Shown: positions 1 through 64,000 of the stretch, piece by piece | Position numbering within the stretch: position 1 is the stretch's first letter | Layout of the letters: every line of letters begins with the position of its first letter | NCBI RefSeq assembly: GCF_900609055.1 | Contig: NZ_UXAW01000058.1 | Location: 1-64,000, forward strand | DNA length: 64,000 nucleotides | Reading direction: 5' to 3' | From: Pseudogemmobacter humi | Lineage (GTDB): Bacteria > Pseudomonadota > Alphaproteobacteria > Rhodobacterales > Rhodobacteraceae | The notes under the pieces: generated by a model | Seen by the model: only the letters and a program-made list of their open reading frames with translations | Databases searched by the model: none | What the model was told of the DNA's origin: nothing | Program-made: the position numbers and the translations under genes

Positions 1-19
1 GCCGACACCCCCGTCGGCC

Positions 20-1318
20 TTGCGGCACATCCCGCCGCCCGCCGCCCCGGAATTTGCCGCCCCCGAGCTGAGCTATTCGCGCACCTGCCCGCGCGGGCTG
101 ATTCTCTCGGGCAATTCGGTGTTCCGCCGCCTCGTGGGCCTGCCATGGCGCGAGCTGATCGGCGCCTCGCACAACGTCGTGCGCCATCCCGACATGCCGC
201 GCGGCTTTTACCATCTGTTCTGGCAGAAGCTCGGGGCCGGCGAACCGGCGGTCGGCTATGTCCTGAACCGCAATACCGGCGGTGGCGGTTACTGGGTGCT
301 CGTTGCCGCCATGCCCTGCGAAGGCGGCTATTTCTCGGTGCGGATGCGCCCCTCGGGCCCGTTGTTCGGCCCATTGCGCGCGGAATACGCGGGGTTGCGC
401 GCGCGCGAGGAGGACGAGGCGCTTTCGCCCGCGGATTCGGCATTGGCGCTGACGGCGCGGCTCGGGGATCTGGGGTTTCCCGATTACGACGCCTTTGCCG
501 CCCATATGCTGACGGGCGAGATCCGCAGCCGCGATCTGCAACTGGGAAGGCCGGTCGACCGCGAGGCCGAGGCGCTGTCCTCGCTGCTGACGCTGCTGGA
601 CGAGACGCTGTCCGAACAGGCGCGGCTGGTGGCGCAATTCTCGGATCTGGCGCTGCTGCCGGTGAACATGCGGCTGGTCGCGGCCCGGCTGGAGCCGCAG
701 GGCGGGCCGATCAGCCAGATCGCGGTCAACTATAAGACCGCCTCGGAGGAAATCGCGCGCAGACTGGCGGAATTCGTCTCGGGCAAGGGCAATCTCTGCG
801 GACGGATGGCCCATGCCGTGCGGCGCAGCCTGATTCTCGCCGGAACCTCGCGGCTCCAGGGGGAACTGGCCGAGCATTACCGCTGCGAAAGGCGCGATCA
901 GGGCCGCGACGGCGACGAGCGGCGCGTCGAGGGCAAGGTGCTGGAACGGGTGATTCACGACAGCCGGATTTCGGCCCAGGCCTCACTGAAAGAGGCGGGG
1001 CGGCTGGCTTCGGTGCTGAACGATTCCAGCATGGATCTGCGGCGGATGATCCTCGGGCTGGACACGATCCGCATCCTCGCCCGGGTGGAAAGCCGCAAGA
1101 CCGCGGAAAGCCAGGCGGCGCTGACCGCGACCATCGACCGGATCGACGAGGTTCAGGCCTCGGTCTCCGAAAGCCTCAGGGCGCTGATGGAGCGGGCGAC
1201 CGCGATCGACCATGCTCTCGGCCTGCTGCGCGCGCCCGCGCGGCGGGCTGGCCGGTATGCCCCGCCGCCGTCTCCGGTCGGCTCTGCCGTTTCCGCCGCG
1301 GCGGGGCCTGATGTATAA
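20..1318 (+). CDS. PAS-domain protein, chemotaxis-receptor-like (possibly 5' truncated)
   Basis: Residues about 15-110 form an Aer-type PAS sensor domain: the segment GNSVFRRLVGLPWRELIG and the signature HNVVRHPDMPRGFYHLFW are the conserved core of PAS domains found in aerotaxis-like receptors. The remaining 300 residues are mostly helical and charged, with no transmembrane segment, HAMP or methyl-accepting signalling tip that I can see, so this is probably a soluble sensor or partner protein rather than a full chemoreceptor. The listed start is a TTG at position 20; the frame stays open to the left edge, so the true start may lie outside the window, but the PAS domain sits so close to the start that little can be missing. 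Ligand unknown; FAD or haem binding cannot be judged from sequence alone. Confidence 0.75.
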   Translation: MRHIPPPAAPEFAAPELSYSRTCPRGLILSGNSVFRRLVGLPWRELIGASHNVVRHPDMPRGFYHLFWQKLGAGEPAVGYVLNRNTGGGGYWVLVAAMPCEGGYFSVRMRPSGPLFGPLRAEYAGLRAREEDEALSPADSALALTARLGDLGFPDYDAFAAHMLTGEIRSRDLQLGRPVDREAEALSSLLTLLDETLSEQARLVAQFSDLALLPVNMRLVAARLEPQGGPISQIAVNYKTASEEIARRLAEFVSGKGNLCGRMAHAVRRSLILAGTSRLQGELAEHYRCERRDQGRDGDERRVEGKVLERVIHDSRISAQASLKEAGRLASVLNDSSMDLRRMILGLDTIRILARVESRKTAESQAALTATIDRIDEVQASVSESLRALMERATAIDHALGLLRAPARRAGRYAPPPSPVGSAVSAAAGPDV

Positions 1319-1386
1319 AGGTCGCGGCCCGAATGTCGGGGCACGGCCCCCTTTCCCCCCTGCCTGGCTTGGGCTACCAATGCCCC

Positions 1387-2052
1387 ATGCGCTGGACGAT
1401 ACCAAATACGCTGACGTTCCTGCGGCTCCTTGCGGCGCCCGGCGTGGCGGTGATGTTTCTCTACTTCCACCGGCCCTGGGCCGACTGGCTGGCGCTTTCG
1501 CTGTTCGTCGGCGCGGCGGTGACCGATTATTTCGACGGCTATCTCGCCCGGCTGTGGAAGCAGGAATCGAAATTCGGCGCCATGCTGGATCCGATCGCCG
1601 ACAAGGCCATGGTGGTGATCGCGATCATGGTGCTGACCGGCTACAACGGCATGACCCCCTGGCTGATTCTGCCCGCCACCGTGATCCTGTTCCGCGAGGT
1701 CTTCGTCTCGGGGCTGCGCGAGTTCGTCGGCGCCACGGCCGGACAGCTGCGGGTGACGAAACTGGCGAAATGGAAGACCTCGGCGCAGATGGTCGCCATC
1801 GCCACGCTGTTTCTGGGCACCGGGCTGGAATATCTGAACGGCGTCGCCATGCAGGGCATGACGCCCGAGCAATATGTCGATGCCGTGCGCGAGGGGCTGG
1901 CCGATCCGATCCGCGCCTGCGGCAACCGCGACTGCGCCTCTTTCGCCAATCTGATCGGGCTGGTGCTGATCTGGATCGCCGCCGTGCTGACCGCGCTGAC
2001 CGGCTGGGATTATCTGGTGAAGGCGCGGCCTTATCTGCGGGACGATCCATGA
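1387..2052 (+). CDS. pgsA: CDP-diacylglycerol--glycerol-3-phosphate 3-phosphatidyltransferase
   Basis: Integral membrane enzyme making phosphatidylglycerophosphate from CDP-diacylglycerol and glycerol-3-phosphate, the committed step to phosphatidylglycerol and cardiolipin. The CDP-alcohol phosphotransferase signature is complete near residues 40-65: D-YF-DG-YL-AR followed by G-AML-D-PIA-D. Several hydrophobic segments fit a multi-pass protein of 221 residues. The frame runs further upstream, but the ATG at 1387 (MRWTIPNTLTFLR) is the family's usual N-terminus and was chosen. The stop overlaps the moaD start by ATGA, so pgsA, moaD and moaE are probably one transcript. Confidence 0.95.
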   Translation: MRWTIPNTLTFLRLLAAPGVAVMFLYFHRPWADWLALSLFVGAAVTDYFDGYLARLWKQESKFGAMLDPIADKAMVVIAIMVLTGYNGMTPWLILPATVILFREVFVSGLREFVGATAGQLRVTKLAKWKTSAQMVAIATLFLGTGLEYLNGVAMQGMTPEQYVDAVREGLADPIRACGNRDCASFANLIGLVLIWIAAVLTALTGWDYLVKARPYLRDDP

Positions 2053-2297
2053 TCGAGGTGCTTTATTTCGCCTGGCTGCGCGAGCGGATCGGGGTGCCGC
2101 GCGAGCGTGTCGAGACCCGGGCCGAAACCGTGGCCGGGCTGGTCGAGGAACTGATCGCGCGAGAAGAGCGTTACGCCCTTGCCTTCGCCGATCTCGCCAG
2201 CGTCCGGGTGGCGCTGGACCAGGAACTGGCCGATTTCCAGGCGCCGCTGGCGGGGGTGCGCGAGGTGGCGTTCTTCCCGCCGATGACCGGCGGCTGA
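2049..2297 (+). CDS. moaD: Molybdopterin synthase small (sulfur carrier) subunit
   Basis: Ubiquitin-like sulfur carrier of 82 residues. It ends in the obligatory Gly-Gly (FFPPMTGG), which is adenylated by MoeB-type enzymes and then thiocarboxylated to donate sulfur to cyclic pyranopterin monophosphate. Its start overlaps the pgsA stop (ATGA) and moaE follows 10 bases downstream with a GAGGGG-like ribosome site, so the two synthase subunits are co-translated neighbours. Confidence 0.93.
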   Translation: MIEVLYFAWLRERIGVPRERVETRAETVAGLVEELIAREERYALAFADLASVRVALDQELADFQAPLAGVREVAFFPPMTGG

Positions 2298-2307
2298 GAG
2301 GGGACGG

Positions 2308-2754
2308 ATGAAGATCTCGGTTCAGGCCGACGCTTTCGATCCGGGGGCGGAGCTCAACGCCTTCTCGGCCGGCGCGGCCGGTGCGGGGGCGGTGGTCAGC
2401 TTCTCGGGCGTGGTGCGCGACGAGGGCGGGCGGCTCAGCGGCATTAGCATCGAACATTACCCCGCGATGACCGGCAAGGCCATCGGCGCCATCGCGGCGG
2501 AGGCTGTCGAACGGTGGGATCTGAGCGACGCTCTGGTGATCCACCGCCACGGCGATCTGGCGCCTGGCGAGGTGATCATGATGGTCGCCACCGCCGCCCG
2601 CCACCGCGCCGCAGCCTTTGCGGCGGCGGAGTTCCTGATGGATTACCTGAAATCCCGCGCGCCGTTCTGGAAGAAGGAATACCATGCCGACGGCGCCGAA
2701 TGGGTCGCGGCGAAAGACAGCGACGAGGATGCGCTCGGGCGCTGGGCGGGCTGA
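2308..2754 (+). CDS. moaE: Molybdopterin synthase catalytic (large) subunit
   Basis: Catalytic subunit of molybdopterin synthase, 148 residues, the normal family length. Recognisable blocks are GAVVSFSGVVRDEGG near the N-terminus, the IEHYPAMT segment, and the lysine-rich active-site block RAPFWKKE near residue 118, which carries the catalytic lysines. It lies directly after moaD and completes the pgsA-moaD-moaE unit. A short GC hairpin (2768-2788) follows the stop but has no clear T-tract. Confidence 0.95.
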   Translation: MKISVQADAFDPGAELNAFSAGAAGAGAVVSFSGVVRDEGGRLSGISIEHYPAMTGKAIGAIAAEAVERWDLSDALVIHRHGDLAPGEVIMMVATAARHRAAAFAAAEFLMDYLKSRAPFWKKEYHADGAEWVAAKDSDEDALGRWAG

Positions 2755-2950
2755 ACTCCCGGGATCGGCCGGGTGAGGAAAACCCGGCGGAGCCAGCCAG
2801 ACGGCGCTTCCCTCGCCGCAGCCGCCGAAGGTTGTGACCCGCCGGGCTGCTGAGGTCGCGTGGGGGACTTCGCCCGGGGCATGGTGCGGGTGGTGGAGGC
2901 CGCCGCATGGCCGATCCCGAATGTGTAAGTCAACAACGACGCGGCTGCCC

Positions 2951-3943
2951 TCAGCCGCCGAACCGCTCCGACCAGCAGGGCTGCGGATCTCCGGGCAGCG
3001 GGCGGGCGAGGAACACCGCACGGGCGATGGCGCGGGCGAGGCAGGTCGCGGCGCCATGGCCGATCTGGAATGTGTCGGTCAGCGGATCCTGCATCTCACG
3101 CGCCCCGGTCGCCGCCGCGAAAACCAGATCGCCGTCGAGCGGCGTATGCGACGGCAGGATCGCCCGCGCCATGCCGTCATGCGCGGCCACCGCCATCCGC
3201 AGCGCCTGCGCCTTGTCCAGCCGGGCGTCGGTGGCGACCACGGCGATGGTGGTGGCCTCGCCCTGGCGTTTCAGCGGCAGCGGTGCGTCCGGCGGGGCCA
3301 TGCGCGGCGCTGGCCCGAGGCCGCCGAACTCCGCCCCTTCCTCGAACGGCGCGGCGTGAAACCACGGCCCGTCCCCCGCGGTCACGCTGCCGAGCGCGTT
3401 CACCGCCACCAGCGCGCCCACGGTGATCCCCGACGGCAGCACCGCCGAGGCGGAACCGAGGCCGCCTTTCCAGTGCCCGGTCATCGCTCCGAACCCCGCT
3501 CCCGCGCTGCCGAGGCCGAACCCGGGCGCCGCGGCCGCCAGCGCGGCGGCGCCGAGCGCGGGATAGGGGGACGCCGACCAGCCCTTGTCGCCGCCGTTCA
3601 GCAGGTCGAACAGGATCGCGCCCGGCACGATGGGCACGCGCTGATCGCCCACCGCAAAGCCCCGCCCCATGGCGCGAAGCCCCTGGGCCACGCCGGAACA
3701 GGCGTCCAGCCCGAAGGCCGATCCGCCCGACAGCACCAGCGCATCCACCTGTTGCACCAGCCGGTCGGGGGCCAGCAGGTCGGTCTCGCGGGTGCCCGGC
3801 GCGCCGCCCATCACATGCACCGCCGCGGTGAAGGGCCGTGCGGCCGTCAGCACCGTCACGCCAGAGCGCAGCCCGGCGTCATGGGCATTGCCGACCACAA
3901 GGCCGGCGACATCGGTGATCAGGTTGCGCGGGCCGGGCCGCAT
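2951..3943 (-). CDS. P1 family peptidase (DmpA/S58-like, self-processing Ntn hydrolase)
   Basis: A 330-residue member of the peptidase S58/P1 family (L-aminopeptidase/D-esterase group). Family marks include the N-terminal block NLITDVAGLVVGNAHD, the glycine-rich GGSAFGLDAC segment and VNALGSVTAGD in the second half; in the family the serine of that last segment becomes the N-terminal nucleophile after autocleavage at the preceding Gly-Ser bond. The start is taken at 3943 (MRPGPRNLITD) because the 64 upstream codons are arginine-rich shadow sequence. The gene faces moaE and is divergent from the L,D-transpeptidase; an inverted repeat at 4041-4059 lies between the two starts. Substrate unknown. 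Confidence 0.85.
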   Translation of the reverse strand: MRPGPRNLITDVAGLVVGNAHDAGLRSGVTVLTAARPFTAAVHVMGGAPGTRETDLLAPDRLVQQVDALVLSGGSAFGLDACSGVAQGLRAMGRGFAVGDQRVPIVPGAILFDLLNGGDKGWSASPYPALGAAALAAAAPGFGLGSAGAGFGAMTGHWKGGLGSASAVLPSGITVGALVAVNALGSVTAGDGPWFHAAPFEEGAEFGGLGPAPRMAPPDAPLPLKRQGEATTIAVVATDARLDKAQALRMAVAAHDGMARAILPSHTPLDGDLVFAAATGAREMQDPLTDTFQIGHGAATCLARAIARAVFLARPLPGDPQPCWSERFGG

Positions 3944-4040
3944 GGTCACGCCTCTCGTCGGGTTCCGGCCCGAGTCTGCCGCGTTCCGGCCGCCGGTGCC
4001 AGCCCTTTGGGAACGCGCCGAAATTCGCGGCCGCCGATAA

Positions 4041-4059
4041 TGTTGCCAGATCGGCAACA
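4041..4059. promoter_or_regulatory. Inverted repeat in divergent promoter region
   Basis: TGTTGCC-N5-GGCAACA is a perfect 7-bp inverted repeat with 5-base spacing in the 254-base gap between the divergent P1 peptidase and L,D-transpeptidase genes. It looks like a dimeric regulator site; on the plus strand a CTTTTCCC tract follows, so a weak terminator cannot be excluded. No regulator gene is adjacent. Confidence 0.35.
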
Positions 4060-4197
4060 CTTTTCCCGCTTTGGGCGCTGGCGGCGGGCAAAATTTCCGT
4101 GTGAACCTTGACGCCCGGCCCCCGGAATGGCGCAAGGTGCGCCATCGCGGCCGCGTTGGCGCCGCCCGAGTCGTATCCTCATAGTCGAGACAGCCCC

Positions 4198-5094
4198 GTG
4201 ACCTTCAGTTTTCCGCGCCTGATCGCGCTGATCGCCCTGCCGCTCATGGCGGCCTGCGGCGCCAGATCCACCGTCGAATCCCCGCAGCACGAACTGCCGG
4301 GCTATGAGGCGGTCGAGGACGGCAGCTTCCAGATCCCCGCGGTCGCCCCGCAATATCTGATCGAGGATCACCGCCGCGCCGAAGTCGCCTATAACGGCGA
4401 GGACGCGCCCGGAACCATCGTGGTCGATGTCTATGCCCGCAAGCTCTATTGGGTGCTGCCCGAGGGCCGCGCCATCCGCTACGCCATCGCGGTCGGGCGC
4501 GAGGGCACCTCGTTCCGCGGCGAGGGCTATATCGGGCGCAAGGCGCACTGGCCGTCGTGGACGCCCACGGCCAATATGATCCGCCGCCAGCCCGAGATGT
4601 ATGCCGAATTCGCCGGCGGCCTGCCGGGCGGGCTGGAGAATCCGCTCGGCTCGCGCGCGCTTTACCTCTACCGCGGCGGGCGGGACACGATGTTCCGCAT
4701 CCATGGCACGATCGACAACGGCTCGATCGGGCTGGCGACCAGCGCGGGCTGCATCCGGCTGTTCAACCAGGACGTGATGGACCTTTACGAGCGCGCCGAC
4801 AGCGGCACCCGCGTGCGGGTGCGCACCGAGGCCGAGAGCCTGGAGCTGGAGGGCCCGCAGATGGACGACGCCTGGGGCCGCGCCGTGCCCGAGACGCCGG
4901 AGAACATCGCGAAGAAGGAACGCGACCTGGTGGCCGTTGCCGCCGCCGAAAAGGCCGAGGCCGAGCGCAAGGCCAAAGCCGAGGCCGCCGAGAGGAAGGC
5001 CGCTGAGAAGGCCGAGGCCAAACGCCTGCGTCAGTGCAAGCGCAAGGGGATCGACCCCGCCGATTGTCCGGTGCCGGTGGCGTCGGAAGCCTGA
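4198..5094 (+). CDS. L,D-transpeptidase (YkuD domain) lipoprotein
   Basis: Periplasmic peptidoglycan enzyme of the YkuD fold, about 298 residues. A GTG at 4198 was chosen because it gives a lipoprotein signal (hydrophobic LIALIALPLM followed by AAC); upstream codons encode no sensible leader. The YkuD active site is intact: the histidine of RIHGTIDNGSIG and the nucleophile in SAGCIRLFNQD, giving the H..SxGC(I)R pattern. The last 80 residues are an Ala/Glu/Lys-rich coiled tail with a short Cys-containing end (QCKRKGIDPADCPV). Likely forms 3-3 cross-links or attaches proteins to peptidoglycan. A bidirectional terminator follows. Confidence 0.88.
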   Translation: MTFSFPRLIALIALPLMAACGARSTVESPQHELPGYEAVEDGSFQIPAVAPQYLIEDHRRAEVAYNGEDAPGTIVVDVYARKLYWVLPEGRAIRYAIAVGREGTSFRGEGYIGRKAHWPSWTPTANMIRRQPEMYAEFAGGLPGGLENPLGSRALYLYRGGRDTMFRIHGTIDNGSIGLATSAGCIRLFNQDVMDLYERADSGTRVRVRTEAESLELEGPQMDDAWGRAVPETPENIAKKERDLVAVAAAEKAEAERKAKAEAAERKAAEKAEAKRLRQCKRKGIDPADCPVPVASEA

Positions 5095-5102
5095 ACGAAA
5101 AC

Positions 5103-5126
5103 AGGGCCACCCGCCGGGGTGGCCCT
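5103..5126. terminator. Bidirectional intrinsic terminator
   Basis: Stem AGGGCCACC (5103-5111) pairs with GGTGGCCCT (5118-5126) around a 6-base loop, followed by TT on the plus strand and preceded by an A-rich run (GAAAAC) that gives U residues on the minus strand. It lies between convergent genes, the L,D-transpeptidase and the cupin. Confidence 0.75.
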
Positions 5127-5149
5127 TTCGCTTTCTCAGCCTGTCAGAT

Positions 5150-5497
5150 TCAGGCGCGGATCACATAGTCTTTCAGCGTGGTCTCGACCACCTCCCAGGT
5201 GCCCTCGTAGCCTGGGCGGATGATGTAGCTGTCGCCCGCTTTCAGATGGGTCTGGTTGCCGTCCTTGTCGGTCAGGATCGAATGGCCCTCGTGGATGTAG
5301 ACATATTCCCATTCGGCGTAGGAGATCTTCCACTTGCCCTTCGTCGCCTGCCACATCCCCGAGTAAAGCCCGTCGGTCTCCTCAAGGCTCCAGGTGGTGT
5401 GGACCGGATCGCCGGCCAGCACGAGTTCCGGCGCCGGGCGCTCGGTTTCGGGGGTCGTTCCGTCGCGGGTGACGCGCAGGATCAGGGGGTGGGTCAT
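5150..5497 (-). CDS. Small cupin-domain protein
   Basis: A 115-residue single cupin domain of the COG3450 type, related to the C-terminal half of ureidoglycine aminohydrolases and ethanolamine-utilisation EutQ. The two cupin motifs are recognisable around [15 protein letters not shown] and [17 protein letters not shown]; one of the usual metal-binding histidines is retained in motif 1 (HEGH). The gene is alone, convergent with the L,D-transpeptidase and divergent from panB. Enzymatic role unknown. Confidence 0.75.
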
Positions 5498-5663
5498 CGC
5501 TTGTTTCCTTCTGTGCGGATTCCGCGGCCATTGGCCCTGCGGCGCCCCTCTCCGTCAAGGGTCAGTTCGGGGGCTGCGCGGTGCTGCAATGCGGCGTAAT
5601 TCCTTGCACAAGCTGCGGCGCTGTGCCCTTATGCCGGGCAGTTCACGAATACGGGAAGCTGCC

Positions 5664-6497
5664 ATGAGCGCCACCTCTTCCGCCAGGGCGGTTCTGCCGC
5701 CCGACATCAGGGCCATGAAAGGCGTGGCGCCGATCGTGGTGCTGACCGCCTATACCACCCCGGTGGCGCGGCTGGTCGACCCGCATTGCGACGTGGTTCT
5801 GGTGGGCGACAGCCTCGGCATGGTGCTGCATGGCCTGCCCTCGACGCTGGGCGTGACGATGGAGATGATGATCCTGCACGGCCGCGCCGTGGTCCGGGGG
5901 GCCTCGAAGGCCATGGTGGTGATCGACATGCCGTTCGGCTCATACGAGGAAAGCCCGCAGCAGGCGTTCCGCAACGCGAGCCGCCTGATGGCCGAGACCG
6001 GCGCGGTGGCGGTCAAGCTGGAGGGCGGGGTGCATATGGCGGAAACCATCGCCTTCCTGACCGCGCGCTCGGTGCCGGTGATGGCCCATATCGGGCTGAC
6101 GCCGCAATCGGTGAACACGCTGGGCGGCTACAAGGTGGTCGGCCGGGCCGATGAGGCCGAAAAGGTGATGGAGGACGCCCGGGCGGCGCAGGCGGCCGGG
6201 GCGTTTTCCGTGGTGCTGGAGAAGGTGCCCGAGGGTCTGGCCGCACGCATCAGCCAGCAGCTCGATATCCCCACCATCGGCATCGGCGCGGGCGTGCATT
6301 GCGACGGCCAGGTGCTGGTGGTCGACGACATGCTGGGCCTGTTCACCGAATTCCGCCCGAAATTCGTCAAACGCTATGCCGAACTGGGCCGCACTGCCGA
6401 TGAGGCGATCGCCGCCTATGCCGCCGACGTGCGCGCCCGGCAGTTCCCCGCCCCGGAACACGCTTTCGCCGACAGCCTGCCGAAGGCCGGCGGATGA
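5664..6497 (+). CDS. panB: 3-methyl-2-oxobutanoate hydroxymethyltransferase
   Basis: First committed enzyme of pantothenate synthesis: transfers a hydroxymethyl group from methylenetetrahydrofolate to alpha-ketoisovalerate to give ketopantoate. The 277-residue product has the family blocks [42 protein letters not shown] and [17 protein letters not shown]. The ATG at 5664 is preceded by GGGAAG; longer upstream readings have no family similarity. The stop overlaps panC by ATGA, so both are one operon. The valine/isoleucine pathway gene ilvD, whose product is the ketoisovalerate supplier, lies 12 kb away. Confidence 0.96.
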
Positions 6498-7333
6498 CCC
6501 GCATCGTTCACGGCAAGGCGGAGCTGCGCGACCTGGTGCGGTCCTGGCGCGCGGAAGGCACGCTGATCGGTGTGGTGCCCACGATGGGTGCGCTGCATGA
6601 GGGGCATCTGTCGCTTGCCCGCCGCGCGCGCGCGGAATGCGGAAGGGTGATCACCACGATCTTCGTCAACCCGCGCCAGTTCAACAACCCCGACGACCTC
6701 AGCCGTTATCCCCGCACGCTGGAAAGCGATGCGGCGCTCTTGCGCCAGGTGCCGGTGGACGTGATCTTCGCCCCCGATGTCGATGAGGTCTATCCCGAGG
6801 GATTCGCGACCACCGTCTCGGTGGGCGGCGTGTCCGAGCCGCTGGAGGGCCGGATGCGCCCGGGCCATTTCGACGGGGTGGCGACGGTGGTGACCAAGCT
6901 CTTCGGCATGACCGAGGCGCAGCGCGGCTATTTCGGCCAGAAGGACTGGCAGCAGTTGCAAGTCGTCAGCCGGCTGGTCAGGGACCTGAACCTGCCGGTC
7001 GAGATCGTCGGCTGCGAGACCGTGCGCGAGGCGGACGGGCTGGCGATGTCCTCGCGCAACGTCCGGCTGACGCCCGCGGGCCGTGCCACGGCGCCGGTGC
7101 TCTGCGCGGCGATCTCGGCGGCGGCGGCGGATATCCGGGCCGGGCAGTCCGACCGGATGGCGATCCGCGAGGCGGCCGAAACCATGCGCCGCGCCGGTTT
7201 CGAGCGGGTGGAATATATCGAGCTGCGCGACGCGGAAACGCTGATGCCTTCGGACGATCCCCGGCGCCCGCGCCGGATGCTGGCCGCGGCCTGGCTCGAC
7301 GGAGTGCGGCTGATCGACAATATCCCGGTGTAA
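6494..7333 (+). CDS. panC: Pantothenate synthetase (pantoate--beta-alanine ligase)
   Basis: ATP-dependent ligase joining pantoate and beta-alanine. The 279-residue protein has the nucleotide-binding HIGH-like block [13 protein letters not shown], the segment [23 protein letters not shown] and MSSRN, all diagnostic for the family. It overlaps panB by four bases. Downstream lies a composite palindromic repeat (7340-7429) that could end the transcript. Confidence 0.96.
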
Positions 7334-7339
7334 GAAGAA

Positions 7340-7429
7340 GGGGGCCCTGCCCCCGCCGCTCCTGCGGAGCGACTCCCCCGGGGTATTTCTATCAGGGTGA
7401 ATGGGATTTCTCCCTGATAGAAATACCCC
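7340..7429. repeat. Composite palindromic repeat, copy 1 (full, probable terminator)
   Basis: Three consecutive hairpins: GGGGGC-CCT-GCCCCC (7340-7354), CGCTCC-TGC-GGAGCG (7357-7371), and a perfect 18-bp palindrome arm pair at 7380-7397 and 7412-7429 built on GGGGTATTTCTATCAGGG. The gap to the next gene is 307 bases (7334-7640); the remaining 200 bases show no gene and no clear sigma-70 promoter. It follows panC directly and may end that operon. The same architecture recurs elsewhere in the window. Confidence 0.8.
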
Positions 7430-7640
7430 CGCCGGAGGCACGCCCCGGTTGGCGCGCGAGCGCCGGAGGCGAGGCAAAAGGCTTGCGGCGCAGCCGCGCG
7501 ATTTCCTGGCCGCGCATCGGGCATAGGGAATTCACACCTTGCAAGCCCATGCCGGCGCAACCACTTTCCCGTTTCGGCGGGCAGGCGTTTTGCGTAACAT
7601 CGCCGGGGTGATTGCAGGTTGACCGGCCACGGAGGGCGCG

Positions 7641-8711
7641 ATGGCGGATTTCGAGACACAGATCCTTGAGAGCGAAAAGCAGGTCCGCGCGGCTCAGGAG
7701 AAGATCACCGCCCTGACCGCGGTGATCGAAACCGCCGGGATCAAGGCCGAACAGGGCATCGGGATCGACGTGGAAAACGCCACGCTTGAAGACGTGCACA
7801 GGCACACCGATGTGATGAACGCCAATATCGCCGAGCTGATCATGGGGCTCGACGATGTGACGGCGGCGTTTTCCAGGGATTTCGACGAGATGCGCTCGAA
7901 AACCGGCTGGGAGAGCTTCGTCGGCATCTTCTCGTCCGGGAAATCCGAATCCCTGCGGCAGGAGAGGCTGCGCGCCGCCTCGATCGACGACAAATTGCAG
8001 GATCTGATCTCGAAATCCGACGTGATCGTGAAGCTGTTGCAGGGCCAGCTTGATCTGCTGAACGGGCAGAAGGCGAAGGTCGAGGCCAATCTCTCCGGCA
8101 CGCTCACCGACCGCGAGGACACCGTGGCCGCTCTGGAAGCGGTGCGCCGCGAGATCGCCGCGATGGACCCGCGGCTGATCGAGCTGGAGAACCGGATCGC
8201 CGTGGAAACCGACGCGGCCGCGCGCACCAAGCTGGAGACCGAACTGGCCGGGCTGAATGCGAAGCACAATGCGCTGGTGCAGGACGAACAGGTCAAGCTG
8301 GCCCGCAGCCAGACGCTGGAGCGTTATATCGAGAAGGGCAAGACCTGGGTCGACAGCCTGACGAACCAGGCCGCGACCCAGCTGGTGCTGATCAACAAGC
8401 TGCAAACCGACACCAGGCAGCGGGTGGTGCTTTATGACGCGCTGACCTCGTCGCTGAAGACCGCGCAGCAGCAGGATGTGGCGCACCGCATCAACGAGAT
8501 CGGGGTCAAGACCGACCAGGAGGCCCAGGCGGCGATGGCCGCCATCGGCTCGGCCACCAATGCGAAAATGGCCGACATGCTGGAAGCGCATGAGGGCCAT
8601 ATGGTCTTTGCCCGCAAGATCCTTGAGGAAAAGGCCAAAGCCGACGAGCGTTTCGCCCGCCGTTTCGCCGCAATAGTCGAGAAACACGACAAGAACGCCT
8701 ATGGGGGATGA
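7641..8711 (+). CDS. Coiled-coil protein of unknown function, first gene of an 8-gene cluster
   Basis: A 356-residue, soluble, almost wholly helical protein. Long heptad-like stretches run through residues about 95-270 (for example KLETELAGLNAKHNALVQD), with no signal peptide, membrane segment or catalytic motif. The overall plan, a long coiled coil followed by a TQLVLINKLQTDTRQRV-type helix, is reminiscent of TelA/KlaA-type tellurite-resistance proteins, but I cannot confirm homology by eye. The next gene starts 3 bases after the stop, so this opens an operon ending near 15280. It may be a structural partner or cargo of the AAA+ ATPase encoded 1.5 kb downstream. Confidence 0.7.
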   Translation: MADFETQILESEKQVRAAQEKITALTAVIETAGIKAEQGIGIDVENATLEDVHRHTDVMNANIAELIMGLDDVTAAFSRDFDEMRSKTGWESFVGIFSSGKSESLRQERLRAASIDDKLQDLISKSDVIVKLLQGQLDLLNGQKAKVEANLSGTLTDREDTVAALEAVRREIAAMDPRLIELENRIAVETDAAARTKLETELAGLNAKHNALVQDEQVKLARSQTLERYIEKGKTWVDSLTNQAATQLVLINKLQTDTRQRVVLYDALTSSLKTAQQQDVAHRINEIGVKTDQEAQAAMAAIGSATNAKMADMLEAHEGHMVFARKILEEKAKADERFARRFAAIVEKHDKNAYGG

Positions 8712-8714
8712 TGG

Positions 8715-8939
8715 GTGGCCGGGCTTCTGAGCCGGGCTTTTCCGCCCGGGCTTCTTCTGATCGCGCTCGGCATCGTGCTCATCGGCCTTGGCGCGGTGCT
8801 TGACCATTACGACCTGCACCGCGCCCAGTGGTATCTGGGCGAGGGCGGGCTGGTGGCGCTCAGCCTCGGCGGGGTGATGGCCGTGGTGGCGGTGATCGCG
8901 CTTTTGCTGACGCCCGCCGGGGGGGACGGCGATGGCTGA
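8715..8939 (+). CDS. Small two-helix membrane protein
   Basis: A 74-residue protein starting at GTG 8715, 3 bases after the previous stop. Two hydrophobic segments are clear: residues about 10-28 (GLLLIALGIVLIGLGAVL) and 44-66 (LVALSLGGVMAVVAVIALLL), joined by a short charged loop. It overlaps the next gene by 8 bases, indicating translational coupling. Probably a membrane anchor for the cluster; no family recognised. Confidence 0.7.
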   Translation: MAGLLSRAFPPGLLLIALGIVLIGLGAVLDHYDLHRAQWYLGEGGLVALSLGGVMAVVAVIALLLTPAGGDGDG

Positions 8940-10059
8940 GAACGGCGTCAAAGAGGCGCTGGTCAGCGACCATGCCGCGCTTTACGATCCGAATGTGGCG
9001 CAACGCTATTTCGCGAAATTCGGCAGGATCGGCGGCTGTTTCGCCCGGATCGCGGCGGAGCTGGAGAAAGAGAACCGCCTGAACCGGACCGAAACCCGGA
9101 TCCTCGGCCAGTATCTCAACGCGCTGATCGGCACCTTCCGGGCGCTGAACCACAAATATCTGATGACCGGCCGCGCCGAGGGCGCTCCGGGCCTGACCAT
9201 CGACCGTCACGAATCCGGCTTTCCGGTGGCGCAGGAACTGCTGATGATGGCGGTGGACGCCCAGCAGGCGGCGAAACATCTGGCCGGTATGCCCTCGGTG
9301 GCGGAACTGCGTGACCGGATGGTGCGCATCATCGTGGGCGAGCTGAAAGTGCCCACCGCGTTGCAATTCGCGCTCAGCCAGCGGCTTTATTACGAGGCTT
9401 TGCAGGCCGGGGGCCTGTTCCAGGCCCGCAACGGCCCGGATGTGCAATGGCTGGGCCAGGAGGGCGAGCGGCGGCGCTTCCTGCTGCACTGGGCGGTCTG
9501 GGATGCCCAGGTCAACCTGCCGGTGGTCTGGCTGATGGAGGTGCTTGACAGCGGCAAGCGTCCGCTGCCCGAGGACGCATACCGCTGGCCCGGGATGCAG
9601 CAGAAGCTGCTGGCGCAGTCGCTCGCGGGGCTGAAGCTGGTGACGGTCGCCACCGGATTCGACAAGGATTTCGACGAGGCGAGCCCGGTCCGGCTGCGCC
9701 GCATCACGCTCGGCCCGATGTATTCCGCCGGCTTCACCCTGCAATCGGGGCCGATCTCGCGGGTGCTGGAAGATGCGCGCGCGCCCGAGGGCGAGGACTG
9801 GGCGCTGGTCTGGACCATCGAGGATCTGGTCTCGGACCGCGAAGAGATGGTGAAGGACGGCTGGTTCTCGTCGCGCCGCCGCCAGGTGTTCCGGCTTGAC
9901 CCGCTGACCGGGGCGGACACCGGCGCCACCCGGCTGGAACGGATGATCGTGCTGCCCGAGCGGCCCTATCAGGTGCTGGTGGAGCAGGATCCGCCCGGTT
10001 TGCGCGGGATCAGGAAATTCGTGGTGGGGGCGGGGGGGCGCCTCATTCCCGGCGCCTGA
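8932..10059 (+). CDS. Conserved hypothetical protein in ATPase cluster
   Basis: A 375-residue soluble protein with no signal peptide, membrane segment or known motif that I recognise. The N-terminal third is helical (LNRTETRILGQYLNALIGTF), the C-terminal part mixed alpha/beta ending in a strand-rich region (RQVFRLDPLTGADTG). It overlaps the small membrane protein gene by 8 bases and is separated from the ATPase gene by 132 bases containing a composite repeat, so a fraction of transcripts may stop here. Confidence 0.7.
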   Translation: MAENGVKEALVSDHAALYDPNVAQRYFAKFGRIGGCFARIAAELEKENRLNRTETRILGQYLNALIGTFRALNHKYLMTGRAEGAPGLTIDRHESGFPVAQELLMMAVDAQQAAKHLAGMPSVAELRDRMVRIIVGELKVPTALQFALSQRLYYEALQAGGLFQARNGPDVQWLGQEGERRRFLLHWAVWDAQVNLPVVWLMEVLDSGKRPLPEDAYRWPGMQQKLLAQSLAGLKLVTVATGFDKDFDEASPVRLRRITLGPMYSAGFTLQSGPISRVLEDARAPEGEDWALVWTIEDLVSDREEMVKDGWFSSRRRQVFRLDPLTGADTGATRLERMIVLPERPYQVLVEQDPPGLRGIRKFVVGAGGRLIPGA

Positions 10060-10064
10060 GAACG

Positions 10065-10141
10065 CCGGGGCTTTGCCCCGGACCCCAGGGTATTTAGGTC
10101 AGGATGAAAGCAAAGGGGTTTTCATCCTGACCCAAATACCC
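10065..10141. repeat. Composite palindromic repeat, copy 2 (inside the ATPase cluster)
   Basis: A GC hairpin CCGGGGC-TTT-GCCCCGG (10065-10081) followed by a 22-base arm pair (10088-10109 and 10120-10141), GGGTATTTAGGTCAGGATGA against its complement with one mismatch, loop of 10 bases. It separates the third and fourth genes of the cluster and could attenuate transcription or stabilise the upstream message. Confidence 0.8.
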
Positions 10142-10191
10142 CCGCCGGAGGCGCAGGTTTGAGCCGGAAGATTTGGCCGGAAAGGTAAGCG

Positions 10192-12120
10192 ATGGTTGCG
10201 CGCGATACGATGGAACTGAAAGAAGAGGCGATCCGCGCGCAATATGAGGCGGCGCTCGGGCTGATCTCGGGCTTCGATCACGCGCCGCGGCTGGCGAAAC
10301 CTCTGGAGGCGGCGCCGGTGGCGGAACGCTCGCCCGGGGTGGGTGCCCGGCCGCGGTTCCGCTCGACCGTGCCGGGGATGGCGGCGCATGTCACCGCGCG
10401 CCCTGGCAGCGTGCGGCTGGTCGAGCGGATCGGCGGGCTCTCGGATGGGCTGGTCTCGCCGGAACAGGCGGCGGCGCTGAACGTCTTGCGCCGGGCCGTC
10501 GCGGTGGCGCTTGCCATGGGCGAGACTTTCGCCGCGCAGTCGGGGCTGGCCGAACTGAAGCGCGCCAATCTGGAGGGGCGGATCCCCGAAGGGAAGCGCG
10601 CCGAATTTGGCGAGCTGTTGCAGGCCGAGGCGCTGGTCGTGCTCTTCACCTTCGCCAATGCGAGCGCCTTTCTGATCGCGCCGCATCTGGGCAGCCAGAG
10701 CGTCGCGATCGGCGAGGTCGGGGAGGTGCTGACCGACAACGCGCCGCTCGCCTTGCAGGGCGCGTTGTGGGAACTCGACCAGGACATCGCGGTGCTGGCC
10801 TCGGACGACGCCCGCCTCGTCGCCACGATCTCGGCCTTTGCCGAGGCGCTGATGGCCAAGGTCGCGCTTCGGGCCGAGGGTGTGGCGCGGGTCTCGGCTT
10901 TCACCCAGGGCTCGTGGAAGGTCGAGGCCGATCAGCTGACCATCGCCGGGTTCCGGCCCGCGCGGGCCGCGAAAGGCGGCCAGATCGCCATGGCCTTCAA
11001 GAAACCGCATGAGGTGGTGGGCAACCATATCGCCAAATACCAGAGCCTGCGGCTGGCGAAGATGCTGATGGCCTATGATTTCGAGCGCCGGCTGAACCCC
11101 TTCGCCGAACTCGGTGGCTTCATCTTCACCTTCATGGGCGACGGCAAGCCCGGCACCGGCAAGACCACGCTGATCCAGATGATGGCGGGGCTGCTCAACG
11201 ACTACTGTCAGGCGGCGGGCTATCCGTTCCGCTACCAGAACTTTTCCATCGACCAGATCGACAGCTATCAGGGCAAATCGGGCCAGAACGCCAAGGCCTT
11301 CATCGACGCGGTGCTCGATCCCGGGGTGATCGGGTTCGGGACCATCGACGACATCGACCAGGTGGCCGGGAAACGCGGTGACCGGCAGTCCTCGGCCGGT
11401 CAGCAGGAGGTGACGGCGGTCTTCATGCAGGCCTTCGCCGGGGCGGGCACGGTGGTGCGCGGCAACTGCACTTTCGGGATGTTCAGTAACTACCCCGAGA
11501 ACGTCGACGACGCGCTTCGCCAGCGCGCCGGCGCCCGCTTCCTGGTCGACGGGCCGCAGACGCGCGAGGATTACATCGACATCCTCTCGCTGCTGCTGGG
11601 CAGGAACCATTCGATCCCGCTCGGCGATCACGATCTTTTCGCCGCGCAGGAGATCAGGAAGGCCGTCGCGGCCAGTTACGAGGGCCATTCCCGCCCGCAC
11701 GAATCCGGCCTGATAAAGGTCTGGCAGGAGGTGGAGGGGCTGCTCGGCCCGCTGAACACGCTGGCGAAGATCGGCGCCTATCTCAAGGCGATCCAAGAGG
11801 CCGACGAGCGTTTCACCGGCCGGGCGATCAGGAACATCACCGACGCGGTGAAGGTCCGGGCGATGGATTTCGAGCTGCCGGATGAGTGGATGGAGGACCC
11901 GGATCTGTTCCTGTTCAAACCCTACGACACCAAGCTGGCGATGATCCGCGATCTGATGACGCCGGTCACGGTGGAGATGGTGATCCAGGAGGTCAACCGC
12001 TACGCCGATTCCGAATTCCGCTATGCCGACAATTCGGATGAGGTTGCGATTCAGGGAATGGTGCGCGACTTCGGCCGCCAGGAAGAGGCGAAGCGGCGCT
12101 ATCTGGAGGGCAAGGGGTGA
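10192..12120 (+). CDS. AAA+ ATPase with unique N-terminal domain
   Basis: A 642-residue soluble ATPase. The Walker A loop GDGKPGTGKTTL is at about residues 316-327, Walker B IGFGTIDDID at about 380-388, a sensor-1-like asparagine in GMFSNYPENVDD near 433, and an arginine-finger candidate in LRQRAGARF near 445-450. The arrangement resembles the MoxR/CDC48-type AAA+ class, suggesting a hexameric remodelling machine. The first 300 residues match no domain that I recognise and probably bind substrate or partner proteins; the last 120 residues are helical. The stop overlaps the next gene by GTGA. It is the only obvious energy-coupled component of the cluster. Confidence 0.85.
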   Translation: MVARDTMELKEEAIRAQYEAALGLISGFDHAPRLAKPLEAAPVAERSPGVGARPRFRSTVPGMAAHVTARPGSVRLVERIGGLSDGLVSPEQAAALNVLRRAVAVALAMGETFAAQSGLAELKRANLEGRIPEGKRAEFGELLQAEALVVLFTFANASAFLIAPHLGSQSVAIGEVGEVLTDNAPLALQGALWELDQDIAVLASDDARLVATISAFAEALMAKVALRAEGVARVSAFTQGSWKVEADQLTIAGFRPARAAKGGQIAMAFKKPHEVVGNHIAKYQSLRLAKMLMAYDFERRLNPFAELGGFIFTFMGDGKPGTGKTTLIQMMAGLLNDYCQAAGYPFRYQNFSIDQIDSYQGKSGQNAKAFIDAVLDPGVIGFGTIDDIDQVAGKRGDRQSSAGQQEVTAVFMQAFAGAGTVVRGNCTFGMFSNYPENVDDALRQRAGARFLVDGPQTREDYIDILSLLLGRNHSIPLGDHDLFAAQEIRKAVAASYEGHSRPHESGLIKVWQEVEGLLGPLNTLAKIGAYLKAIQEADERFTGRAIRNITDAVKVRAMDFELPDEWMEDPDLFLFKPYDTKLAMIRDLMTPVTVEMVIQEVNRYADSEFRYADNSDEVAIQGMVRDFGRQEEAKRRYLEGKG

Positions 12121-12947
12121 GCGAAGAGGCGGAATGGCGCTTCTGGCGACCGGGAAACCCTACCCTCTGGGGTGTTTTGTTCAGTATTGCACTGGCAGGT
12201 GTCACCATCTGGCTGGCCAGGCGAGACTGGTGCTATAGTTCCGACAGCGGTGAACTGATCTGCATGGTCAAATGGCAGGCTTTTCTCGCCTCATCCCCCA
12301 ACGAGGTGGGGGACGCTCTCGCCGGCTTCGCGGGCGTTCTGGCCTTCATCTGGGTTGCGGTGACGGTTGCCCTCCAGTCTGCGCAATTACGTGCGCAGCG
12401 CGAGGAGTTGCGGCTGACCAGAAAAGAGATGGAAGAGCAGCGCAAAGCGACACAGGATATGGCGCGATCCCTGGCGCGAGAGGCCGCAATCTTCGAGGAT
12501 GAACAACTGCGCCGTAATCAGGCCGAGTCCTGGGCCGTCGTTCAGGAACTCATCAACACGTTCCGCCGTCGTTTCCCTGTCGATCCTGAATATCGTCCGA
12601 TCAAATGGCTCGTAAAAGGCAAAGATCCGAGGGTGTTGGGCTACGAGAGAGGAGATACCAACCTTCGGGACCTGCGCGATGACGAATTCATGTCACGTGC
12701 CCTTGGGGCCGTGCGTAAGCATTGTCATTCCCAGGTAATGAAAGCGATGCGGAGCGGAGAATCCATGGAGCGGACAGGCGACGTGCTTCTGGCCGAATTG
12801 CACGACCTGATCCGGCGGATGCTTGGGCATACAGGGCAGTTGGCAGGGGCCCGAAGGATCTTTCTGGAAGCCTGCAAACTCAGCGAATGGGATATGGTTC
12901 TGACCGATCTCCGGAGTGCCGGAGCGCCGGCTGGGGGAGGAAAATGA
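12117..12947 (+). CDS. Low-GC membrane-anchored coiled-coil protein, likely inserted
   Basis: A 276-residue protein with a hydrophobic segment near residues 17-35 and a second at about 65-87 (AGFAGVLAFIWVAVTVAL), followed by a coiled coil (LRAQREELRLTRKEMEEQ) and a helical C-terminal half. That plan, two helices then an AQREE-type coiled coil, is common in small accessory proteins of phage-defence and stress islands, though I cannot name a family. Base composition is visibly lower than in its neighbours (stretches around 50-52 % GC, against about 70 % nearby) with rarer codons such as GTA. Starts with GTG overlapping the ATPase stop and ends overlapping the next start. Confidence 0.65.
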   Translation: MSEEAEWRFWRPGNPTLWGVLFSIALAGVTIWLARRDWCYSSDSGELICMVKWQAFLASSPNEVGDALAGFAGVLAFIWVAVTVALQSAQLRAQREELRLTRKEMEEQRKATQDMARSLAREAAIFEDEQLRRNQAESWAVVQELINTFRRRFPVDPEYRPIKWLVKGKDPRVLGYERGDTNLRDLRDDEFMSRALGAVRKHCHSQVMKAMRSGESMERTGDVLLAELHDLIRRMLGHTGQLAGARRIFLEACKLSEWDMVLTDLRSAGAPAGGGK

Positions 12948-14338
12948 AACGCCTCATCACCCGCGGCCTGATGTTTGGCAATCTGATCGAGGTTTCCTCG
13001 CCGCAGCTTGTCGCGCGGTATAACCGGGCGCTCAGGATGCTCATCGGGCGAGAGACGGCGCTGAGTGATTTCCATATCGATCTGTCGGGCTATTCGCCCG
13101 AGATCGGCGATGAATTCGGCGATCATTTCTATCTCAACCCGAACGGGGCGAACCGGCAGTTCATCCTGCTGACCACGGCGCAGAAAGAGGCGCCGCTTCT
13201 GAACATCCGCTTTTCCACCTCGCGCTCGATCCTGACCCGGTTCATCGAGGCGAACGAGGCGCAGCTTTTCGCGCTGACCGCCCGCGATGTGGTGGCGGGC
13301 GAGTTGCAGGGCTCGGTCTATGCGGTGGACAGCCCGGCGAAACTGCTGGATCTGCGGCGCGTCACGGTCGAGGCAGATACGATCGGCGGCCATGTGGCGG
13401 ATGCCGGAAAGCTCGCGGGGCTGATCGAACGCTTCCGGCGCGAGCCCGACGGCTGGCGCGACGAGGCGCTGATCGCCGGGATGATCCAGCTTGCGCGCCG
13501 CACCGGCGATGTGACGCGGGTGCCGATCCATCTGCCCGCGATGAGTTTCGAGCAGCCGGATTTCTGGACCAGCCTGTTCGGCGGGCTCTATGTCTTTCAG
13601 GGCCAGAAATTCCCCGCGGTGATCTCGCGCGGGGGCGTGACGGGGCTTGGCCAGATGCCGGTCGGCCAGGTGATGGATTTCACCCACCGCAACCATATCG
13701 CCGACTGGCTGGAGAGGAACGGCCTCGTCGAGCCCATCGTCCAGGCGCGCGGCACCAACGGGGGGGCGATCCTGCGCCAGAAGATGGATTTCATCCTGCT
13801 GGATGCCGCCGACAGCCTGGGGATCGATGTGGGCGACGCGCGGCGCACCGAGTTGCGCAAGGTGGCCTACAAGCTCGGCCCGGCGCTGCCGGACGAATTC
13901 CTCGGCCTCGCCGCGATGCTGCGGTGGGTCGAGGAGGCCGGGCCCTGGCCGCAGATCTCCAGCGAGCATCCGGCCTATTTCTACACTCTGCGCGGGCGGC
14001 CGGGGCCGGACCGCGATCTGGTCAACATGCTGCTCTCGGAACTGTCACCGATGGATGTGCGCCAGCTTTTCATCACCCATAAAGAGCGGTTCTACGAGGA
14101 TTATCGCGGCTGGAGCGAGAAGAAGCGCGAATATGTCGCCGATTTCCTCGCCCGCGAATATCAGGTCGACAAGGAAGGCGCGCGCGAGGCCCTGTTCGGA
14201 CCAGAGCCGAAGATGGACGAACTGGCCCGCCCCGACATGCGTGAAGGGCCGAAGCCAACCCGCGAATTGCGTGATATCGTCGGCCCCTGGGGCGCCATGC
14301 GCCCGGGACAGGGGCGCGCGCAGGGGGAGCGACGATGA
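12944..14338 (+). CDS. Conserved hypothetical protein, 464 aa
   Basis: Soluble protein of unknown family. The ATG at 12944 has a GGAGG site and overlaps the previous stop (ATGA); upstream codons in frame belong to the preceding gene's shadow. No signal peptide, membrane segment or catalytic motif is evident; sequence is rich in aromatic and acidic residues with blocks such as LFITHKERFYEDYRGWSEKK that look like a compact helical C-terminal domain. GC content returns to about 70 %, like the ATPase, so this gene probably belongs to the original cluster and the low-GC gene was inserted in front of it. Confidence 0.7.
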   Translation: MKRLITRGLMFGNLIEVSSPQLVARYNRALRMLIGRETALSDFHIDLSGYSPEIGDEFGDHFYLNPNGANRQFILLTTAQKEAPLLNIRFSTSRSILTRFIEANEAQLFALTARDVVAGELQGSVYAVDSPAKLLDLRRVTVEADTIGGHVADAGKLAGLIERFRREPDGWRDEALIAGMIQLARRTGDVTRVPIHLPAMSFEQPDFWTSLFGGLYVFQGQKFPAVISRGGVTGLGQMPVGQVMDFTHRNHIADWLERNGLVEPIVQARGTNGGAILRQKMDFILLDAADSLGIDVGDARRTELRKVAYKLGPALPDEFLGLAAMLRWVEEAGPWPQISSEHPAYFYTLRGRPGPDRDLVNMLLSELSPMDVRQLFITHKERFYEDYRGWSEKKREYVADFLAREYQVDKEGAREALFGPEPKMDELARPDMREGPKPTRELRDIVGPWGAMRPGQGRAQGERR

Positions 14339-14604
14339 TCATCAACTGGGTGAGGCTGGCCTTCTTCATGCTGATCGGGCTGACCGTGGCCTATCTGCTG
14401 GCCTCGATCTATTCGCGCTCGGTCCGTCGCGAGAAGCTGGAGAAGCACTGGGACGCCAAAGGGCTGGAGGGCGACCGCACGGCCTTTATCGAGGCCGGGA
14501 TGCGTGGCTATGAAAAGGGGCTGAAACGGCGGCTGTTGTGGCTTATCTATATCATCCCCATGGTCGCCTTCACCGCGATCTTCTTCTATGTGAACTGGTA
14601 CTGA
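14335..14604 (+). CDS. Small two-helix membrane protein with charged loop
   Basis: An 89-residue protein with two membrane segments, residues about 5-25 (WVRLAFFMLIGLTVAYLLAS) and 66-86 (LLWLIYIIPMVAFTAIFFYV), separated by a charged loop of about 40 residues facing the cytoplasm. Similar small proteins in Rhodobacterales are often labelled as efflux-pump fragments without experimental support. Overlaps the previous gene by ATGA and is followed by the DUF1523-like gene. Confidence 0.75.
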   Translation: MIINWVRLAFFMLIGLTVAYLLASIYSRSVRREKLEKHWDAKGLEGDRTAFIEAGMRGYEKGLKRRLLWLIYIIPMVAFTAIFFYVNWY

Positions 14605-14608
14605 GCCG

Positions 14609-15280
14609 ATGCGATATGTGAAATGGACCTTCTGGCTGCTCATCTTCGTCCTGGTCGGGGGCTTTCTGCACTACACCCTGCCGCAGCATGACATCGTGCG
14701 GATCGTGGGGATCGAGAATCGCCGTATCGACATCGGCGAGAATTCGATCTTCTGGTCGCGTGCCGAGGTGGGGATGACCGATTCCACCAGCCGCGACGTG
14801 TTCTTCATCAATGCCGTCTATCCGAACGGCAAGACGATGGAATACCGCAACGAGGATACCGGCTGGGGCTGGCCGCCCTATTTCAAGATCGACAGTTTCG
14901 GGCTTCAGACCCGGACGAAGGATCTGGTCTCGACCGCTTCGGATCCGGTCTGGGTCCAGGTCACCCATTACGGCTGGCGCAACAAGTTCTTCACCATCTT
15001 CCCCAATGCGGTCTCGGTGAAACGGGTGGCGGGGCCGGATGTCACGGTGATTCCCTGGGTGTCGATCATCGTCCTGGTGACGCTGGCCTTCATCCTGTTC
15101 ATGATCCGCCGGATGTGGATGCAGTTCCGCGAGCGGATGGTGGATCCGGCCATGGTGCGGGCGGAACAGGCGTTCGACCGGGTGGATGCGCGCGCCGATG
15201 AGGTGCGGGCGGGCGCGCGCGGGCTCTGGGGCCGGTTCCGTTCCTGGCTCGACAGCTGGAAATCGAAGCCGAAACGCTGA
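14609..15280 (+). CDS. DUF1523-like membrane protein
   Basis: A 223-residue protein with an N-terminal membrane segment (residues about 6-26), a soluble domain of about 120 residues containing the DUF1523-type blocks IVRIVGIENRR and EDTGWGWPPYFKID, and a second membrane segment near 148-170, followed by a basic amphipathic tail. The soluble part is expected to lie outside the cytoplasm. This is the last gene of the cluster, 4 bases after its neighbour; a triple hairpin follows at once. Confidence 0.8.
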   Translation: MRYVKWTFWLLIFVLVGGFLHYTLPQHDIVRIVGIENRRIDIGENSIFWSRAEVGMTDSTSRDVFFINAVYPNGKTMEYRNEDTGWGWPPYFKIDSFGLQTRTKDLVSTASDPVWVQVTHYGWRNKFFTIFPNAVSVKRVAGPDVTVIPWVSIIVLVTLAFILFMIRRMWMQFRERMVDPAMVRAEQAFDRVDARADEVRAGARGLWGRFRSWLDSWKSKPKR

Positions 15281-15288
15281 TGCGGGGC

Positions 15289-15357
15289 GCCCGGAGTTTT
15301 CCAAAACTCCGGGCAATTTTCTTCGAAGAAAATTGCAAATTCCTTGGAAGGAATTTG
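15289..15357. terminator. Triple palindrome between convergent genes (bidirectional terminator)
   Basis: Three abutting palindromes: GCCCGGAGTTTT-CC-AAAACTCCGGGC (15289-15314), the perfect 22-base CAATTTTCTTCGAAGAAAATTG (15314-15335, described by its arms CAATTTTCTTC/GAAGAAAATTG), and CAAATTCCTT-GG-AAGGAATTTG (15336-15357). It fills the gap between the DUF1523-like gene and pheT, which end towards each other. Likely bidirectional termination and 3'-end protection. Confidence 0.75.
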
Positions 15358-15362
15358 GCCTC

Positions 15363-17783
15363 TTACCCGCGCAGCGCGCCGCCGGTGGCCTTGGTCACCT
15401 TTTCGACGATCTTTTTCGAGACCGCCTCGATATCGGCCTCGGTCAGGGTCTTGTCGGTCGGTTGCAGACGCACGGTCAGCGCGATCGACTTCTTGCCCGC
15501 GCCCATCTGAGCTTCGGCCTTGTCGCCGGTGAACTGGTCGAACACCCGTACGCTTTCGATCAGCGCCTTGTCGGCGCCCTGGGCGGCGTTCACCGCGGTC
15601 AGCGCCTCGACCCTTCCATCGACGACGAAGGCGAAATCGCGCTCGACCGCTTGCAGATCGCGGATCGTCAGCGCGGGCCGGGTGGGGGTTTTCACCTTCG
15701 GTGCCGGGATATTGGCGAGGCGCAGGGTGAAGGCCACCGCCTGGCCTTTGATGCCCATGGCGTTCAGCACCCGGGGATGGATCTCGCCGAAAGTGGCAAG
15801 CTGGTTCGGCCCGAGGCCGATCACCCCGGCGCGGCCCGGATGCCACCAGCCGTCGGTTTTGCGGCTGATCTGCACCCGCGAAGGCGCTCCGAGGGCGGCG
15901 AGCACCGCCTCGGCATCGGCCTTTGCGTCGAACACATCGACCGGGCGGCGCGAGGCCCAGGGGTCGCGCGGCGCCGTCGCGCCGACCAGCAGGCCTGCGG
16001 CCTGAACATGCTGCTCGCCCGGCTCGCCGCCGTCGAACACCGGGCCGACCTCGAACAGGGCCAGATCCTGGAAGCCGCGGGCCTGATTGCGCGCCGCGGC
16101 CGCCAGCAGGCCCGGCAGCAGATCGGGGCGCAGATGGGTCATCTCGGATGAGATCGGGTTTTCCACCCTGACCGCATCGGATCCGCCGCCGAACAGCACC
16201 GCCGCGCGGGCGTCTATGAAGCTGTAGGTCACGCATTCGTTGTAGCCGAGCGCGGCGATGGTGCGGCGCGCGGTCTTCTCGCGGCTTTGCATCGGCGTGA
16301 GGATCGGGCGCAGCACGCCGGGCTGGGTCCGCCTCAGGGGCGCGCCTTGCAGTTTGGTCAGGCTGGCGATCCGGGCGACTTCTTCGATCAGATCGGCCTC
16401 GCCCTGCACGTCCGGCCGCCAGGAGGGCGGGCTGGCCATCAGCCCGTCCATGGTGAAGCCGAGCGCCTCCAGTGTGCGGATCTGCTCTGCCTCGGGGATC
16501 TCCATGCCGACGAGGCTGACGACCCTTGCCGGGTCCAGCCGATACGCCCGCGTGCTGTCCAGGGCCGCGCCGTCCTCTACCACCTCGCTGGCCTCGCCGC
16601 CGCAGAGGTCGAGGATCATCCGCGTGGCCAGTTCCAGGCCGGGCAGGGTGAAGGCCGGGTCGGCGCCGCGCTCGAATCTGTAGCGCGCGTCGGAATTGAC
16701 CTTCAGCGCGCGGCCGGTGGCGGCGACGGTGATCGGATCCCACCAGGCGCTTTCCAGAAACACGGTGGTGGTCTCATCGGTGCAGCTGGTGTCCTCGCCG
16801 CCCATGATGCCGGCAAGGCTCTCCGGTCCGCGCTGATCCGCGATCACCATGTCGCCCGCGCGCAGGCTGTGGGTCTTGCCGTCGAGCGTCAGCAGGCTCT
16901 CGCCTTCCCGCGCCGGGCGGATGTGCAACTCGCTGCCCGCCATCCGGTTCACGTCGAAGACGTGCAGCGGGCGGTTCAGCCCATAGGTGAAATAGTTGGT
17001 GATATCGACCAGCGCCGAGATCGGCCGCAGCCCCACGGCCTTGAGCCGCGCCGCCAGCCAGTCGGGCGAGGGCCCGTTCTTCACGCCACGGATCACCCGG
17101 CCCGCGAAATGCGGAGCACCCCTGGCCTTGAGGCTGTCGTCGATCCGCACCGAGACCGGGCTGGGGAAGCTGCCCGGCACCGGCACGATGTCCAGCGGTT
17201 TCAGCCGCCCGAGACCGCGCGCCGCAAGGTCGCGCGCCACGCCGCGGATGCCGAGCGCATCGGGGCGGTTCGGGGTGATCTTGATCTCGATCACCGGATC
17301 GTTCAGCCCGCGATAATCGACGAACCTTGCGCCCAGGGGGGCATCCTCGGGCAATTCGATGATGCCGTCATGCGCGTCGGACAGCATCAGCTCGCGTTCC
17401 GAGCAGAGCATGCCGTTGGAATCGACGCCGCGGATATTGCCGGGTTTCAGATCGACCCCGGTGCCGGGCACATGGGTGCCCGGGGGGGCGAAGACCCCCA
17501 CCAGCCCTGTGCGGGCATTGGGCGCACCGCAGACTACCTGGACCTCGACCGGATCGGAACCCGGCCCGCCCGGATATGTCGCCACCCGGCAGACCCGCAG
17601 CCGGTCGGCGTTGGGGTGCTGCACCGCCTCGATCACGCGGCAGATGCGGAAGGCGCCGAGCGCGGCGGCGGGATCCCCGATCTCTTCGACCTCAAGGCCC
17701 AGATCGGTCAGCGTATCGGCGATTTCCGTCACCGAAGCCTCGGTGTCCAGATGATCGCGCAGCCAGGAGAGGGTGAATTTCAT
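15363..17783 (-). CDS. pheT: Phenylalanine--tRNA ligase beta subunit
   Basis: Beta chain of the alpha2-beta2 phenylalanyl-tRNA synthetase, 806 residues, normal full length. An EMAP/OB tRNA-binding fold lies near residues 40-150 (HPNADRLRVCRV), then B3/B4 editing and B5 domains (YNECVTYSFIDA, RVASLTKLQ) and a C-terminal anticodon-binding (FDX-ACB) domain. The ATG at 17783 (MKFTLSWLRDHL) is the conserved start. The pheS gene for the alpha chain, usually directly upstream, is not there; the region in front holds a 390-base gap and the divergent ilvD, so pheS must lie elsewhere. Confidence 0.96.
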   Translation of the reverse strand: MKFTLSWLRDHLDTEASVTEIADTLTDLGLEVEEIGDPAAALGAFRICRVIEAVQHPNADRLRVCRVATYPGGPGSDPVEVQVVCGAPNARTGLVGVFAPPGTHVPGTGVDLKPGNIRGVDSNGMLCSERELMLSDAHDGIIELPEDAPLGARFVDYRGLNDPVIEIKITPNRPDALGIRGVARDLAARGLGRLKPLDIVPVPGSFPSPVSVRIDDSLKARGAPHFAGRVIRGVKNGPSPDWLAARLKAVGLRPISALVDITNYFTYGLNRPLHVFDVNRMAGSELHIRPAREGESLLTLDGKTHSLRAGDMVIADQRGPESLAGIMGGEDTSCTDETTTVFLESAWWDPITVAATGRALKVNSDARYRFERGADPAFTLPGLELATRMILDLCGGEASEVVEDGAALDSTRAYRLDPARVVSLVGMEIPEAEQIRTLEALGFTMDGLMASPPSWRPDVQGEADLIEEVARIASLTKLQGAPLRRTQPGVLRPILTPMQSREKTARRTIAALGYNECVTYSFIDARAAVLFGGGSDAVRVENPISSEMTHLRPDLLPGLLAAAARNQARGFQDLALFEVGPVFDGGEPGEQHVQAAGLLVGATAPRDPWASRRPVDVFDAKADAEAVLAALGAPSRVQISRKTDGWWHPGRAGVIGLGPNQLATFGEIHPRVLNAMGIKGQAVAFTLRLANIPAPKVKTPTRPALTIRDLQAVERDFAFVVDGRVEALTAVNAAQGADKALIESVRVFDQFTGDKAEAQMGAGKKSIALTVRLQPTDKTLTEADIEAVSKKIVEKVTKATGGALRG

Positions 17784-17934
17784 CGGTAACTTCCGCAAGC
17801 GACAGGCGTTCAGCCGCAGGGATTAGCGCAAAGGCGGGAAAAGGGAAAGCAGATGGGATTCGCCCGGCACCGGAAACAGGCTGTTGCCGGGGTTGTGGGG
17901 CGCGGCCCGGCGCATATCGTGATAAACCCGGCCC

Positions 17935-18054
17935 ATGAATATCTGGCTTCGCCCTCCTGGCCGTCCGCGCCGCCGGCCCCCGGTATGGGGGCTTTGCCTG
18001 ATGATGGCTCTGACCGCGATCGCCTTTTTGCAGGCGGGCGCCACCGGGCCGTAA
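17935..18054 (+). CDS. Candidate small membrane protein (39 aa)
   Basis: In the 391-base gap between pheT and ilvD an ATG at 17935 opens a 39-codon frame: a basic, proline-rich N-terminus (RPPGRPRRRPPVWG) followed by a hydrophobic helix (LCLMMALTAIAFLQAG) and a TAA stop. The positive-inside pattern is that of a single-pass membrane peptide. There is no strong Shine-Dalgarno sequence upstream, so this is only a candidate. The rest of the gap shows no further gene. Confidence 0.4.
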   Translation: MNIWLRPPGRPRRRPPVWGLCLMMALTAIAFLQAGATGP

Positions 18055-18174
18055 CGCCCTGCGGCATCGCTGCCGCGACCCCTTCGGCATCAGCTCCCGG
18101 CGGCGTTCTGACGCTTGCCCCTTCCGGGAGACGGGATTAATGGCTTTGCCAGCCATTTCCCCGGAGGACAGCCC

Positions 18175-19908
18175 ATGCGCAATGAGCGTTTCGACAAATC
18201 GAAACTTCCCAGCCGCCATGTGACCGAGGGCCCCGCCCGCGCGCCGCACCGCAGCTATTTCTACGCTATGGGCATTTCCGAGGAAGAGATCCATCAGCCC
18301 TGGGTCGGCGTCGCCACCTGCTGGAACGAGGCCGCGCCCTGCAACATCGCGCTGAACCGTCAGGCGCAGTCGGTGAAGATGGGCGTCAAGAAGCAGGGCG
18401 GCACGCCGCGCGAATTCACCACCATCACCGTGACCGACGGCATCGCCATGGGGCATGAGGGGATGCGCTCGTCGCTGGCCTCGCGCGATGCCATCGCCGA
18501 TACGGTCGAGCTGACCATGCGCGGCCATTGCTATGACGCGCTGGTGGGCCTTGCGGGCTGCGACAAATCGCTGCCGGGGATGATGATGGCGATGGTGCGG
18601 CTGAACGTGCCGAGCGTCTTCGTCTACGGCGGCTCGATCCTGCCGGGCAAGCTGAACGGCAAGGATGTGGTGGTCCAGGACGTGTTCGAGGCGGTCGGCA
18701 AACACGCCGCGGGCACGATGTCGGATGCCGAGCTTCAGATCCTCGAACGTGTCGCCTGCCCGAGCGCGGGGGCCTGCGGCGGGCAATATACCGCGAACAC
18801 CATGGCCTGCGTGTCTGAGGCCATCGGGCTGGCGCTCCTGAACTCGTCGGGCGCCCCCGCGCCTTACGAGAGCCGCGACCAGTATGGCGATTTCTCGGGC
18901 CAGGCGGTGATGAACCTGATCCACAAGAACATCCGCGCCCGCGACGTGGTGACGAGGAAGGCGCTGGAAAACGCCGCCCGCGTGGTGGCCTGCACCGGCG
19001 GCTCGACCAATGGCGGGTTGCACCTTCCCGCCATCGCGCATGAGGCCGGGATCGACTTCGACCTGTTCGATGTCTGCGATATCTTCCGCGACACGCCCTA
19101 TTTCGTGAACCTGCGCCCGGGCGGCGAATATGTCGCCAAGGACCTGCACGAGGCCGGCGGCGTGCCGGTCGTCATGAAGGAACTGGCGAAGGCGGGGCTT
19201 TTGCACCTCGACTGCCTCACCGCCTCGGGTGAGGAACTGGGCGAAAGCCTCGGCCGCATCACCCATGAGCCCGACGGCAAGGTGATCCATTTCATCGACA
19301 AGCCGCTCACGAAAACCGGCGGCGTGGTCGGTCTGCGCGGCAATCTGGCGCCCGATGGCGCCATCGTGAAGGTCGCCGGGATGTCTGAGGCCGAACAGGT
19401 CTTCACCGGCCCGGCCCGCGTGTTCGAATGTGAGGAAGAAGCCTTCGAGGCGGTGCAGCGCCGCGACTACAAGGAAGGCGATGTGATCGTCATCCGCAAT
19501 GAGGGCCCCGCAGGCGGGCCGGGGATGCGCGAGATGCTCTCGACCACGGCGGCACTGTCGGGCCAGGGCATGGGCAAGAAGGTGGCGCTGATCACCGACG
19601 GCCGGTTCTCGGGCGCGACGCGGGGCTTCTGTGTCGGCCATGTCGGCCCCGAGGCCGCGCATGGCGGGCCGATCGCGCTGCTCAGGAATGGCGACATGAT
19701 CACCCTGAACGCGGTGACGGGCGAATTGTCGGTGGCGCTGTCGGACGAGGAACTGGCGAAGCGCAAGGCCGAGTGGAAAGGCGCGAAGCCGACCGATTAC
19801 AATTCGGGATCGCTGTGGAAATACGCGAAACTCGTCGGCTCGGCCCGCTATGGCGCCGTCACCCATCCGGGGGCAAAGTCCGAGACCCATGTCTATATGG
19901 ATCAGTAA
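18175..19908 (+). CDS. ilvD: Dihydroxy-acid dehydratase
   Basis: Fe-S dehydratase converting 2,3-dihydroxyisovalerate to alpha-ketoisovalerate (and the isoleucine equivalent), feeding branched-chain amino acids and pantothenate. The 577-residue protein shows the cluster-binding cysteines in [11 protein letters not shown] and [18 protein letters not shown] and the C-terminal block [19 protein letters not shown]. The ATG at 18175 is preceded by CCGGAGGAC. The last 20 bases overlap the following lipoprotein gene, suggesting coupled translation. Confidence 0.96.
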
Positions 19909-20491
19909 GTTCCTCTTCCCCGCGCTGCTGCTTGCGGCCTGCGTTCCCGCCACCACCGGCGGGGGCAGCGGGGCGAGCGTCAGTTTCCTGAACGGCGAGA
20001 TCCGCGCGGTCCCGCCGTCGGGCTATTGCACCGATCCGCGCGCCAGCCACGATTCCGGCCAGGGCGCGGTGATCCTGATGGGCCGCTGCCCGGGGAAGGG
20101 GGCCGCCGTCCCGGCGCTGATCACCGTCACGCTTGGGGCGCCCGGATCCTCGGCGGTGCTGAAGAACGGTGCGAAGGCTTTGTCGGACTATTTCGTCTCT
20201 CCCCCCGGCCGCGCCGCGCTGGCGCGCGACGGCCGGCCCGGCTCGGTGCGGGTGGCGAAGACCGCGCTTTCCGAAGGCGCGCTGGTGCTGCGGGTCGAGG
20301 ACCGGGCGGTCGGCGGCTACTGGCGCGCGGTGCTGGGGCTGAAGGGGCGGCTCGTCACCATCTCGGTCATGGCCCCCGAAGGCGCCAGCCTGCCCGAAGA
20401 AGCCGGGCGTGAGATTCTGGAGCGGACCATGGCCTCGATGCGCGCGGCCAACCGCAGCGCGGCGGCGAAACCCGCGGCAACCACCGATTAA
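19889..20491 (+). CDS. Lipoprotein of unknown function
   Basis: A 200-residue protein whose start at 19889 lies inside ilvD in another frame. It begins with a lipoprotein signal: hydrophobic [11 protein letters not shown] with the lipobox cysteine near residue 18, then a Gly/Ser-rich linker. The mature part has a small cysteine-containing domain ([19 protein letters not shown]) and no catalytic motif that I recognise. Probably an outer-membrane or periplasmic lipoprotein transcribed with ilvD. Confidence 0.75.
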
Positions 20492-20592
20492 GCTATTGGC
20501 AGAATGATCGTTTTCCTGCGATATGGGGGCGGTTTCCATTCCGCAGACATTCGCGCGCCCCGCCGGGGGAGGCGAGGCAAGAGGACAGGGCA

Positions 20593-21366
20593 ATGGCAGG
20601 GGGGCTGAGGGGGGTTCTGGACCGGCTGCTGTTCCGCCGGGCGCTGGCGCGCTGGTCGCGCAGCGCGGCAGAGACCCCGGGCATGGCCCTGTCCGAACTG
20701 CGTGCCCTGCGCGGCGTGGCCCGCCAGACCCGCCGCCAGATCGACCGCCTGCTGCATGAGGCGGAATACCGGCTGGGGCTGCCGGTGATCGGTTCGAACT
20801 CGTTCCGCCGGCTGCCCGGCACCGACTGGGCCTGGCGCCCCGATCTGTGGAAAGGGCCGATCCCGGTCCCCGGCATGGCCTCGGTCCAGGGCCGCTCGCT
20901 GATCAGCGCTGGCACGACCCTGTTCCACGACTGCCGCCGCTCGGAACTGACGGTGCGCCAGATCCGCAATACGCGCGAAGAGGATGTGGCGCCCTTCGGC
21001 TTCCGCATGGACGTGTTCCGCTTCGACGGCTCGTTTCTCTCGCTGGTGCTCGATCTGCCGGAAGAGGCGGCGCAGGGGCTGAAACTGCGGCATCTGATCC
21101 GGCTCGACGCCATCGTCGAGATGGAGAAGCCGCTGGAGATCTTCGTGCGGCTCAACATCAAGCACGGGCCGAATGTCGAACAGGTGGTGCGTGAGCTGCC
21201 GCTTTCGGGCGATGAGATGATGGTGGAATTCGACCTGGCCTATACCAGGGTCAACGAGAAGCGGGTCGAGAAACTCTGGATCGACCTGATTTTCGAGGGC
21301 CCCGAGATGAACCAGGTCATCCTTCGGGATCTGACGATCAGCCGCAGGCCGCGGGCGGAATTGTGA
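20593..21366 (+). CDS. Conserved hypothetical protein (possibly DUF6478-like)
   Basis: A 257-residue soluble protein with no signal peptide. Its N-terminus is basic and helical (RGVARQTRRQIDRLLHEA), its middle and C-terminal parts are strand-rich and contain WAWRPDLWKGPIPVPG and a VRLNIKHGPNVEQV block. Similar proteins of this length occur in Rhodobacterales as an uncharacterised family, from memory DUF6478, which I cannot verify. Followed 10 bases later by another unknown gene on the same strand. Confidence 0.65.
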   Translation: MAGGLRGVLDRLLFRRALARWSRSAAETPGMALSELRALRGVARQTRRQIDRLLHEAEYRLGLPVIGSNSFRRLPGTDWAWRPDLWKGPIPVPGMASVQGRSLISAGTTLFHDCRRSELTVRQIRNTREEDVAPFGFRMDVFRFDGSFLSLVLDLPEEAAQGLKLRHLIRLDAIVEMEKPLEIFVRLNIKHGPNVEQVVRELPLSGDEMMVEFDLAYTRVNEKRVEKLWIDLIFEGPEMNQVILRDLTISRRPRAEL

Positions 21367-21376
21367 GGGGTGCAGA

Positions 21377-21772
21377 ATGAGCGATTGCGTGAAACTGTCC
21401 CAGACCCGCATCCGCGCGGGCGTGTGGGAGGGGATCCTGTCGGGTGCGGGCGATGTGCCCCCCGCGCTGGAAGTCGCCCTGCGCGAACGCGCGCTGGCGG
21501 GCCTGTCCGTCACCCCGGTCGCGGGCCGCAGCGGCGAATATGCGGTCAGGGTGCCGATCCCGGCGGATGTGCTGAGCGAGGGGGTGCAGACCTTCCTGAT
21601 CCGTCGCAAGGAAGACGGGGCGGGCGACACGGTGCTGGCGCATTTCACCATCATCACCGGCGTGGCGATGGAGGACGATCTGCGCGCCGAGTTCGACCTT
21701 TTGCGCGCCGAACTCGACATGCTCAAACGCGCCTTCCGCCGGCATTGCCTGGAAACCATGGCGCAGGGCTGA
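21377..21772 (+). CDS. Hypothetical protein, 131 aa
   Basis: Small soluble protein with no recognised domain; an N-terminal strand-rich region (RIRAGVWEGIL, GEYAVRVPIPADVL) and a C-terminal helix rich in Leu/Asp/Glu (DLLRAELDMLKRAF) that could be a coiled coil. It lies 10 bases after the preceding gene and shares its orientation, so the two are probably co-expressed partners. A full composite repeat follows the stop. Confidence 0.6.
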   Translation: MSDCVKLSQTRIRAGVWEGILSGAGDVPPALEVALRERALAGLSVTPVAGRSGEYAVRVPIPADVLSEGVQTFLIRRKEDGAGDTVLAHFTIITGVAMEDDLRAEFDLLRAELDMLKRAFRRHCLETMAQG

Positions 21773-21781
21773 ACCGGCGCA

Positions 21782-21887
21782 GGGGGCTTTGCCCCCGTCT
21801 TCGCTTTCGCGAAGACTCCCCCAGGATATTTTCAGACAGAAAATGAACCCGGGACTGCCCCTGTCATTTTCTGTCTCTTAAATATCC
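21782..21887. repeat. Composite palindromic repeat, copy 3 (full)
   Basis: Hairpin GGGGGC-TTT-GCCCCC (21782-21796), hairpin GTCTTCGC-TTTC-GCGAAGAC (21797-21816), and a long arm pair (21824-21845 and 21864-21887) built on GGATATTTTCAGACAGAAAA with one indel. It sits between convergent genes and can end transcription from both sides. Arm sequence differs from copies 1 and 2, marking a second arm subtype. Confidence 0.8.
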
Positions 21888-21927
21888 CCGCGCGGCGCGC
21901 ATCCGCTCCCTTCAGGGAGCGGACCAC

Positions 21928-23409
21928 TTACATTCTTCCGGTTTTCCTCAGCCGCACATGCCAGGACAAAGCCTCTTCCAGGATATGCGGGGTGTGGCCG
22001 CCGAAGGCGAGCGCACGGCGGTAGTAATCGGCGAGGCTTTCGCGCCAGTCGGGATGGGCGCAGTTCCCGATGATCTTCACCGCGCGCTCGCGCGGCGCGA
22101 GGCCGCGCAGATCGGCGAGGCCCTGTTCGGTCACGAGGATGTCCACGTCATGTTCGGTGTGATCGACATGGCTCACCATCGGCACCACCGAGGAGATCGC
22201 GCCGCCTTTGGCGATGGATTTGGTCACGAACACCGACAGCATCGCATTGCGCGCGAAATCGCCCGAGCCGCCGATCCCGTTCATCATCTGCGTGCCCATC
22301 ACATGGGTGGAATTGACGTTGCCGTAGATGTCGAATTCCAGCGCGGTGTTGATCGCGATCAGGCCGAGGCGGCGCACCACCTCGGGGTGGTTGGAAATTT
22401 CCTGTGGGCGCAGGATCAGCCTGGGCTTGTAGCGGTCGAAATGCGGCATCACTTCGGCGTTCTTTTCGGCCGAAAGCGTGATCGAGGAACCCGAGGCGAA
22501 GCTGAGCTTGCCGGCATCCATCAGATCGAAGGTCGAATCCTGCAAGACCTCGGAATACATCCGCAGATCCTCAAACGGGCTGTCGATCAGCCCGTGCAGC
22601 ACCGCATTCGCAATCGTGCCGATCCCGGCCTGCAACGGCGCCAGCCGCCGCGTCAGCCGCCCCGCCGCCATCTCGGATTCGAAAAACCGGATCAGATGGC
22701 CGGCGATGGCGCGGGTCTCGTCGTCGGGCGGCCGGATCGCGGCCGAGCTGTCGTGTTTTTCGGTGATCACGATGGCGGCGATCTTCGCCGGGTCGATCGG
22801 GATCCAGGGCGTGCCGATCCGGCTGTCGCAGGTCACCACCGGAATCGGCATCCGGTTCGGGAAATAGCTGGGGATATAGACATCGTGCAGCCCCTCGAAT
22901 GACAGGGGCTGGGCGGTGTTGATCTCGATGATCACCTGTTTCGCCAGAATCGCGAAACTCGCCGAATTGCCAATCGAGGTGGTGGGGATGATCCCGCCGT
23001 CCGAGGTGATCGAGGCCGCCTCGATCACCGCCACATCCACCGGCGGAATCTGGCCGCGGCGCAGTTGCTCCACCGTTTCCGACAGATGCTGGTCGATGAA
23101 CATCACCTCGCCCGCGTTGATCGCGCGGCGCAGCCCGGCATCCGACTGGAACGGCATCCGCCGCGCCGTCACCTTCGCCTCGGCGAGGATCTTGTCGAGG
23201 TCGTGGCCGAGGCTCGCCCCGGTCATCAGGGTGATTTTCAGCGGATCATGCTTTGCGCGTTCGGCCAAAGCCAGCGGCACCGCCATCGCCTCGCCCGCGC
23301 GGGTGAAGCCCGACATGCCGACGACCATCCCGTCTTTGATCAGCGCCGCCGCCTCGGACGCCGACATGACGCGCGCGTGCAGGGCTTCGTGGCGGATACG
23401 GTCGTGCAT
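21928..23409 (-). CDS. Acetyl-CoA hydrolase/transferase family (succinyl-CoA:acetate CoA-transferase-like)
   Basis: A 493-residue class I CoA-transferase of the AarC/Cat1 type, probably exchanging CoA between succinyl-CoA and acetate. Family blocks include GMSGFTRAGEAMAVPLAL near the N-terminus, PLQAGIGTIANAVL in the middle, MYSEVLQDSTFDLMDAG with a glutamate that fits the catalytic position of the family, and GIGGSGDFARNA near residue 385. The ATG at 23409 has a perfect AGGAGG site; ten further upstream codons are not conserved. It is alone on its strand. Alternative: a plain acetyl-CoA hydrolase, which sequence alone cannot rule out. Confidence 0.88.
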   Translation of the reverse strand: MHDRIRHEALHARVMSASEAAALIKDGMVVGMSGFTRAGEAMAVPLALAERAKHDPLKITLMTGASLGHDLDKILAEAKVTARRMPFQSDAGLRRAINAGEVMFIDQHLSETVEQLRRGQIPPVDVAVIEAASITSDGGIIPTTSIGNSASFAILAKQVIIEINTAQPLSFEGLHDVYIPSYFPNRMPIPVVTCDSRIGTPWIPIDPAKIAAIVITEKHDSSAAIRPPDDETRAIAGHLIRFFESEMAAGRLTRRLAPLQAGIGTIANAVLHGLIDSPFEDLRMYSEVLQDSTFDLMDAGKLSFASGSSITLSAEKNAEVMPHFDRYKPRLILRPQEISNHPEVVRRLGLIAINTALEFDIYGNVNSTHVMGTQMMNGIGGSGDFARNAMLSVFVTKSIAKGGAISSVVPMVSHVDHTEHDVDILVTEQGLADLRGLAPRERAVKIIGNCAHPDWRESLADYYRRALAFGGHTPHILEEALSWHVRLRKTGRM

Positions 23410-23536
23410 GAAATCCTCCTCGGGTGGTTCGGGCCTCATCTGCCGCTGCCGGGCGGGTTGCGCAATCGCTGTCTGGCACGGTGCAGGGCAACCCTGATAT
23501 GACTTAAACGCAATCCTGTTGCGAAAAACGCATGGC

Positions 23537-24007
23537 TCAGGCGGTCAGCGCGGCGGCTTTCGCCCCCAGCACCCGCAGCGCGTCCTGCGGTGCGATCCCC
23601 AGCAGAAGACCACGCTGGCCCGCGTTGATCCAGACCTTTGCCGCCGTGCAGGCGGCGGCCTCAAAGGCGACCGGCACCCGTTTCATCGCGCCGAAGGGGG
23701 AGATGCCGCCGACATGATAGCCGGTCAGTTTCTCAGCCTTCGCGGGCGGCATCATCGCGGCATCCTTCGCTCCGAATGCCAGGGCCACCTTCTTCATCGA
23801 AAGCGTCGCATCCGAGGGGATCACGCAGCAGGCCGCCCGCCCGTCCGCCTCGACCATCAGCGTTTTCAGCACCAGCGCCGGATCGAGCCCGAGCGCCAGC
23901 GCCGCCGCCATGCCGATCCGGTCCGCCGCCGGGTCGTAGTCGTAGGGATGCAGGGTGAAGGCCACCCCGGCCTTCGTCAGCATCTGCGTGCCGCGGGTCG
24001 CTGCCAT
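23537..24007 (-). CDS. ybaK: Cys-tRNA(Pro) deacylase (YbaK/EbsC family)
   Basis: Trans-editing enzyme that hydrolyses cysteine mischarged on proline tRNA. The 156-residue protein has the YbaK fold marks: lysine in SMKKVALAFGAKDA, the GGISPFGAMK loop, and a conserved C-terminal WINAGQRGLLLGI block. Its start codon overlaps the map stop by one base (TAATG), so it is translated behind map in one operon. Confidence 0.92.
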   Translation of the reverse strand: MAATRGTQMLTKAGVAFTLHPYDYDPAADRIGMAAALALGLDPALVLKTLMVEADGRAACCVIPSDATLSMKKVALAFGAKDAAMMPPAKAEKLTGYHVGGISPFGAMKRVPVAFEAAACTAAKVWINAGQRGLLLGIAPQDALRVLGAKAAALTA

Positions 24008-24813
24008 TATTCCCAGGTGCGGAAGAACTTGCCGGTGGGCGAGAGGGTGAAGATCTCGCAGCCGGTCGCGGTCACGCCGATGGAATGCTCGTATTGCGCC
24101 GAGAGCGATTTGTCGCGCGTCACCGCGGTCCAGTCGTCGGCGAGGATCTTGGTCTCGGGCCGGCCCAGATTGACCATCGGCTCGATGGTGAAGAACATGC
24201 CTTCCTCCAGCACCGGGCCGCGGCCGGGGCGGCCGTAATGCAGCACGTTGGGTGGCGCGTGGAACACCAGCCCCAGCCCGTGGCCGCAGAAATCGCGCAC
24301 CACCGACATGCGCTGCGCCTCGACGAAAGACTGGATCGCATGGCCGATGTCGCCGAAGGTATTGCCGGGCTTCACCTCGGCAATGCCGCGCATCAGCGCC
24401 TCATGGGTGACCTCGATCAGCCGCTCTGCCTTGCGCGGCAGCGCGCCGGCCACATACATCCGGCTGGAATCGCCATACCAGCCGTCGGCGATCACCGTCA
24501 CGTCGATATTGGTGATATCGCCCTCTTGCAGCACCTTCGGCCCCGGAATCCCGTGGCAGACCACATGGTTGATCGAGATGCACGAGGCGTGCTGATAGCC
24601 CTTGTAGCCGATCGTGGCCGAGATCAGCCCGCGCCGCGCGATCTCCTCGCGGATGAAATCGTCCAGCTCCGCAGTGGTGACGCCCGGCTTCACCAGAGGC
24701 GCCAGCATGTCGAGGATTTCCGCGACCTGGCGCCCGGCCTCGCGCATTCCCGCAAAATCCGCATCTTCGTAGATGCGGATACCATCCTTCGTGATCCGTC
24801 CGCGCGTGTCCAT
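24007..24813 (-). CDS. map: Methionine aminopeptidase, type I
   Basis: Removes the N-terminal methionine from nascent proteins. The 268-residue sequence has the conserved metal-binding set: Asp in NIDVTVIADGWYGDSS, His in GHGLGLVFH, Glu in FTIEPMVN and in YEHSI, and the substrate histidine in NHVVCHGIPGPK. The start at 24813 (MDTRGRITKDGIRIY) was preferred because the upstream in-frame residues are not conserved. Upstream lies a half-copy of the composite repeat. Confidence 0.96.
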   Translation of the reverse strand: MDTRGRITKDGIRIYEDADFAGMREAGRQVAEILDMLAPLVKPGVTTAELDDFIREEIARRGLISATIGYKGYQHASCISINHVVCHGIPGPKVLQEGDITNIDVTVIADGWYGDSSRMYVAGALPRKAERLIEVTHEALMRGIAEVKPGNTFGDIGHAIQSFVEAQRMSVVRDFCGHGLGLVFHAPPNVLHYGRPGRGPVLEEGMFFTIEPMVNLGRPETKILADDWTAVTRDKSLSAQYEHSIGVTATGCEIFTLSPTGKFFRTWE

Positions 24814-24889
24814 CCGGCCTCTCTTTCGCGCGTTTAGATAGGCAATCCGGCGGAAAAAGGCCAGAGGCCGACATGCTGACCTTCTGATC

Positions 24890-24940
24890 TTCATCCTGAT
24901 CTAAATATCCTCCGGGGGTGCGGGGGTGGAAAACCCCCGC
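24890..24940. repeat. Half-copy of composite repeat plus hairpin, copy 4
   Basis: One arm (TTCATCCTGATCTAAATATC, 24890-24909) without its partner, followed by the hairpin GCGGGGGT-GGAAA-ACCCCCGC (24920-24940). It sits between the divergent map and molybdopterin-binding gene, so a terminator role is unlikely here; it looks like a decayed or partial insertion of the family. Confidence 0.65.
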
Positions 24941-24985
24941 CTGCGCGGTTTATATCTGGCGTAAACGCAGGATACGGAGACGCCC

Positions 24986-25705
24986 ATGCCCAATCCCACG
25001 GCGGCGATGCTGGTCATCGGGGATGAGATCCTCTCGGGCCGCACCCGCGATTCCAACCTGTGGTATCTGGCGGGCGAGATGACCCGCGCCGGGATCGACC
25101 TCGCAGAGGCGCGGGTGGTGGGCGACGATCACGCCTCTATCGTGGCGGCGGTGCGGGCGCTGTCCGCGGCGCATGATTACGTCTTCACCTCGGGCGGAAT
25201 CGGGCCGACCCATGACGACATCACCGCCGATGCGGTGGCCGAGGCTCTGGGCGCGAAGATCGGCCACCGCCCCGACGCCATGGCGCTGCTGAAAGCGCAT
25301 TACGAACGCCAGGGCCTGCCGTTCAACGAGGCCCGCGCCCGGATGGCGCGCATCCCCGACGGGGCGGCGCTGATCGACAATCCGATCTCGGTCGCGCCGG
25401 GATTCATCCTCGGCAATGTCCATGTCATGGCCGGGGTGCCGAACATTTTCGAGGCGATGCTGGCCTCGGTCATGCCGCGGCTGACCGGCGGCGCGCCGCT
25501 TCTGTCGCAGAACCTGCGGGTGATGCGGGGCGAGGGCGAGATCGCCGGCGAATTCGGCAGGCTGGCGGCCGATTTTCCCGATCTGTCGATGGGGTCCTAT
25601 CCGTTCCAGCAAAGCGGCGCTTTCGGCACCAATCTGGTGATCCGCGGCACCGATCCGGCGCGGATCGACCAGGCGATGATGCGGCTGGTGGGGCTGTTCG
25701 GATGA
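24986..25705 (+). CDS. Molybdopterin-binding (CinA N-terminal domain) protein
   Basis: A 239-residue stand-alone CinA N-terminal (MoCF) domain protein. Conserved blocks are IGDEILSGRTRDSNLWYLA near the N-terminus and TSGGIGPTHDDIT near residue 70, the dinucleotide-binding loop of MoaB/MogA/CinA domains. The nicotinamide-deamidase half of full CinA is missing. Related short proteins are often named competence/damage-inducible protein A, without clear function. ATGA overlap with the following GNAT gene. Confidence 0.88.
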   Translation: MPNPTAAMLVIGDEILSGRTRDSNLWYLAGEMTRAGIDLAEARVVGDDHASIVAAVRALSAAHDYVFTSGGIGPTHDDITADAVAEALGAKIGHRPDAMALLKAHYERQGLPFNEARARMARIPDGAALIDNPISVAPGFILGNVHVMAGVPNIFEAMLASVMPRLTGGAPLLSQNLRVMRGEGEIAGEFGRLAADFPDLSMGSYPFQQSGAFGTNLVIRGTDPARIDQAMMRLVGLFG

Positions 25706-26409
25706 CGCCCGCTTTGCTCGCCGCGGTGCTGGAGGCGACCTGGCCCCCGGCCTCGGTGCGCGATCTCGGCCCGTTCCGTCTGCGCGAGGGCGCGGGCGGC
25801 GGCAAAAGGGTTTCGGCGGCATCGGTCTCCGGCCCCTGGACCGGGGCCGATCTGGACCGGGCCGAGGCGGCGATGGCCGAGCCGCTTTTCGTTCTGCACC
25901 CGGGCGACGAGGCGCTGGACGCGGCGCTGGCGGCGCGCGGCTATGACATCGCCGATTCCGTGCTGGCCTATGCCGGTGACGTGGCGGCACTGGCCCGCGA
26001 GGTGCCGCCGCTCGCCGCCTTCCCGCACTGGCCGCCGCTGGAGGTCGCGCGCGGGATCTGGGCGCGGGGCGGCATCGGCCCCTCGCGCCTTGCGGTGATG
26101 GAGCGGGTGCGGGGTCCGAAGGTCGCGATCCTCGGCCGGATGAAGGACCGCCCCACCGGGGTGGCCTTTGTGGCCTGCCTGGAGGGCGAGGCCATGCTTC
26201 ACGCGCTGGAAGTCCCCGAGGCCTGGCGGCGCCAGGGCGTCGGCGCCACGCTGATCGCGGCGGCGGCGATCTGGGCGGCGGGGCAGGGGGCAGGGCGGCT
26301 GTCCCTTGTGGTGAAAGAGCAAAACCTTGCCGCCCGCGCGCTTTATGATCGCGCCGGGATGGCGGTTGTGGGACAATATCATTATCGGGCGCTTTCGCCC
26401 AAACCCTGA
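25702..26409 (+). CDS. GNAT family N-acetyltransferase
   Basis: A 235-residue protein with a C-terminal GNAT fold. Motif A is LEVPEAWRRQGVGATLI (residues about 170-186, the RRQGVG acetyl-CoA loop) and motif B includes NLAARALYDRAGM. The N-terminal part is weakly conserved. The gene overlaps the CinA-N gene and is followed 6 bases later by the OmpA-like gene, so the three form an operon of unrelated-looking functions. Substrate unknown. Confidence 0.9.
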   Translation: MTPALLAAVLEATWPPASVRDLGPFRLREGAGGGKRVSAASVSGPWTGADLDRAEAAMAEPLFVLHPGDEALDAALAARGYDIADSVLAYAGDVAALAREVPPLAAFPHWPPLEVARGIWARGGIGPSRLAVMERVRGPKVAILGRMKDRPTGVAFVACLEGEAMLHALEVPEAWRRQGVGATLIAAAAIWAAGQGAGRLSLVVKEQNLAARALYDRAGMAVVGQYHYRALSPKP

Positions 26410-26415
26410 CTTTCG

Positions 26416-27348
26416 GTGCCCTCCGGCGTGACGCCTCTCCGCTTCCTTCTTGCCCTCGCGTGGCTCTCGCCCGCCGCTGCCCAGGCCTTCGAGCCGCGCT
26501 TCGCCTTTCCGGTGCTGGGGGCCGAGGCCCGCCCCGCGGTCTACGACAGCTATGCTTTGCCCACCGCGCCCTGGCGGCCCGATGGTCTGCCCGCCGTCGC
26601 CGTCGAGGGCCAGGTCGATCGCCGCGCCTGGCGGCTCGACGCGCCGGGGGCCTCGCTGCTGGAAGTCATGGCGCCGCTGCGCGACCAGCTTGTCGCCGGG
26701 GGCTATGAGGTGCTGCTCGACTGCGAGGCCCGCGCCTGCGGCGGTTTCGATTTCCGTTTCAACACCGAAGTGCTGCCCGAACCCGGCATGCATGTCGATC
26801 TGAACGAGTTCCGCTTCGTCTCGGCCCGGCGCGGCGGGGCGGCGGTCAGCCTGATGGTCAGCCGCTCGGCCAGCGCCGCCTTCGTGCAGATCATCACCGT
26901 CGGCCCCGTGGCGCTGCGCGCGCCCGATGTGACACCTGTGCCGCTGACGCCGGTGCCGCAGATCGCAGCGGGCGGCGGGGGGGCGGAACCGCTCGACGAG
27001 GGTCTGCCGCTGGCGCTGGAAGATCTGGTGTTCGATTCCGGCTCGGCCGCGCTGGCGGCGGGGGATTATCCTTCGCTGGCGCTGATCGCCGGCTGGCTTC
27101 GTGCCGATGCCTCGCGCCGGCTGATCCTTGTCGGCCATACCGATCTGTCGGGCGCGATGGAGGCCAATATCGCGCTGTCGAAACGCCGGGCCGCGGCGGT
27201 GCGCGAGGCGCTGATCCGTGACCACGGCATCGCGCCCGGGCGCCTCAGCGCCGAGGGGGCCGGACCGCTGGCGCCGCGCGCCAGCAACGCGACCGAAGAG
27301 GGGCGGCAGAAAAACAGAAGGGTCGAGGCCGTTCCGGCCCCGACCTGA
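26416..27348 (+). CDS. OmpA-family outer-membrane/peptidoglycan-binding protein
   Basis: A 310-residue secreted protein. An N-terminal signal peptide (LRFLLALAWLSPAAAQAF) is followed by a variable domain and a C-terminal OmpA domain (residues about 200-305) with the peptidoglycan-binding block LILVGHTDLSGAMEANIALSKRR and the ending EEGRQKNRRVE. It probably tethers the envelope to peptidoglycan. The GTG at 26416 was taken; a second GTG at 26428 is an equally possible start. Confidence 0.88.
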   Translation: MPSGVTPLRFLLALAWLSPAAAQAFEPRFAFPVLGAEARPAVYDSYALPTAPWRPDGLPAVAVEGQVDRRAWRLDAPGASLLEVMAPLRDQLVAGGYEVLLDCEARACGGFDFRFNTEVLPEPGMHVDLNEFRFVSARRGGAAVSLMVSRSASAAFVQIITVGPVALRAPDVTPVPLTPVPQIAAGGGGAEPLDEGLPLALEDLVFDSGSAALAAGDYPSLALIAGWLRADASRRLILVGHTDLSGAMEANIALSKRRAAAVREALIRDHGIAPGRLSAEGAGPLAPRASNATEEGRQKNRRVEAVPAPT

Positions 27349-27408
27349 GTTTGCACCCTTCCGAAGGCGTGAAACGGAAGGACACGAGGGATTACATGCG
27401 GCGCGGGC

Positions 27409-28314
27409 TCACCAGTTGTCGGGCCCCTTGTCGATGAAGCGCCGCGCCAGAAAGTCGATGAAGGCGCGCACCTTGGGCTGGGTGAAGCGGCCCGGCGGAT
27501 AGACCGCGTAGATCCCCAGGACCTCGACCGGCAGCCCGGGGATCGCCTCTTCGATCTGGCCCTGGCGCATCGCATCGGCATAGAGGAACGAGGGCAGGCA
27601 GGCGATCCCCAGCCCCGCCAGCGCGGCGTTCAGAAGGCTCTGGCCGTCGTTCACCGTCAGCCAGCCGTTCGAGCGGACCTGGCGCTTCTCGCCCGAGGGC
27701 GCGGTGATCTTCCAGACGTTGCCGTTGGCCTGGTTCGAGTAATGCAAGAGCTTGTGCTCGTTCAGATCGTCGATCTTCAGCGGGCGGCCGTATTTCTGGA
27801 AATAGGCCGGCGAGCCGATCATCCTTTTGGTGGTCTCGGTCAGCTTGCGGGCGCGCAGGCTGCTGTCCTCCAGCTCGCCCACCCGGATCGCCATGTCGAA
27901 CCCTTCGGAGATCAGCTCCACATAGCGGTTGTTCAGCACCATGTTCACGGTGATGTCGGGGTATTCCAGCAGGAAATCCCCCAGGATCGGCGACAGCAGG
28001 TTCACCCCGAAATCGGTCGCGACCGATATCCTGAGCAGCCCCGAGGGCGCCGACTGCATCGAGGTGACGAGCGCATCCGCCTCGCCCGCGTCGTTCAGGA
28101 CGCGCCGCGCCCGGTCGTAATAGGCCAGGCCGATCTCGGTCGGGCTGACGCGGCGGGTGGTGCGGTTCAGAAGCCGCGCGCCGAGCCGCGCCTCAAGCGA
28201 GGAGACGTGTTTCGAGACGGCGGATTTCGAAATCCCCATCTTCTTAGCGGCATCGGTGAATCCGCCCTGATCCACCACGGTGGCGAATGCTTCCATTTCG
28301 GTCAGTCGGTCCAT
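27409..28314 (-). CDS. LysR-family transcriptional regulator
   Basis: A 301-residue regulator with an N-terminal winged helix-turn-helix (residues 1-60, MEAFATVVDQGGFTDAAKKM and SKSAVSKHVSSLEARLGARL) and a periplasmic-binding-like effector domain, the layout of the AaeR/YafC-type subgroup. The ATG at 28314 is the conserved MDRLTEME start. It faces the OmpA gene and is divergent from the EF-hand gene; a direct TTGAC pair (28345-28360) lies upstream in the shared 362-base gap, a possible binding or promoter site. Target unknown. Confidence 0.92.
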   Translation of the reverse strand: MDRLTEMEAFATVVDQGGFTDAAKKMGISKSAVSKHVSSLEARLGARLLNRTTRRVSPTEIGLAYYDRARRVLNDAGEADALVTSMQSAPSGLLRISVATDFGVNLLSPILGDFLLEYPDITVNMVLNNRYVELISEGFDMAIRVGELEDSSLRARKLTETTKRMIGSPAYFQKYGRPLKIDDLNEHKLLHYSNQANGNVWKITAPSGEKRQVRSNGWLTVNDGQSLLNAALAGLGIACLPSFLYADAMRQGQIEEAIPGLPVEVLGIYAVYPPGRFTQPKVRAFIDFLARRFIDKGPDNW

Positions 28315-28676
28315 CGGTTTCCCCAGGCAGCAGATTTGAGGTCGTTGACAGTGATTGACCGCCAAATCGGGCGGGATCGGGGCAGAGCCGCGACCGATCC
28401 GGGGAATTAACGCGGATCGTTCATGGCACGGAAACGTGTGCCGAGGCCCGGAAACACGCGGCTGGGTGCCGCCGGACCGGCGGAGGATGGGCGGGAAAAG
28501 GGGCAAAACCCGCCGTGGGCGGGGCTTTTCCGCCGGGAAGCGCCGTTCCGGCGGGGGTTCTCCGCCTGAATGGCAAGAGACTGGACGCCGCCGCATCCAT
28601 GCCCAGATTGCACCCCGGGCCGCCGTGCTGCGGTCTTTGCCAGAAACGAAACGGACAACCGAAAAGGATACATCCG
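28315..28676. other. 362-base intergenic gap between LysR and EF-hand genes
   Basis: Holds the divergent promoters of the LysR regulator and the EF-hand protein. The left part contains TTGACAGTGATTGACC (28345-28360), where TTGACA could serve as a -35 element. A hairpin of type CCCGCC-GTG-GGCGGG flanked by AAAA/TTTT lies near 28500-28530. A 48-codon frame at 28423 is arginine-rich and not convincing. No other gene seen. Confidence 0.5.
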
Positions 28677-28943
28677 ATGAAACGCATGGCTTTGTTTGCT
28701 CTTCCCCTTGGCCTGTTCGCCGGTGCTGCGATGGCGCAGTCCGTGCTGCCGCAGATCGAGGATGCGGATGCCAGCGGCGACTGGTCGCTGACCGAACTTC
28801 AGACCGCCTGGCCCGAACTGACCGAGGAAGGTTTCGCCGCGATCGACACCGATGCCAGCGGCGCGGTCAGCCAGGAAGAGTTGCAGACCGCGCTCGACAA
28901 CGGCGTGATCCGCCCGGTCGAGCAGGATTCGCCCGCGCAGTAA
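28677..28943 (+). CDS. Secreted EF-hand calcium-binding protein
   Basis: An 88-residue secreted protein with a signal peptide (LFALPLGLFAGAAMAQ) and two EF-hand-type calcium loops, DADASGDWSLTE (residues about 29-40) and DTDASGAVSQEE (about 58-69), both with acidic residues at positions 1, 3 and 12. It probably acts as a periplasmic or extracellular calcium sensor or buffer. The ATG at 28677 is followed by a typical signal sequence. The convergent FadH gene ends 14 bases downstream. Confidence 0.85.
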   Translation: MKRMALFALPLGLFAGAAMAQSVLPQIEDADASGDWSLTELQTAWPELTEEGFAAIDTDASGAVSQEELQTALDNGVIRPVEQDSPAQ

Positions 28944-28956
28944 CCGCGCCTGGGGG

Positions 28957-30975
28957 TCAGAGCCGTGCGGCCAGCCGCATGGCCTGATCTATCGCGCGTT
29001 TCGCGTCAAGCTCAGTTGCCACATCGGCGCCGCCGATCAGATGATGGGAAATGCCCGCGGCCGTCAGCGCGTCTGACAGGCCGCGGGCCGGTTCCTGACC
29101 GGCGCAAAGCACCACCGTATCCGCCGGGATCACCTGCGGATCGGTGCGCTCCGGCCCGTGGCTGATGTGCAGCCCCTCGGGGCCGATGCGCTCGTAATTC
29201 ACCCCGCCGATCATTTGCACCCGCTTTGCCGCGAGGGTGGCGCGGTGGATCCAGCCGGTGGTCTTGCCCAGTTTGCGGCCCGGCTTTTCCGCCTTGCGCT
29301 GCAACAGCCAGACCTCGCGGGCGGGGGGCTCCGGCGCGGGCTGGGTCACGCCGCCGCGCGCGGCCCATGGGGGCGTGACGCCCCATTCGCGCCGCCAGTC
29401 CTCCGGGTGCAGCGTGGGGCTGTCTCCGGCCTCGACCAGGTATTCCGATACGTCGAAGCCGATGCCGCCCGCGCCGATCACCGCCACGCGCGGGCCGGTT
29501 TCCGCCCCTTTCAGCACGTCGACATAAGACAGCACCCGCGCGCCGGGCGCCGCCGGAATGCCGGGATCGCGCGGCGTGACGCCGGTGGCGAGGATCACCT
29601 CGTCATAGCCCGCGAGATCCGTCGCCCCGGCCTCTTGCCCGAGCCGCAGGGTGATCAGGGGATGATCGAGCTGCCCGCGGAACCAGGCGACAAGGCCGTG
29701 GAACTCTTCCTTCCCCGGCACTTGTTTCGCGAGATTGAGCTGGCCCCCGGCCTCACCCGCCGCATCCCAGAGCGTGACCCGATGCCCGCGCTCAGCCAGG
29801 GTGATCGCCGCCGTCATCCCCGCCGGACCGGCGCCCACCACGGCGATCCGCTTCGGCGCAGGCGCGGGTTCGATCACCAGCTCGGTCTCATGACAGGCGC
29901 GCGGATTGACCAGACACGAGGTCAGCCGCCCCGAGAAAGTGTGATCCAGACAGGCCTGGTTGCAGGCGATGCAGGGCGCGATCTGATCCGCCCGCCCCGC
30001 CGCCGCTTTCGCGATGAACCCGGCATCCGCGAGCCAGGGCCGTGCCATCGAGACCATATCGGCCATGCCATCGGCCAGGATCGTCTCGGCCATCCCGGGC
30101 GTGTTGATCCGGTTCGAGGCGATCACCGGAATCCCCACCTCGGGGCGCAGCTTTGCGGTCAGCCAGGCGAAGCCCGCGCGCGGCACCGAGGTGGCGATGG
30201 TCGGCACCCGGGCCTCGTGCCAGCCGATGCCGGTGTTCAGCACATCCGCCCCCGCCGTTTCAACCGCGCGGGCCAGCGTCACCACCTCATCCCAGGCCGA
30301 GCCTTCGGGGATCAGGTCGATCAGCGAGATGCGGTAGATCAGCACCTTTCCGGGGCCGAGCGCCGCGCGCACCCGCCGCACCACCTCGACCGGCAGCCGC
30401 ATCCGGTTCTCATAGCTGCCGCCCCAGCGGTCCTCGCGCCGGTTGGTATGGGTGACGAGGAACTGGTTAAGGAAATAGCCCTCGGACCCCATCACCTCGA
30501 TGCCATCATAGCCCGCCTCGACGGCGCGGGCGGCGGCGGTGGCGATGTCCTGGATCTGGCGTTCGATCCCTGCCTCGTCCAGTTCATGCGGGACAAAGGG
30601 CGAGATCGGCGATTTTACCGCCGAAGGCGCGACGCAATCCTTGCCGTAAGCATAGCGTCCGGCATGCAGGATCTGCATGGCGATATGGCCGCCTTCCGCA
30701 TGAACCGCATCTGTCACCCGGCGGTGACTGGCGATGTCTTTCGCGGTGAACAGCCCGGCCGCGCCGGGAAACACCCCGCCCTCGGGGTTCGGCGCCATGC
30801 CGCCGGTGACGATCAGCCCGGCGCCTCCGCGCGCGCGCGCGGCATAGAAGGCCGCGACCCGGCCCCAGTCGCCGGTTTCCTCCAGCCCGGTGTGCATCGA
30901 GCCCATCAGGCTGCGGTTGCGCAAAGTCACGCCGTTCAGCGTGATCGGTTGCAGGAGATGGCGGAATTCACTCAT
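28957..30975 (-). CDS. fadH: NADH:flavin oxidoreductase / 2,4-dienoyl-CoA reductase-like, three-cofactor enzyme
   Basis: A 672-residue FadH-type enzyme that reduces 2,4-dienoyl-CoA during beta-oxidation of polyunsaturated fatty acids. It has an N-terminal FMN TIM barrel of the old-yellow-enzyme family (residues 1-340), a 4Fe-4S cluster motif with cysteines in CIACNQACLDHTFS then C in SCLVN, and a C-terminal FAD/NAD domain (GxGxxG in VVGAGPAGMTAAI near 378 and GAGGIGFDVSEY near 500). Related proteins such as trimethylamine dehydrogenase share the layout, so the exact substrate is inferred from family length. Divergent from cytochrome c'. Confidence 0.85.
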   Translation of the reverse strand: MSEFRHLLQPITLNGVTLRNRSLMGSMHTGLEETGDWGRVAAFYAARARGGAGLIVTGGMAPNPEGGVFPGAAGLFTAKDIASHRRVTDAVHAEGGHIAMQILHAGRYAYGKDCVAPSAVKSPISPFVPHELDEAGIERQIQDIATAAARAVEAGYDGIEVMGSEGYFLNQFLVTHTNRREDRWGGSYENRMRLPVEVVRRVRAALGPGKVLIYRISLIDLIPEGSAWDEVVTLARAVETAGADVLNTGIGWHEARVPTIATSVPRAGFAWLTAKLRPEVGIPVIASNRINTPGMAETILADGMADMVSMARPWLADAGFIAKAAAGRADQIAPCIACNQACLDHTFSGRLTSCLVNPRACHETELVIEPAPAPKRIAVVGAGPAGMTAAITLAERGHRVTLWDAAGEAGGQLNLAKQVPGKEEFHGLVAWFRGQLDHPLITLRLGQEAGATDLAGYDEVILATGVTPRDPGIPAAPGARVLSYVDVLKGAETGPRVAVIGAGGIGFDVSEYLVEAGDSPTLHPEDWRREWGVTPPWAARGGVTQPAPEPPAREVWLLQRKAEKPGRKLGKTTGWIHRATLAAKRVQMIGGVNYERIGPEGLHISHGPERTDPQVIPADTVVLCAGQEPARGLSDALTAAGISHHLIGGADVATELDAKRAIDQAMRLAARL

Positions 30976-31145
30976 GGCTGGCCTCCGTTCGCAGCGGCCA
31001 GATTGCCTTTACGCGCGCGTCAAGTCACCCGCTACGCGGCGTCACGCCGCTCACGCGGCTGTGAACGGCCCGGCCCTGCGTCCGGTAGCCGCAGCGGCGG
31101 CGGCATGTTTAACTTGCGCGAAATGTCCAGCACCGGAGCCAGACG

Positions 31146-31577
31146 ATGAAAGCCGCCCGCACCGCCGCCCTTTTGCTGATCCTTGCGCCCGTTGCGGCGC
31201 TGGCCGCCGATCCGACCCAGCCCGAGGCGATCGCCCGCGCGAATGTGATGAAAGAGGTCGGGAAGAATACAAAGATCCTGGGCGAAATGGCTCAGGGCAA
31301 GACCGCCTTCGATGCCGCCGCCGCCGAAGCGGCCAAAGCGGCGCTGATCGCCGCCGCAGCCGCGGCGCCCGCCGCTTTCGAGGTTCAGGGCGCGGAGGAT
31401 CCGGTCTCCGAGGCCAGGCCGGAAATCTGGACCGGCTGGGAGGATTTCACTGCCAAAGCCACGGATCTGCGCGTGGCGGCCGAGGGGGTGGACACCGCCT
31501 CGGCCGACGGGCTCAGGACGGGCATGGCCACGCTGAGCGGCACCTGCAAGGCCTGCCATTCGGTCTATCGCGAGTAA
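31146..31577 (+). CDS. Cytochrome c'
   Basis: A periplasmic class II c-type cytochrome of 143 residues: signal peptide (TAALLLILAPVAALA) followed by a four-helix bundle and a haem attachment motif CKACH very close to the C-terminus, the diagnostic position for cytochrome c'. Such proteins bind NO in denitrifying and phototrophic proteobacteria and are thought to protect against nitrosative stress. Preceded by a GCGGCGT-C-ACGCCGC palindrome (31036-31050) near the FadH start. Confidence 0.92.
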   Translation: MKAARTAALLLILAPVAALAADPTQPEAIARANVMKEVGKNTKILGEMAQGKTAFDAAAAEAAKAALIAAAAAAPAAFEVQGAEDPVSEARPEIWTGWEDFTAKATDLRVAAEGVDTASADGLRTGMATLSGTCKACHSVYRE

Positions 31578-31601
31578 ACTGTCCGGGCTTTGGCGGGGGC
31601 C

Positions 31602-31898
31602 TCAGCCGCAGGACAGCCGGACGATGCGGTCGGCTGCGTTCAGTTCCACATTCAGCCGGGCGGGGTTGAAATCCATCGTCATCGCCTGACCGGGGCGGGT
31701 CACCCGCATCGGATCGCGCCGGTTGCCGACGGTGGCGAGCGCCGAGGAATCGCGCCCGATCAGCGACACCAGCGGGGCCGCGTTGCAGGTGTCGCCGGCG
31801 CCCACCGGAAAGGCCGGGGTCCCGGGATCGACGGGGGTGACGGGCACGCAGGCCGCCAGCGCGAGCGGCACCAGTGCCGCGATACGGAATATCGACAT
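31602..31898 (-). CDS. Peptidase inhibitor I78-like lipoprotein, copy A
   Basis: A 98-residue protein with a lipoprotein signal (LVPLALAACVP) and a compact domain with conserved cysteines in GDTCNAAPLVSLIG and a final SCG, plus TMDFNPARLNVELNAADRIVRL, the usual core of family I78 (hemolysin inhibitor-like, elastase inhibitor) proteins. Start taken at 31898 (MSIFRIAALV). Tandem with a paralogue, whose start lies upstream. It may inhibit host or competitor serine proteases in the envelope; no direct proof in the sequence. Confidence 0.75.
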   Translation of the reverse strand: MSIFRIAALVPLALAACVPVTPVDPGTPAFPVGAGDTCNAAPLVSLIGRDSSALATVGNRRDPMRVTRPGQAMTMDFNPARLNVELNAADRIVRLSCG

Positions 31899-31917
31899 GG
31901 ACTTGTCTCCTTTGATG

Positions 31918-32211
31918 TCAGCCACAGGACAGACGGGTGATGTGATCGGAGGCGTCGAGCGAGACGTTCAGGCGCGCGGGGTTGAAATCCTCGGTCACCG
32001 CATCGCCGGGGCGGATGAGGCGCAGCGGGCCGCCGACCTCGTCCCCGGGCAGCAGGGTCACCGGCTGTCCGGTCAGGCCCGCCAGCCTATCGGCGCCGCA
32101 CAGCGCGGGATCGGTCGTCGCGGGGGGCGCCCCGCCGCCGCCCGCGCCGCCGCATCCGGCCAGCGCCAGCGCGGCCAGCGCCGGACCGGCAATCCTGGTG
32201 ATTTTGCGCAT
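31918..32211 (-). CDS. Peptidase inhibitor I78-like lipoprotein, copy B
   Basis: A 97-residue paralogue of the neighbouring gene, with a lipoprotein signal (ALAALALAGCGG) and the same core pattern DFNPARLNVSLDASDHIT ending in SCG. The two differ in the first half, where copy B has a glycine-rich linker and the block GADRLAGLTGQPVTLLPGDE. Start at 32211 (MRKITRIAGP). They are separated by 19 bases and probably form one unit. A tandem duplication with divergence is likely. Confidence 0.75.
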   Translation of the reverse strand: MRKITRIAGPALAALALAGCGGAGGGGAPPATTDPALCGADRLAGLTGQPVTLLPGDEVGGPLRLIRPGDAVTEDFNPARLNVSLDASDHITRLSCG

Positions 32212-32639
32212 CCTTGACCTCCGGGTTTTCCTTCCGCCTGATCCTAAACACATTTCGCGCCGGGAGGATCCCGGAATCGCCGTCATGGGCGCGGAAGAGC
32301 CTGGCCTGTGTGGCCGGAGAGGGGGCCGGCCCCGGCTTCGCAGGCGAAGCCTCTCCCGGGATATCCCGGGCAGGATGAAAACCATAACCGCATATCTTCC
32401 TGACAGATCCGGGCGGCGGAGGATCTGACAACTTCCGCCGCGGCGGCAGATGGCTCGTCCGATGCGGCTGGCGGGCGGAGAAAGGGGCCGCGTGGCCTCA
32501 GGTCAGCCGCCGCAGGTGGCGGTGCGCGGATAACGGCCCCCGGCAAGCGGGAAACGCCGGGCGCCAGCCCGTTTCCTGCGTTGATTTCCGCGCGCGTTTG
32601 GCCCACCCTGGCGCGGATTGTTAAGGGAGAACTACCGCT
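32212..32639. other. 428-base gap upstream of class III alcohol dehydrogenase, with half-copy repeat
   Basis: Contains a partial composite repeat (32322-32381): palindrome GGGGCCGGCCCC, hairpin CTTCG-CAGG-CGAAG (32336-32349) and a degenerate arm GGGATATCCCGGGCAGGATG. The promoters for copy B lipoprotein and for the alcohol dehydrogenase must lie in this gap; no sigma-70 match is good enough to call. A ribosome site (GGGAGA) precedes the dehydrogenase start. No further gene. Confidence 0.55.
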
Positions 32640-33770
32640 ATGCGCACCCGTGCCGCCGTCGCCGTCGCCCCCGGCAAACCGCTGGAGATCATGGAGGTGA
32701 ACCTCGAAGGCCCGAAGAAGGGCGAGGTTCTGGTCGAGATCAAGGCCACCGGCATCTGCCACACCGACGAATTCACCCTCTCGGGCGCCGATCCCGAGGG
32801 GATCTTCCCCTCGATCCTCGGGCATGAGGGCGCGGGCGTGGTGATCGAGGTCGGCGAGGGCGTGACCACGCTGAAACCCGGCGATCACGTCATTCCGCTT
32901 TATACCCCGGAATGCCGCGAATGCCCGTCCTGCCTGTCGCGCAAGACCAACCTCTGCACCGCGATCCGCTCGACCCAGGGCCAGGGGCTGATGCCCGACG
33001 GCACCACGCGGTTCTCGATGCTCGACGGCACGCCGATCTATCACTACATGGGCTGCTCGACCTTCGCGAACCACACCGTTCTGCCCGAGATCGCGCTGGC
33101 GAAGGTCGACCCTTCGGCGCCCTTCGATAAGATCTGCTACATCGGCTGCGGTGTGACGACCGGGATCGGTGCGGTGCTCAACACGGCGAAGGTTGAGATC
33201 GGGGCGAAGGCGGTGGTCTTCGGTCTGGGTGGCATCGGCCTCAACGTGATCCAGGGCCTGAAGATGGCCGGGGCCGATATGATCATCGGCGTCGATCTGA
33301 ACGATTCCAAGAAGGAATGGGGCGAGAAGTTCGGCATGACCCATTTCGTCAATCCGACGAAGATCGAAGGGTCCGTTGTCCAGCATATCGTCGATATGAC
33401 CAAGACCCCGTTCGACCAGATCGGCGGCGCGGATTACTCGTTCGACTGCACCGGCAACGTCAAGGTGATGCGCGACGCGCTGGAATGCACCCACCGGGGC
33501 TGGGGCGTCTCGGTGGTGATCGGGGTGGCGGCGGCGGGCGCCGAGATCCAGACCCGGCCGTTCCAGCTGGTGACGGGCCGGGTGTGGAAGGGCACCGCCT
33601 TCGGCGGCGCGCGCGGCCGCACCGACGTTCCGCAGATCGTCGACTGGTATATGCAAGGGAAGATCGAGATCGATTCGATGATCACCCACAAGCTGAAGCT
33701 CGAAGACATCAACAAGGGCTTCGACCTGATGCACGAGGGCAAGTCGATCCGGGCCGTCGTCGAGTTCTGA
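32640..33770 (+). CDS. adhI: S-(hydroxymethyl)glutathione dehydrogenase / class III alcohol dehydrogenase
   Basis: A 376-residue zinc-dependent enzyme that oxidises S-hydroxymethylglutathione, thereby detoxifying formaldehyde, and can also reduce S-nitrosoglutathione. Catalytic zinc ligands lie in [12 protein letters not shown] and [12 protein letters not shown]; structural zinc cysteines are in [16 protein letters not shown]; the NAD-binding loop is [14 protein letters not shown]. Gene symbol adhI (also called frmA or flhA) is by family, not locus. Likely important for methylotrophic or formaldehyde stress metabolism; monocistronic between two repeats. Confidence 0.93.
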
Positions 33771-33783
33771 TCGCAACCGCGGA

Positions 33784-33834
33784 CCGGGGGTTTCACACCC
33801 CCGGACCCCCGTGGGATATTTAGAGACAGAAAAT
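33784..33834. repeat. Half-copy of composite repeat plus hairpin, copy 5
   Basis: Hairpin CCGGGGGT-TTCAC-ACCCCCGG (33784-33804) followed by one arm GGATATTTAGAGACAGAAAA (33814-33833) of the second arm subtype also seen in copy 3. No opposing arm. Follows the alcohol dehydrogenase stop and could serve as a terminator. Confidence 0.65.
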
Positions 33835-33984
33835 GGCAAAGAGCCCGGGCTGCTTTTTTCCGGTCTGAAAACATACCCTGGGTGGGGCTGGGGTTGTGCC
33901 GCCGGATCGGGGCTTTGTGCCGCCGGTCACGGGTTCACGCTGGCGAAGATGCAGCTTTGGTCGCGCGCTGATTCGAGGCGGTTT

Positions 33985-34060
33985 TTGCTGTAATTCCCGA
34001 ATGGGCAGGCTGGTTGATAGAATATTATTCTCTTTTTGTAGCATAAATCACCCCTTCCCT
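33985..34060 (+). promoter_or_regulatory. AT-rich promoter region of the sulfate transport operon
   Basis: The only strongly AT-rich island in this part of the window, around GATAGAATATTATTCTCTTT (34015-34034), lies about 90-140 bases before cysA. TAGAAT (34018-34023) matches a -10 hexamer at five of six positions, but there is no good -35 at 17 bases, as expected for an activator-dependent promoter of the CysB/LysR type. The rest of the 353-base gap (33771-34123) holds repeat copy 5 and no gene. Confidence 0.35.
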
Positions 34061-34123
34061 TTCCTTGTCCCCTGGAGGCTGTGGCGGATAGCTTCACCCA
34101 CCGGAACCAGGGGCCGCGCCGCC

Positions 34124-35224
34124 ATGACAATGACCATCCGCAATCTGACCCGCCGCTTCGGCCAGACCGAAGTGCTGCGCGGTATCGATCTGACGGTGGA
34201 GAAGGGCGAACTCGTCGCGCTGCTCGGGCCTTCGGGCTCGGGCAAGACCACGCTTTTGCGCATCATCTCGGGGCTGGACTGGCCCGATGCCGGGCAGTTG
34301 ACGGTCGCGGGCGGGGACTGGCTGGCGAAGAAGGCCGAGGAGCGCCGCACCGGCTTTGTTTTCCAGCACTATGCCTTGTTCCCGCATATGAAGGTGCGCG
34401 ACAATATCGCCTTCGGGCTGACCGTGCTGCCGCGCGACCGCCGCCCCCCCCCGGTGCAGATCCGCGCGCGGGTGGCGGAATTGTTGCAGTTCCTGCAAAT
34501 CCCGCATCTCGCCGACCGCTATCCTTCGGAGCTTTCGGGCGGGCAGCGCCAGCGGGTGGCGCTTGGCCGGGCGCTGGCGATCGACCCCGAGGTGCTCTTG
34601 CTGGATGAGCCGTTCGGCGCGCTCGACGCCCAGGTCCGCCGCGATCTGCGGCGCTGGCTGCGCGAGGTGCATGACGCGACCGGCACCACCACGATCTTCG
34701 TCACCCACGACCAGGAAGAGGCGTTCGAGCTGGCCGACCGGGTGGTGGTGATGGGTGCGGGCCAGATCGAGCAGATCGGCCGCCCGGATGAGATCTACGA
34801 CCACCCCGCCAGCCCGTTCACCGCGCGCTTCCTCGGCCTGACCGTCGAGATCCCGGTCAATCTGCGCGCGGGGCGGATCGAGGCGCCGGGGCTCGACGGC
34901 TCGGCGCTTTCGCGCCGCGCCATGGCCGACGGGCCTGCGACATTGTTCCTGCGCCCCTCGGACATCACCCCTGTCCCCGACCCCGAGGGCGCCTTCCGCA
35001 TCACCGAGGCGGTCTCGACCGGCGCGCTTTTGCGGCTGCGGCTGGAGGGCCCCGCGGATTGTATCGCCGAGGCCGAGCTGCCGCGCCGCGCGGGTGTCCC
35101 CGGCCTCATCCCCGGACAAAGGGTCCGGCTGCGCCCCGAAGCGGGGCAGATCTTCCCCGGCGGGCCCGGCCCCGTGCAGGCCGCCGCCGTCCCATCTTTG
35201 AAAACCAAGGAGTCACTCCAGTGA
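34124..35224 (+). CDS. cysA: Sulfate/thiosulfate ABC transporter, ATP-binding protein
   Basis: ATPase of the sulfate importer, 366 residues. Walker A GPSGSGKTTLLR, signature LSGGQRQRVALGRALA, Walker B VLLLDEPFGALDA, H-loop VTHDQEEAFEL, and a C-terminal TOBE-type regulatory domain (residues about 250-366). The ATG at 34124 gives MTMTIRNLTRRFG. Here cysA is the first gene of the operon; in many bacteria it comes last. Its stop overlaps the next start (GTGA). Confidence 0.94.
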   Translation: MTMTIRNLTRRFGQTEVLRGIDLTVEKGELVALLGPSGSGKTTLLRIISGLDWPDAGQLTVAGGDWLAKKAEERRTGFVFQHYALFPHMKVRDNIAFGLTVLPRDRRPPPVQIRARVAELLQFLQIPHLADRYPSELSGGQRQRVALGRALAIDPEVLLLDEPFGALDAQVRRDLRRWLREVHDATGTTTIFVTHDQEEAFELADRVVVMGAGQIEQIGRPDEIYDHPASPFTARFLGLTVEIPVNLRAGRIEAPGLDGSALSRRAMADGPATLFLRPSDITPVPDPEGAFRITEAVSTGALLRLRLEGPADCIAEAELPRRAGVPGLIPGQRVRLRPEAGQIFPGGPGPVQAAAVPSLKTKESLQ

Positions 35225-36213
35225 AATCCCGTCTTCTCGCCGCCGCGCTCGCGCTTGGCCTTGCCGCCCCCGCCAGCGCCCAGGATGCGATCCTGAACGT
35301 CTCTTACGACATCGCCCGCGAGCTTTTCGCCGAGATCAACCCGGCCTTTGCCGCCAAATGGAAGGCTGACACCGGCCGCGACGTGACTGTCGACCAGTCG
35401 CATGGCGGATCCTCGGCCCAGGCCCGCGCCATTCTGGAAGGGCTTCCGGCTGATGTGGTCACCTTCAACCAGGTGACCGATATCGACGTGCTGGCCGAGG
35501 GCGGGCTGGTCGATCCGAACTGGCGCGAGGCATTCCCGAACGGCGCCTCGCCCTATTACTCGCTGCCCGCCTTCCTCGTCCGTGCAGACAATCCGAAAGG
35601 CATCAGGGACTGGGACGATCTGGTGCGCGAGGATGTGAAGGTGGTGTTCCCGAACCCGAAAACCTCGGGCAATGCGCGCTACACCTATCTGGCGGCCTAT
35701 GCTTTCGCGCTGGACAAGAACGGCGGCGACCAGGCGGCGGCGCAGGACTTCGTGAAGCAATTGTTCGCCAATGTGCCGGTGTTCGACCAGGGCGGCCGCG
35801 CCGCCACCGTCACCTTCGCCGAGAAGGAGATCGGCGATGTGCTGATCACGTTCGAGGCCGAAACCGGCGGTATCGCCGCACAATATGCCGACAAGAACTT
35901 CGTCCGCGTCACGCCGTCGCTGTCGCTCTACGCCGAATTCCCGGTGGCGGTGGTCAGCGAGAATGCCGCGAAGCGCGGCACCGAGGAGGTGTCGAAAGCC
36001 TATCTCGATTTCCTCTACTCGCCCGAGGGCCAGCGCATCCTCGCCACCCGCTTCAACCGCGTGCATGACGAGGCGGTGAAGGCCGAATTCGCCGACAGCT
36101 TCCCCGAGCTGAAGCTGGTGACGGTGGAAGAGGTGTTCGGCGGCTGGGACAAGGTGAAGTCCGAGCATTTCGCTGAGGGCGCGATCCTCGACCAGGTGTT
36201 CGTGAACCAATGA
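35221..36213 (+). CDS. sbp: Sulfate-binding periplasmic protein
   Basis: Solute-binding protein of the sulfate importer, 330 residues, translated from a GTG overlapping the cysA stop. Signal peptide SRLLAAALALGLAAPASAQD, then the family blocks ILNVSYDIARELFAEIN and QSHGGSSAQARAILEGL, which contribute to sulfate binding, and PNPKTSGNARYTYLAAYAF. Either Sbp (sulfate) or CysP (thiosulfate) specificity is possible. Sits between the ATPase and the two permease genes. Confidence 0.94.
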   Translation: MKSRLLAAALALGLAAPASAQDAILNVSYDIARELFAEINPAFAAKWKADTGRDVTVDQSHGGSSAQARAILEGLPADVVTFNQVTDIDVLAEGGLVDPNWREAFPNGASPYYSLPAFLVRADNPKGIRDWDDLVREDVKVVFPNPKTSGNARYTYLAAYAFALDKNGGDQAAAQDFVKQLFANVPVFDQGGRAATVTFAEKEIGDVLITFEAETGGIAAQYADKNFVRVTPSLSLYAEFPVAVVSENAAKRGTEEVSKAYLDFLYSPEGQRILATRFNRVHDEAVKAEFADSFPELKLVTVEEVFGGWDKVKSEHFAEGAILDQVFVNQ

Positions 36214-37067
36214 CCGCCGCTCCGGTTCCCGCTTCGGCCCGGCGGTCGAAGCGGGTTCTTCCAGGATTCAGCCTGACCATGGGCGTGACGCTGAGTTATC
36301 TCGGCGTCATCGTCCTGTTGCCGGTCATAGCCCTGGTGCTGAAAGGGGCCGAGATCGGCCCGGCCCGGTTCTGGGCCATCACCACCGCGCCGCGCACGCT
36401 TGCCGCTTTGCAACTGACGCTGCTCGCGGCGACCATGGCGACGATCTTCAACGCGCTTTACGGCCTCCTGATGGCCTGGGTGCTGGTGCGCTACGAGTTT
36501 CCCGGCAAGCGTATCCTTGACGCGCTCGTTGATATCCCCTTCGCGCTGCCCACCGCCGTTGCGGGGCTGGCGCTTTCGGCTTTGTTCGCGGCGAACGGCT
36601 GGTATGGCGCGATTCTGGAGCCGATGGGCCTGCCGGTCGTCTTCACCATCTGGGGGGTGGCGATCGCGATGTCCTTCACCTCGATCCCCTTCGTGATCCG
36701 CGCGGTGCAGCCGGTGCTGGAGGATCTGGATCCGCAGTATGAGCAGGCGGCGCGCACGCTGGGCGCCGGGCGGTTCACCATCTTCGCCCGGGTGATCTTT
36801 CCGGCGATCCTGCCCGCCTTCCTCGTCGGCGTGACGCTGTCCTTCGCACGATCCTTGGGCGAATTCGGCGCGGTGGTGTTCATCGCGGGCAACCTGCCGA
36901 TGAAGACCGAGATCGCCTCGCTTCTGGCGGTGATCCGGCTGGAGGAATACGATTACAACGGCGCCGCGGTGATCGCGCTGGTGCTCTTGCTGATCGCGCT
37001 GCTGCTTCTGGTGGTGTCGAACCTGCTCCAGGCCCGCGCCCTGCGCTACAAGGGGAAAACCGCATGA
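36210..37067 (+). CDS. cysT: Sulfate ABC transporter permease CysT
   Basis: Inner-membrane permease of 285 residues with about six transmembrane segments and the EAA coupling loop EQAARTLGAGRFTIFARVIF in the C-terminal half, which contacts CysA. The N-terminus is basic and cytoplasmic (SARRSKRVLPGFSLTMG). It overlaps both neighbours by ATGA, showing tight coupling with sbp and cysW. Confidence 0.94.
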   Translation: MTAAPVPASARRSKRVLPGFSLTMGVTLSYLGVIVLLPVIALVLKGAEIGPARFWAITTAPRTLAALQLTLLAATMATIFNALYGLLMAWVLVRYEFPGKRILDALVDIPFALPTAVAGLALSALFAANGWYGAILEPMGLPVVFTIWGVAIAMSFTSIPFVIRAVQPVLEDLDPQYEQAARTLGAGRFTIFARVIFPAILPAFLVGVTLSFARSLGEFGAVVFIAGNLPMKTEIASLLAVIRLEEYDYNGAAVIALVLLLIALLLLVVSNLLQARALRYKGKTA

Positions 37068-37900
37068 GCGCCCATGCCGATCCCGCCCCCGCCGCCCTGG
37101 CGCCGCGCGAATCGCGCCTGGTGCCGCGGCTGCTGATCGGGCTGGCGCTGCTGCTGACGGCCGTGTTCGTCGTGGTGCCGATGGCCTATATCTTCCATCG
37201 TGCTTTCGCCGCCGGATATGCGGTTTTCCTGACCAATATCACCGAGCCGAACACGCTGCATGCGATCTGGCTGACGGTGCTGACCGCGGTGATCGTCCTG
37301 CCGGTGAACATCGCCTTCGGCGTCGCGGCCGCCTGGGCCATCGCGCGTTTCACCTTCCCCGGGCGCAAGGCGCTTTTGGTGCTGATCGAGATCCCCTTCT
37401 CGATTTCGCCGATCATCGCCGGGATCTGTTACCTCTTGCTTTACGGCCGCAACGGGCTGATCGGGCCCTATCTGCTGGCGAACGACATCCAGATCCTGTT
37501 CGCGCTGCCGGGGATCGTGATGGTGACGATGTTCGTCACCGCCCCCTTCGTCGTGCGCGAGGTGCTGCCCCTGATGCAGGCGCAGGGCTCGGAACAGGAG
37601 CAGGCGGCGCTGACGCTTGGCGCCAGCGGCTGGCAGATCTTCCGCCGGGTGACGCTGCCGAACATCCGCTGGGCGCTGCTCTACGGCGCGGTTCTGTGCG
37701 GCGCGCGCGCGGTGGGCGAGTTCGGCGGCGTCTCGGTCGTGGCGGGCAAGATCCGTGGCCAGACCAATACGCTGCCGTTGCAGATCGAGCTCTTGTTCCA
37801 GGATCTGAACGTGACCGGCGCTTTTGCCGCCGCCTCGACCCTGACGCTGATCGCGCTGGTGGTGCTGGTTCTCAAGACGCTGATGGAATCGCGCCGCTGA
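37064..37900 (+). CDS. cysW: Sulfate ABC transporter permease CysW
   Basis: Second permease, 278 residues, with six predicted membrane segments and the coupling loop EQAALTLGASGWQIFRRVTL near residue 180. Starts four bases inside cysT (ATGA) and ends the sulfate operon. Together the four genes suffice for high-affinity sulfate uptake feeding cysteine synthesis; regulator genes are not in the window. Confidence 0.94.
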   Translation: MSAHADPAPAALAPRESRLVPRLLIGLALLLTAVFVVVPMAYIFHRAFAAGYAVFLTNITEPNTLHAIWLTVLTAVIVLPVNIAFGVAAAWAIARFTFPGRKALLVLIEIPFSISPIIAGICYLLLYGRNGLIGPYLLANDIQILFALPGIVMVTMFVTAPFVVREVLPLMQAQGSEQEQAALTLGASGWQIFRRVTLPNIRWALLYGAVLCGARAVGEFGGVSVVAGKIRGQTNTLPLQIELLFQDLNVTGAFAAASTLTLIALVVLVLKTLMESRR

Positions 37901-37991
37901 TCTGCGCAGGCGGCGGGGTCTCTCTGCCCGAATGTGCAGGTGCCCTGCGGCTGTGCCGCGCCTATGTTCGGGGCCGGAACAGGAGGGCGCG

Positions 37992-39023
37992 ATGGATCGG
38001 ATCGAACTGGGGCTGCACACGTTCGGCGATGTGACGCCGGATGCCAATGGCCAGCCGAAGCCGCAGCATGAGGTGCTGCGCGAGGTGGTGGAGCAGGGCG
38101 TTCTCGCCGATCAGGCGGGCGTCGATTTCATCGGCCTCGGCGAGCATCACCGGCCCGATTTCGCGATTTCCTCGCCCGAGGTGATTCTCGGCGTCCTCGC
38201 CGGGCGCACCTCGCGCATCCGGTTGGGCACCGCGGTCACGGTGCTGTCGACCGACGATCCGGTGCGGGTGTTCCAGCGGTTTTCCACGCTGAACGCCGTC
38301 TCGGGCGGCCGGGCCGAGCCGATCCTCGGGCGCGGTTCCTTCACCGAAAGCTATCCGCTCTTCGGCTTCGACATGGCGGAGTATGATCTCCTGTTCGAGG
38401 AAAGGCTCGACCTCTTCGCCCGGCTCCTGCGCGAGGAACGTGTGACCTGGACGGGCGAGACCCGCAGCGCGCTGACCGATCAGGCGGTTTACCCGCCGCT
38501 GGCGCCCGGCGGCATGGTCACCTGGGTCGGCGTCGGCGGTAGCCCGGAATCGGTGGTCCGGGTGGTGCGCCGCGATCTGCGGCTGATGCTGGCGATCATC
38601 GGCGGCGATGCGCGGCGCTTTGTGCCCTATATCGACCTCTACCGCCGCGCCGCGCAGGAACTCGGCCAGCCGCTGCGCCCGGTCGGTGTCCATTCCCCCG
38701 GCCATATCGCCGCGACGGACGAGGCGGCGCAGGAGCAGCTCTGGCCCGCCTATGCCGAGATGTTCGGCCGCCTCGGGCGCGAGCGCGGCTGGTCGCCGGT
38801 GACAAAGGACGGCTTCCTGAACGAAATCCGCCACGGCGCGCTTTATGTCGGCAGCCCGGAGACGGTGGCGCGCAAGATCGCCGCGACCGTGCGCGATCTG
38901 GGGCTGGAGCGGTTCGATCTGAAATACGCGACCGGGCCGATGCCGCACGCCACGATGATGGAGAGCATCCGGCTTTACGGCGAACAGGTCATGCCGATGG
39001 TGCGCGATCTGCTGGCGGGCTGA
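37992..39023 (+). CDS. LLM-class flavin-dependent oxidoreductase
   Basis: A 343-residue luciferase-like monooxygenase (TIM-barrel, FMNH2-dependent). Family marks: DFIGLGEHHRPDFAISSPEVIL in the N-terminal third, VRVFQRFSTLNAVSGGRAEPILGRGSF in the middle and VGSPETVARKIAATVRDLGL in the C-terminal part. Such proteins act on alkanesulfonates, nitrilotriacetate and other small organics. Proximity to the sulfate transporter hints at organosulfur use, but it stands alone 91 bases behind cysW and the substrate is inferred only. It ends directly against trhO (shared TGATCA). Confidence 0.85.
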   Translation: MDRIELGLHTFGDVTPDANGQPKPQHEVLREVVEQGVLADQAGVDFIGLGEHHRPDFAISSPEVILGVLAGRTSRIRLGTAVTVLSTDDPVRVFQRFSTLNAVSGGRAEPILGRGSFTESYPLFGFDMAEYDLLFEERLDLFARLLREERVTWTGETRSALTDQAVYPPLAPGGMVTWVGVGGSPESVVRVVRRDLRLMLAIIGGDARRFVPYIDLYRRAAQELGQPLRPVGVHSPGHIAATDEAAQEQLWPAYAEMFGRLGRERGWSPVTKDGFLNEIRHGALYVGSPETVARKIAATVRDLGLERFDLKYATGPMPHATMMESIRLYGEQVMPMVRDLLAG

Positions 39024-39935
39024 TCAGCCCGGGGCGGCGCCGAGATGCCTTTCGCCGCGCGCTTCGGCCAGCCGCATCTGCCGCTCGCGCTCGCGGAACC
39101 GGGCGCGGTCGGCCTCGGTATATTCGCCGGCGCAGGCCGGGCAGCAGACGCCGGGCTCATATTCCGGCTGCGCCCGGTCCGCCGGTGAAACCGGCCGCCG
39201 GCACGCCCCGCAAGAGGTGTAGTCCCCCGGCACCAGCCCGTGCCCGACCGAGACCCTGCCGTCGAACACATAGCATTCGCCGCGCCAGAGCGAGTCTTCC
39301 GCCGGCATCTGTTCCAGATATTTCAGGATGCCGCCTTTCAGGTGGTAAACCTCTTCCACCCCCTGGCTGAGCAGGTAATTGGTCGATTTCTCGCAGCGGA
39401 TGCCGCCGGTGCAGAACATCGCGATGCGCTTGTTGTGAAAGCGCTCCCGGTTCGCCTCCCACCAGGCCGGGAACTCGCGGAAGGACCGCGTCCCGGGATC
39501 CACCGCCCCCTCGAAAGTGCCGATCCCCACCTCGTAATCGTTCCGCGTGTCGATCACCGCCACGTCGGGCGCCCGGATCAGCTCGTTCCACTCGCCGGGC
39601 TGAACGTAATGCCCGACAGCCGCGCGCGGATCGATGCCCTCAACCCCCATGGTGACGATCTCGCGCTTGAGCTTCACCTTCATCCGCCCGAACGGCATCG
39701 CCTCCGCGGGGCTCTCCTTCCACTCCAGCCCCGCGCAGCCCGGCAGCGCCCGCAGATGCGCGATCACCGCGTCGATCCCCTCGCGCGCGCCTGCGATGGT
39801 GCCGTTGATCCCCTCGGTCGCCAGCAGCAACGAGCCCTTCACCCCCTGCCGGTCGCACAGATCCAGCAGCGGGCCGCGCAGAGCGGCCGGATCGGGGAAA
39901 CGGGTGAAATGATAAAGCGCGGCAACAGTCAGCAT
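39024..39935 (-). CDS. trhO: tRNA uridine(34) hydroxylase (rhodanese domain)
   Basis: Rhodanese-type enzyme (YceA family) that makes 5-hydroxyuridine at tRNA position 34. The active-site block [20 protein letters not shown] carries the nucleophilic cysteine, after an N-terminal domain with [13 protein letters not shown]. The C-terminal 60 residues contain two CxxC pairs (SCGACR, CCPAC) of a zinc-ribbon type. Start at 39935 ([15 protein letters not shown]). Stop codon touches that of the flavin oxidoreductase. Confidence 0.94.
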
Positions 39936-40021
39936 GGGCCGGACATGGACCGCCGGGGCGGCGAAATCAAGCCGCCAGCCTGACGCAGGGGCGCCCGCTT
40001 GCCAGCCTGCGCCTCCGGCGG

Positions 40022-40070
40022 GGGTATTTATATCAGGATGAAAGCCCATTTCATCCTGACCCAAATACCC
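40022..40070. repeat. Composite palindromic repeat, copy 6 (long palindrome only)
   Basis: Arms at 40022-40043 and 40049-40070 (GGGTATTTATATCAGGATGA with its near complement, three mismatches in the centre of the stem, 5-base loop) without the two GC hairpins. It lies between the divergent trhO and pncB genes, where no terminator is needed, supporting a dispersed-repeat origin rather than pure termination. Confidence 0.8.
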
Positions 40071-40189
40071 CCCGCGGAGCGGTCCCCGGCCGCGGCAGGC
40101 GGCAGGCAGCCAAAGGGACGGGCGCCCGCCCGCTGGACACCGGCCGCCGGGCTTGATTTAACATCGCGGCCTGCCCGGAGGAGACCCGA

Positions 40190-41482
40190 ATGGTCGATAT
40201 CGCCACCCGCGTCCACAATCACAACTGGAAGATCGATCCGATTGTCCGGTCGCTGCTGGATACCGACTTCTACAAACTGCTGATGTGCCAGTCGGTGTTC
40301 AGGAACAGCCCCGACACCAATGTGGTCTTCTCGCTGATCAACCGCACCAGTCCGGTGCGGCTTGCGGATCTGATCGACGAGGGCGAATTGCGCGAACAGC
40401 TCGATCACGTCCGCTCGCTCTCGCTCAGGCGTGGCGAAAGCACCTGGCTGCGCGGCAACACCTTCTACGGCAAGCGCCAGATGTTCCGCCCGGATTTCAT
40501 GGAATGGTTCGAGGCCCTGCGCCTGCCGCCCTATCACCTGGAAAAGCGCGACGGCCAGTATGAGCTGACCTTCGAGGGCAAATGGCCCGAGGTCATGCTG
40601 TGGGAGATCCCGGCGCTCGCGGTGATCATGGAACTGCGCTCGCGCGCCGTGCTCAGGGACATGCACAAGTTCGAGTTGCAGGTGCTTTACGCCCGCGCCA
40701 TGACCCGGCTCTGGGAGAAGGTCGAGCAGTTGCAGGCCGTGCCCGATCTGAAGATCGCCGATTTCGGCACGCGGCGGCGGCATTCTTACCTGTGGCAGGA
40801 CTGGTGCGTTCAGGCCATGCAGGAGGGGCTGGGCGGCGCCTTCACCGGCACCTCGAACTGCCTGATCGCGATGAAGCGCGATATCGAGGCGATCGGCACC
40901 AATGCCCATGAACTGCCGATGGTTTATGCAGCGCTCGCGGGCGACGACGCCGAGCTGGCGCAGGCGCCGTATCAGGTGCTGGCCGACTGGCACGACGAAC
41001 ATGACGGCAATCTGCGCATCATGCTGCCCGACACCTACGGCACCGAGGGCTTCCTGGAACGCGCGCCCGACTGGCTGGCCAGCTGGACCGGGATCCGCAT
41101 CGATTCCGGCGACCCGGCCGAGGGCGCCGAGACCGCGATCCGCTGGTGGCGCGGGAAGGGCGAGGATCCGCGCCAGAAGCTGGTGATCTTCTCGGACGGG
41201 CTGGATGTGGACACCATCCTTGCGCTGCAAGAGCGGTTCCGGGGCCGGGTGAAGGTGTCCTTCGGCTGGGGCACCAATCTGACCAATGATTTCCGCGGCC
41301 TCGTGCCGGGCGACGCGCTGGCGCCGTTCTCGCTGGTGTGCAAGGCGATCTCGGCCGACGGGCGGCCCACGGTGAAACTGTCCGACAACCCGAACAAGGC
41401 CATGGGCCCGGCGGATCAGATCGCGCGCTACAAGCGGGTGTTCTCGGTCGGCGAGCAGGTGGCGCGCGACGTCCTGGTCTGA
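40190..41482 (+). CDS. pncB: Nicotinate phosphoribosyltransferase
   Basis: NAD salvage enzyme converting nicotinate and phosphoribosyl pyrophosphate to nicotinate mononucleotide. The 430-residue protein starts with [17 protein letters not shown] and contains [16 protein letters not shown], the phosphorylated-histidine-region [11 protein letters not shown] and the phosphate loop [10 protein letters not shown] and [13 protein letters not shown] at 40190 has a strong GGAGGAG site. Monocistronic. Confidence 0.95.
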
Positions 41483-41529
41483 GGGCGGGGGCGCTTGACA
41501 GGGCGGGAAAACGGGGGCAGATCTTGATT

Positions 41530-41547
41530 GTTATGTTATGACATAAC
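41530..41547 (+). promoter_or_regulatory. Probable Zur operator upstream of zinT
   Basis: GTTATGTTATGACATAAC is an 18-base near-perfect palindrome (one central mismatch) of the GTTATGTTATAACATAAC type described for alphaproteobacterial Zur. It lies 49-66 bases upstream of the zinT start, in a promoter position, and ZinT is a well-known Zur target. Expected to be repressed by zinc. Confidence 0.75.
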
Positions 41548-41595
41548 GAATCAGAATTGCCCCTGTTTTCCGACCACCAGCAAGGATTTCCGAAG

Positions 41596-42252
41596 ATGCA
41601 GAAGACCCTTTTCCCCGGCGCCGCCGCGCTCATGGCGCTGTTTCTTGCCGGTCAGGCCCCGGCCCAGACCGGCGGGGCGGCGAAACACGACCATGATCAC
41701 TCCCACAGCCATGCGGATGATGCCGTCTACAAAGGATATTTCGAGGACAGCCAGATCGCGGCCCGTCCGCTGTCGGACTGGCAGGGCGACTGGCAGTCGG
41801 TTTACCCGCTGTTGCAGGACGGCACCCTGGATCCGGTGATGGCGCATAAGGCCGAACACGGCGACAAGAGCGCCGAAGACTACCGCGCCTATTACGAGAC
41901 CGGCTACCACACCGATGTCGATCGCATCGAGATCGAGGGCGAAAACGTCACCTTGCACAATGCGGGCGGCGCCGTGAGCGGGCAATATGCTTCGGACGGC
42001 CATGAGGTGCTGACCTACAAGGCGGGCAACCGCGGCGTGCGCTATGTCTTCGCGAAGACCGGCGGCGATGCGGCGGCGCCCGGGTTCATCCAGTTCAGCG
42101 ACCACCGGATCGCGCCCGAACCCGCCGATCACTACCATCTCTACTGGGGCGATGACCGCGCCGCGCTTTTGGAGGAAGTGACCAACTGGCCGACCTATTA
42201 CCCCGCCGCCCTGAGCAGGGAGCAGATCCTGCACGAGATGCTGGCGCATTGA
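41596..42252 (+). CDS. zinT: ZinT-family periplasmic metal-binding protein
   Basis: A 218-residue periplasmic zinc/cadmium-binding protein. Signal peptide FPGAAALMALFLAGQAPAQ, then an extra histidine-rich insertion HDHDHSHSHADD and a typical ZinT core: DVYKGYFEDSQI, HYHLYWGDDRAALL and the C-terminal TYYPAALSREQI. ATG at 41596 follows a Zur-like operator. It probably delivers scarce zinc to a ZnuABC importer. The His-rich tail is an additional metal trap. Confidence 0.93.
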   Translation: MQKTLFPGAAALMALFLAGQAPAQTGGAAKHDHDHSHSHADDAVYKGYFEDSQIAARPLSDWQGDWQSVYPLLQDGTLDPVMAHKAEHGDKSAEDYRAYYETGYHTDVDRIEIEGENVTLHNAGGAVSGQYASDGHEVLTYKAGNRGVRYVFAKTGGDAAAPGFIQFSDHRIAPEPADHYHLYWGDDRAALLEEVTNWPTYYPAALSREQILHEMLAH

Positions 42253-42258
42253 GCGCGC

Positions 42259-42681
42259 TCAGTCTTCGTCGCCGACCTTGCCGCGCAGGGCCTTGACCTC
42301 GCCGCGCACCGTTTTCGCGGCGAGACGGCGGCGCTGGCTGCCGAGGGTGGGCTTCGTCGCGATGCGCCGCTTCGGTGCGACCAGGGCCTGGCGGATCATC
42401 TCCGCCAGCCGCTCGCGGGCGATCTCGCGGTTGCGGGCCTGGCTGCGGGTCTCGTCCACCTGAAGGACGATGGCGCCTTCCTGGGTCCAGCGCCGCCCGG
42501 CGATCCGCTTCAGCCGCGTCTTGACCGGCGCGGTCAGATGCGGCGAGCGCTCGGCCTCGAACCGCAATTCCACCGCCGTCGAAACCTTGTTGACGTTCTG
42601 CCCGCCCGGCCCCGAAGCGCGGATGAAGCTTTCGCTCAGCTCCCAGGCGGCAAGGATGATGGTGTCGGTGACATGCAGCAT
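42259..42681 (-). CDS. arfB: Alternative ribosome-rescue factor (peptidyl-tRNA hydrolase, YaeJ)
   Basis: A 140-residue release-factor-like protein carrying the catalytic GGQ loop in RASGPGGQNVNK (residues about 22-33) and a basic C-terminal tail (KTVRGEVKALRGKVG) that enters the mRNA channel of stalled ribosomes. It rescues non-stop complexes when tmRNA fails. Convergent with zinT. The region upstream (42682-42928) holds a possible regulatory RNA described separately. Confidence 0.95.
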   Translation of the reverse strand: MLHVTDTIILAAWELSESFIRASGPGGQNVNKVSTAVELRFEAERSPHLTAPVKTRLKRIAGRRWTQEGAIVLQVDETRSQARNREIARERLAEMIRQALVAPKRRIATKPTLGSQRRRLAAKTVRGEVKALRGKVGDED

Positions 42682-42700
42682 GGCGGAGAGGTTACAAGAG

Positions 42701-42895
42701 AAAGGGCCGCCTTGTAAGGCGACCCTTTCCGAGTTCGTAGGAGATGGGCCAGTTAGGATTTGAAAGGCCCAATCAGTCGTTCGTCACCTGAGGGGCTGCC
42801 CTCAGAAAACACCCCTCCTGACTGTCCCGACACCTCTCTCCAATATCCCTCTCGACACTGGATCACCTCCTTTCGAAAAGTTTCCGATAAGGAGA
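42701..42895 (-). ncRNA. Candidate small structured RNA with sequestered ultra-strong SD
   Basis: Read on the minus strand from about 42895, the segment folds as: hairpin CTCCTTATCGG..CGAAAGGAG (42894-42867) that buries a Shine-Dalgarno sequence; an 18-codon GTG frame (42858-42802); hairpin TGAGGG-CAGC-CCCTCA (42804-42789); stem TGGGCC/GGCCCA (42771-42745); and a final terminator-like stem AAAGGG-CGCCTT/AAGGCG-CCCTTT (42728-42701). The SD block 42874-42859 is complementary to the last 16 bases of 16S rRNA. TTGACG (42922-42917) could be a -35, but promoter and start point are uncertain. An alternative is simple readthrough RNA from yhhQ. Confidence 0.4.
42802..42858 (-). CDS. Candidate 18-codon leader-type peptide
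   Basis: GTG start at 42858 placed exactly 7 bases after a GGAGG that forms part of a sequence perfectly complementary to the 16S rRNA 3' end. The peptide MSRGILERGVGTVRRGVF is arginine/glycine-rich and has no known counterpart that I recall. Its stop lies inside a downstream hairpin. It is either a regulatory leader peptide, a short toxin-like peptide, or an accident of a structured RNA. Confidence 0.3.
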   Translation of the reverse strand: MSRGILERGVGTVRRGVF

Positions 42896-42928
42896 GACTG
42901 GCACAGATATTGTGTTCGTCAACAAAAA

Positions 42929-43549
42929 TCACGCAACTCTTGCGATGACTTTTTCGACGATGATCCGGAATGGCACAAGGGCGGCCAGGGCGAGCACGAT
43001 TTTTACGCACCAGTCGGCCAGCGCGAGCGAGGCCCAATAGGGCATTTCGGCCCCCATCCCCAGCAACGGCACCGCGCCGGTGGCCCAGGATGTATCGTTC
43101 GCGGGCTCCAGAAAGGCGAAACGCGCGGCGAAGGCCAGAGAGAAGAAGATCACCGTATCAAGAGACGAGGAGACCAGGGTCGAGACCAGCGGCGCCTGCC
43201 ACCAGACCCGGCCGATCAGCAGGGTGAAGATCGCCACATCGATCATCTGCGAGACGAGGAAGGCGGTGCCCGAGCCGAGCGCGATGCGGAACGTGACGAG
43301 CGGGCCGAACTCTCCCTGGATCTGGGTGCCGATCAGCGAGCAGATCACCCCGGTGACGAAACCCGCCAGTACCACCTTGCGCGCGGCGTCGGCGCCCTGG
43401 ATGCGGTTGACGAGATCGGTGGTCAGGAAGGCGAAAGGATAGGTCAGCGCGCCCCAGGTGAGCCATTCCCCAAGGGGAAACTGGACGAGGATGTTCGAGG
43501 CCAGCACGATGGCGGCCATGGCAATGATGCCGGGCAGAAGGCGGGTCAT
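42929..43549 (-). CDS. yhhQ: Queuosine precursor transporter
   Basis: A 206-residue inner-membrane protein of the YhhQ (DUF165/VUT) family that takes up 7-cyano- or 7-aminomethyl-7-deazaguanine for queuosine synthesis. About six hydrophobic segments; conserved blocks include ASNILVQFPLGEW, YPFAFLTTDLVNRIQG and SQMIDVAIFTLL. Start at 43549 (MTRLLPGIIAM). The leader shows a stable hairpin that may be regulatory. No other queuosine genes are in the window. Confidence 0.9.
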   Translation of the reverse strand: MTRLLPGIIAMAAIVLASNILVQFPLGEWLTWGALTYPFAFLTTDLVNRIQGADAARKVVLAGFVTGVICSLIGTQIQGEFGPLVTFRIALGSGTAFLVSQMIDVAIFTLLIGRVWWQAPLVSTLVSSSLDTVIFFSLAFAARFAFLEPANDTSWATGAVPLLGMGAEMPYWASLALADWCVKIVLALAALVPFRIIVEKVIARVA

Positions 43550-43625
43550 GGATCTGTTTTCCGTTTTGACAAGGTAGCGGAGACTTGGCCCCGGCTTCCT
43601 GATCTCAGGTCCGGGGACGGCGGCC
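43550..43625 (-). promoter_or_regulatory. Structured leader of yhhQ
   Basis: On the minus strand, CCCCGG-A-CCTGA-GA-TCAGG-AAG-CCGGGG (43616-43589) forms a stable bulged hairpin about 40 bases before the yhhQ start. Queuosine transporter genes are often preceded by preQ1 riboswitches; I cannot match this leader to the known preQ1 classes, so it may be another control element or a chance hairpin. The remaining gap to mepA (339 bases) contains repeat copies 7 and 8. Confidence 0.3.
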
Positions 43626-43680
43626 CGCATACGCCGCCGCGCGCGCCCCGTCAATCGCCGCGCCTTGCCGGGGCCGGGCA

Positions 43681-43765
43681 GGGGGCGCCGCCCCCGTCGC
43701 GTGCCGCGACTCCCCCGGGGTATTTGCATCAGGGTGAAAGGGCTTTCATCCTGACCCAAATACCC
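43681..43765. repeat. Composite palindromic repeat, copy 7 (full)
   Basis: Hairpins GGGGGC-GCC-GCCCCC (43681-43695) and GTCGCG-TGC-CGCGAC (43696-43710), then the long arm pair 43718-43739/43744-43765 based on GGGTATTTGCATCAGGGTGA. It lies in the gap between two minus-strand genes (mepA and yhhQ) and could terminate mepA transcription. Confidence 0.8.
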
Positions 43766-43818
43766 CCGCCGGAGGCTTCCGCCGATTGTCGCCGGCGACC
43801 GGACGGGACAGGCGCTGC

Positions 43819-43842
43819 TTTTATCCTGCCCTGAATATCCCC
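43819..43842. repeat. Degenerate half-copy of composite repeat, copy 8
   Basis: TTTTATCCTGCCCTGAATAT (43819-43838) continuing in CCCC matches the right arm consensus TTTCATCCTGACCCAAATAC with several changes. No opposite arm or hairpins remain beside it. It lies only 53 bases from full copy 7, close to the mepA stop. Confidence 0.5.
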
Positions 43843-43888
43843 GTCGCAGGCCCTTCCCCTGCCGCCTGCGGCACCGGGGACGGCGCGA

Positions 43889-44803
43889 TCAGTCCGACGC
43901 GAGGACGGCCTGGCACTGGTTCGGCAGATCGGCCAGGGTGAACTGGCGCGGGTGTTTTTTCTTCGGCGGATCCTCTTCGTTCGGATCCTTCTTGCCGGTC
44001 GCCTTGGGCGGGTTCAGATAGTCGGTCACCCACCAGGTCAGCGTCTCGTCGCAGCCGTTGCCGCCTTTCGACAGGTCCGAGACGGTCGGCGTCTGGGTCT
44101 CGCAGAACCGCGTCCCGGCCGGGCATTTCAGCCGGACATGGAAATGGGTGTCGTGGCCCGCCACCGGGCGGATCTTTTGCAGCCAGGCGGTGTCGGATTT
44201 CTTCGCGGTCCTGCATATCTCCAGCTTGATCGCGGCGGCGACGAAGATCCGGTCCACCCGCGGGTCCGAGGCCGCGATCTTCAGCAGGTTATGCGCGGTC
44301 GGCCCCCAGGCCCGGGTCACCGATTTCTGATCGGCCGAGCGCATCGGGATCGACGACAGCGACTCGCGTTCCGCGACCGACAGATCCAGCCGTTGCGGCG
44401 CCAGCCACCAGATGTCGGCGTCGAGCCCGATCTGATGGCTCGCGTGGCCGGTCAGCATCGGCCCGCCGCGCGGCTGGCTGATATCACCGATATAGAGCCC
44501 CTTGCCCCAGCCGATCTGGCTGGCGGCGTAAGACAGGTCCATCAGGAATTCGACCATCACCGGATGGCCCCAGTTGCGGTTTCTCGACAGCCGCATCGCC
44601 TGCCAGTGCGGGCCGTTCTCGGGCATTTTCAGCAAGCCTGCCGCGCAGCCTTTGGAATAGGATCCGATCGGCGTCGGCTCCTGCGCCGAGGGCAGCTTAT
44701 GCGCGCCGAACAGATCCTTGGCGAGTTGCTGCGCCTCTGCCGGCGGCGGGGCGAGAAGCGCGGCGGCCAGCAATGCCGCGGTGAGACGGGACAATGGGTT
44801 CAT
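43889..44803 (-). CDS. mepA: Penicillin-insensitive murein endopeptidase
   Basis: Periplasmic metallo-endopeptidase cleaving D-Ala-meso-DAP (and LD) cross-links. The 304-residue protein has a signal peptide (LTAALLAAALLAPPPAEAQ), the zinc-binding block LTGHASHQIGLDADIWWL and the second-half histidines in GHDTHFHVRLKC. A lysine-rich stretch (KKDPNEEDPPKKKHPR) near the C-terminus is unusual. Start overlaps the MFS stop (ATGA); the two are one operon. Confidence 0.94.
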   Translation of the reverse strand: MNPLSRLTAALLAAALLAPPPAEAQQLAKDLFGAHKLPSAQEPTPIGSYSKGCAAGLLKMPENGPHWQAMRLSRNRNWGHPVMVEFLMDLSYAASQIGWGKGLYIGDISQPRGGPMLTGHASHQIGLDADIWWLAPQRLDLSVAERESLSSIPMRSADQKSVTRAWGPTAHNLLKIAASDPRVDRIFVAAAIKLEICRTAKKSDTAWLQKIRPVAGHDTHFHVRLKCPAGTRFCETQTPTVSDLSKGGNGCDETLTWWVTDYLNPPKATGKKDPNEEDPPKKKHPRQFTLADLPNQCQAVLASD

Positions 44804-46287
44804 CGTGACTGCTCCCCTTTGGGGTTGACGAAGGCCAGCAGGATCAGGCCGAGGAGAAACAGCCCGATCAGCGGCGAGATGCCGATCCGTTGCGAGCCGC
44901 TGGCCCAGGTCGCCAGCGCGATCATGGCGGGGGCGATGAAGCTGGCCACCTTGCCCGACAGCGCGAACAGGCCGAAGGCCTCGGTCGCGCGTTCGGGGGT
45001 GGTATGGCGCACCATCATCGTCCGGCTTGCGGCCTGGACCGAGCCGCCCGCCGCTCCGATCAGCGCGCCGCAAAGGAAGAACAGATTGTCCGGCGCGGAC
45101 GAGGCCGGGTCGAGGGCGATGCCCCAGACCCCGTCGCGCGTCATGCCGACCAGCACGAGGCAGACGAGGATCAGCACGACGATAGAGAAGGCGATCACCG
45201 GGCGGGGCCCGAAGGCGCGGTCGGCGCGGCCGCCGAGCCAGGCCGCGCCCACGGCGGCCACCGCGCCGACGATGCCGAAAATGCCGATCTGGCCGATCGA
45301 CCAGCCCAGCACCCCAGAGGCATAGACGCCTCCGAAGGCGTAAAGCGCGTTCAGCGCATCGCGATACAGAAGCGACGAGCCGAGATAGGCGGTCAGGCTG
45401 CGGCGGAAGCGCAGCGAGACCAGCAGGCTTTTCAGCTCTGCCATCGCGCGCCCCATTTGCAGCGGCCGGGCCTGGGTGCGGGGCTCACGCACCCAGAGGA
45501 AGAACGGGATCATGAAGACGATATACCAGACCGCGGTGAACGGGCCGACGATGCGGGTGCCGATCCGGGTCTCGCTGTCCTCTCCAAGCAGCGGGGGAAC
45601 GCCGAGATAGGTGCGCACGCCCGGGGCTTCCCCGTCCTCTGCGGCCGGCTCCACGCCCGCGAGGGATTCCTCGACCGGAACCAGCGGCTCGCCTTCTTCC
45701 AGCGCCGAGGCCGCTTCCATATCCCTTGCGGACGGAACTTCGGGATTGGGGACGAAGAGGCCCAGCATGATCACCAGCGCGATCAGGCCGCCGAGATAGC
45801 CGAAGGCGAAGCCCGACCCCGAGATCGCTCCCAGTTCCTCGTGATCCGACAGCGTGGGCATCAGCGCATTGGTGAAGATCGTGGCGAATTCCATGCCGAT
45901 GAAGCCGAGGCCGAAGAACGCGACGGCCCAGTAAAGCACACCGGCCTCGCCCCCCGGCGCCACCCACCACAAAGCCCAGGCCCCGACGACGTAGCAGGCC
46001 GAGAACACCCAGACCCAGATCAGCCGCCGCCCGGTCGAATCCGCCACCGCGCCGAGAATCGGCGCCAGCACCGCGATGATCACCGAAGAGGCGGCGATGC
46101 CCCAGCCCCAGAAGCTCTGGGCGGCGGCGCTGGCATCGTCGGCCTCCAGCCCCTGGCCCATGTAATAGCCGCGGGCGACCTCGGCGAAATAGGGGCCGAA
46201 GATGAAGGTCAGAAGCAGCGTGTTATAGGGCTGGCTGGCCCAGTCGAAGAAATACCAGCCCCAGATCCGTTTCTTTGCACTGACCAT
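44800..46287 (-). CDS. MFS transporter, UMF1 (Atg22-like) family
   Basis: A 495-residue, 12-helix membrane protein. The N-terminus WGWYFFDWASQPYNTLLLTF is the UMF1 signature also seen in Atg22-type vacuolar exporters. A long charged insertion (residues about 170-235) sits between the two halves. Probably a metabolite exporter, perhaps for amino acids; substrate unknown. Coupled to mepA by overlap, which may hint at peptidoglycan-fragment export, but that is inference. Confidence 0.85.
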   Translation of the reverse strand: MVSAKKRIWGWYFFDWASQPYNTLLLTFIFGPYFAEVARGYYMGQGLEADDASAAAQSFWGWGIAASSVIIAVLAPILGAVADSTGRRLIWVWVFSACYVVGAWALWWVAPGGEAGVLYWAVAFFGLGFIGMEFATIFTNALMPTLSDHEELGAISGSGFAFGYLGGLIALVIMLGLFVPNPEVPSARDMEAASALEEGEPLVPVEESLAGVEPAAEDGEAPGVRTYLGVPPLLGEDSETRIGTRIVGPFTAVWYIVFMIPFFLWVREPRTQARPLQMGRAMAELKSLLVSLRFRRSLTAYLGSSLLYRDALNALYAFGGVYASGVLGWSIGQIGIFGIVGAVAAVGAAWLGGRADRAFGPRPVIAFSIVVLILVCLVLVGMTRDGVWGIALDPASSAPDNLFFLCGALIGAAGGSVQAASRTMMVRHTTPERATEAFGLFALSGKVASFIAPAMIALATWASGSQRIGISPLIGLFLLGLILLAFVNPKGEQSR

Positions 46288-46424
46288 TCACCCGCCCTCT
46301 GTTTGGACCGGAGTGAATCGCGAAACGGTCCCGGGCGCAAGCGCGTCGCGGTGGTCAGTCGCAGAACCGGCCGGGGGCCGGGGGCTCAAACCCTATGATC
46401 CCGAACCCGTAAAGGCCCGGGCGA

Positions 46425-46514
46425 TCAGCCGCCCTGCCTGTTGCGGAAAGCCGCATGCGCGGTGCGGATGGCGCGGTAGCAATGGGTTCCGTCGGGACAG
46501 ATGTATTTCAGCAC
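46425..46514 (-). CDS. Candidate small protein with CPDG-type motif (29 aa)
   Basis: In the 320-base gap between the MFS gene and the thioesterase, GTG at 46514 opens a 29-codon frame whose product reads LKYICPDGTHCYRAIRTAHA and ends in a basic tail. Codon choice and the paired cysteines (CPDGTHC) look like a real peptide, and a GAGCGAGG site sits just upstream. Might bind metal or nucleic acid; I know no family. The rest of the gap shows nothing else. Confidence 0.4.
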   Translation of the reverse strand: MLKYICPDGTHCYRAIRTAHAAFRNRQGG

Positions 46515-46607
46515 GGGCCTCGCTCGGAACGATATGACACGATCTTGTTGGCCAAATGTTTCCTCGCGCGGCGCGCCCTGTCAGCGGCGGCCGGTCCGGG
46601 CGCGTGA

Positions 46608-47147
46608 TCAGATATCCGCCATCGGGGGCCAGGGCCGCGTGGCTTCGGCCTGGATCCAGGCCTCCACCCAGGCGGGCAGCGCCGGGCTTTCCGGCGGCAG
46701 GCCAAGCGCCAGCGCCATTTCGGACGGGGCCACGATGCCGCGCGCGCCGCGGGTGATCGCCGAGCGGATCAGCACATGCGAGGCGCATTCCTCGCCCAGC
46801 CACATGCTTTGCTCCATATAGACGAAGCGCGCGTCCCAGCCGATCAGCCGGGTCTTCATGGTGAAGCGCCGGAAGGGGCGGATGCGGCGGCGGTAGCGCA
46901 CCGAGGCGCCTGCGACCGCCATGCCCCAGCGTTTCGCTTTCGCGATCCGGTGCAGGCCGGTGCGCTCGCCCAGAGGCAGCCGGCCCAGATCGTAAAGCGT
47001 CAGCGTGCGGCCGTTGTTCAGCTCCAGCCAGGGGTCGATGTCCCAGGGCCAGCAGATGTGGCGGCTGATATGGGGCTGGAACGGGGTCAGCGGCGTGGCG
47101 CGGCGGGCGCGCAGCACATCCTTCATCATGCGAAACCAGGGATACAT
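46608..47147 (-). CDS. Acyl-CoA thioesterase (hotdog fold, 4HBT-like)
   Basis: A 179-residue protein of the hotdog-fold thioesterase family: the core NNGRTLTLYDLGRLPLGER and GWDARFVYMEQSMW segments carry family-typical positions, followed by a variable C-terminus. Start at 47147 (MYPWFRMMKDVLRARR). Such proteins hydrolyse acyl-CoA; the substrate cannot be deduced. Divergent from yggT. Confidence 0.8.
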   Translation of the reverse strand: MYPWFRMMKDVLRARRATPLTPFQPHISRHICWPWDIDPWLELNNGRTLTLYDLGRLPLGERTGLHRIAKAKRWGMAVAGASVRYRRRIRPFRRFTMKTRLIGWDARFVYMEQSMWLGEECASHVLIRSAITRGARGIVAPSEMALALGLPPESPALPAWVEAWIQAEATRPWPPMADI

Positions 47148-47286
47148 CGGCGTTCTCCTGCGGACCCGGGCGGTCTCGCGAAAGCCGGAGCGAAGGTCAA
47201 GACTGACCCCGCGTCCGCTGCCCTGGGGATTGCCCTCGGCAGGCGCCCGCGCTACCTCTGGTGCAGCCAGCCGCATGAGGACCGGG

Positions 47287-47574
47287 ATGACGTCGCTTTT
47301 CCAGATATTGATGCTGATCCTCGACATTGCGCAATTCGTTGTGCTCGCGCATGTGATCCTGTCCTGGCTGATCAACTTCCAGGTGCTGAACATCCGCCAG
47401 CCGCTGGTGGCGCAGATCTGGTATGGGCTGAACCGTTTCCTTGAGCCGGTCTATGACAGGGTGCGCCGGCTGATCCCGGCCACGGCAGGGATCGATTTCG
47501 CGCCGCTGATCGTGCTGGTCGCGATCTATGCGCTGCGCATCGTGCTGATGAACAACGCCGCCGCCTTCTACTGA
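47287..47574 (+). CDS. YggT-family membrane protein
   Basis: A 95-residue protein with two hydrophobic segments and the family block WLINFQVLNIRQPLV plus EPVYDRVRRLIPATAGIDFAP. YggT proteins are conserved in bacteria and implicated in osmotic stress or cell-envelope maintenance, without a clear mechanism. Start at 47287, with GAGG upstream; an ATG four codons earlier is possible. Overlaps recQ by one base (TGATG), so translation is coupled. Confidence 0.85.
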   Translation: MTSLFQILMLILDIAQFVVLAHVILSWLINFQVLNIRQPLVAQIWYGLNRFLEPVYDRVRRLIPATAGIDFAPLIVLVAIYALRIVLMNNAAAFY

Positions 47575-49634
47575 TGGCCGACGGCGCCCGGCCAACGCCC
47601 GCCGCGCTGCTGGCGGAGATCTTCGGCTTTCCGGCCTTCCGCCCCGGCCAGGAAGAGATCGTCGCCGCCGTCAGCGCCGGGCGCGACACTTTGGCGATCA
47701 TGCCCACCGGGGGCGGAAAATCCCTGTGCTATCAACTGCCTGCGCTCTGCCGGCCCGGTGTTACCCTGGTGATCTCGCCCCTGATCGCGCTGATGCGCGA
47801 CCAGGTGCGCGCTCTTGGCGAGACCGGGGTCGAAGCGGGGGCGCTGACCTCCGGCAACAGCGATGAGGAAAACGCGGGCGTCCTGCGCGCTCTGGACGAG
47901 GGGCGGCTGAAACTCCTCTATATGGCGCCCGAGCGGCTGGCCTCGGGCGCGACGGTCTCGCTTCTGCGCCGCGCCGGGGTCTCGCTGATCGCGGTGGACG
48001 AGGCGCATTGCGTCAGCCAGTGGGGCCACGACTTCCGCCCCGATTATCTGCGCATCGGCGAGCTGAAACGGGCGCTGAACGTGCCGCTGGCGGCCTTCAC
48101 CGCCACCGCCGACGAGGAAACCCGGGCCGAGATCGTCACGCGGCTGTTCGGCGCTGAGGCCCCCGCCACCTTCCTGCGCGGGTTTGACAGGCCGAACATC
48201 CACCTCGCCTTCGCGCCGAAGGACGGGCCGCGCGAGCAGATTCTGCGTTTCGCGGGCGCGCGACGCGGCCAGTCCGGCATCGTCTATTGCGGCACCCGCG
48301 CGCGGACCGAGAGCCTGGCGGCGGCGATGCGCGAGGCCGGGCATGACGCTTTGCATTACCACGGCGGGATGGAGGCCGGAGAGCGGCGCGCGGTCGAGAT
48401 CCGCTTCCAGCGCGACGACGGGCTGATCGTGGTGGCGACGGTGGCTTTCGGCATGGGGATCGACAAGCCCGATATCCGCTGGGTCGCCCATGCCGATCTG
48501 CCGAAATCGATCGAGTCCTATTATCAGGAGATCGGCCGCGGCGGCCGCGACGGCGCCCCGGCCGAGACGCTGACCCTCTACGGCGCCGAGGACATCCGCT
48601 ACCGCCGCAGCCAGATCGACGAAGGCGCCGCGCCGGTGGAACGCAAGATGGCGGACCACGGGCGGCTGAACGCGCTGCTCGGGCTGGCCGAGGCCCTGGC
48701 CTGCCGCCGCCAGGTGCTGCTGGGCTATTTCGGCGAGACGGCGGATCCCTGCGGCAACTGCGATCTGTGCGAGAGCCCGCCGGCGACGTTCGACGCCACC
48801 GAGGCCGTGCGCAAGGCATTGTCCGCCGTGCTGCGCACCGGCGAAAGCTATGGCGCGGGCCATCTGATCGATATCCTGACCGGCAGCGCGACCGAGAAGG
48901 TGCGCGCCCGCAGCCATGACCAGTTGCCGACCTTCGGCGTCGGGCGGGATCTGTCGAAAGCGGCCTGGAACGGGGTGTTCCTCCAGATGATGGGCCGCGA
49001 TCTGCTGCGCCCCGATATCGAGCGCCACGGCGCCCTGCGGATGACCGAGGCCGCCCGCCCGGTTTTGCGCGGCGAGGAAAGCGTTGTGCTGCGCCGCCCC
49101 CAGGCCCCGGCGCCGAAATATGCGGTGAAGGCGCTGGTCGCGGAGGAGGATGCGCCGCTGCTGTCGGCGCTGAAGGCGCGGCGGCGGGCGCTGGCCGAGG
49201 CGGCGGGGGTGCCGGCCTATGTGATCTTCGCCGACCGGACGCTGATCGAAATGGCGACTCGGCGGCCGGAGACGCTGGACCAGATGGCCGGGATCACCGG
49301 CGTGGGGGCGAAGAAGCTGGAAAGCTACGGTCTGGCTTTTCTGGACGTGATCGCGGGCGCGGCCGAGGCGCCGCATCCGGCGCGGATGGCGCTGGCGGGG
49401 CGTTCCGAAGGCGCGGTCTTCGACCGGCTGTCCGCCGCGCAGTTGCGGCTGGCGCGTGGGCCGGACGGCACCGGCAAGCACCTGTCCTGCACGGCCACGA
49501 CTTTGCGTCAGATCGCCGAGCGCCGCCCGCGGACCCTCGCGGAACTGGAGCGCATCCAGGGCATGGGGCCGCAAAAGGCCGAACGCTTCGGCACGGCCTT
49601 TCTGGCGATCCTGCACGGTGAAGGCGAGGGCTGA
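47574..49634 (+). CDS. recQ: ATP-dependent DNA helicase RecQ
   Basis: A 686-residue helicase. Motif I MPTGGGKSLCYQLPAL, motif II DEAHCVSQWGHDFRPDY, motif VI QEIGRGGRDG are complete; then a zinc-binding RecQ-Ct region (cysteines in CGNCDLCE) and two HRDC domains (residues about 520-600 and 610-680). Roles: replication-fork restart and recombination. A heptanucleotide tandem repeat and a 414-base gap follow. Confidence 0.95.
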   Translation: MADGARPTPAALLAEIFGFPAFRPGQEEIVAAVSAGRDTLAIMPTGGGKSLCYQLPALCRPGVTLVISPLIALMRDQVRALGETGVEAGALTSGNSDEENAGVLRALDEGRLKLLYMAPERLASGATVSLLRRAGVSLIAVDEAHCVSQWGHDFRPDYLRIGELKRALNVPLAAFTATADEETRAEIVTRLFGAEAPATFLRGFDRPNIHLAFAPKDGPREQILRFAGARRGQSGIVYCGTRARTESLAAAMREAGHDALHYHGGMEAGERRAVEIRFQRDDGLIVVATVAFGMGIDKPDIRWVAHADLPKSIESYYQEIGRGGRDGAPAETLTLYGAEDIRYRRSQIDEGAAPVERKMADHGRLNALLGLAEALACRRQVLLGYFGETADPCGNCDLCESPPATFDATEAVRKALSAVLRTGESYGAGHLIDILTGSATEKVRARSHDQLPTFGVGRDLSKAAWNGVFLQMMGRDLLRPDIERHGALRMTEAARPVLRGEESVVLRRPQAPAPKYAVKALVAEEDAPLLSALKARRRALAEAAGVPAYVIFADRTLIEMATRRPETLDQMAGITGVGAKKLESYGLAFLDVIAGAAEAPHPARMALAGRSEGAVFDRLSAAQLRLARGPDGTGKHLSCTATTLRQIAERRPRTLAELERIQGMGPQKAERFGTAFLAILHGEGEG

Positions 49635-49679
49635 GACGCGGCGAGACTGTTGCACCGGCCCCCGGCGGGTGGATGGCCC

Positions 49680-49728
49680 GCTCACCGCTCACCGCTCACC
49701 GCTCACCGCTCACCGCTCACCGCTCACC
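49680..49728 (+). repeat. Tandem repeat: GCTCACC x 7
   Basis: Seven perfect copies of the 7-base unit GCTCACC between 49680 and 49728, 45 bases after recQ. Copy number is likely to vary among strains by slippage. The remainder of the 414-base gap (49635-50048) up to the histidine-kinase stop is GC-rich with no gene or promoter that I can support. Confidence 0.95.
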
Positions 49729-50048
49729 GAAGCCCCCGGATCCGTCACGGCGTTTGCTCCATCCGTTGTCACCCTGCCTGTCAGCGCGGCGCGCACGCCG
49801 GTGCAGGCAGCCGGGAGCGGTATCGGGGCGGCGTGTCTTGCGAGACCGGCCCCGAACAGAAGCGGATCGCCGTCACCAGCGGGATCCGGTTGCTCTGGTC
49901 GCGAGGACGCAACGGCGTGGAGCGGTCGGGCCAGTGGGGGCGTGAAAGGGGGCGCCGCCTTCGATCGGGCGGTGCATTTTGTCGTTTTCGCCCGGCGGGC
50001 CGGGCCGGGGCGGCGCATCTGTCCGGGGCCAGGGAGCCGCCCGGCGCC

Positions 50049-52607
50049 TCAGGCGGCGTCGCTGGTGCCGGGGTCGGCGGGGCGGCAGGCGGCGGGCTGG
50101 TATTCCGCCAGCGCGGCGCAGATTTCCGAGCGGCGCAGCGGTTTGGTCAGGTGCCGGTCGATCCCCGCGGCGAGGATGCCACCCGAATCGCCGTCCATCG
50201 CATGGGCGGTCAGCGCGAGGATCGGCACCCGCGGCAGGCCTTCGGCGGCCTCGGCGGTGCGGATGGCGCTTGCGGCCTGTTTGCCGTCCATCTCGGGCAT
50301 GGAAATGTCCATGAAGATCAGATCGGGGCGGAAGTCGCGCCAGGCCGCCAGCGCCTCGCGCCCGTCGGCGGCGAAGCGCAGCTCGATGTCCATGCTGCGC
50401 ACCATCTTCTGAAACACCAGCTGGTTGGTCTTGTTGTCCTCGGCCGCCAGCACCCGCATCGGGCGCAGCTCGGCCTCCGCGGGCGCGGGCGGCGGCTCTT
50501 CGACCGCCGTGGCGACCGGCAGGGTCAGGGTCTGCAACTGACGATAGAGATCGGCGCGCAGGAGCGGTTTTTGCAAGATCACGTCGATCGCCGCCGCGCC
50601 CTCGCTCTCGCGCGCGGCGGCGGGGTTCGAGGACAGGAGCACCACCGGCTGGTCGTAGCCGGCCTCGCGCAGCTTCAGCGCGAGCGTCAGCCCGTCCATC
50701 CCGGGCATGTCGTGGTCGGTCAGCACCACATCGGGCCGCGCCCCGTCTTCGATCAGCGCCAGCGCCTCGGCGCCCGAGCGGCAGAGCGCGACCTCGATCC
50801 CGCAGGAGGTGAGCTGGCGTTCCAGGATGGTGCGGTTGATGAACTGATCGTCCACCACCATCGCCGTGGTGATGGTGACGGGCAGGCGGGGGGCTTCGGC
50901 GCTTTCCGCCACCGGCAGGGTGACGCGGAAGCCGAAGACCGAGCCCTTCCCGGGCTCGCTGTCGACCCAGACCGCGCCCTCCATCCGCTCGATCAGCCGC
51001 CGCGTGATGGCGAGGCCGAGGCCGGTGCCCTCGTATTTGCGGTTCTGCTCGTCCTCGACCTGGTTGAACTCGCCGAAGATGTGGTCGAGGTGTTCGGGCG
51101 GGATGCCGATGCCGGTGTCCTCGACGGTGACGTGCAGCTGGTGGCGGCCGTCTTCGACCTCCAGCCCGACGACGCGGGTCAGCACATGGCCGGTCTCGGT
51201 GAATTTCACCGCATTGCCGATCAGATTGGTCAGCACCTGGCGCAGCCGCCCCGGATCGCCGATGTAGCGGGTGGGCAGGAACACGTCGTAGTCGATCATC
51301 AGATCGAGGCCCCGGGCCTGGGCGCGCGGTTGCAAAAGCATCGTCACCTCATGGATGACGCGCTCCAGATCGAAGGCCTCGGGGTGCAGCGTCAGCCGCT
51401 CGGCCTCGATCTTGGAATAGTCGAGAATGTCGTTGATGATGACCAGCAGCGCCTCGCCCGAGGAGCGGATCGTCTCGGCGAAGAGGCGCTGCTCGTCCGA
51501 CAGCGCGGTGTCGCACAACAGTTCCGCCATGCCGACGACGCCGTTCATCGGCGTGCGGATCTCGTGGCTCATATTGGCGAGAAAGGCCGATTTCGCCCGG
51601 TTCGCGGCCTCGGCGGCCTGGCGGGCGGCTTCCAGCGCGGCGGCCTGGGCGCGCAACTGGGTGATGTCCACCCGCAGGCCGACGCGGCCCCCGTCGGGGG
51701 TTTCCTTGTCGATGGTGCGCAGCCAGCGCCCGCCGCTGAGCTGCTGCTCGCCCTCGGACGAGGGGCTGCGGTGCTGGGCCATCCGCTCGGCGAGCCAGTC
51801 CTCCTCGCGGCCCCCGGCCTCGGGGTATTCGCCCATGCTCAGGCCGTGGCGCAGGATTTCCTCGAAGCTGACGCCCGGCGCGATGATCGGGGCCGAGGTC
51901 TTGTAAATGTCGCGATAGCTCTGGTTGCAGATCACCAGCCTGTCCTCTCTGTCAAAAAGCACGAAACCGTCGGGGATCGCCTCGATGGCGGCCCAGATGC
52001 GCATCTGTTCGGTGATGTTGATGGCCTGGCAGACCAGATCGCCGTCCTGGGCGCGGCGGTCGGTCAGCCGGATCCACGAGCCGTTCGAAAGTTTCACCAC
52101 CCGGTCGGGGATCGGATCCTGGTCCAGCCTTTCGTTCATCTCGCGGATCCAGGCCTGGGGGCCGAGACCGCCGGGCTCCACGAGGCCGCGGCGGACCACC
52201 TCATGCAGAAGCTGGCCGTAGCTGACGCCCGGCTCCAGCCGCAGATCGCCGAACGAGCGGCTGAAGGCGCGGTTCCCCGTCACCAGCATCAGGGACGAAT
52301 CGAACACCGCGAAACCGTCGCGGAACGTGTCGATCGATTCCCACAGCCGCCGTTCGGCCATGACGGCGGCGGAATGGGCGCGCTCCAGGTCGCTCAGCAC
52401 CCGCCGCCGCTCGCCCTTCAGGGTGGCGGCCTCATCCTTCGCATGGCGCACCACCTCGCGCTGTTCGACGATCTGGTCCGAGAGCGAACGGGCGTGCAGC
52501 GCCAGCTTTTCGTTGGCGGCGAACAGCTCGCGCGTGCGCTTTTCCAGGAGCCGTTCCGCGGCCAGCCGCGCGCGCCGTTCCAGAGCAAGTTTCTCGGTCA
52601 GTTCCAT
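50049..52607 (-). CDS. Hybrid sensor histidine kinase with two receiver domains
   Basis: An 852-residue cytoplasmic hybrid kinase. From the N-terminus: coiled coil (residues about 1-90), two PAS-like domains (about 95-200 and 215-330), dimerisation/H box NMSHEIRTPMNGVVGMAE with His near 348, catalytic N, G1 and G2 boxes (LTNLIGNAVKFT, DTGIGIP, GTGLGLAI), and two receiver domains (phosphorylatable Asp in VLTDHDMPGMDG and in IFMDISMPEMDG). No membrane segment, so it senses an internal signal. No dedicated regulator beside it; may serve in a phosphorelay. Start at 52607 (MELTEKLALERRARL). The open frame continues further, but that part is antisense to the neighbour. Confidence 0.92.
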   Translation of the reverse strand: MELTEKLALERRARLAAERLLEKRTRELFAANEKLALHARSLSDQIVEQREVVRHAKDEAATLKGERRRVLSDLERAHSAAVMAERRLWESIDTFRDGFAVFDSSLMLVTGNRAFSRSFGDLRLEPGVSYGQLLHEVVRRGLVEPGGLGPQAWIREMNERLDQDPIPDRVVKLSNGSWIRLTDRRAQDGDLVCQAINITEQMRIWAAIEAIPDGFVLFDREDRLVICNQSYRDIYKTSAPIIAPGVSFEEILRHGLSMGEYPEAGGREEDWLAERMAQHRSPSSEGEQQLSGGRWLRTIDKETPDGGRVGLRVDITQLRAQAAALEAARQAAEAANRAKSAFLANMSHEIRTPMNGVVGMAELLCDTALSDEQRLFAETIRSSGEALLVIINDILDYSKIEAERLTLHPEAFDLERVIHEVTMLLQPRAQARGLDLMIDYDVFLPTRYIGDPGRLRQVLTNLIGNAVKFTETGHVLTRVVGLEVEDGRHQLHVTVEDTGIGIPPEHLDHIFGEFNQVEDEQNRKYEGTGLGLAITRRLIERMEGAVWVDSEPGKGSVFGFRVTLPVAESAEAPRLPVTITTAMVVDDQFINRTILERQLTSCGIEVALCRSGAEALALIEDGARPDVVLTDHDMPGMDGLTLALKLREAGYDQPVVLLSSNPAAARESEGAAAIDVILQKPLLRADLYRQLQTLTLPVATAVEEPPPAPAEAELRPMRVLAAEDNKTNQLVFQKMVRSMDIELRFAADGREALAAWRDFRPDLIFMDISMPEMDGKQAASAIRTAEAAEGLPRVPILALTAHAMDGDSGGILAAGIDRHLTKPLRRSEICAALAEYQPAACRPADPGTSDAA

Positions 52608-52787
52608 TCGGGCCGTCGGTTCAGGGGCTGCCGTCCGCCAGGGGGCGAGACATCCGGTTTTCGCCACTAGATTCACCGGACAAAGTGAACCAACACTTAA
52701 CGCTGACGGGGAACACCGGATGCGCTGGCGCTTGTCCGGTGCCGGAGCCCGTGCGAAACTGTCCGCAGTTGATCGGGAGGATGAGTG

Positions 52788-55700
52788 ATGACCGGGTTCG
52801 TCAGGGCGTTTGTCGCGGCAGCAATGCTGGCCATTCCGGGGATCGCGCCGGCGCAGGATCTGATTCCCGACCGCCGTTCGGTGGTGCTTCAGGACAGCGA
52901 CCTGCCCGGAGGCGACATTTCCTCGGTCTTCGACACCGATGTCGAGGCCTGCGAACGCGCCTGCCTCACCAACAGCCGCTGCGAGGCCTTCACCTTCAAC
53001 AGCCGCAACGGCAGCTGCTTTCTGAAGGCGGATCCCGGGGCGTCGGCTTATTTCCAGGGCGCGCTTTCGGCGCGAATCATCGATGCCGCGCCAGAGGCCG
53101 AGGCGCTGGCGAAGACGCGGCGCGGCGAGCTGAGCTTCCTGGCCGATTACGAGATGGAGGCCGCGCGGTGGATTGCCGCCGAGCTTGGCCGCACCCATAC
53201 CAGCGGCGAATGGACGGTCGATGAGCATCTGCAATCGGCCGCCGAGGCCGAGTCGCGCAACGACTGGACCATGGCGACCGCCTTCACCGGCGCGGCGCTG
53301 AACGTCGGGGACCGCGCCGATCTGTGGCTGGAATACGCCCGTCGCGCCGCTCTCGCGGCGGAAGGCAACGAGAACAACCGCCACTGGTATCTGGAGCGCG
53401 CCTATTACGCGGCGGTGAACGGCTATCTGCGCGCCGAATCGCCCGCTTTGCGCCATTCGATCCTGGTGCAGATGGCCATGGTGATGGAACAGCGCGGCAA
53501 CGGGCGCGAGATGGTCCAGGCCTTGCGGCTGGCGCAGTCGCTCCAGAACCGCTCCGACACCGCGGCGCTGCTCGATCAGGCGATCGGCAAATATGGGTTC
53601 CGCATCGAGGAGCATGTGGTCGAGGCCGATCTCGCGCGCCCGCGGATCTGCGCGCGCTTCACCGAGGATCTGGTCGAAACCGGGGTGGAATACAGCGATT
53701 ACATCCGCATGCCCGCCACGGGGCTCGCGGTCGAGATGCCCGACCGGCGCCAGCTTTGCGTGACCGGGGTCAGCCATGGCGAGCGCTATGTCCTGACCTT
53801 CCGCGAGGGGCTGCCCGCCGCCGACGGCCAGCAACTGGCCAAGGATATCGAACTGACGATGTACATCCGCGACCGCAATCCGGCGGTGCGCTTCCCGGGC
53901 CGCGGCTATGTGCTCCCGAACACCGGTGACGCGGCGCTGCCGGTCGAGACGGTGAACACCGACAAGCTGGAGCTGCAACTTTACCGCGTCACCGACCGCA
54001 ACATGCTGCGCGCCATCCAGGAAAGCTATTTCGGCTCGCCGATGGCCTATTACCAGGAATACGGCTTCGAGGGCGATATCGGCGAGAAGGTCTGGGACGG
54101 CGCGGCCACGCTGACGCGCGAGGTCAACCGCGATGTGACCACCCGCCTGCCGATGAACGAGGCGCTGGCCGGGCGCGAGGCCGGGATCTACGCCCTGCGC
54201 GCGGCGATTCCGGGGGTGGACAGCTATGACTTCCCGCCCGCCTGGCAATGGTTCGTGATCTCGGATCTGGGCGTGACCACCATGTCCGGGGTCGACGGGC
54301 TGCATGTCTTCGTGCGCAGCCTCGCCAGCGCCGGGGCGAAACCCGGGGTGACGGTCGATCTGCTGAGCCGCTCGAACAGCGTGCTGGCCAGCGCGGCGAC
54401 CGACGACCAGGGTTACGCACGGTTCGAGCCCGGCCTCTTGCGCGGCCAGGGCGGTGCAACGGCTGCGATGGTGATTGTGCGCGAGGGGGAGGAGGACATC
54501 TCCTTCCTGTCGCTGACCGATCCCGAGTTCGATCTGTCCGACCGCGGCGTCGAGGGGCGCGAGCCCGCGCCGCCGGTGGATGTGTTCCTGACCACCGAAC
54601 GCGGCGCCTATCGCGCCGGAGAAACCGTTTATGCCACCGCCATCGCGCGCGATCCCACCGCCGAGGCGGTCGAGGGCCTGCCGCTGACCGCGATCCTGAC
54701 CCGCCCCGACGGGGTGGAATATTCGCGTCAGCAGGTGACGGATGCGGGCGCCGGCGGCTATGTGTTCCAGCTTCCGGTCGCCGGTTCCGCGCCGCGCGGC
54801 GTCTGGACGCTGGCCGTTCATGCCGACCCCGAGGCCGGGGCGCTGACCCGCAAGACCTTCCTCGTCGAGGATTTCCTGCCCGAGCGGATCGACTTCACCC
54901 TGACCGCGCCGGACAGCCCCCTCTCGCTGGCCGAGCCGGTGATGGAGGTCACGCTGGACGCGAAATATCTGTTCGGCGCCCCGGCGGGCGGGCTGGCCAT
55001 CGAGGGCGAGGTTCTGCTGCGCGCGGCCCAGGGGCTGGCGTCCTGGCCGGGCTATGTTTTCGGCCGTCACGATCAGTCGTTCAATACGGTGATGCAGTCC
55101 ATCCCGGTCGCTGAAACGCTGGAGGACGGCAAGGCCTGGCTCGAAGTCAGCCTGCCTTACGTGGAAGAGGCCGACCGGCCGCTGACCGCGAGCGTCGTGG
55201 TGCGGGTGTCCGAGGGCTCGGGCCGCCCGGTCGAGCGGCGGCTGGAGAAGGACGTGACGCCCGCCGCGGCGCTGATCGGGGTGAAGCCCGAATTCGACGG
55301 CGTGGTGGCCGAAGGCTCGGACGCCCGCTTCCGGCTGATCGGCATCGGCCCCGACCTCGCGCCCGCGCCGATGGAGGTGAAATGGACCCTCACCCGGCTG
55401 GAGAACGACTGGCAATGGTATCAGAGCTACGGCAACTGGTATTGGGAGCCGGTGACATATCGCAGCGCGGTGGCCGAAGGCACCGCCAGTCTCGGGAGCG
55501 GGCCGGTCGAGATCGGCGCCGCCGTCGGCTGGGGCGAATATGAGCTGAAGGTCGAGCGGATCGGCGGCGAGAGCGCCGTCACCTCGACCACCTTCTGGGC
55601 CGGATGGTATGCGCCCGCCGATGTCTCGGTGACGCCCGACACGCTGGAACTGTCGCTCGACAAGCCCGCCTATAAATCCGGCGACACGGCCGAGCTGCGC

Positions 55701-58256
55701 ATCGTGCCGCGCGCGGGCGGCACCGCGCTGATCACGGTGCTCTCGAACCGGCTGGTCGAGATGAAGGCGGTCGAAGTGACCGAGGGCGAGAACATCATCC
55801 CGCTGACCGTCACCGACGACTGGGGCGCGGGCGTCTATGTCACCGCTTCGGTGCTGCGGCCGATGGACGTTGCGGCGGGCCGCGTGCCCTCGCGCGCGCT
55901 CGGCCTGTCTTACGCGAAGATCGACCCGGGCAAGCGCGCGCTTGCCGCGCAGATCGAGGCCGCCGACGAGGTGGACCCGCGCGGCACGATGGAGGTCGCG
56001 GTGAAGGTCGATGGTGTCCAGCCCGGCGAGAAGGCTTATGTCACCATCGCCGCGGTCGATCAGGGCATCCTGAACCTGACCGCCTTCAGGGCGCCCGATC
56101 CGCAGGACCATTTCTTCGGGCAAAGGAAGCTCGGCGTCGGCATCCGCGACATCTACGGCCGTCTGATCGACGGGCTGAACGGCGCCGAGGGAGAGGTGCG
56201 CTCGGGCGGCGACGCCGGTGCCCAGGCCCGGCTCCAGGCTCCGCCCCCCACCGAGGAACTGGTGGCCTATTTCACCGGCCCGGTCGAAGTGGGCGCGGAT
56301 GGCTATGCGCGGACCTCGTTCGACCTGCCCTCGTTCAACGGCACGGTGAAGCTGATGGCGGTGGCCTGGTCGAAGACCGGCGTGGGCCAGGCGTCGAAAG
56401 ACGTGCTGGTGCGCGATCCGGTGGTCGTGACCGCTTCGCTGCCGCGCTTCATGGCGCCGGGGGATGAAAGCCGCCTGCTGCTGGAAATCGTCCACGCCAC
56501 CGGCCCCGCGGGGCGGATGACGCTGGCCGCGAGCGGCGATGGCGTGACGCTCGGCGCGCTGCCGGGGGAAATCACCCTGGCCGAGAAGGGCAAACAGGTG
56601 ATCGAGGTTCCTGTGACCGCCGATGCGGTGGGGCTGCACAAGATCACCGTGACGCTCACCACCCCCGACGGCAAGGCGCTGGTGAAGGATCTGCTGCTGC
56701 CGGTGCAGGTGAACGACCCCGAGATCGCCAAGATCTCGCGCTTCGATCTGAAAGCGGGCGAGAGCTTCACCTTCGATCAGGCGGTGTTTGCCGATATGGT
56801 CGCGGGCACCGGCAAATCCACCATGGCCATCGGCCCGCTGGCCCGGCTGAACGCGCCGGGGATGCTGGCCGCGCTGGACCGCTATCCCTATGGCTGCACC
56901 GAACAGATCACCTCGCGCGCGCTGCCGCTGCTTTACTTCGACGAGGTGGCGCGGGTGATGGATCTGAAAGGCGCCGAGAACATCCAGCAACGCATCGATG
57001 AGGCGGTGACGGCGATCCTGACCCGGCAAAGCTCGTCCGGCGGCTTCGGCCTGTGGTCGCCCGGCTCGGGGGATTTCTGGCTGGATGCCTATGTCACCGA
57101 CTTCCTCAGCCGCGCGCGGGCGCAGGGCTATGCGGTGCCGGATCTCGCGTTCCGCAACGCGTTGTCCAGTCTGCGCAACCGGGTGAACTACGCGCCGCAA
57201 TTCGACGCGCAGACCCGGGACGGCGGCTCGGACCTCGCCTATGCGCTGATGGTGCTGGCGCGCGAAGGCGCAGCGGCGATCGGCGATCTGCGCTATTACG
57301 CCGATGTGAAGGGTGATGATTTCGCCACTCCGCTGGCCCAGGCCCAGCTTGGCGCGGCGCTGGCCTCTTACGGCGATCAGGCGCGGGCGGATGCGATGTT
57401 CCGCAAGGCGGGCAGCCGGATCGAGGCGCTCTCTCTGGAAGAGAAAGACCAGATCTGGCGCGCCGATTACGGCACCAACTACCGCGATACCGCCGCGATC
57501 CTGACCCTCGCGGTCGAGGCGGGCAGCACCGTGCTTGATGCCGAGGAACTGACCTCGCGGATGGTGCGGCGGTCGGGCCATCTCTCGACCCAGGAGATGA
57601 CCTGGGCGCTGATGGCGACCAATGCGCTGATCGACCGGCCGGATGTCTCGGGCGTGACCATCGACGGCGCCCCGGCCGAGGGGCCGCTGGTGCGGATCAT
57701 CTCGGACGGCGACGCGCCGGTCGTGGTGAAGAACGAGGGGCGCGACACGATCCTCACCGTCACCACCTATGGTATCCCGGCCGAGCCGGAACCGGCGGGC
57801 GGCAACGGCTATACGATCACGCGGGCCTATTACACGATGGACGGCGAGCCGGTCTCGCCCGAACAGGTGAAGACCGGCGACCGGCTGGTGGCGGTGCTGA
57901 CGGTGACGCCCTGGGATCACTCGGACGGCCGTCTGATCGTGGCCGATCCGCTGCCCGCCGGGTTCGAGATCGACAACCCGAACCTGATCTCCGGGGGCGC
58001 GGTGTCGCAACTCGGCTGGCTCGACGGGTTTGAGGGCCAGGATGTCTCGAACAGCGCGAAACATGCCGAGTTCCGCCAGGACCGTTTCATCACCCAGGTG
58101 GACTGGACCTCGCAGAACAGCTTCCGCGCGGCCTATATCGTGCGGGCGATCAGCCCCGGCACCTTCCACCATCCGGCGGCCTCGGTCGAGGATATGTATC
58201 GCCCCGATTTCCGTGCCCGCACCGATGCGGGATCGGTCACCATCCGGGCGGAGTGA
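52788..58256 (+). CDS. Alpha-2-macroglobulin family protein with N-terminal PAN/Apple domain
   Basis: An 1822-residue exported protein. A signal peptide (FVAAAMLAIPGIAPAQD) without lipobox is followed by a PAN/Apple-like domain (residues about 30-95, cysteines in EACERACLTNSRCEAF and CFLKADP), then a chain of macroglobulin beta-sandwich domains and a thioester domain with the reactive CTEQ motif at about residue 1370. Bacterial relatives trap proteases that breach the envelope. ATG at 52788 is chosen because the GGAGG site is 7 bases in front; a GTG 3 bases earlier is possible. pbpC follows, the standard partner. Confidence 0.93.
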   Translation: MTGFVRAFVAAAMLAIPGIAPAQDLIPDRRSVVLQDSDLPGGDISSVFDTDVEACERACLTNSRCEAFTFNSRNGSCFLKADPGASAYFQGALSARIIDAAPEAEALAKTRRGELSFLADYEMEAARWIAAELGRTHTSGEWTVDEHLQSAAEAESRNDWTMATAFTGAALNVGDRADLWLEYARRAALAAEGNENNRHWYLERAYYAAVNGYLRAESPALRHSILVQMAMVMEQRGNGREMVQALRLAQSLQNRSDTAALLDQAIGKYGFRIEEHVVEADLARPRICARFTEDLVETGVEYSDYIRMPATGLAVEMPDRRQLCVTGVSHGERYVLTFREGLPAADGQQLAKDIELTMYIRDRNPAVRFPGRGYVLPNTGDAALPVETVNTDKLELQLYRVTDRNMLRAIQESYFGSPMAYYQEYGFEGDIGEKVWDGAATLTREVNRDVTTRLPMNEALAGREAGIYALRAAIPGVDSYDFPPAWQWFVISDLGVTTMSGVDGLHVFVRSLASAGAKPGVTVDLLSRSNSVLASAATDDQGYARFEPGLLRGQGGATAAMVIVREGEEDISFLSLTDPEFDLSDRGVEGREPAPPVDVFLTTERGAYRAGETVYATAIARDPTAEAVEGLPLTAILTRPDGVEYSRQQVTDAGAGGYVFQLPVAGSAPRGVWTLAVHADPEAGALTRKTFLVEDFLPERIDFTLTAPDSPLSLAEPVMEVTLDAKYLFGAPAGGLAIEGEVLLRAAQGLASWPGYVFGRHDQSFNTVMQSIPVAETLEDGKAWLEVSLPYVEEADRPLTASVVVRVSEGSGRPVERRLEKDVTPAAALIGVKPEFDGVVAEGSDARFRLIGIGPDLAPAPMEVKWTLTRLENDWQWYQSYGNWYWEPVTYRSAVAEGTASLGSGPVEIGAAVGWGEYELKVERIGGESAVTSTTFWAGWYAPADVSVTPDTLELSLDKPAYKSGDTAELRIVPRAGGTALITVLSNRLVEMKAVEVTEGENIIPLTVTDDWGAGVYVTASVLRPMDVAAGRVPSRALGLSYAKIDPGKRALAAQIEAADEVDPRGTMEVAVKVDGVQPGEKAYVTIAAVDQGILNLTAFRAPDPQDHFFGQRKLGVGIRDIYGRLIDGLNGAEGEVRSGGDAGAQARLQAPPPTEELVAYFTGPVEVGADGYARTSFDLPSFNGTVKLMAVAWSKTGVGQASKDVLVRDPVVVTASLPRFMAPGDESRLLLEIVHATGPAGRMTLAASGDGVTLGALPGEITLAEKGKQVIEVPVTADAVGLHKITVTLTTPDGKALVKDLLLPVQVNDPEIAKISRFDLKAGESFTFDQAVFADMVAGTGKSTMAIGPLARLNAPGMLAALDRYPYGCTEQITSRALPLLYFDEVARVMDLKGAENIQQRIDEAVTAILTRQSSSGGFGLWSPGSGDFWLDAYVTDFLSRARAQGYAVPDLAFRNALSSLRNRVNYAPQFDAQTRDGGSDLAYALMVLAREGAAAIGDLRYYADVKGDDFATPLAQAQLGAALASYGDQARADAMFRKAGSRIEALSLEEKDQIWRADYGTNYRDTAAILTLAVEAGSTVLDAEELTSRMVRRSGHLSTQEMTWALMATNALIDRPDVSGVTIDGAPAEGPLVRIISDGDAPVVVKNEGRDTILTVTTYGIPAEPEPAGGNGYTITRAYYTMDGEPVSPEQVKTGDRLVAVLTVTPWDHSDGRLIVADPLPAGFEIDNPNLISGGAVSQLGWLDGFEGQDVSNSAKHAEFRQDRFITQVDWTSQNSFRAAYIVRAISPGTFHHPAASVEDMYRPDFRARTDAGSVTIRAE

Positions 58257-58267
58257 GGCAGGGGGCC

Positions 58268-60301
58268 ATGCGCGCGCGCTGGATCTTTGCGCTGGCGGCG
58301 GGGCTCTGGCTCGCCGCCACCGGGCGCGATGCGTTCGACGCCTGGGTGGATGCGACCCGACTGCCGCCGCTGGTGCTGGAAACCTCGGTCGAGGTGAAGG
58401 ACCGCGAGGGGCGGCTGGTGCGCGCCTATACGGTGGCCGACGGGCGCTGGCGGCTGCGCGCCGATCTCTCCTCGGTCGATCCGCGCTATATCGACATGCT
58501 TTTGAACTACGAGGACCGTCGCTTCCGCGATCACTCGGGCGTCGATCCCTATGCTTTGGCGCGGGCTTTCGCCCAGGCGGCGCGGAACGGGCGGGTGGTC
58601 TCGGGCGGCTCGACCCTGACGATGCAGGTGGCGCGGCTGCTGGAAGAGGGCACCACCGGCGAGATGGGCGGCAAGCTGCGGCAGATGCGCGTCGCCTGGA
58701 AGCTGGAGCGCGAACTGACCAAGGATGAGATCCTGGCGCTTTACCTGCTGCTTGCGCCTTTCGGCGGCAATCTCGAAGGGGTGCGGGCGGCCTCGCTGTC
58801 GTATTTCGGCAAAGAGCCCGCGCGACTGACCCCGGCCGAGGCGGCGCTGCTGGTCGCGATCCCGCAATCGCCCGAGACCCGCCGCCCCGACCGCGCGGCC
58901 GACCGCGCCGGGGCTGCGCGCGACCGGGTGCTCGAACGCGCGGTGCGCTTCGGCCTGATCGACGCGGAAGAGGCCGAAGCCGCGTTCACCGAAGCCGTTC
59001 CCGGCCTGCGCAAACCCTTTCCCGCCCATGCGCCGCATCTGGCGGACCGCGCCCGGACGGCGGACCCGCTGGCGGGCGAGCATCGGCTGACGCTGGATCT
59101 CGATCTGCAAAAACGGCTTGAGACGCTGGCCGCGGCGACGGTTCAGGGCGCGGCGGCGCAGTTGCAGATCGCCATCGTGGTCGCCGATCACAAATCCGGC
59201 GAAATCCTCGCCTCGGTCGGCTCGGCCGGGTTCCGCGACGATGCGCGCCAGGGTTTCGTCGATATGACCACCGCTTTGCGCTCGCCCGGCTCGACGCTGA
59301 AGCCGCTGGTCTATGCCATGGCCTTCGACGAGGGGCTGGCGCATCCCGAGACGATGATCTCGGACCGGCCGATGAGCTTCGGCACCTATGCGCCGCAGAA
59401 TTTCGACCGCCAGTATCGCGGCGACATCCGGCTGCGCGAGGCGTTGCAGCTGTCGCTCAACATCCCGGTGGTGGCGCTGACCGATGCGATGGGTCCGGCG
59501 AAGCTGATCTCGGCCATGGGCAAGGCCGAGATGGGCTACCGCATCCCCGGCGATCAGCCGGGGCTTGCGGTGGCGCTTGGCGGCGTGGGGGTCAGCCTGC
59601 AAGACATGGTGCAGCTTTACGCGGCGCTGGCGCGGGGCGGCGTGGTCCGGCCGCTGATCTGGCGCGAGGGCGAGGCGGCCGAGGGCCAGCGGCTGGTCTC
59701 CGCCGTGGCGGCCTGGCAGGTGGGCGACATCCTCGCGGGGCTGGCGCCGCCGCCCGGCGCGCCCGCGAACCGGCTGGCCTACAAGACCGGCACCTCCTAC
59801 GGCCACCGCGATGCCTGGGCGATCGGCTATGACGGGCGGCATGTGATCGGGGTCTGGATGGGCCGCGCCGACGGCACGCCGGTGCCGGGCGCCTTCGGCG
59901 CCGATACTGCGGCGCCGGTGCTGTTCCAGGCCTTCTCGCGGCTGAAACCGGCGCTGGACCCGCAGCCGCCCGCCCCGGCCTCGACGCTGCTGGTCGCCAA
60001 CCGGAAACTGCCGCAGCCCTTGCAACGCTTCCGCCCGAGAGGGGCCGCCTTCCTGGCCGAGGGCGGGCCGAAGCTCGATTTCCCGCCCGACGGCGCCGAG
60101 GTGGAGCTCTTGCGCGCGGGGCTGAAGGTGAAGGTCTCGGGCGGCACCGCGCCTTTCACCTGGCTCGCCGATGGCCAACCGCTCGCGGTGGCCTTGCGCG
60201 AGCGCGAAACCATGCTGGCGCTGCCCGGAACCGGCTTTGTCACCCTGAGCGTGATCGACGCCGAGGGCCGCTCGGCCCGCAGCCGGGTGCGGCTGTGGTA
60301 G
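58268..60301 (+). CDS. pbpC: Penicillin-binding protein 1C
   Basis: A 677-residue bifunctional glycosyltransferase/transpeptidase. An N-terminal membrane anchor is followed by a GT51 domain with the catalytic glutamate in NYEDRRFRDHSG and GGSTLTMQVARLL, a transpeptidase domain with the SxxK serine in RSPGSTLKPLVYAM, SLN and KTGTSYGHRD motifs, and a C-terminal PBP1C-specific domain (APFTWLADGQPLAVAL). ATG at 58268 has CAGGGGG in front; a GTG at 58253 overlapping the macroglobulin stop is an alternative. The pair is thought to repair peptidoglycan after envelope breach. Confidence 0.94.
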   Translation: MRARWIFALAAGLWLAATGRDAFDAWVDATRLPPLVLETSVEVKDREGRLVRAYTVADGRWRLRADLSSVDPRYIDMLLNYEDRRFRDHSGVDPYALARAFAQAARNGRVVSGGSTLTMQVARLLEEGTTGEMGGKLRQMRVAWKLERELTKDEILALYLLLAPFGGNLEGVRAASLSYFGKEPARLTPAEAALLVAIPQSPETRRPDRAADRAGAARDRVLERAVRFGLIDAEEAEAAFTEAVPGLRKPFPAHAPHLADRARTADPLAGEHRLTLDLDLQKRLETLAAATVQGAAAQLQIAIVVADHKSGEILASVGSAGFRDDARQGFVDMTTALRSPGSTLKPLVYAMAFDEGLAHPETMISDRPMSFGTYAPQNFDRQYRGDIRLREALQLSLNIPVVALTDAMGPAKLISAMGKAEMGYRIPGDQPGLAVALGGVGVSLQDMVQLYAALARGGVVRPLIWREGEAAEGQRLVSAVAAWQVGDILAGLAPPPGAPANRLAYKTGTSYGHRDAWAIGYDGRHVIGVWMGRADGTPVPGAFGADTAAPVLFQAFSRLKPALDPQPPAPASTLLVANRKLPQPLQRFRPRGAAFLAEGGPKLDFPPDGAEVELLRAGLKVKVSGGTAPFTWLADGQPLAVALRERETMLALPGTGFVTLSVIDAEGRSARSRVRLW

Positions 60302-60660
60302 GCTGACCGCTGCGCTGCTCGCCGATCCCGGGCGCGGCCTTCACCAGCGCCGATGTTTCCGCGCCCTGGCTGATACAGACGAACTTTGCACCCCCGTTGG
60401 AATAAAGCCCGGGAACCTGTTTTCCCCGGCAGTAATATTCCGCTCCTGCCAGCCGCGACCCGGCAAACACCTGCTGCGTCTCGTCGAAGCTGATCCCGGC
60501 GGGGGCAGGTCAGCAGGCCGGGCGCCGGCTGCGGGCCAGGGATCCTCCGCTTCCGAGGTTTCGTCGGTGTTGATCAAGGGATCGAAAGCGGGCAGGGGAA
60601 CGATCTCCCGGACCGCATAGCTCACCCGGTCGCGTCAGCGCAGAACGACCTGCATCCGAT
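60302..60660 (-). pseudogene. Degenerate gene remnant with stop and frameshift
   Basis: On the minus strand from 60656, ATG CAG GTC.. reads MQVVLR then a TGA, continues in frame as RVSYAVREIVPLPAFDPLIN, and needs a frameshift near 60490 to continue as ISFDETQQVFAGSRLAGAEY and YYCRGKQVPGLYSNGGAKFV, running into the pbpC 3' end. Both parts read like normal protein with ordinary codon choice, so a decayed gene is more likely than chance. Family unknown. The rest of the 384-base gap has no other feature. Confidence 0.4.
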
Positions 60661-60685
60661 TATCAGCGCGGCGTGGCCCCGCCTG

Positions 60686-61855
60686 TCACACCCGTTCCAG
60701 CGCCAGCGCGATGCCCTGGCCGCCGCCGATGCACATCGTCACCAGCGCGGTTTTGCCGCCCATGCGCTCCAGCTCATAAAGCGCCTTGGTGATGATGATC
60801 GCCCCGGTCGCCCCCACCGGATGGCCGAGCGCGATGGCGCCGCCGTTCGGGTTCACCCGGGCCGGGTCCAGATCCAGCGCCCGGTTCACCGCGATGGCCT
60901 GAGCGGCGAAAGCCTCGTTCGATTCCACCAGATCGAAGCTCTGCGGCGTGACGCCCAGCTTCGCGCAAAGCGCCTGCACCGCCGGGATCGGGCCAAGGCC
61001 CATCACTCCGGGCTCTACCCCCGCGACCGTCCAGCCCATGATCCGCGCCAGCGGGCGGCGCCCGGCCAGCGCATCCTCGCGCGCCAGCACCAGCGCCGCC
61101 GCGCCGTCGTTGATGCCGCTCGCATTCCCTGCGGTGACGGTGCCGTCCTTCCGGAAGGCGGGTTTCAGCTTCGCCAGCCCCTCGGCGGTGGTGGGTTTCG
61201 GGTGCTCGTCGGTCTCGAAGACAACCGTTCCCTTGCGCCCGGCGATCTCGACCGGCAGGATCTGCGACGCGAACCGGCCCTCACTGATGGCCCGCGCCGC
61301 CCGGGCCTGGCTTTCCAGCGCGAAAGCGTCCTGATCCTCGCGGCTGATCCCGTGGCGGGCGGCGACATTCTCGGCCGTCACCCCCATATGGCCGGTGCCG
61401 AACGGACAGGTCAGCGCGCCGGTCATCATGTCGATGGCGCTTGTGTCGCCCATCTTCTGGCCCCACCGCGCCGAGGTCAGGGCATAGGGCGCGCGGCTCA
61501 TACATTCCGCCCCGCCGGCGAGCGCGATCTGCGCCTCGCCCAGCGTCAGCGCCTGTGCCGCCGAGACCACCGCCTGCACGCCCGAGCCGCAAAGCCGGTT
61601 GACGTTCATCGCGACCGAGCCCTCGGCCATCCCGGCGCCCAGAGCGGCAAGCCGCGAGAGATACATGTCCTTCGGCCCGGTGTTGATCACATGGCCGAAG
61701 ACCGCGGCGTCGATCCCGGCGGGGTCCACGCCCGAGCGGGCGACGGCCTCGCGCGCGGCGGGAACCGCCAGCTCATGCGGCGCGAAGCCCGACAGCGCGC
61801 CGCCGAAAGTGCCGACCGCGGTGCGCGCGGCGGAAAGAATGAAGATGCCGGTCAT
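60686..61855 (-). CDS. Acetyl-CoA acyltransferase / beta-ketothiolase (BktB-like)
   Basis: A 389-residue thiolase. Nucleophilic cysteine in [17 protein letters not shown] (about residue 90), the NEAF block with the conserved histidine-containing [15 protein letters not shown], and the second cysteine in [11 protein letters not shown] near the C-terminus. The sequence [14 protein letters not shown] resembles BktB-type biosynthetic thiolases, so it may act in acetoacetyl-CoA or 3-ketovaleryl-CoA formation for polyhydroxyalkanoates, or in beta-oxidation. Monocistronic. Confidence 0.9.
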
Positions 61856-61927
61856 GATCTCTCCCTCTGTCGTCGGGGGAGAGCATAGCGCGAAACCCCG
61901 CGCGGCCCGCAGCGTGACGTTGCGTCT

Positions 61928-62659
61928 TCAGCCGGGCAGCAGCGGCACCCGCCCGAGGTCGGTCAGGTGGAACACCTCGCGCCCCTCGACGGCGATGGCG
62001 GTCAGCGGCCCGCCGTAGGCGGCCGAGGAATCGATGTTCACCCGGTTGCCGTAATGCAGCGGCGCGTCGATGGAAGTATGGCCGTGGATCACCAGCGGCC
62101 CATGGTCCCGGGCATCGTCGAGAAAGCCCTGACGGATCCAGACCAGATCGTCCTCGGTCTGTTCGGCCAGCGCGACGCCAGGGCGGATCCCGGCATGGAC
62201 GAACAGCGTCTCGCCGCGCAGAAGATGGGACGGAAGGGCCTCAAGGAAAGCCACATGCGCCGGATCGACCGCCGCGCGCCCGTCGGCATGCACCGCCTCG
62301 ACCGGGCGGTCGGCGGGCGCGCGCACCCCGTAAGAGGCGAGCGTCTCGGCGCCCCCCACCCGGGGGTGCAGCCAGTTCAGCGGGCGCGGCAGGCCCGGAT
62401 CCTCCCACCAGGGATCGCCCAGAAAGCGGGTGAACAGCCGGTCGTGATTGCCCTTCAGCACCACCCAGTCCTCGCCGCGCGCGATGCCCTGCATCAGCCA
62501 GCCGATCACCCCGCGGCTGTCGGGGCCGCGGTCCTCCAGATCGCCCAGATGGATCACCGGTGCCGGGCCATGCACCGCCATATCGGCCGCGATCCGCTCA
62601 TGCGCGCGTTTGAGCAGATCGAGATGGCCGTGAATGTCGCCGATGGCATAGCTGCGCAT
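61928..62659 (-). CDS. Metallophosphoesterase, serine/threonine-protein phosphatase-like
   Basis: A 243-residue PPP-fold phosphatase: the three metal-binding signatures GDIHGHLDLL, GDLEDRGPDS and LKGNHDRLFT are in order, then FVHAGIRPG and VIHGHTS. The fold is that of bacterial PrpA/B-type phosphatases and diadenosine-tetraphosphatase-like enzymes; substrate is not determinable. Start at 62659 (MRSYAIGDIHGH). Divergent from gnd; an operator-like palindrome lies in the shared 88-base gap. Confidence 0.88.
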   Translation of the reverse strand: MRSYAIGDIHGHLDLLKRAHERIAADMAVHGPAPVIHLGDLEDRGPDSRGVIGWLMQGIARGEDWVVLKGNHDRLFTRFLGDPWWEDPGLPRPLNWLHPRVGGAETLASYGVRAPADRPVEAVHADGRAAVDPAHVAFLEALPSHLLRGETLFVHAGIRPGVALAEQTEDDLVWIRQGFLDDARDHGPLVIHGHTSIDAPLHYGNRVNIDSSAAYGGPLTAIAVEGREVFHLTDLGRVPLLPG

Positions 62660-62708
62660 GGGAGTCTCCTTCCGGGCGTTTGTATCCAGCAGGGCAGGGT
62701 GGTAAAGC

Positions 62709-62726
62709 TGCGTTTGCGCTAACGCA
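62709..62726 (+). promoter_or_regulatory. Operator-like palindrome upstream of gnd (LacI-family type)
   Basis: TGCGTTTGCGCTAACGCA is an 18-base palindrome with one mismatched pair and the central GCGC typical of LacI-family operators. It ends 21 bases before the gnd start, where it would block transcription. In Rhodobacter the LacI-type regulator CceR (AkgR) controls central carbon genes; assigning the site to it is inference. Confidence 0.5.
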
Positions 62727-62747
62727 AGGCCGGGGCGGAGAAAGCGG

Positions 62748-64000
62748 ATGGAACAGGCAGAGATCGGGCTGGTCGGCCTGGGGGTGATGGGGGCGGCGCT
62801 GGCGCTCAACATCGCGGAGAAAGGTCACCGGATCGCGGTCTGGAACCGCACCGGCGCGGTGACGGAAGCCTTCCACGCCGGAGCGGGCGCGCTGGCCGCG
62901 CGGATCGTCCCGACACAGAGCCTGACAGATCTGGTCGCGGCCATCCGCCCGCCGCGCGCGGTTATCCTGATGATCCCGGCGGGGGAGGCGGTCGATCAGC
63001 AGATCGCGGCGCTGCGGCCGCTGATGGGCCCGGACGATCTGATCATCGACGCCGGCAATGCCGATTTCCACGACACCGAACGCCGGGCGGCCACGGCCGA
63101 AGCGGCAGGTGTCCCTTTCCTCGGGATCGGCGTTTCGGGCGGCGAAGAGGGCGCGCGCCACGGCCCCTCGATCATGGGCGGCGGGCCGAAAGCCGCGTGG
63201 GAGAGGGTGCGGCCGGTGATGGAGGCCATCGCTGCCAGACACCAGGGCACGCCCTGCGCCGCCTGGATGGGGCCGGGCGGGGCGGGCCATTTCGTAAAGA
63301 CCGTGCATAACGGCATCGAATATGCCGATATGCAGATGATCGCCGAGGCCTATGGGCTGATGCGCGACGGGATGGGGATGAGCGCCGCAGAGATCGCGGA
63401 TGTGTTCGCGGCCTGGAACGAAGGCCCGCTGCGCTCTTACCTGATCGAAATTTCCGCCGCCGTGGCCCGTGCGTCCGACCCTGAGACCGGCGCCGCCATG
63501 CTGGACGTGATCCTGGACGCCGCCGGGCAGAAGGGCACCGGCCGCTGGACCGCGATCGAGGCGCAGCACCTTGCCACCCCGGTGCCGGTGATCGAGGCCG
63601 CGGTGATGGCGCGCAACGTCTCGGCGCGGCTGAATGAGCGCCGCGCGGGAGAGGCGGTCTTCGGCCCCGGCCCGCAGCCGCTCGGGGGAGCGCTGACGCT
63701 TGCCGATCTGGAAGGCGCGCTGATCGCCGGCAAGATCCTGTGCTACGCCCAGGGCTTCGGCATGCTTGCCGCGGCATCGGTGGCGCAGGGCTGGGGGCTG
63801 GACCTGTCCGCCGCCGCAAGGGTCTGGCGCGCGGGCTGCATCATCCGCTCGGATATGCTCGACCCGATGGCCGCGGCGCTCGGCGAAGACCCCGCCCGCA
63901 ACCTGATCCTCTCCCCCGCCTTCGCCGCCCTGCTGCAACGCCACCAGGGCGCACTCCGCCGCGTGACCGCGAGCGCCGCGCTGAACGGCCACGGCCTGCC
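62748..64000 (+). CDS. gnd: 6-phosphogluconate dehydrogenase (3' end beyond window)
   Basis: Open frame of at least 417 codons reaching the right edge without a stop; the family length is about 470 residues, so only about 50 are missing. NADP-binding loop GLVGLGVMGAALALNIAEKG at the N-terminus, the substrate block GVSGGEEGARHGPSIMGGG, the catalytic lysine/histidine segment FVKTVHNGIEYADMQMIAEA and DAAGQKGTGRWT. Catalyses oxidative decarboxylation of 6-phosphogluconate to ribulose-5-phosphate and NADPH. Long-form homotetrameric type. The gene follows an operator-like palindrome. Confidence 0.95.
   Translation, partial: MEQAEIGLVGLGVMGAALALNIAEKGHRIAVWNRTGAVTEAFHAGAGALAARIVPTQSLTDLVAAIRPPRAVILMIPAGEAVDQQIAALRPLMGPDDLIIDAGNADFHDTERRAATAEAAGVPFLGIGVSGGEEGARHGPSIMGGGPKAAWERVRPVMEAIAARHQGTPCAAWMGPGGAGHFVKTVHNGIEYADMQMIAEAYGLMRDGMGMSAAEIADVFAAWNEGPLRSYLIEISAAVARASDPETGAAMLDVILDAAGQKGTGRWTAIEAQHLATPVPVIEAAVMARNVSARLNERRAGEAVFGPGPQPLGGALTLADLEGALIAGKILCYAQGFGMLAAASVAQGWGLDLSAAARVWRAGCIIRSDMLDPMAAALGEDPARNLILSPAFAALLQRHQGALRRVTASAALNGHGL

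Follow-up and report, generated by a model that had tools for sequence, protein, structure and literature searches.

What is the eight-gene cluster built around an AAA ATPase in Pseudogemmobacter humi, and do its members form one system? The window, that is the whole stretch of DNA that was analysed, covers 64,000 nt of contig NZ_UXAW01000058.1. The first-pass annotation described eight same-strand and mostly overlapping genes, and this layout was borne out: ORF calls and direct base reading place all eight ORFs on the + strand, and six of the seven junctions among g1 to g8 overlap or nearly touch, with overlaps of 8 nt at g2/g3 and of 4 nt at each of g4/g5, g5/g6 and g6/g7, and spacings of 3 nt at g1/g2 and 4 nt at g7/g8. 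The idea that the eight genes make up a single system did not survive, since g5 is an exchangeable passenger and g2 lies in a second variable position. What remains is possibly a modular defence system not described before, with a core that a giant virus carries as well. The features are as follows.

7641–8711, + strand: g1, coiled-coil core protein of 356 aa; 187/189 unique loci, 72–93% identity in 14 relatives
8715–8939, + strand: g2, 74 aa, bearing two hydrophobic segments; lies in the second, smaller variable position (g1–g3)
8932–10059, + strand: g3, 375-aa core protein of no family; 188/189 loci
10060–10191, no strand: g3–g4 intergenic gap of 132 nt with a palindromic repeat inside, read directly
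10192–12120, + strand: g4, AAA ATPase (PF00004) with an N-terminal part of about 300 aa of no known family
12117–12947, + strand: g5, slot cargo of this genome, 276 aa, two hydrophobic segments and a coiled coil
12121–12943, + strand: hypervariable slot, from the AAA stop to the DUF6638 start
12944–14338, + strand: g6, DUF6638 core protein (PF20343) of 464 aa; 181/189 loci
14335–14604, + strand: g7, membrane protein of 89 aa, conserved within the family; 16/17 relatives
14609–15280, + strand: g8, DUF1523 membrane protein (PF07509) of 223 aa; 179/189 loci

The identity of g4 as an AAA ATPase is given by its PF00004 match (44 bits against a cut-off of 21, residues 318–451) and by the motifs GDGxPGTGKTT, DDID and ALRQR, which we take to be Walker A, Walker B and the arginine finger and which are invariant in 15 of 15 aligned sequences. 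Of the earlier MoxR/CDC48-type label the AAA part stands and MoxR is not supported, no MoxR model having matched g4; its N-terminal part matches no known family. Among PDB sequences g4 matched only weakly (mei-1, E 0.0078), and its AAA core also aligns weakly with TRIP13 (E 6.8e-4). TRIP13/Pch2 together with HORMA proteins characterises type III CBASS, and no HORMA protein or nucleotide cyclase was found among the eight proteins of the locus. The 464-aa unknown, g6, can now be named as a member of DUF6638 (662 bits, cut-off 27), and g8, described earlier as DUF1523-like, belongs to DUF1523 (230 bits, cut-off 23); Pfam assigns a function to neither family. No Pfam family rose above its cut-off for g1, g2, g3, g5 or g7, and when the sequences of solved structures were searched by profile, g1, g3, g6 and g8 had no convincing match. 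A simple hydropathy scan found two hydrophobic segments apiece in g2, g5, g7 and g8. Within the open-licence PMC literature we found no mention of DUF6638, no paper on DUF1523 that by its title concerns this operon, and, judging by listings, no paper describing the operon or its slot.

The resemblance of g1 to TelA, and with it the hint of tellurite resistance, was rejected. There is no PF05816 match in Pfam at E 1, and hhalign gave a probability of 0.3% against a profile of true TelA built from 7 of 30 fetched TelA loci (both profiles being shallow, Neff about 1.7), while a genuine TelA is encoded elsewhere in the same genome.

Structure prediction added a single hint. The whole-chain AlphaFold2 model of g3 reaches a pLDDT of 93.6 and that of g6 is likewise confident; at E 1e-3 Foldseek found no PDB structure matching either of them, nor one in the viral library matching g3, and Z stayed below 5 throughout a VIA structure search with both models. 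The best Z for g3 was 4.8, over about 120 residues at an rmsd of 3.7–3.9. Urate oxidases made up most of the top rows for its residues 178–338 or so, and dihydroneopterin aldolases and GTP cyclohydrolase ranked lower, all of them tunnelling-fold enzymes. This part of the g3 model looks weakly tunnelling-fold-like, a hint without assignment, because fructose bisphosphatases tie for the top Z. The g6 alignments covered chiefly one short helical stretch.

The conserved part of the locus comprises five genes: the g1 coiled coil, g3, the g4 AAA ATPase, g6 (DUF6638) and g8 (DUF1523). Their order and strand are constant in 177 of 189 unique loci, more than expected by chance, so that the AAA cluster picked out in the first-pass annotation does hold together across Rhodobacterales. 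It also remains without an assigned pathway, the PDB profile and Foldseek searches being unconvincing; of the membrane-associated machine proposed earlier, the co-conserved AAA cluster is retained and the membrane association is only probable. The two loci without g1 both begin at a contig edge. Eight of 189 lack g6; four of them end within 127 nt of g4, and L050, L164, L180 and L214 have no g6 within 4.3–4.7 kb. A single g7 cluster spans 74 of the 81 loci examined, and L222 has no g7.

The AAA gene is present in 165 of 394 Rhodobacteraceae genomes. Two same-genus genomes have no AAA match: in G003 g1 and g3 reach the contig end, a broken assembly, and in G008 only g7 and g8 remain, between panC and pheT. 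Divergence of the core tracks that of pheT (Pearson 0.95, Spearman 0.75, n=72, for identities measured against the window), and the core is inherited vertically, like a housekeeping gene.

The position of g5 is of another kind. It is not a core gene and occupies a hypervariable slot that runs from the AAA stop codon to the DUF6638 start codon, overlapping its neighbours by 4 nt at both ends. An ORF of at least 60 aa is found in 156 of 181 slots, giving 213 ORFs in 93 clusters, 67 of which are singletons; the g5 cluster occurs in 18 slots, the others holding different genes or none. Cargo of at least 150 aa is found in 86 loci, and the longest slot seen measures 1734 nt. Across the loci, slot contents include TIR, Mrr, Schlafen/AlbA, AbiJ-type, PIN with DUF433, DUF2971 and DUF559 proteins and many small membrane proteins, and the Pfam families matched were TIR_2, DUF559, Mrr_cat, DUF2971, RNase_T, PIN_10, DUF433, SLFN_AlbA_2, AbiJ_NTD4 and DUF3825. 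In L020 a TIR gene is alone in its slot. The earlier hint of phage defence gains relevance by another route than TelA, through these defence- or toxin-type slot genes of other species. The junctions are precise as well: the last slot ORF of at least 150 aa overlaps DUF6638 by 4 nt in 57 of 78 cases (one third expected, p 8.5e-13), and a slot ORF starts at the AAA stop in 30 of 69 (p 0.05). Of 111 slots of at least 450 nt, 97 have their longer ORF on the same strand as the operon. The gap between g1 and g3, where g2 resides, varies on a smaller scale, with an ORF of at least 50 aa in 98 of 187 loci and its longest ORFs falling into 68 clusters.

Could the slot ORFs be mostly non-coding high-GC frames? 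This artefact reading was already disfavoured and we give it almost no credence. It can point to short GC-rich slot ORFs that look non-coding (13 of 72 representatives were dropped) and to the 14 of 111 slots of at least 450 nt with the longest ORF on the opposite strand. Against it, 10 of 20 representatives chosen by hand from the 72 passed the Pfam cut-off, 26 clusters are found at more than one locus, and the GC content of long cargo averages 9.7 points below that of g4. As proof of foreign origin this low GC is weakened, the g7 interval being equally low (0.565 against 0.619 for g4, lower in 177 of 178). A PADLOC enrichment of cargo was also dropped: at E 1e-3, a set of 59 cargo representatives (the 72 less 13 that were GC-rich and probably not coding) gave matches to 28 families, and a control set of 59 of the 90 recurrent neighbour clusters gave 18, counts that do not separate the two sets. 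The g5 protein itself has no PADLOC match at E 1, and a resemblance to the putative abortive-infection family putAbiC was not borne out, Pfam showing no such match for g5 at E 1.

Comparison of close relatives shows how the slot changes. Eighteen pairs of loci, not independent since some loci recur among them, reach an AAA identity of at least 95%. Of these, 14 have slot DNA at 0.41–0.58 identity, against a shuffled baseline with a median of 0.46 (5–95% range 0.36–0.53), and flanks at 0.89–0.95. Twelve of these 14 have no common cargo cluster, and the remaining two have one small membrane gene in common and differ in the other gene. Slot content is replaced from one close relative to the next, with flanks that remain nearly identical. 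The locus has the features of a core defence hotspot: conserved flanks around exchangeable content of defence type, the cargo having a putative defence role.

Two cargo families could be followed across genomes. In a search of 394 genomes all 14 g5-family rows with E below 1e-20 adjoin the AAA gene; 11 of the 14 belong to the profile itself, and the three outside it (G511, G458 and G480) are likewise in the slot. Of the 24 genomes with a match, 10 also have weaker ones off the operon (E 4.7e-18 to 6e-4). The second family has an invariant R-x5-H, which we take to be a HEPN-like motif; seven of its nine rows are in the slot or a slot remnant, five of these seven having been used for the profile, and two lie away from the operon.

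Our leading reading, at not quite even odds, is that the locus is a modular conflict system, most likely anti-phage, in which the core is constant and one position takes interchangeable effectors. The coupling of cargo and core that it requires is inferred from sequence. The core proteins would form a membrane-anchored assembly, remodelled by the AAA ring when infection or envelope damage is sensed. Translational coupling would let the slot product be made together with the ATPase, and the core would keep it inactive until its release, when it would cut nucleic acid, use up a nucleotide or make the membrane permeable. Homologous recombination in the conserved genes on either side would exchange the slot genes. 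Several observations count against this modular system: the vertical, housekeeping-like inheritance of the core, the off-operon relatives of both cargo families, the 25 of 181 slots without an ORF of at least 60 aa where the core is still present, the 43 of 181 that hold a single small, uncharacterised membrane protein, and the capacity of some cargo (Mrr, PIN with DUF433) to act alone.

Several of these facts also favour the main rival, a passive defence hotspot, to which we give a substantial chance, somewhat below even. The core would then serve the envelope or a stress response in some unrelated way, and the junction would be a tolerated and well-expressed landing place for cassettes of one or two genes arriving by flank recombination. 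The pheT correlation, a core that stays intact where the slot is short or absent, self-sufficient Mrr and PIN–DUF433 cargo, and members of two cargo families that stand alone in other places, those of L255 and L258 directly against or across the end of a different ORF, all agree with it, and conserved-flank core defence hotspots are known in Pseudomonas aeruginosa (PMC10250203). It fits less well with the confinement of strong g5-family matches to the slot (the profile contains 11 of these 14), the 1734-nt ceiling, the operon-strand preference (97 of 111), the frequent 4-nt overlaps, and effector-type domains as sole slot genes, for which the TIR of L020 is an example. As the main driver of the slot we consider improbable a selfish, Vsr-like DUF559 homing element, which would insert at the 5' end of the DUF6638 gene and open a place for other genes. 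Eleven loci carry DUF559; a 62–64-nt copy of the 5' end of g6 lies upstream in L043, L051, L126 and L182, L189 has a fifth remnant at the protein level, and DUF559 occupies the same slot in two Sinorhizobium records, amid repeat-like ORFs. A strong remnant is nevertheless seen in only 5 of 158 slots of at least 150 nt, the majority of the 93 clusters are not DUF559, and many replacements retain clean 4-nt overlaps.

Known systems offer partial parallels. The P. aeruginosa hotspots likewise combine conserved flanking genes with changing defence content of lower GC, whereas the slot here does not exceed 1734 nt, sits within an operon and holds few genes, and a conserved AAA machine flanks it in place of the merR and DUF4011 genes of cDHS1 (PMC10250203). 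MoxR–vWA ternary conflict systems (PMC7159879) also pair an AAA chaperone core with exchangeable effectors, but their core proteins are unrelated by our searches, and no vWA or MoxR family was found in the eight proteins at Pfam E 1. Zorya (PMC11890865), with its membrane-anchored core, long coiled-coil parts and separate effector gene, resembles the arrangement proposed here, and there was no ZorA or ZorB PADLOC match at E 1.

Should cargo and core cooperate, about two fifths of the sampled Rhodobacteraceae genera (164/393) would possess a new modular immune platform, and the slot would provide a list of candidate single-gene effectors, many without a family name. Should the slot merely be a hotspot, it would still be unusually precise, at a sub-operon scale, and would yield a simple rule for finding defence genes: read between the AAA gene and DUF6638.

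The four-gene core (g1, g3, g4 and g6) is also found in Rhizobiaceae, in Vibrio and in one 359-kb viral contig, and a membrane protein, DUF1523 or DUF2333, stands beside it in most lineages seen. A wider proposal, which we regard as rather unlikely, is that the four-protein AAA machine (g1, g3, g4 and DUF6638) and its exchangeable DUF1523/DUF2333 membrane partner are an undescribed conflict engine used on both the phage and the host side, into whose slot bacteria would load toxic effectors and the giant virus none. The viral copy has no effector in its slot, and the virus would perhaps use the effector-less machine to remodel membranes or to block rival effectors. With the core present in the viral contig, Vibrio and Rhizobiaceae, the function of DUF6638, DUF1523 and DUF2333 becomes jointly testable.

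Eight + strand open reading frames (ORFs) span 7641-15280 in the window, flanked by what we take from their sequences to be panBC on one side and pheT on the other. Homologues of these two neighbours also border the operon in several relatives.

7641-8711, +: g1, coiled-coil protein
8715-8939, +: g2, small membrane-type protein
8932-10059, +: g3
10192-12120, +: g4, AAA ATPase (Pfam AAA, above cut-off)
12117-12947, +: g5, cargo of the slot between g4 and g6
12944-14338, +: g6, DUF6638 (Pfam, 662 bits)
14335-14604, +: g7, small membrane protein
14609-15280, +: g8, DUF1523 (Pfam, 230 bits)

The Pfam scan placed g1, g2, g3, g5 and g7 in no family above cut-off, and none of the eight proteins scored close to any NCBIfam cut-off. 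The AAA domain of g4 is matched by PADLOC and PHROGs, and g5 weakly matches phrog_9267 (PHROGs, E 6e-5). AlphaFold2 models of g3 and DUF6638 are confident (pLDDT 93.6 and 85.7); as whole chains, neither matched a solved structure at E 1e-3.

The stretch from the AAA stop to the DUF6638 start, the slot, exchanges its content within a conserved core. Its length varies between -4 and 1734 nt, with a median of 658, and the interval holding g7 is almost invariant (274-295 nt, 10-90% range). An ORF of at least 60 aa on the operon strand occupies 156 of 181 slots; the remaining 25 measure -4 to 160 nt, and in four of these AAA and DUF6638 overlap each other directly by 4 nt. The slot is absent too from L222, a distant locus from another family. 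A match to g5 occurs in just one of 17 relatives, and the 213 slot ORFs form 93 clusters, including 67 singletons. Among 18 locus pairs with AAA identity of at least 95%, slot DNA identity is 0.41-0.58 in 14 (shuffled baseline 0.36-0.53), with flanks at 0.89-0.95. Slots are alike in the other four pairs (0.90-0.95), and two of the 14 diverged pairs still have one small membrane gene in common. The GC content of long cargo (92 ORFs from 86 loci) averages 9.7 points under that of g4 and is lower in 75 of the 92; short cargo shows no clear lowering (63/121 below g4). The last long slot ORF overlaps DUF6638 by 4 nt in 57 of 78 slots, far exceeding the expected one third, with a marginal preference for starting at the AAA stop (30/69).

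The core itself (g1, g3, g4, g6 and g8) is complete and ordered in 17/17 relatives, g7 being present in 16 of the 17. In a sample of 198 loci, 189 of them with a unique g4, the order is kept in 177 of the 189. The other 12 comprise four partial loci and eight without g6, of which four are cut by a contig end and four have no g6 across 4.3-4.7 kb downstream. A search of 394 Rhodobacteraceae genomes, nearly all of different genera, matched g4 in 165. A scan of named records found at least 561 g4 relatives among the 588 pattern matches listed, and the best 80 of these relatives presumably belong, by record title, to Rhodobacterales genera or unplaced alphaproteobacterial MAGs. DUF6638 exceeded cut-off in 5 of 289 genomes sampled across the class, and the AAA profile, including distant members, matched in 20 of 289 sampled across the phylum. 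Divergence of the core tracks that of pheT (Pearson 0.95 for identities to the window, n=72), a comparison by identity, not by tree, with a single reference gene and from a single viewpoint.

Two reduced loci were also observed. In a same-genus genome (G008, locus L265, 8700-9650), g1-g6 are gone and g7 and DUF1523 are retained between panC and pheT, so both may have a separate role of their own. A deletion derivative (G367, L256, 3400-6760) holds a g1 fragment, HEPN-like cargo, a DUF6638 fragment, g7 and g8.

Of 20 cargo representatives, mostly larger ones chosen from 72 of at least 100 aa, ten scored above a Pfam cut-off and eight gave nothing above it, fractions not to be read as rates. The families are TIR_2 (also ThsB TIR), DUF559, Mrr_cat, DUF2971, RNase_T, PIN_10, DUF433 (adjoining a PIN gene), SLFN_AlbA_2, AbiJ_NTD4 and DUF3825; HATPase and HNH matches fell below cut-off. 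PADLOC additionally gives PDC-named families (presumably phage defence candidates) and a HEPN-like end in L071. As a control, 59 neighbouring genes gave mainly metabolic or transport functions among the 25 Pfam families listed of 71, and 18 PADLOC families as well. Of the 213 slot ORFs, 94 are shorter than 150 aa and have at least two hydrophobic segments. A second variable position is the g1-g3 gap, site of g2: its small ORFs are unrelated, and 82/98 have at least one hydrophobic segment.

The window g5 falls into a family of 18 loci whose proteins have a coiled coil and two hydrophobic segments and are 20-38% identical to g5. Its 14 strong matches in the 394 genomes all lie in the slot, three of them outside the profile-building set. 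Weaker relatives occur away from the slot in ten genomes, and the four inspected are solitary (loci L254 and L258-L261). Solitary cargo relatives in L255 (6794-7585) and L258 (6049-6762) abut or overlap the 3' end of another ORF, which we take to be pncB-like and parE-like, as if cargo-type genes tended to tailgate conserved genes.

We infer that the cargo is under the control of the AAA machine, given the fixed position, orientation and overlap of the cargo, the location of one cargo family and the effector-type domains. Almost as likely is a passive defence hotspot, in which the slot is a tolerated landing place and the cargo is independent of the core, since the core is inherited vertically, empty slots exist and some cargo is able to act alone.

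One cargo type bears apparent traces of insertion. DUF6638 5' end remnants occur in 5 of 158 slots (scores 61-74; 99.8% point of the null, 26), four of the five upstream of a DUF559 gene. In L043, L051, L126 and L182, the first 62-64 nt of DUF6638 are copied upstream of the DUF559 gene, which suggests homing-type insertion. The same slot holds DUF559 in two Sinorhizobium records, one with an IS element. DUF559 cargo thus looks like a mobile element inserting at the DUF6638 start, which distinguishes it from other cargo.

In a plasmid collection, at least 86% of the AAA protein is covered in ten records: four from Sinorhizobium, four from Vibrio and one each from Shinella and Rhizobium. Six were inspected, and the five analysed with profiles all carry the ordered core. 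The Vibrio, Shinella and Rhizobium records examined by profile hold no slot gene; in Sinorhizobium meliloti, DUF2333 lies downstream of the core (59 bits). The row DUF2333-g1-g3-g4-DUF6638 occurs on a 359 kb viral contig (L267, IMGVR_UViG_3300035698_035310; 35% GC in the stretch read), with short ORFs in the g3-g4 gap, none in the g4-DUF6638 gap, and identities to the window of 50% (g1), 46% (g4) and 34% (g6). Its viral nature rests on the collection's assignment and on neighbouring genes: six of ten have PHROG matches, including spanin-like and polymerase-exonuclease-like proteins, and seven of the eight relatives listed for the latter, out of 67 records, come from phages 310-353 kb in size. 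Among named phages of the collection, none had g1, and any match to g4 was confined to its AAA domain; further viral scans gave no second contig. Pseudomonas phage Y11 (OQ572412.1, 49859-50695), absent from the g1 and g4 matches in the phage searches, encodes a DUF2333 relative (44% identical).

In the window, similar palindromic repeats (gggtattt ... aaatacccccgccggaggc) lie at 7350-7440, after panC, and at 10060-10160, in the g3-g4 gap. Positions 36001-38000 have a marked local AT skew (-0.238) relative to the remaining window.
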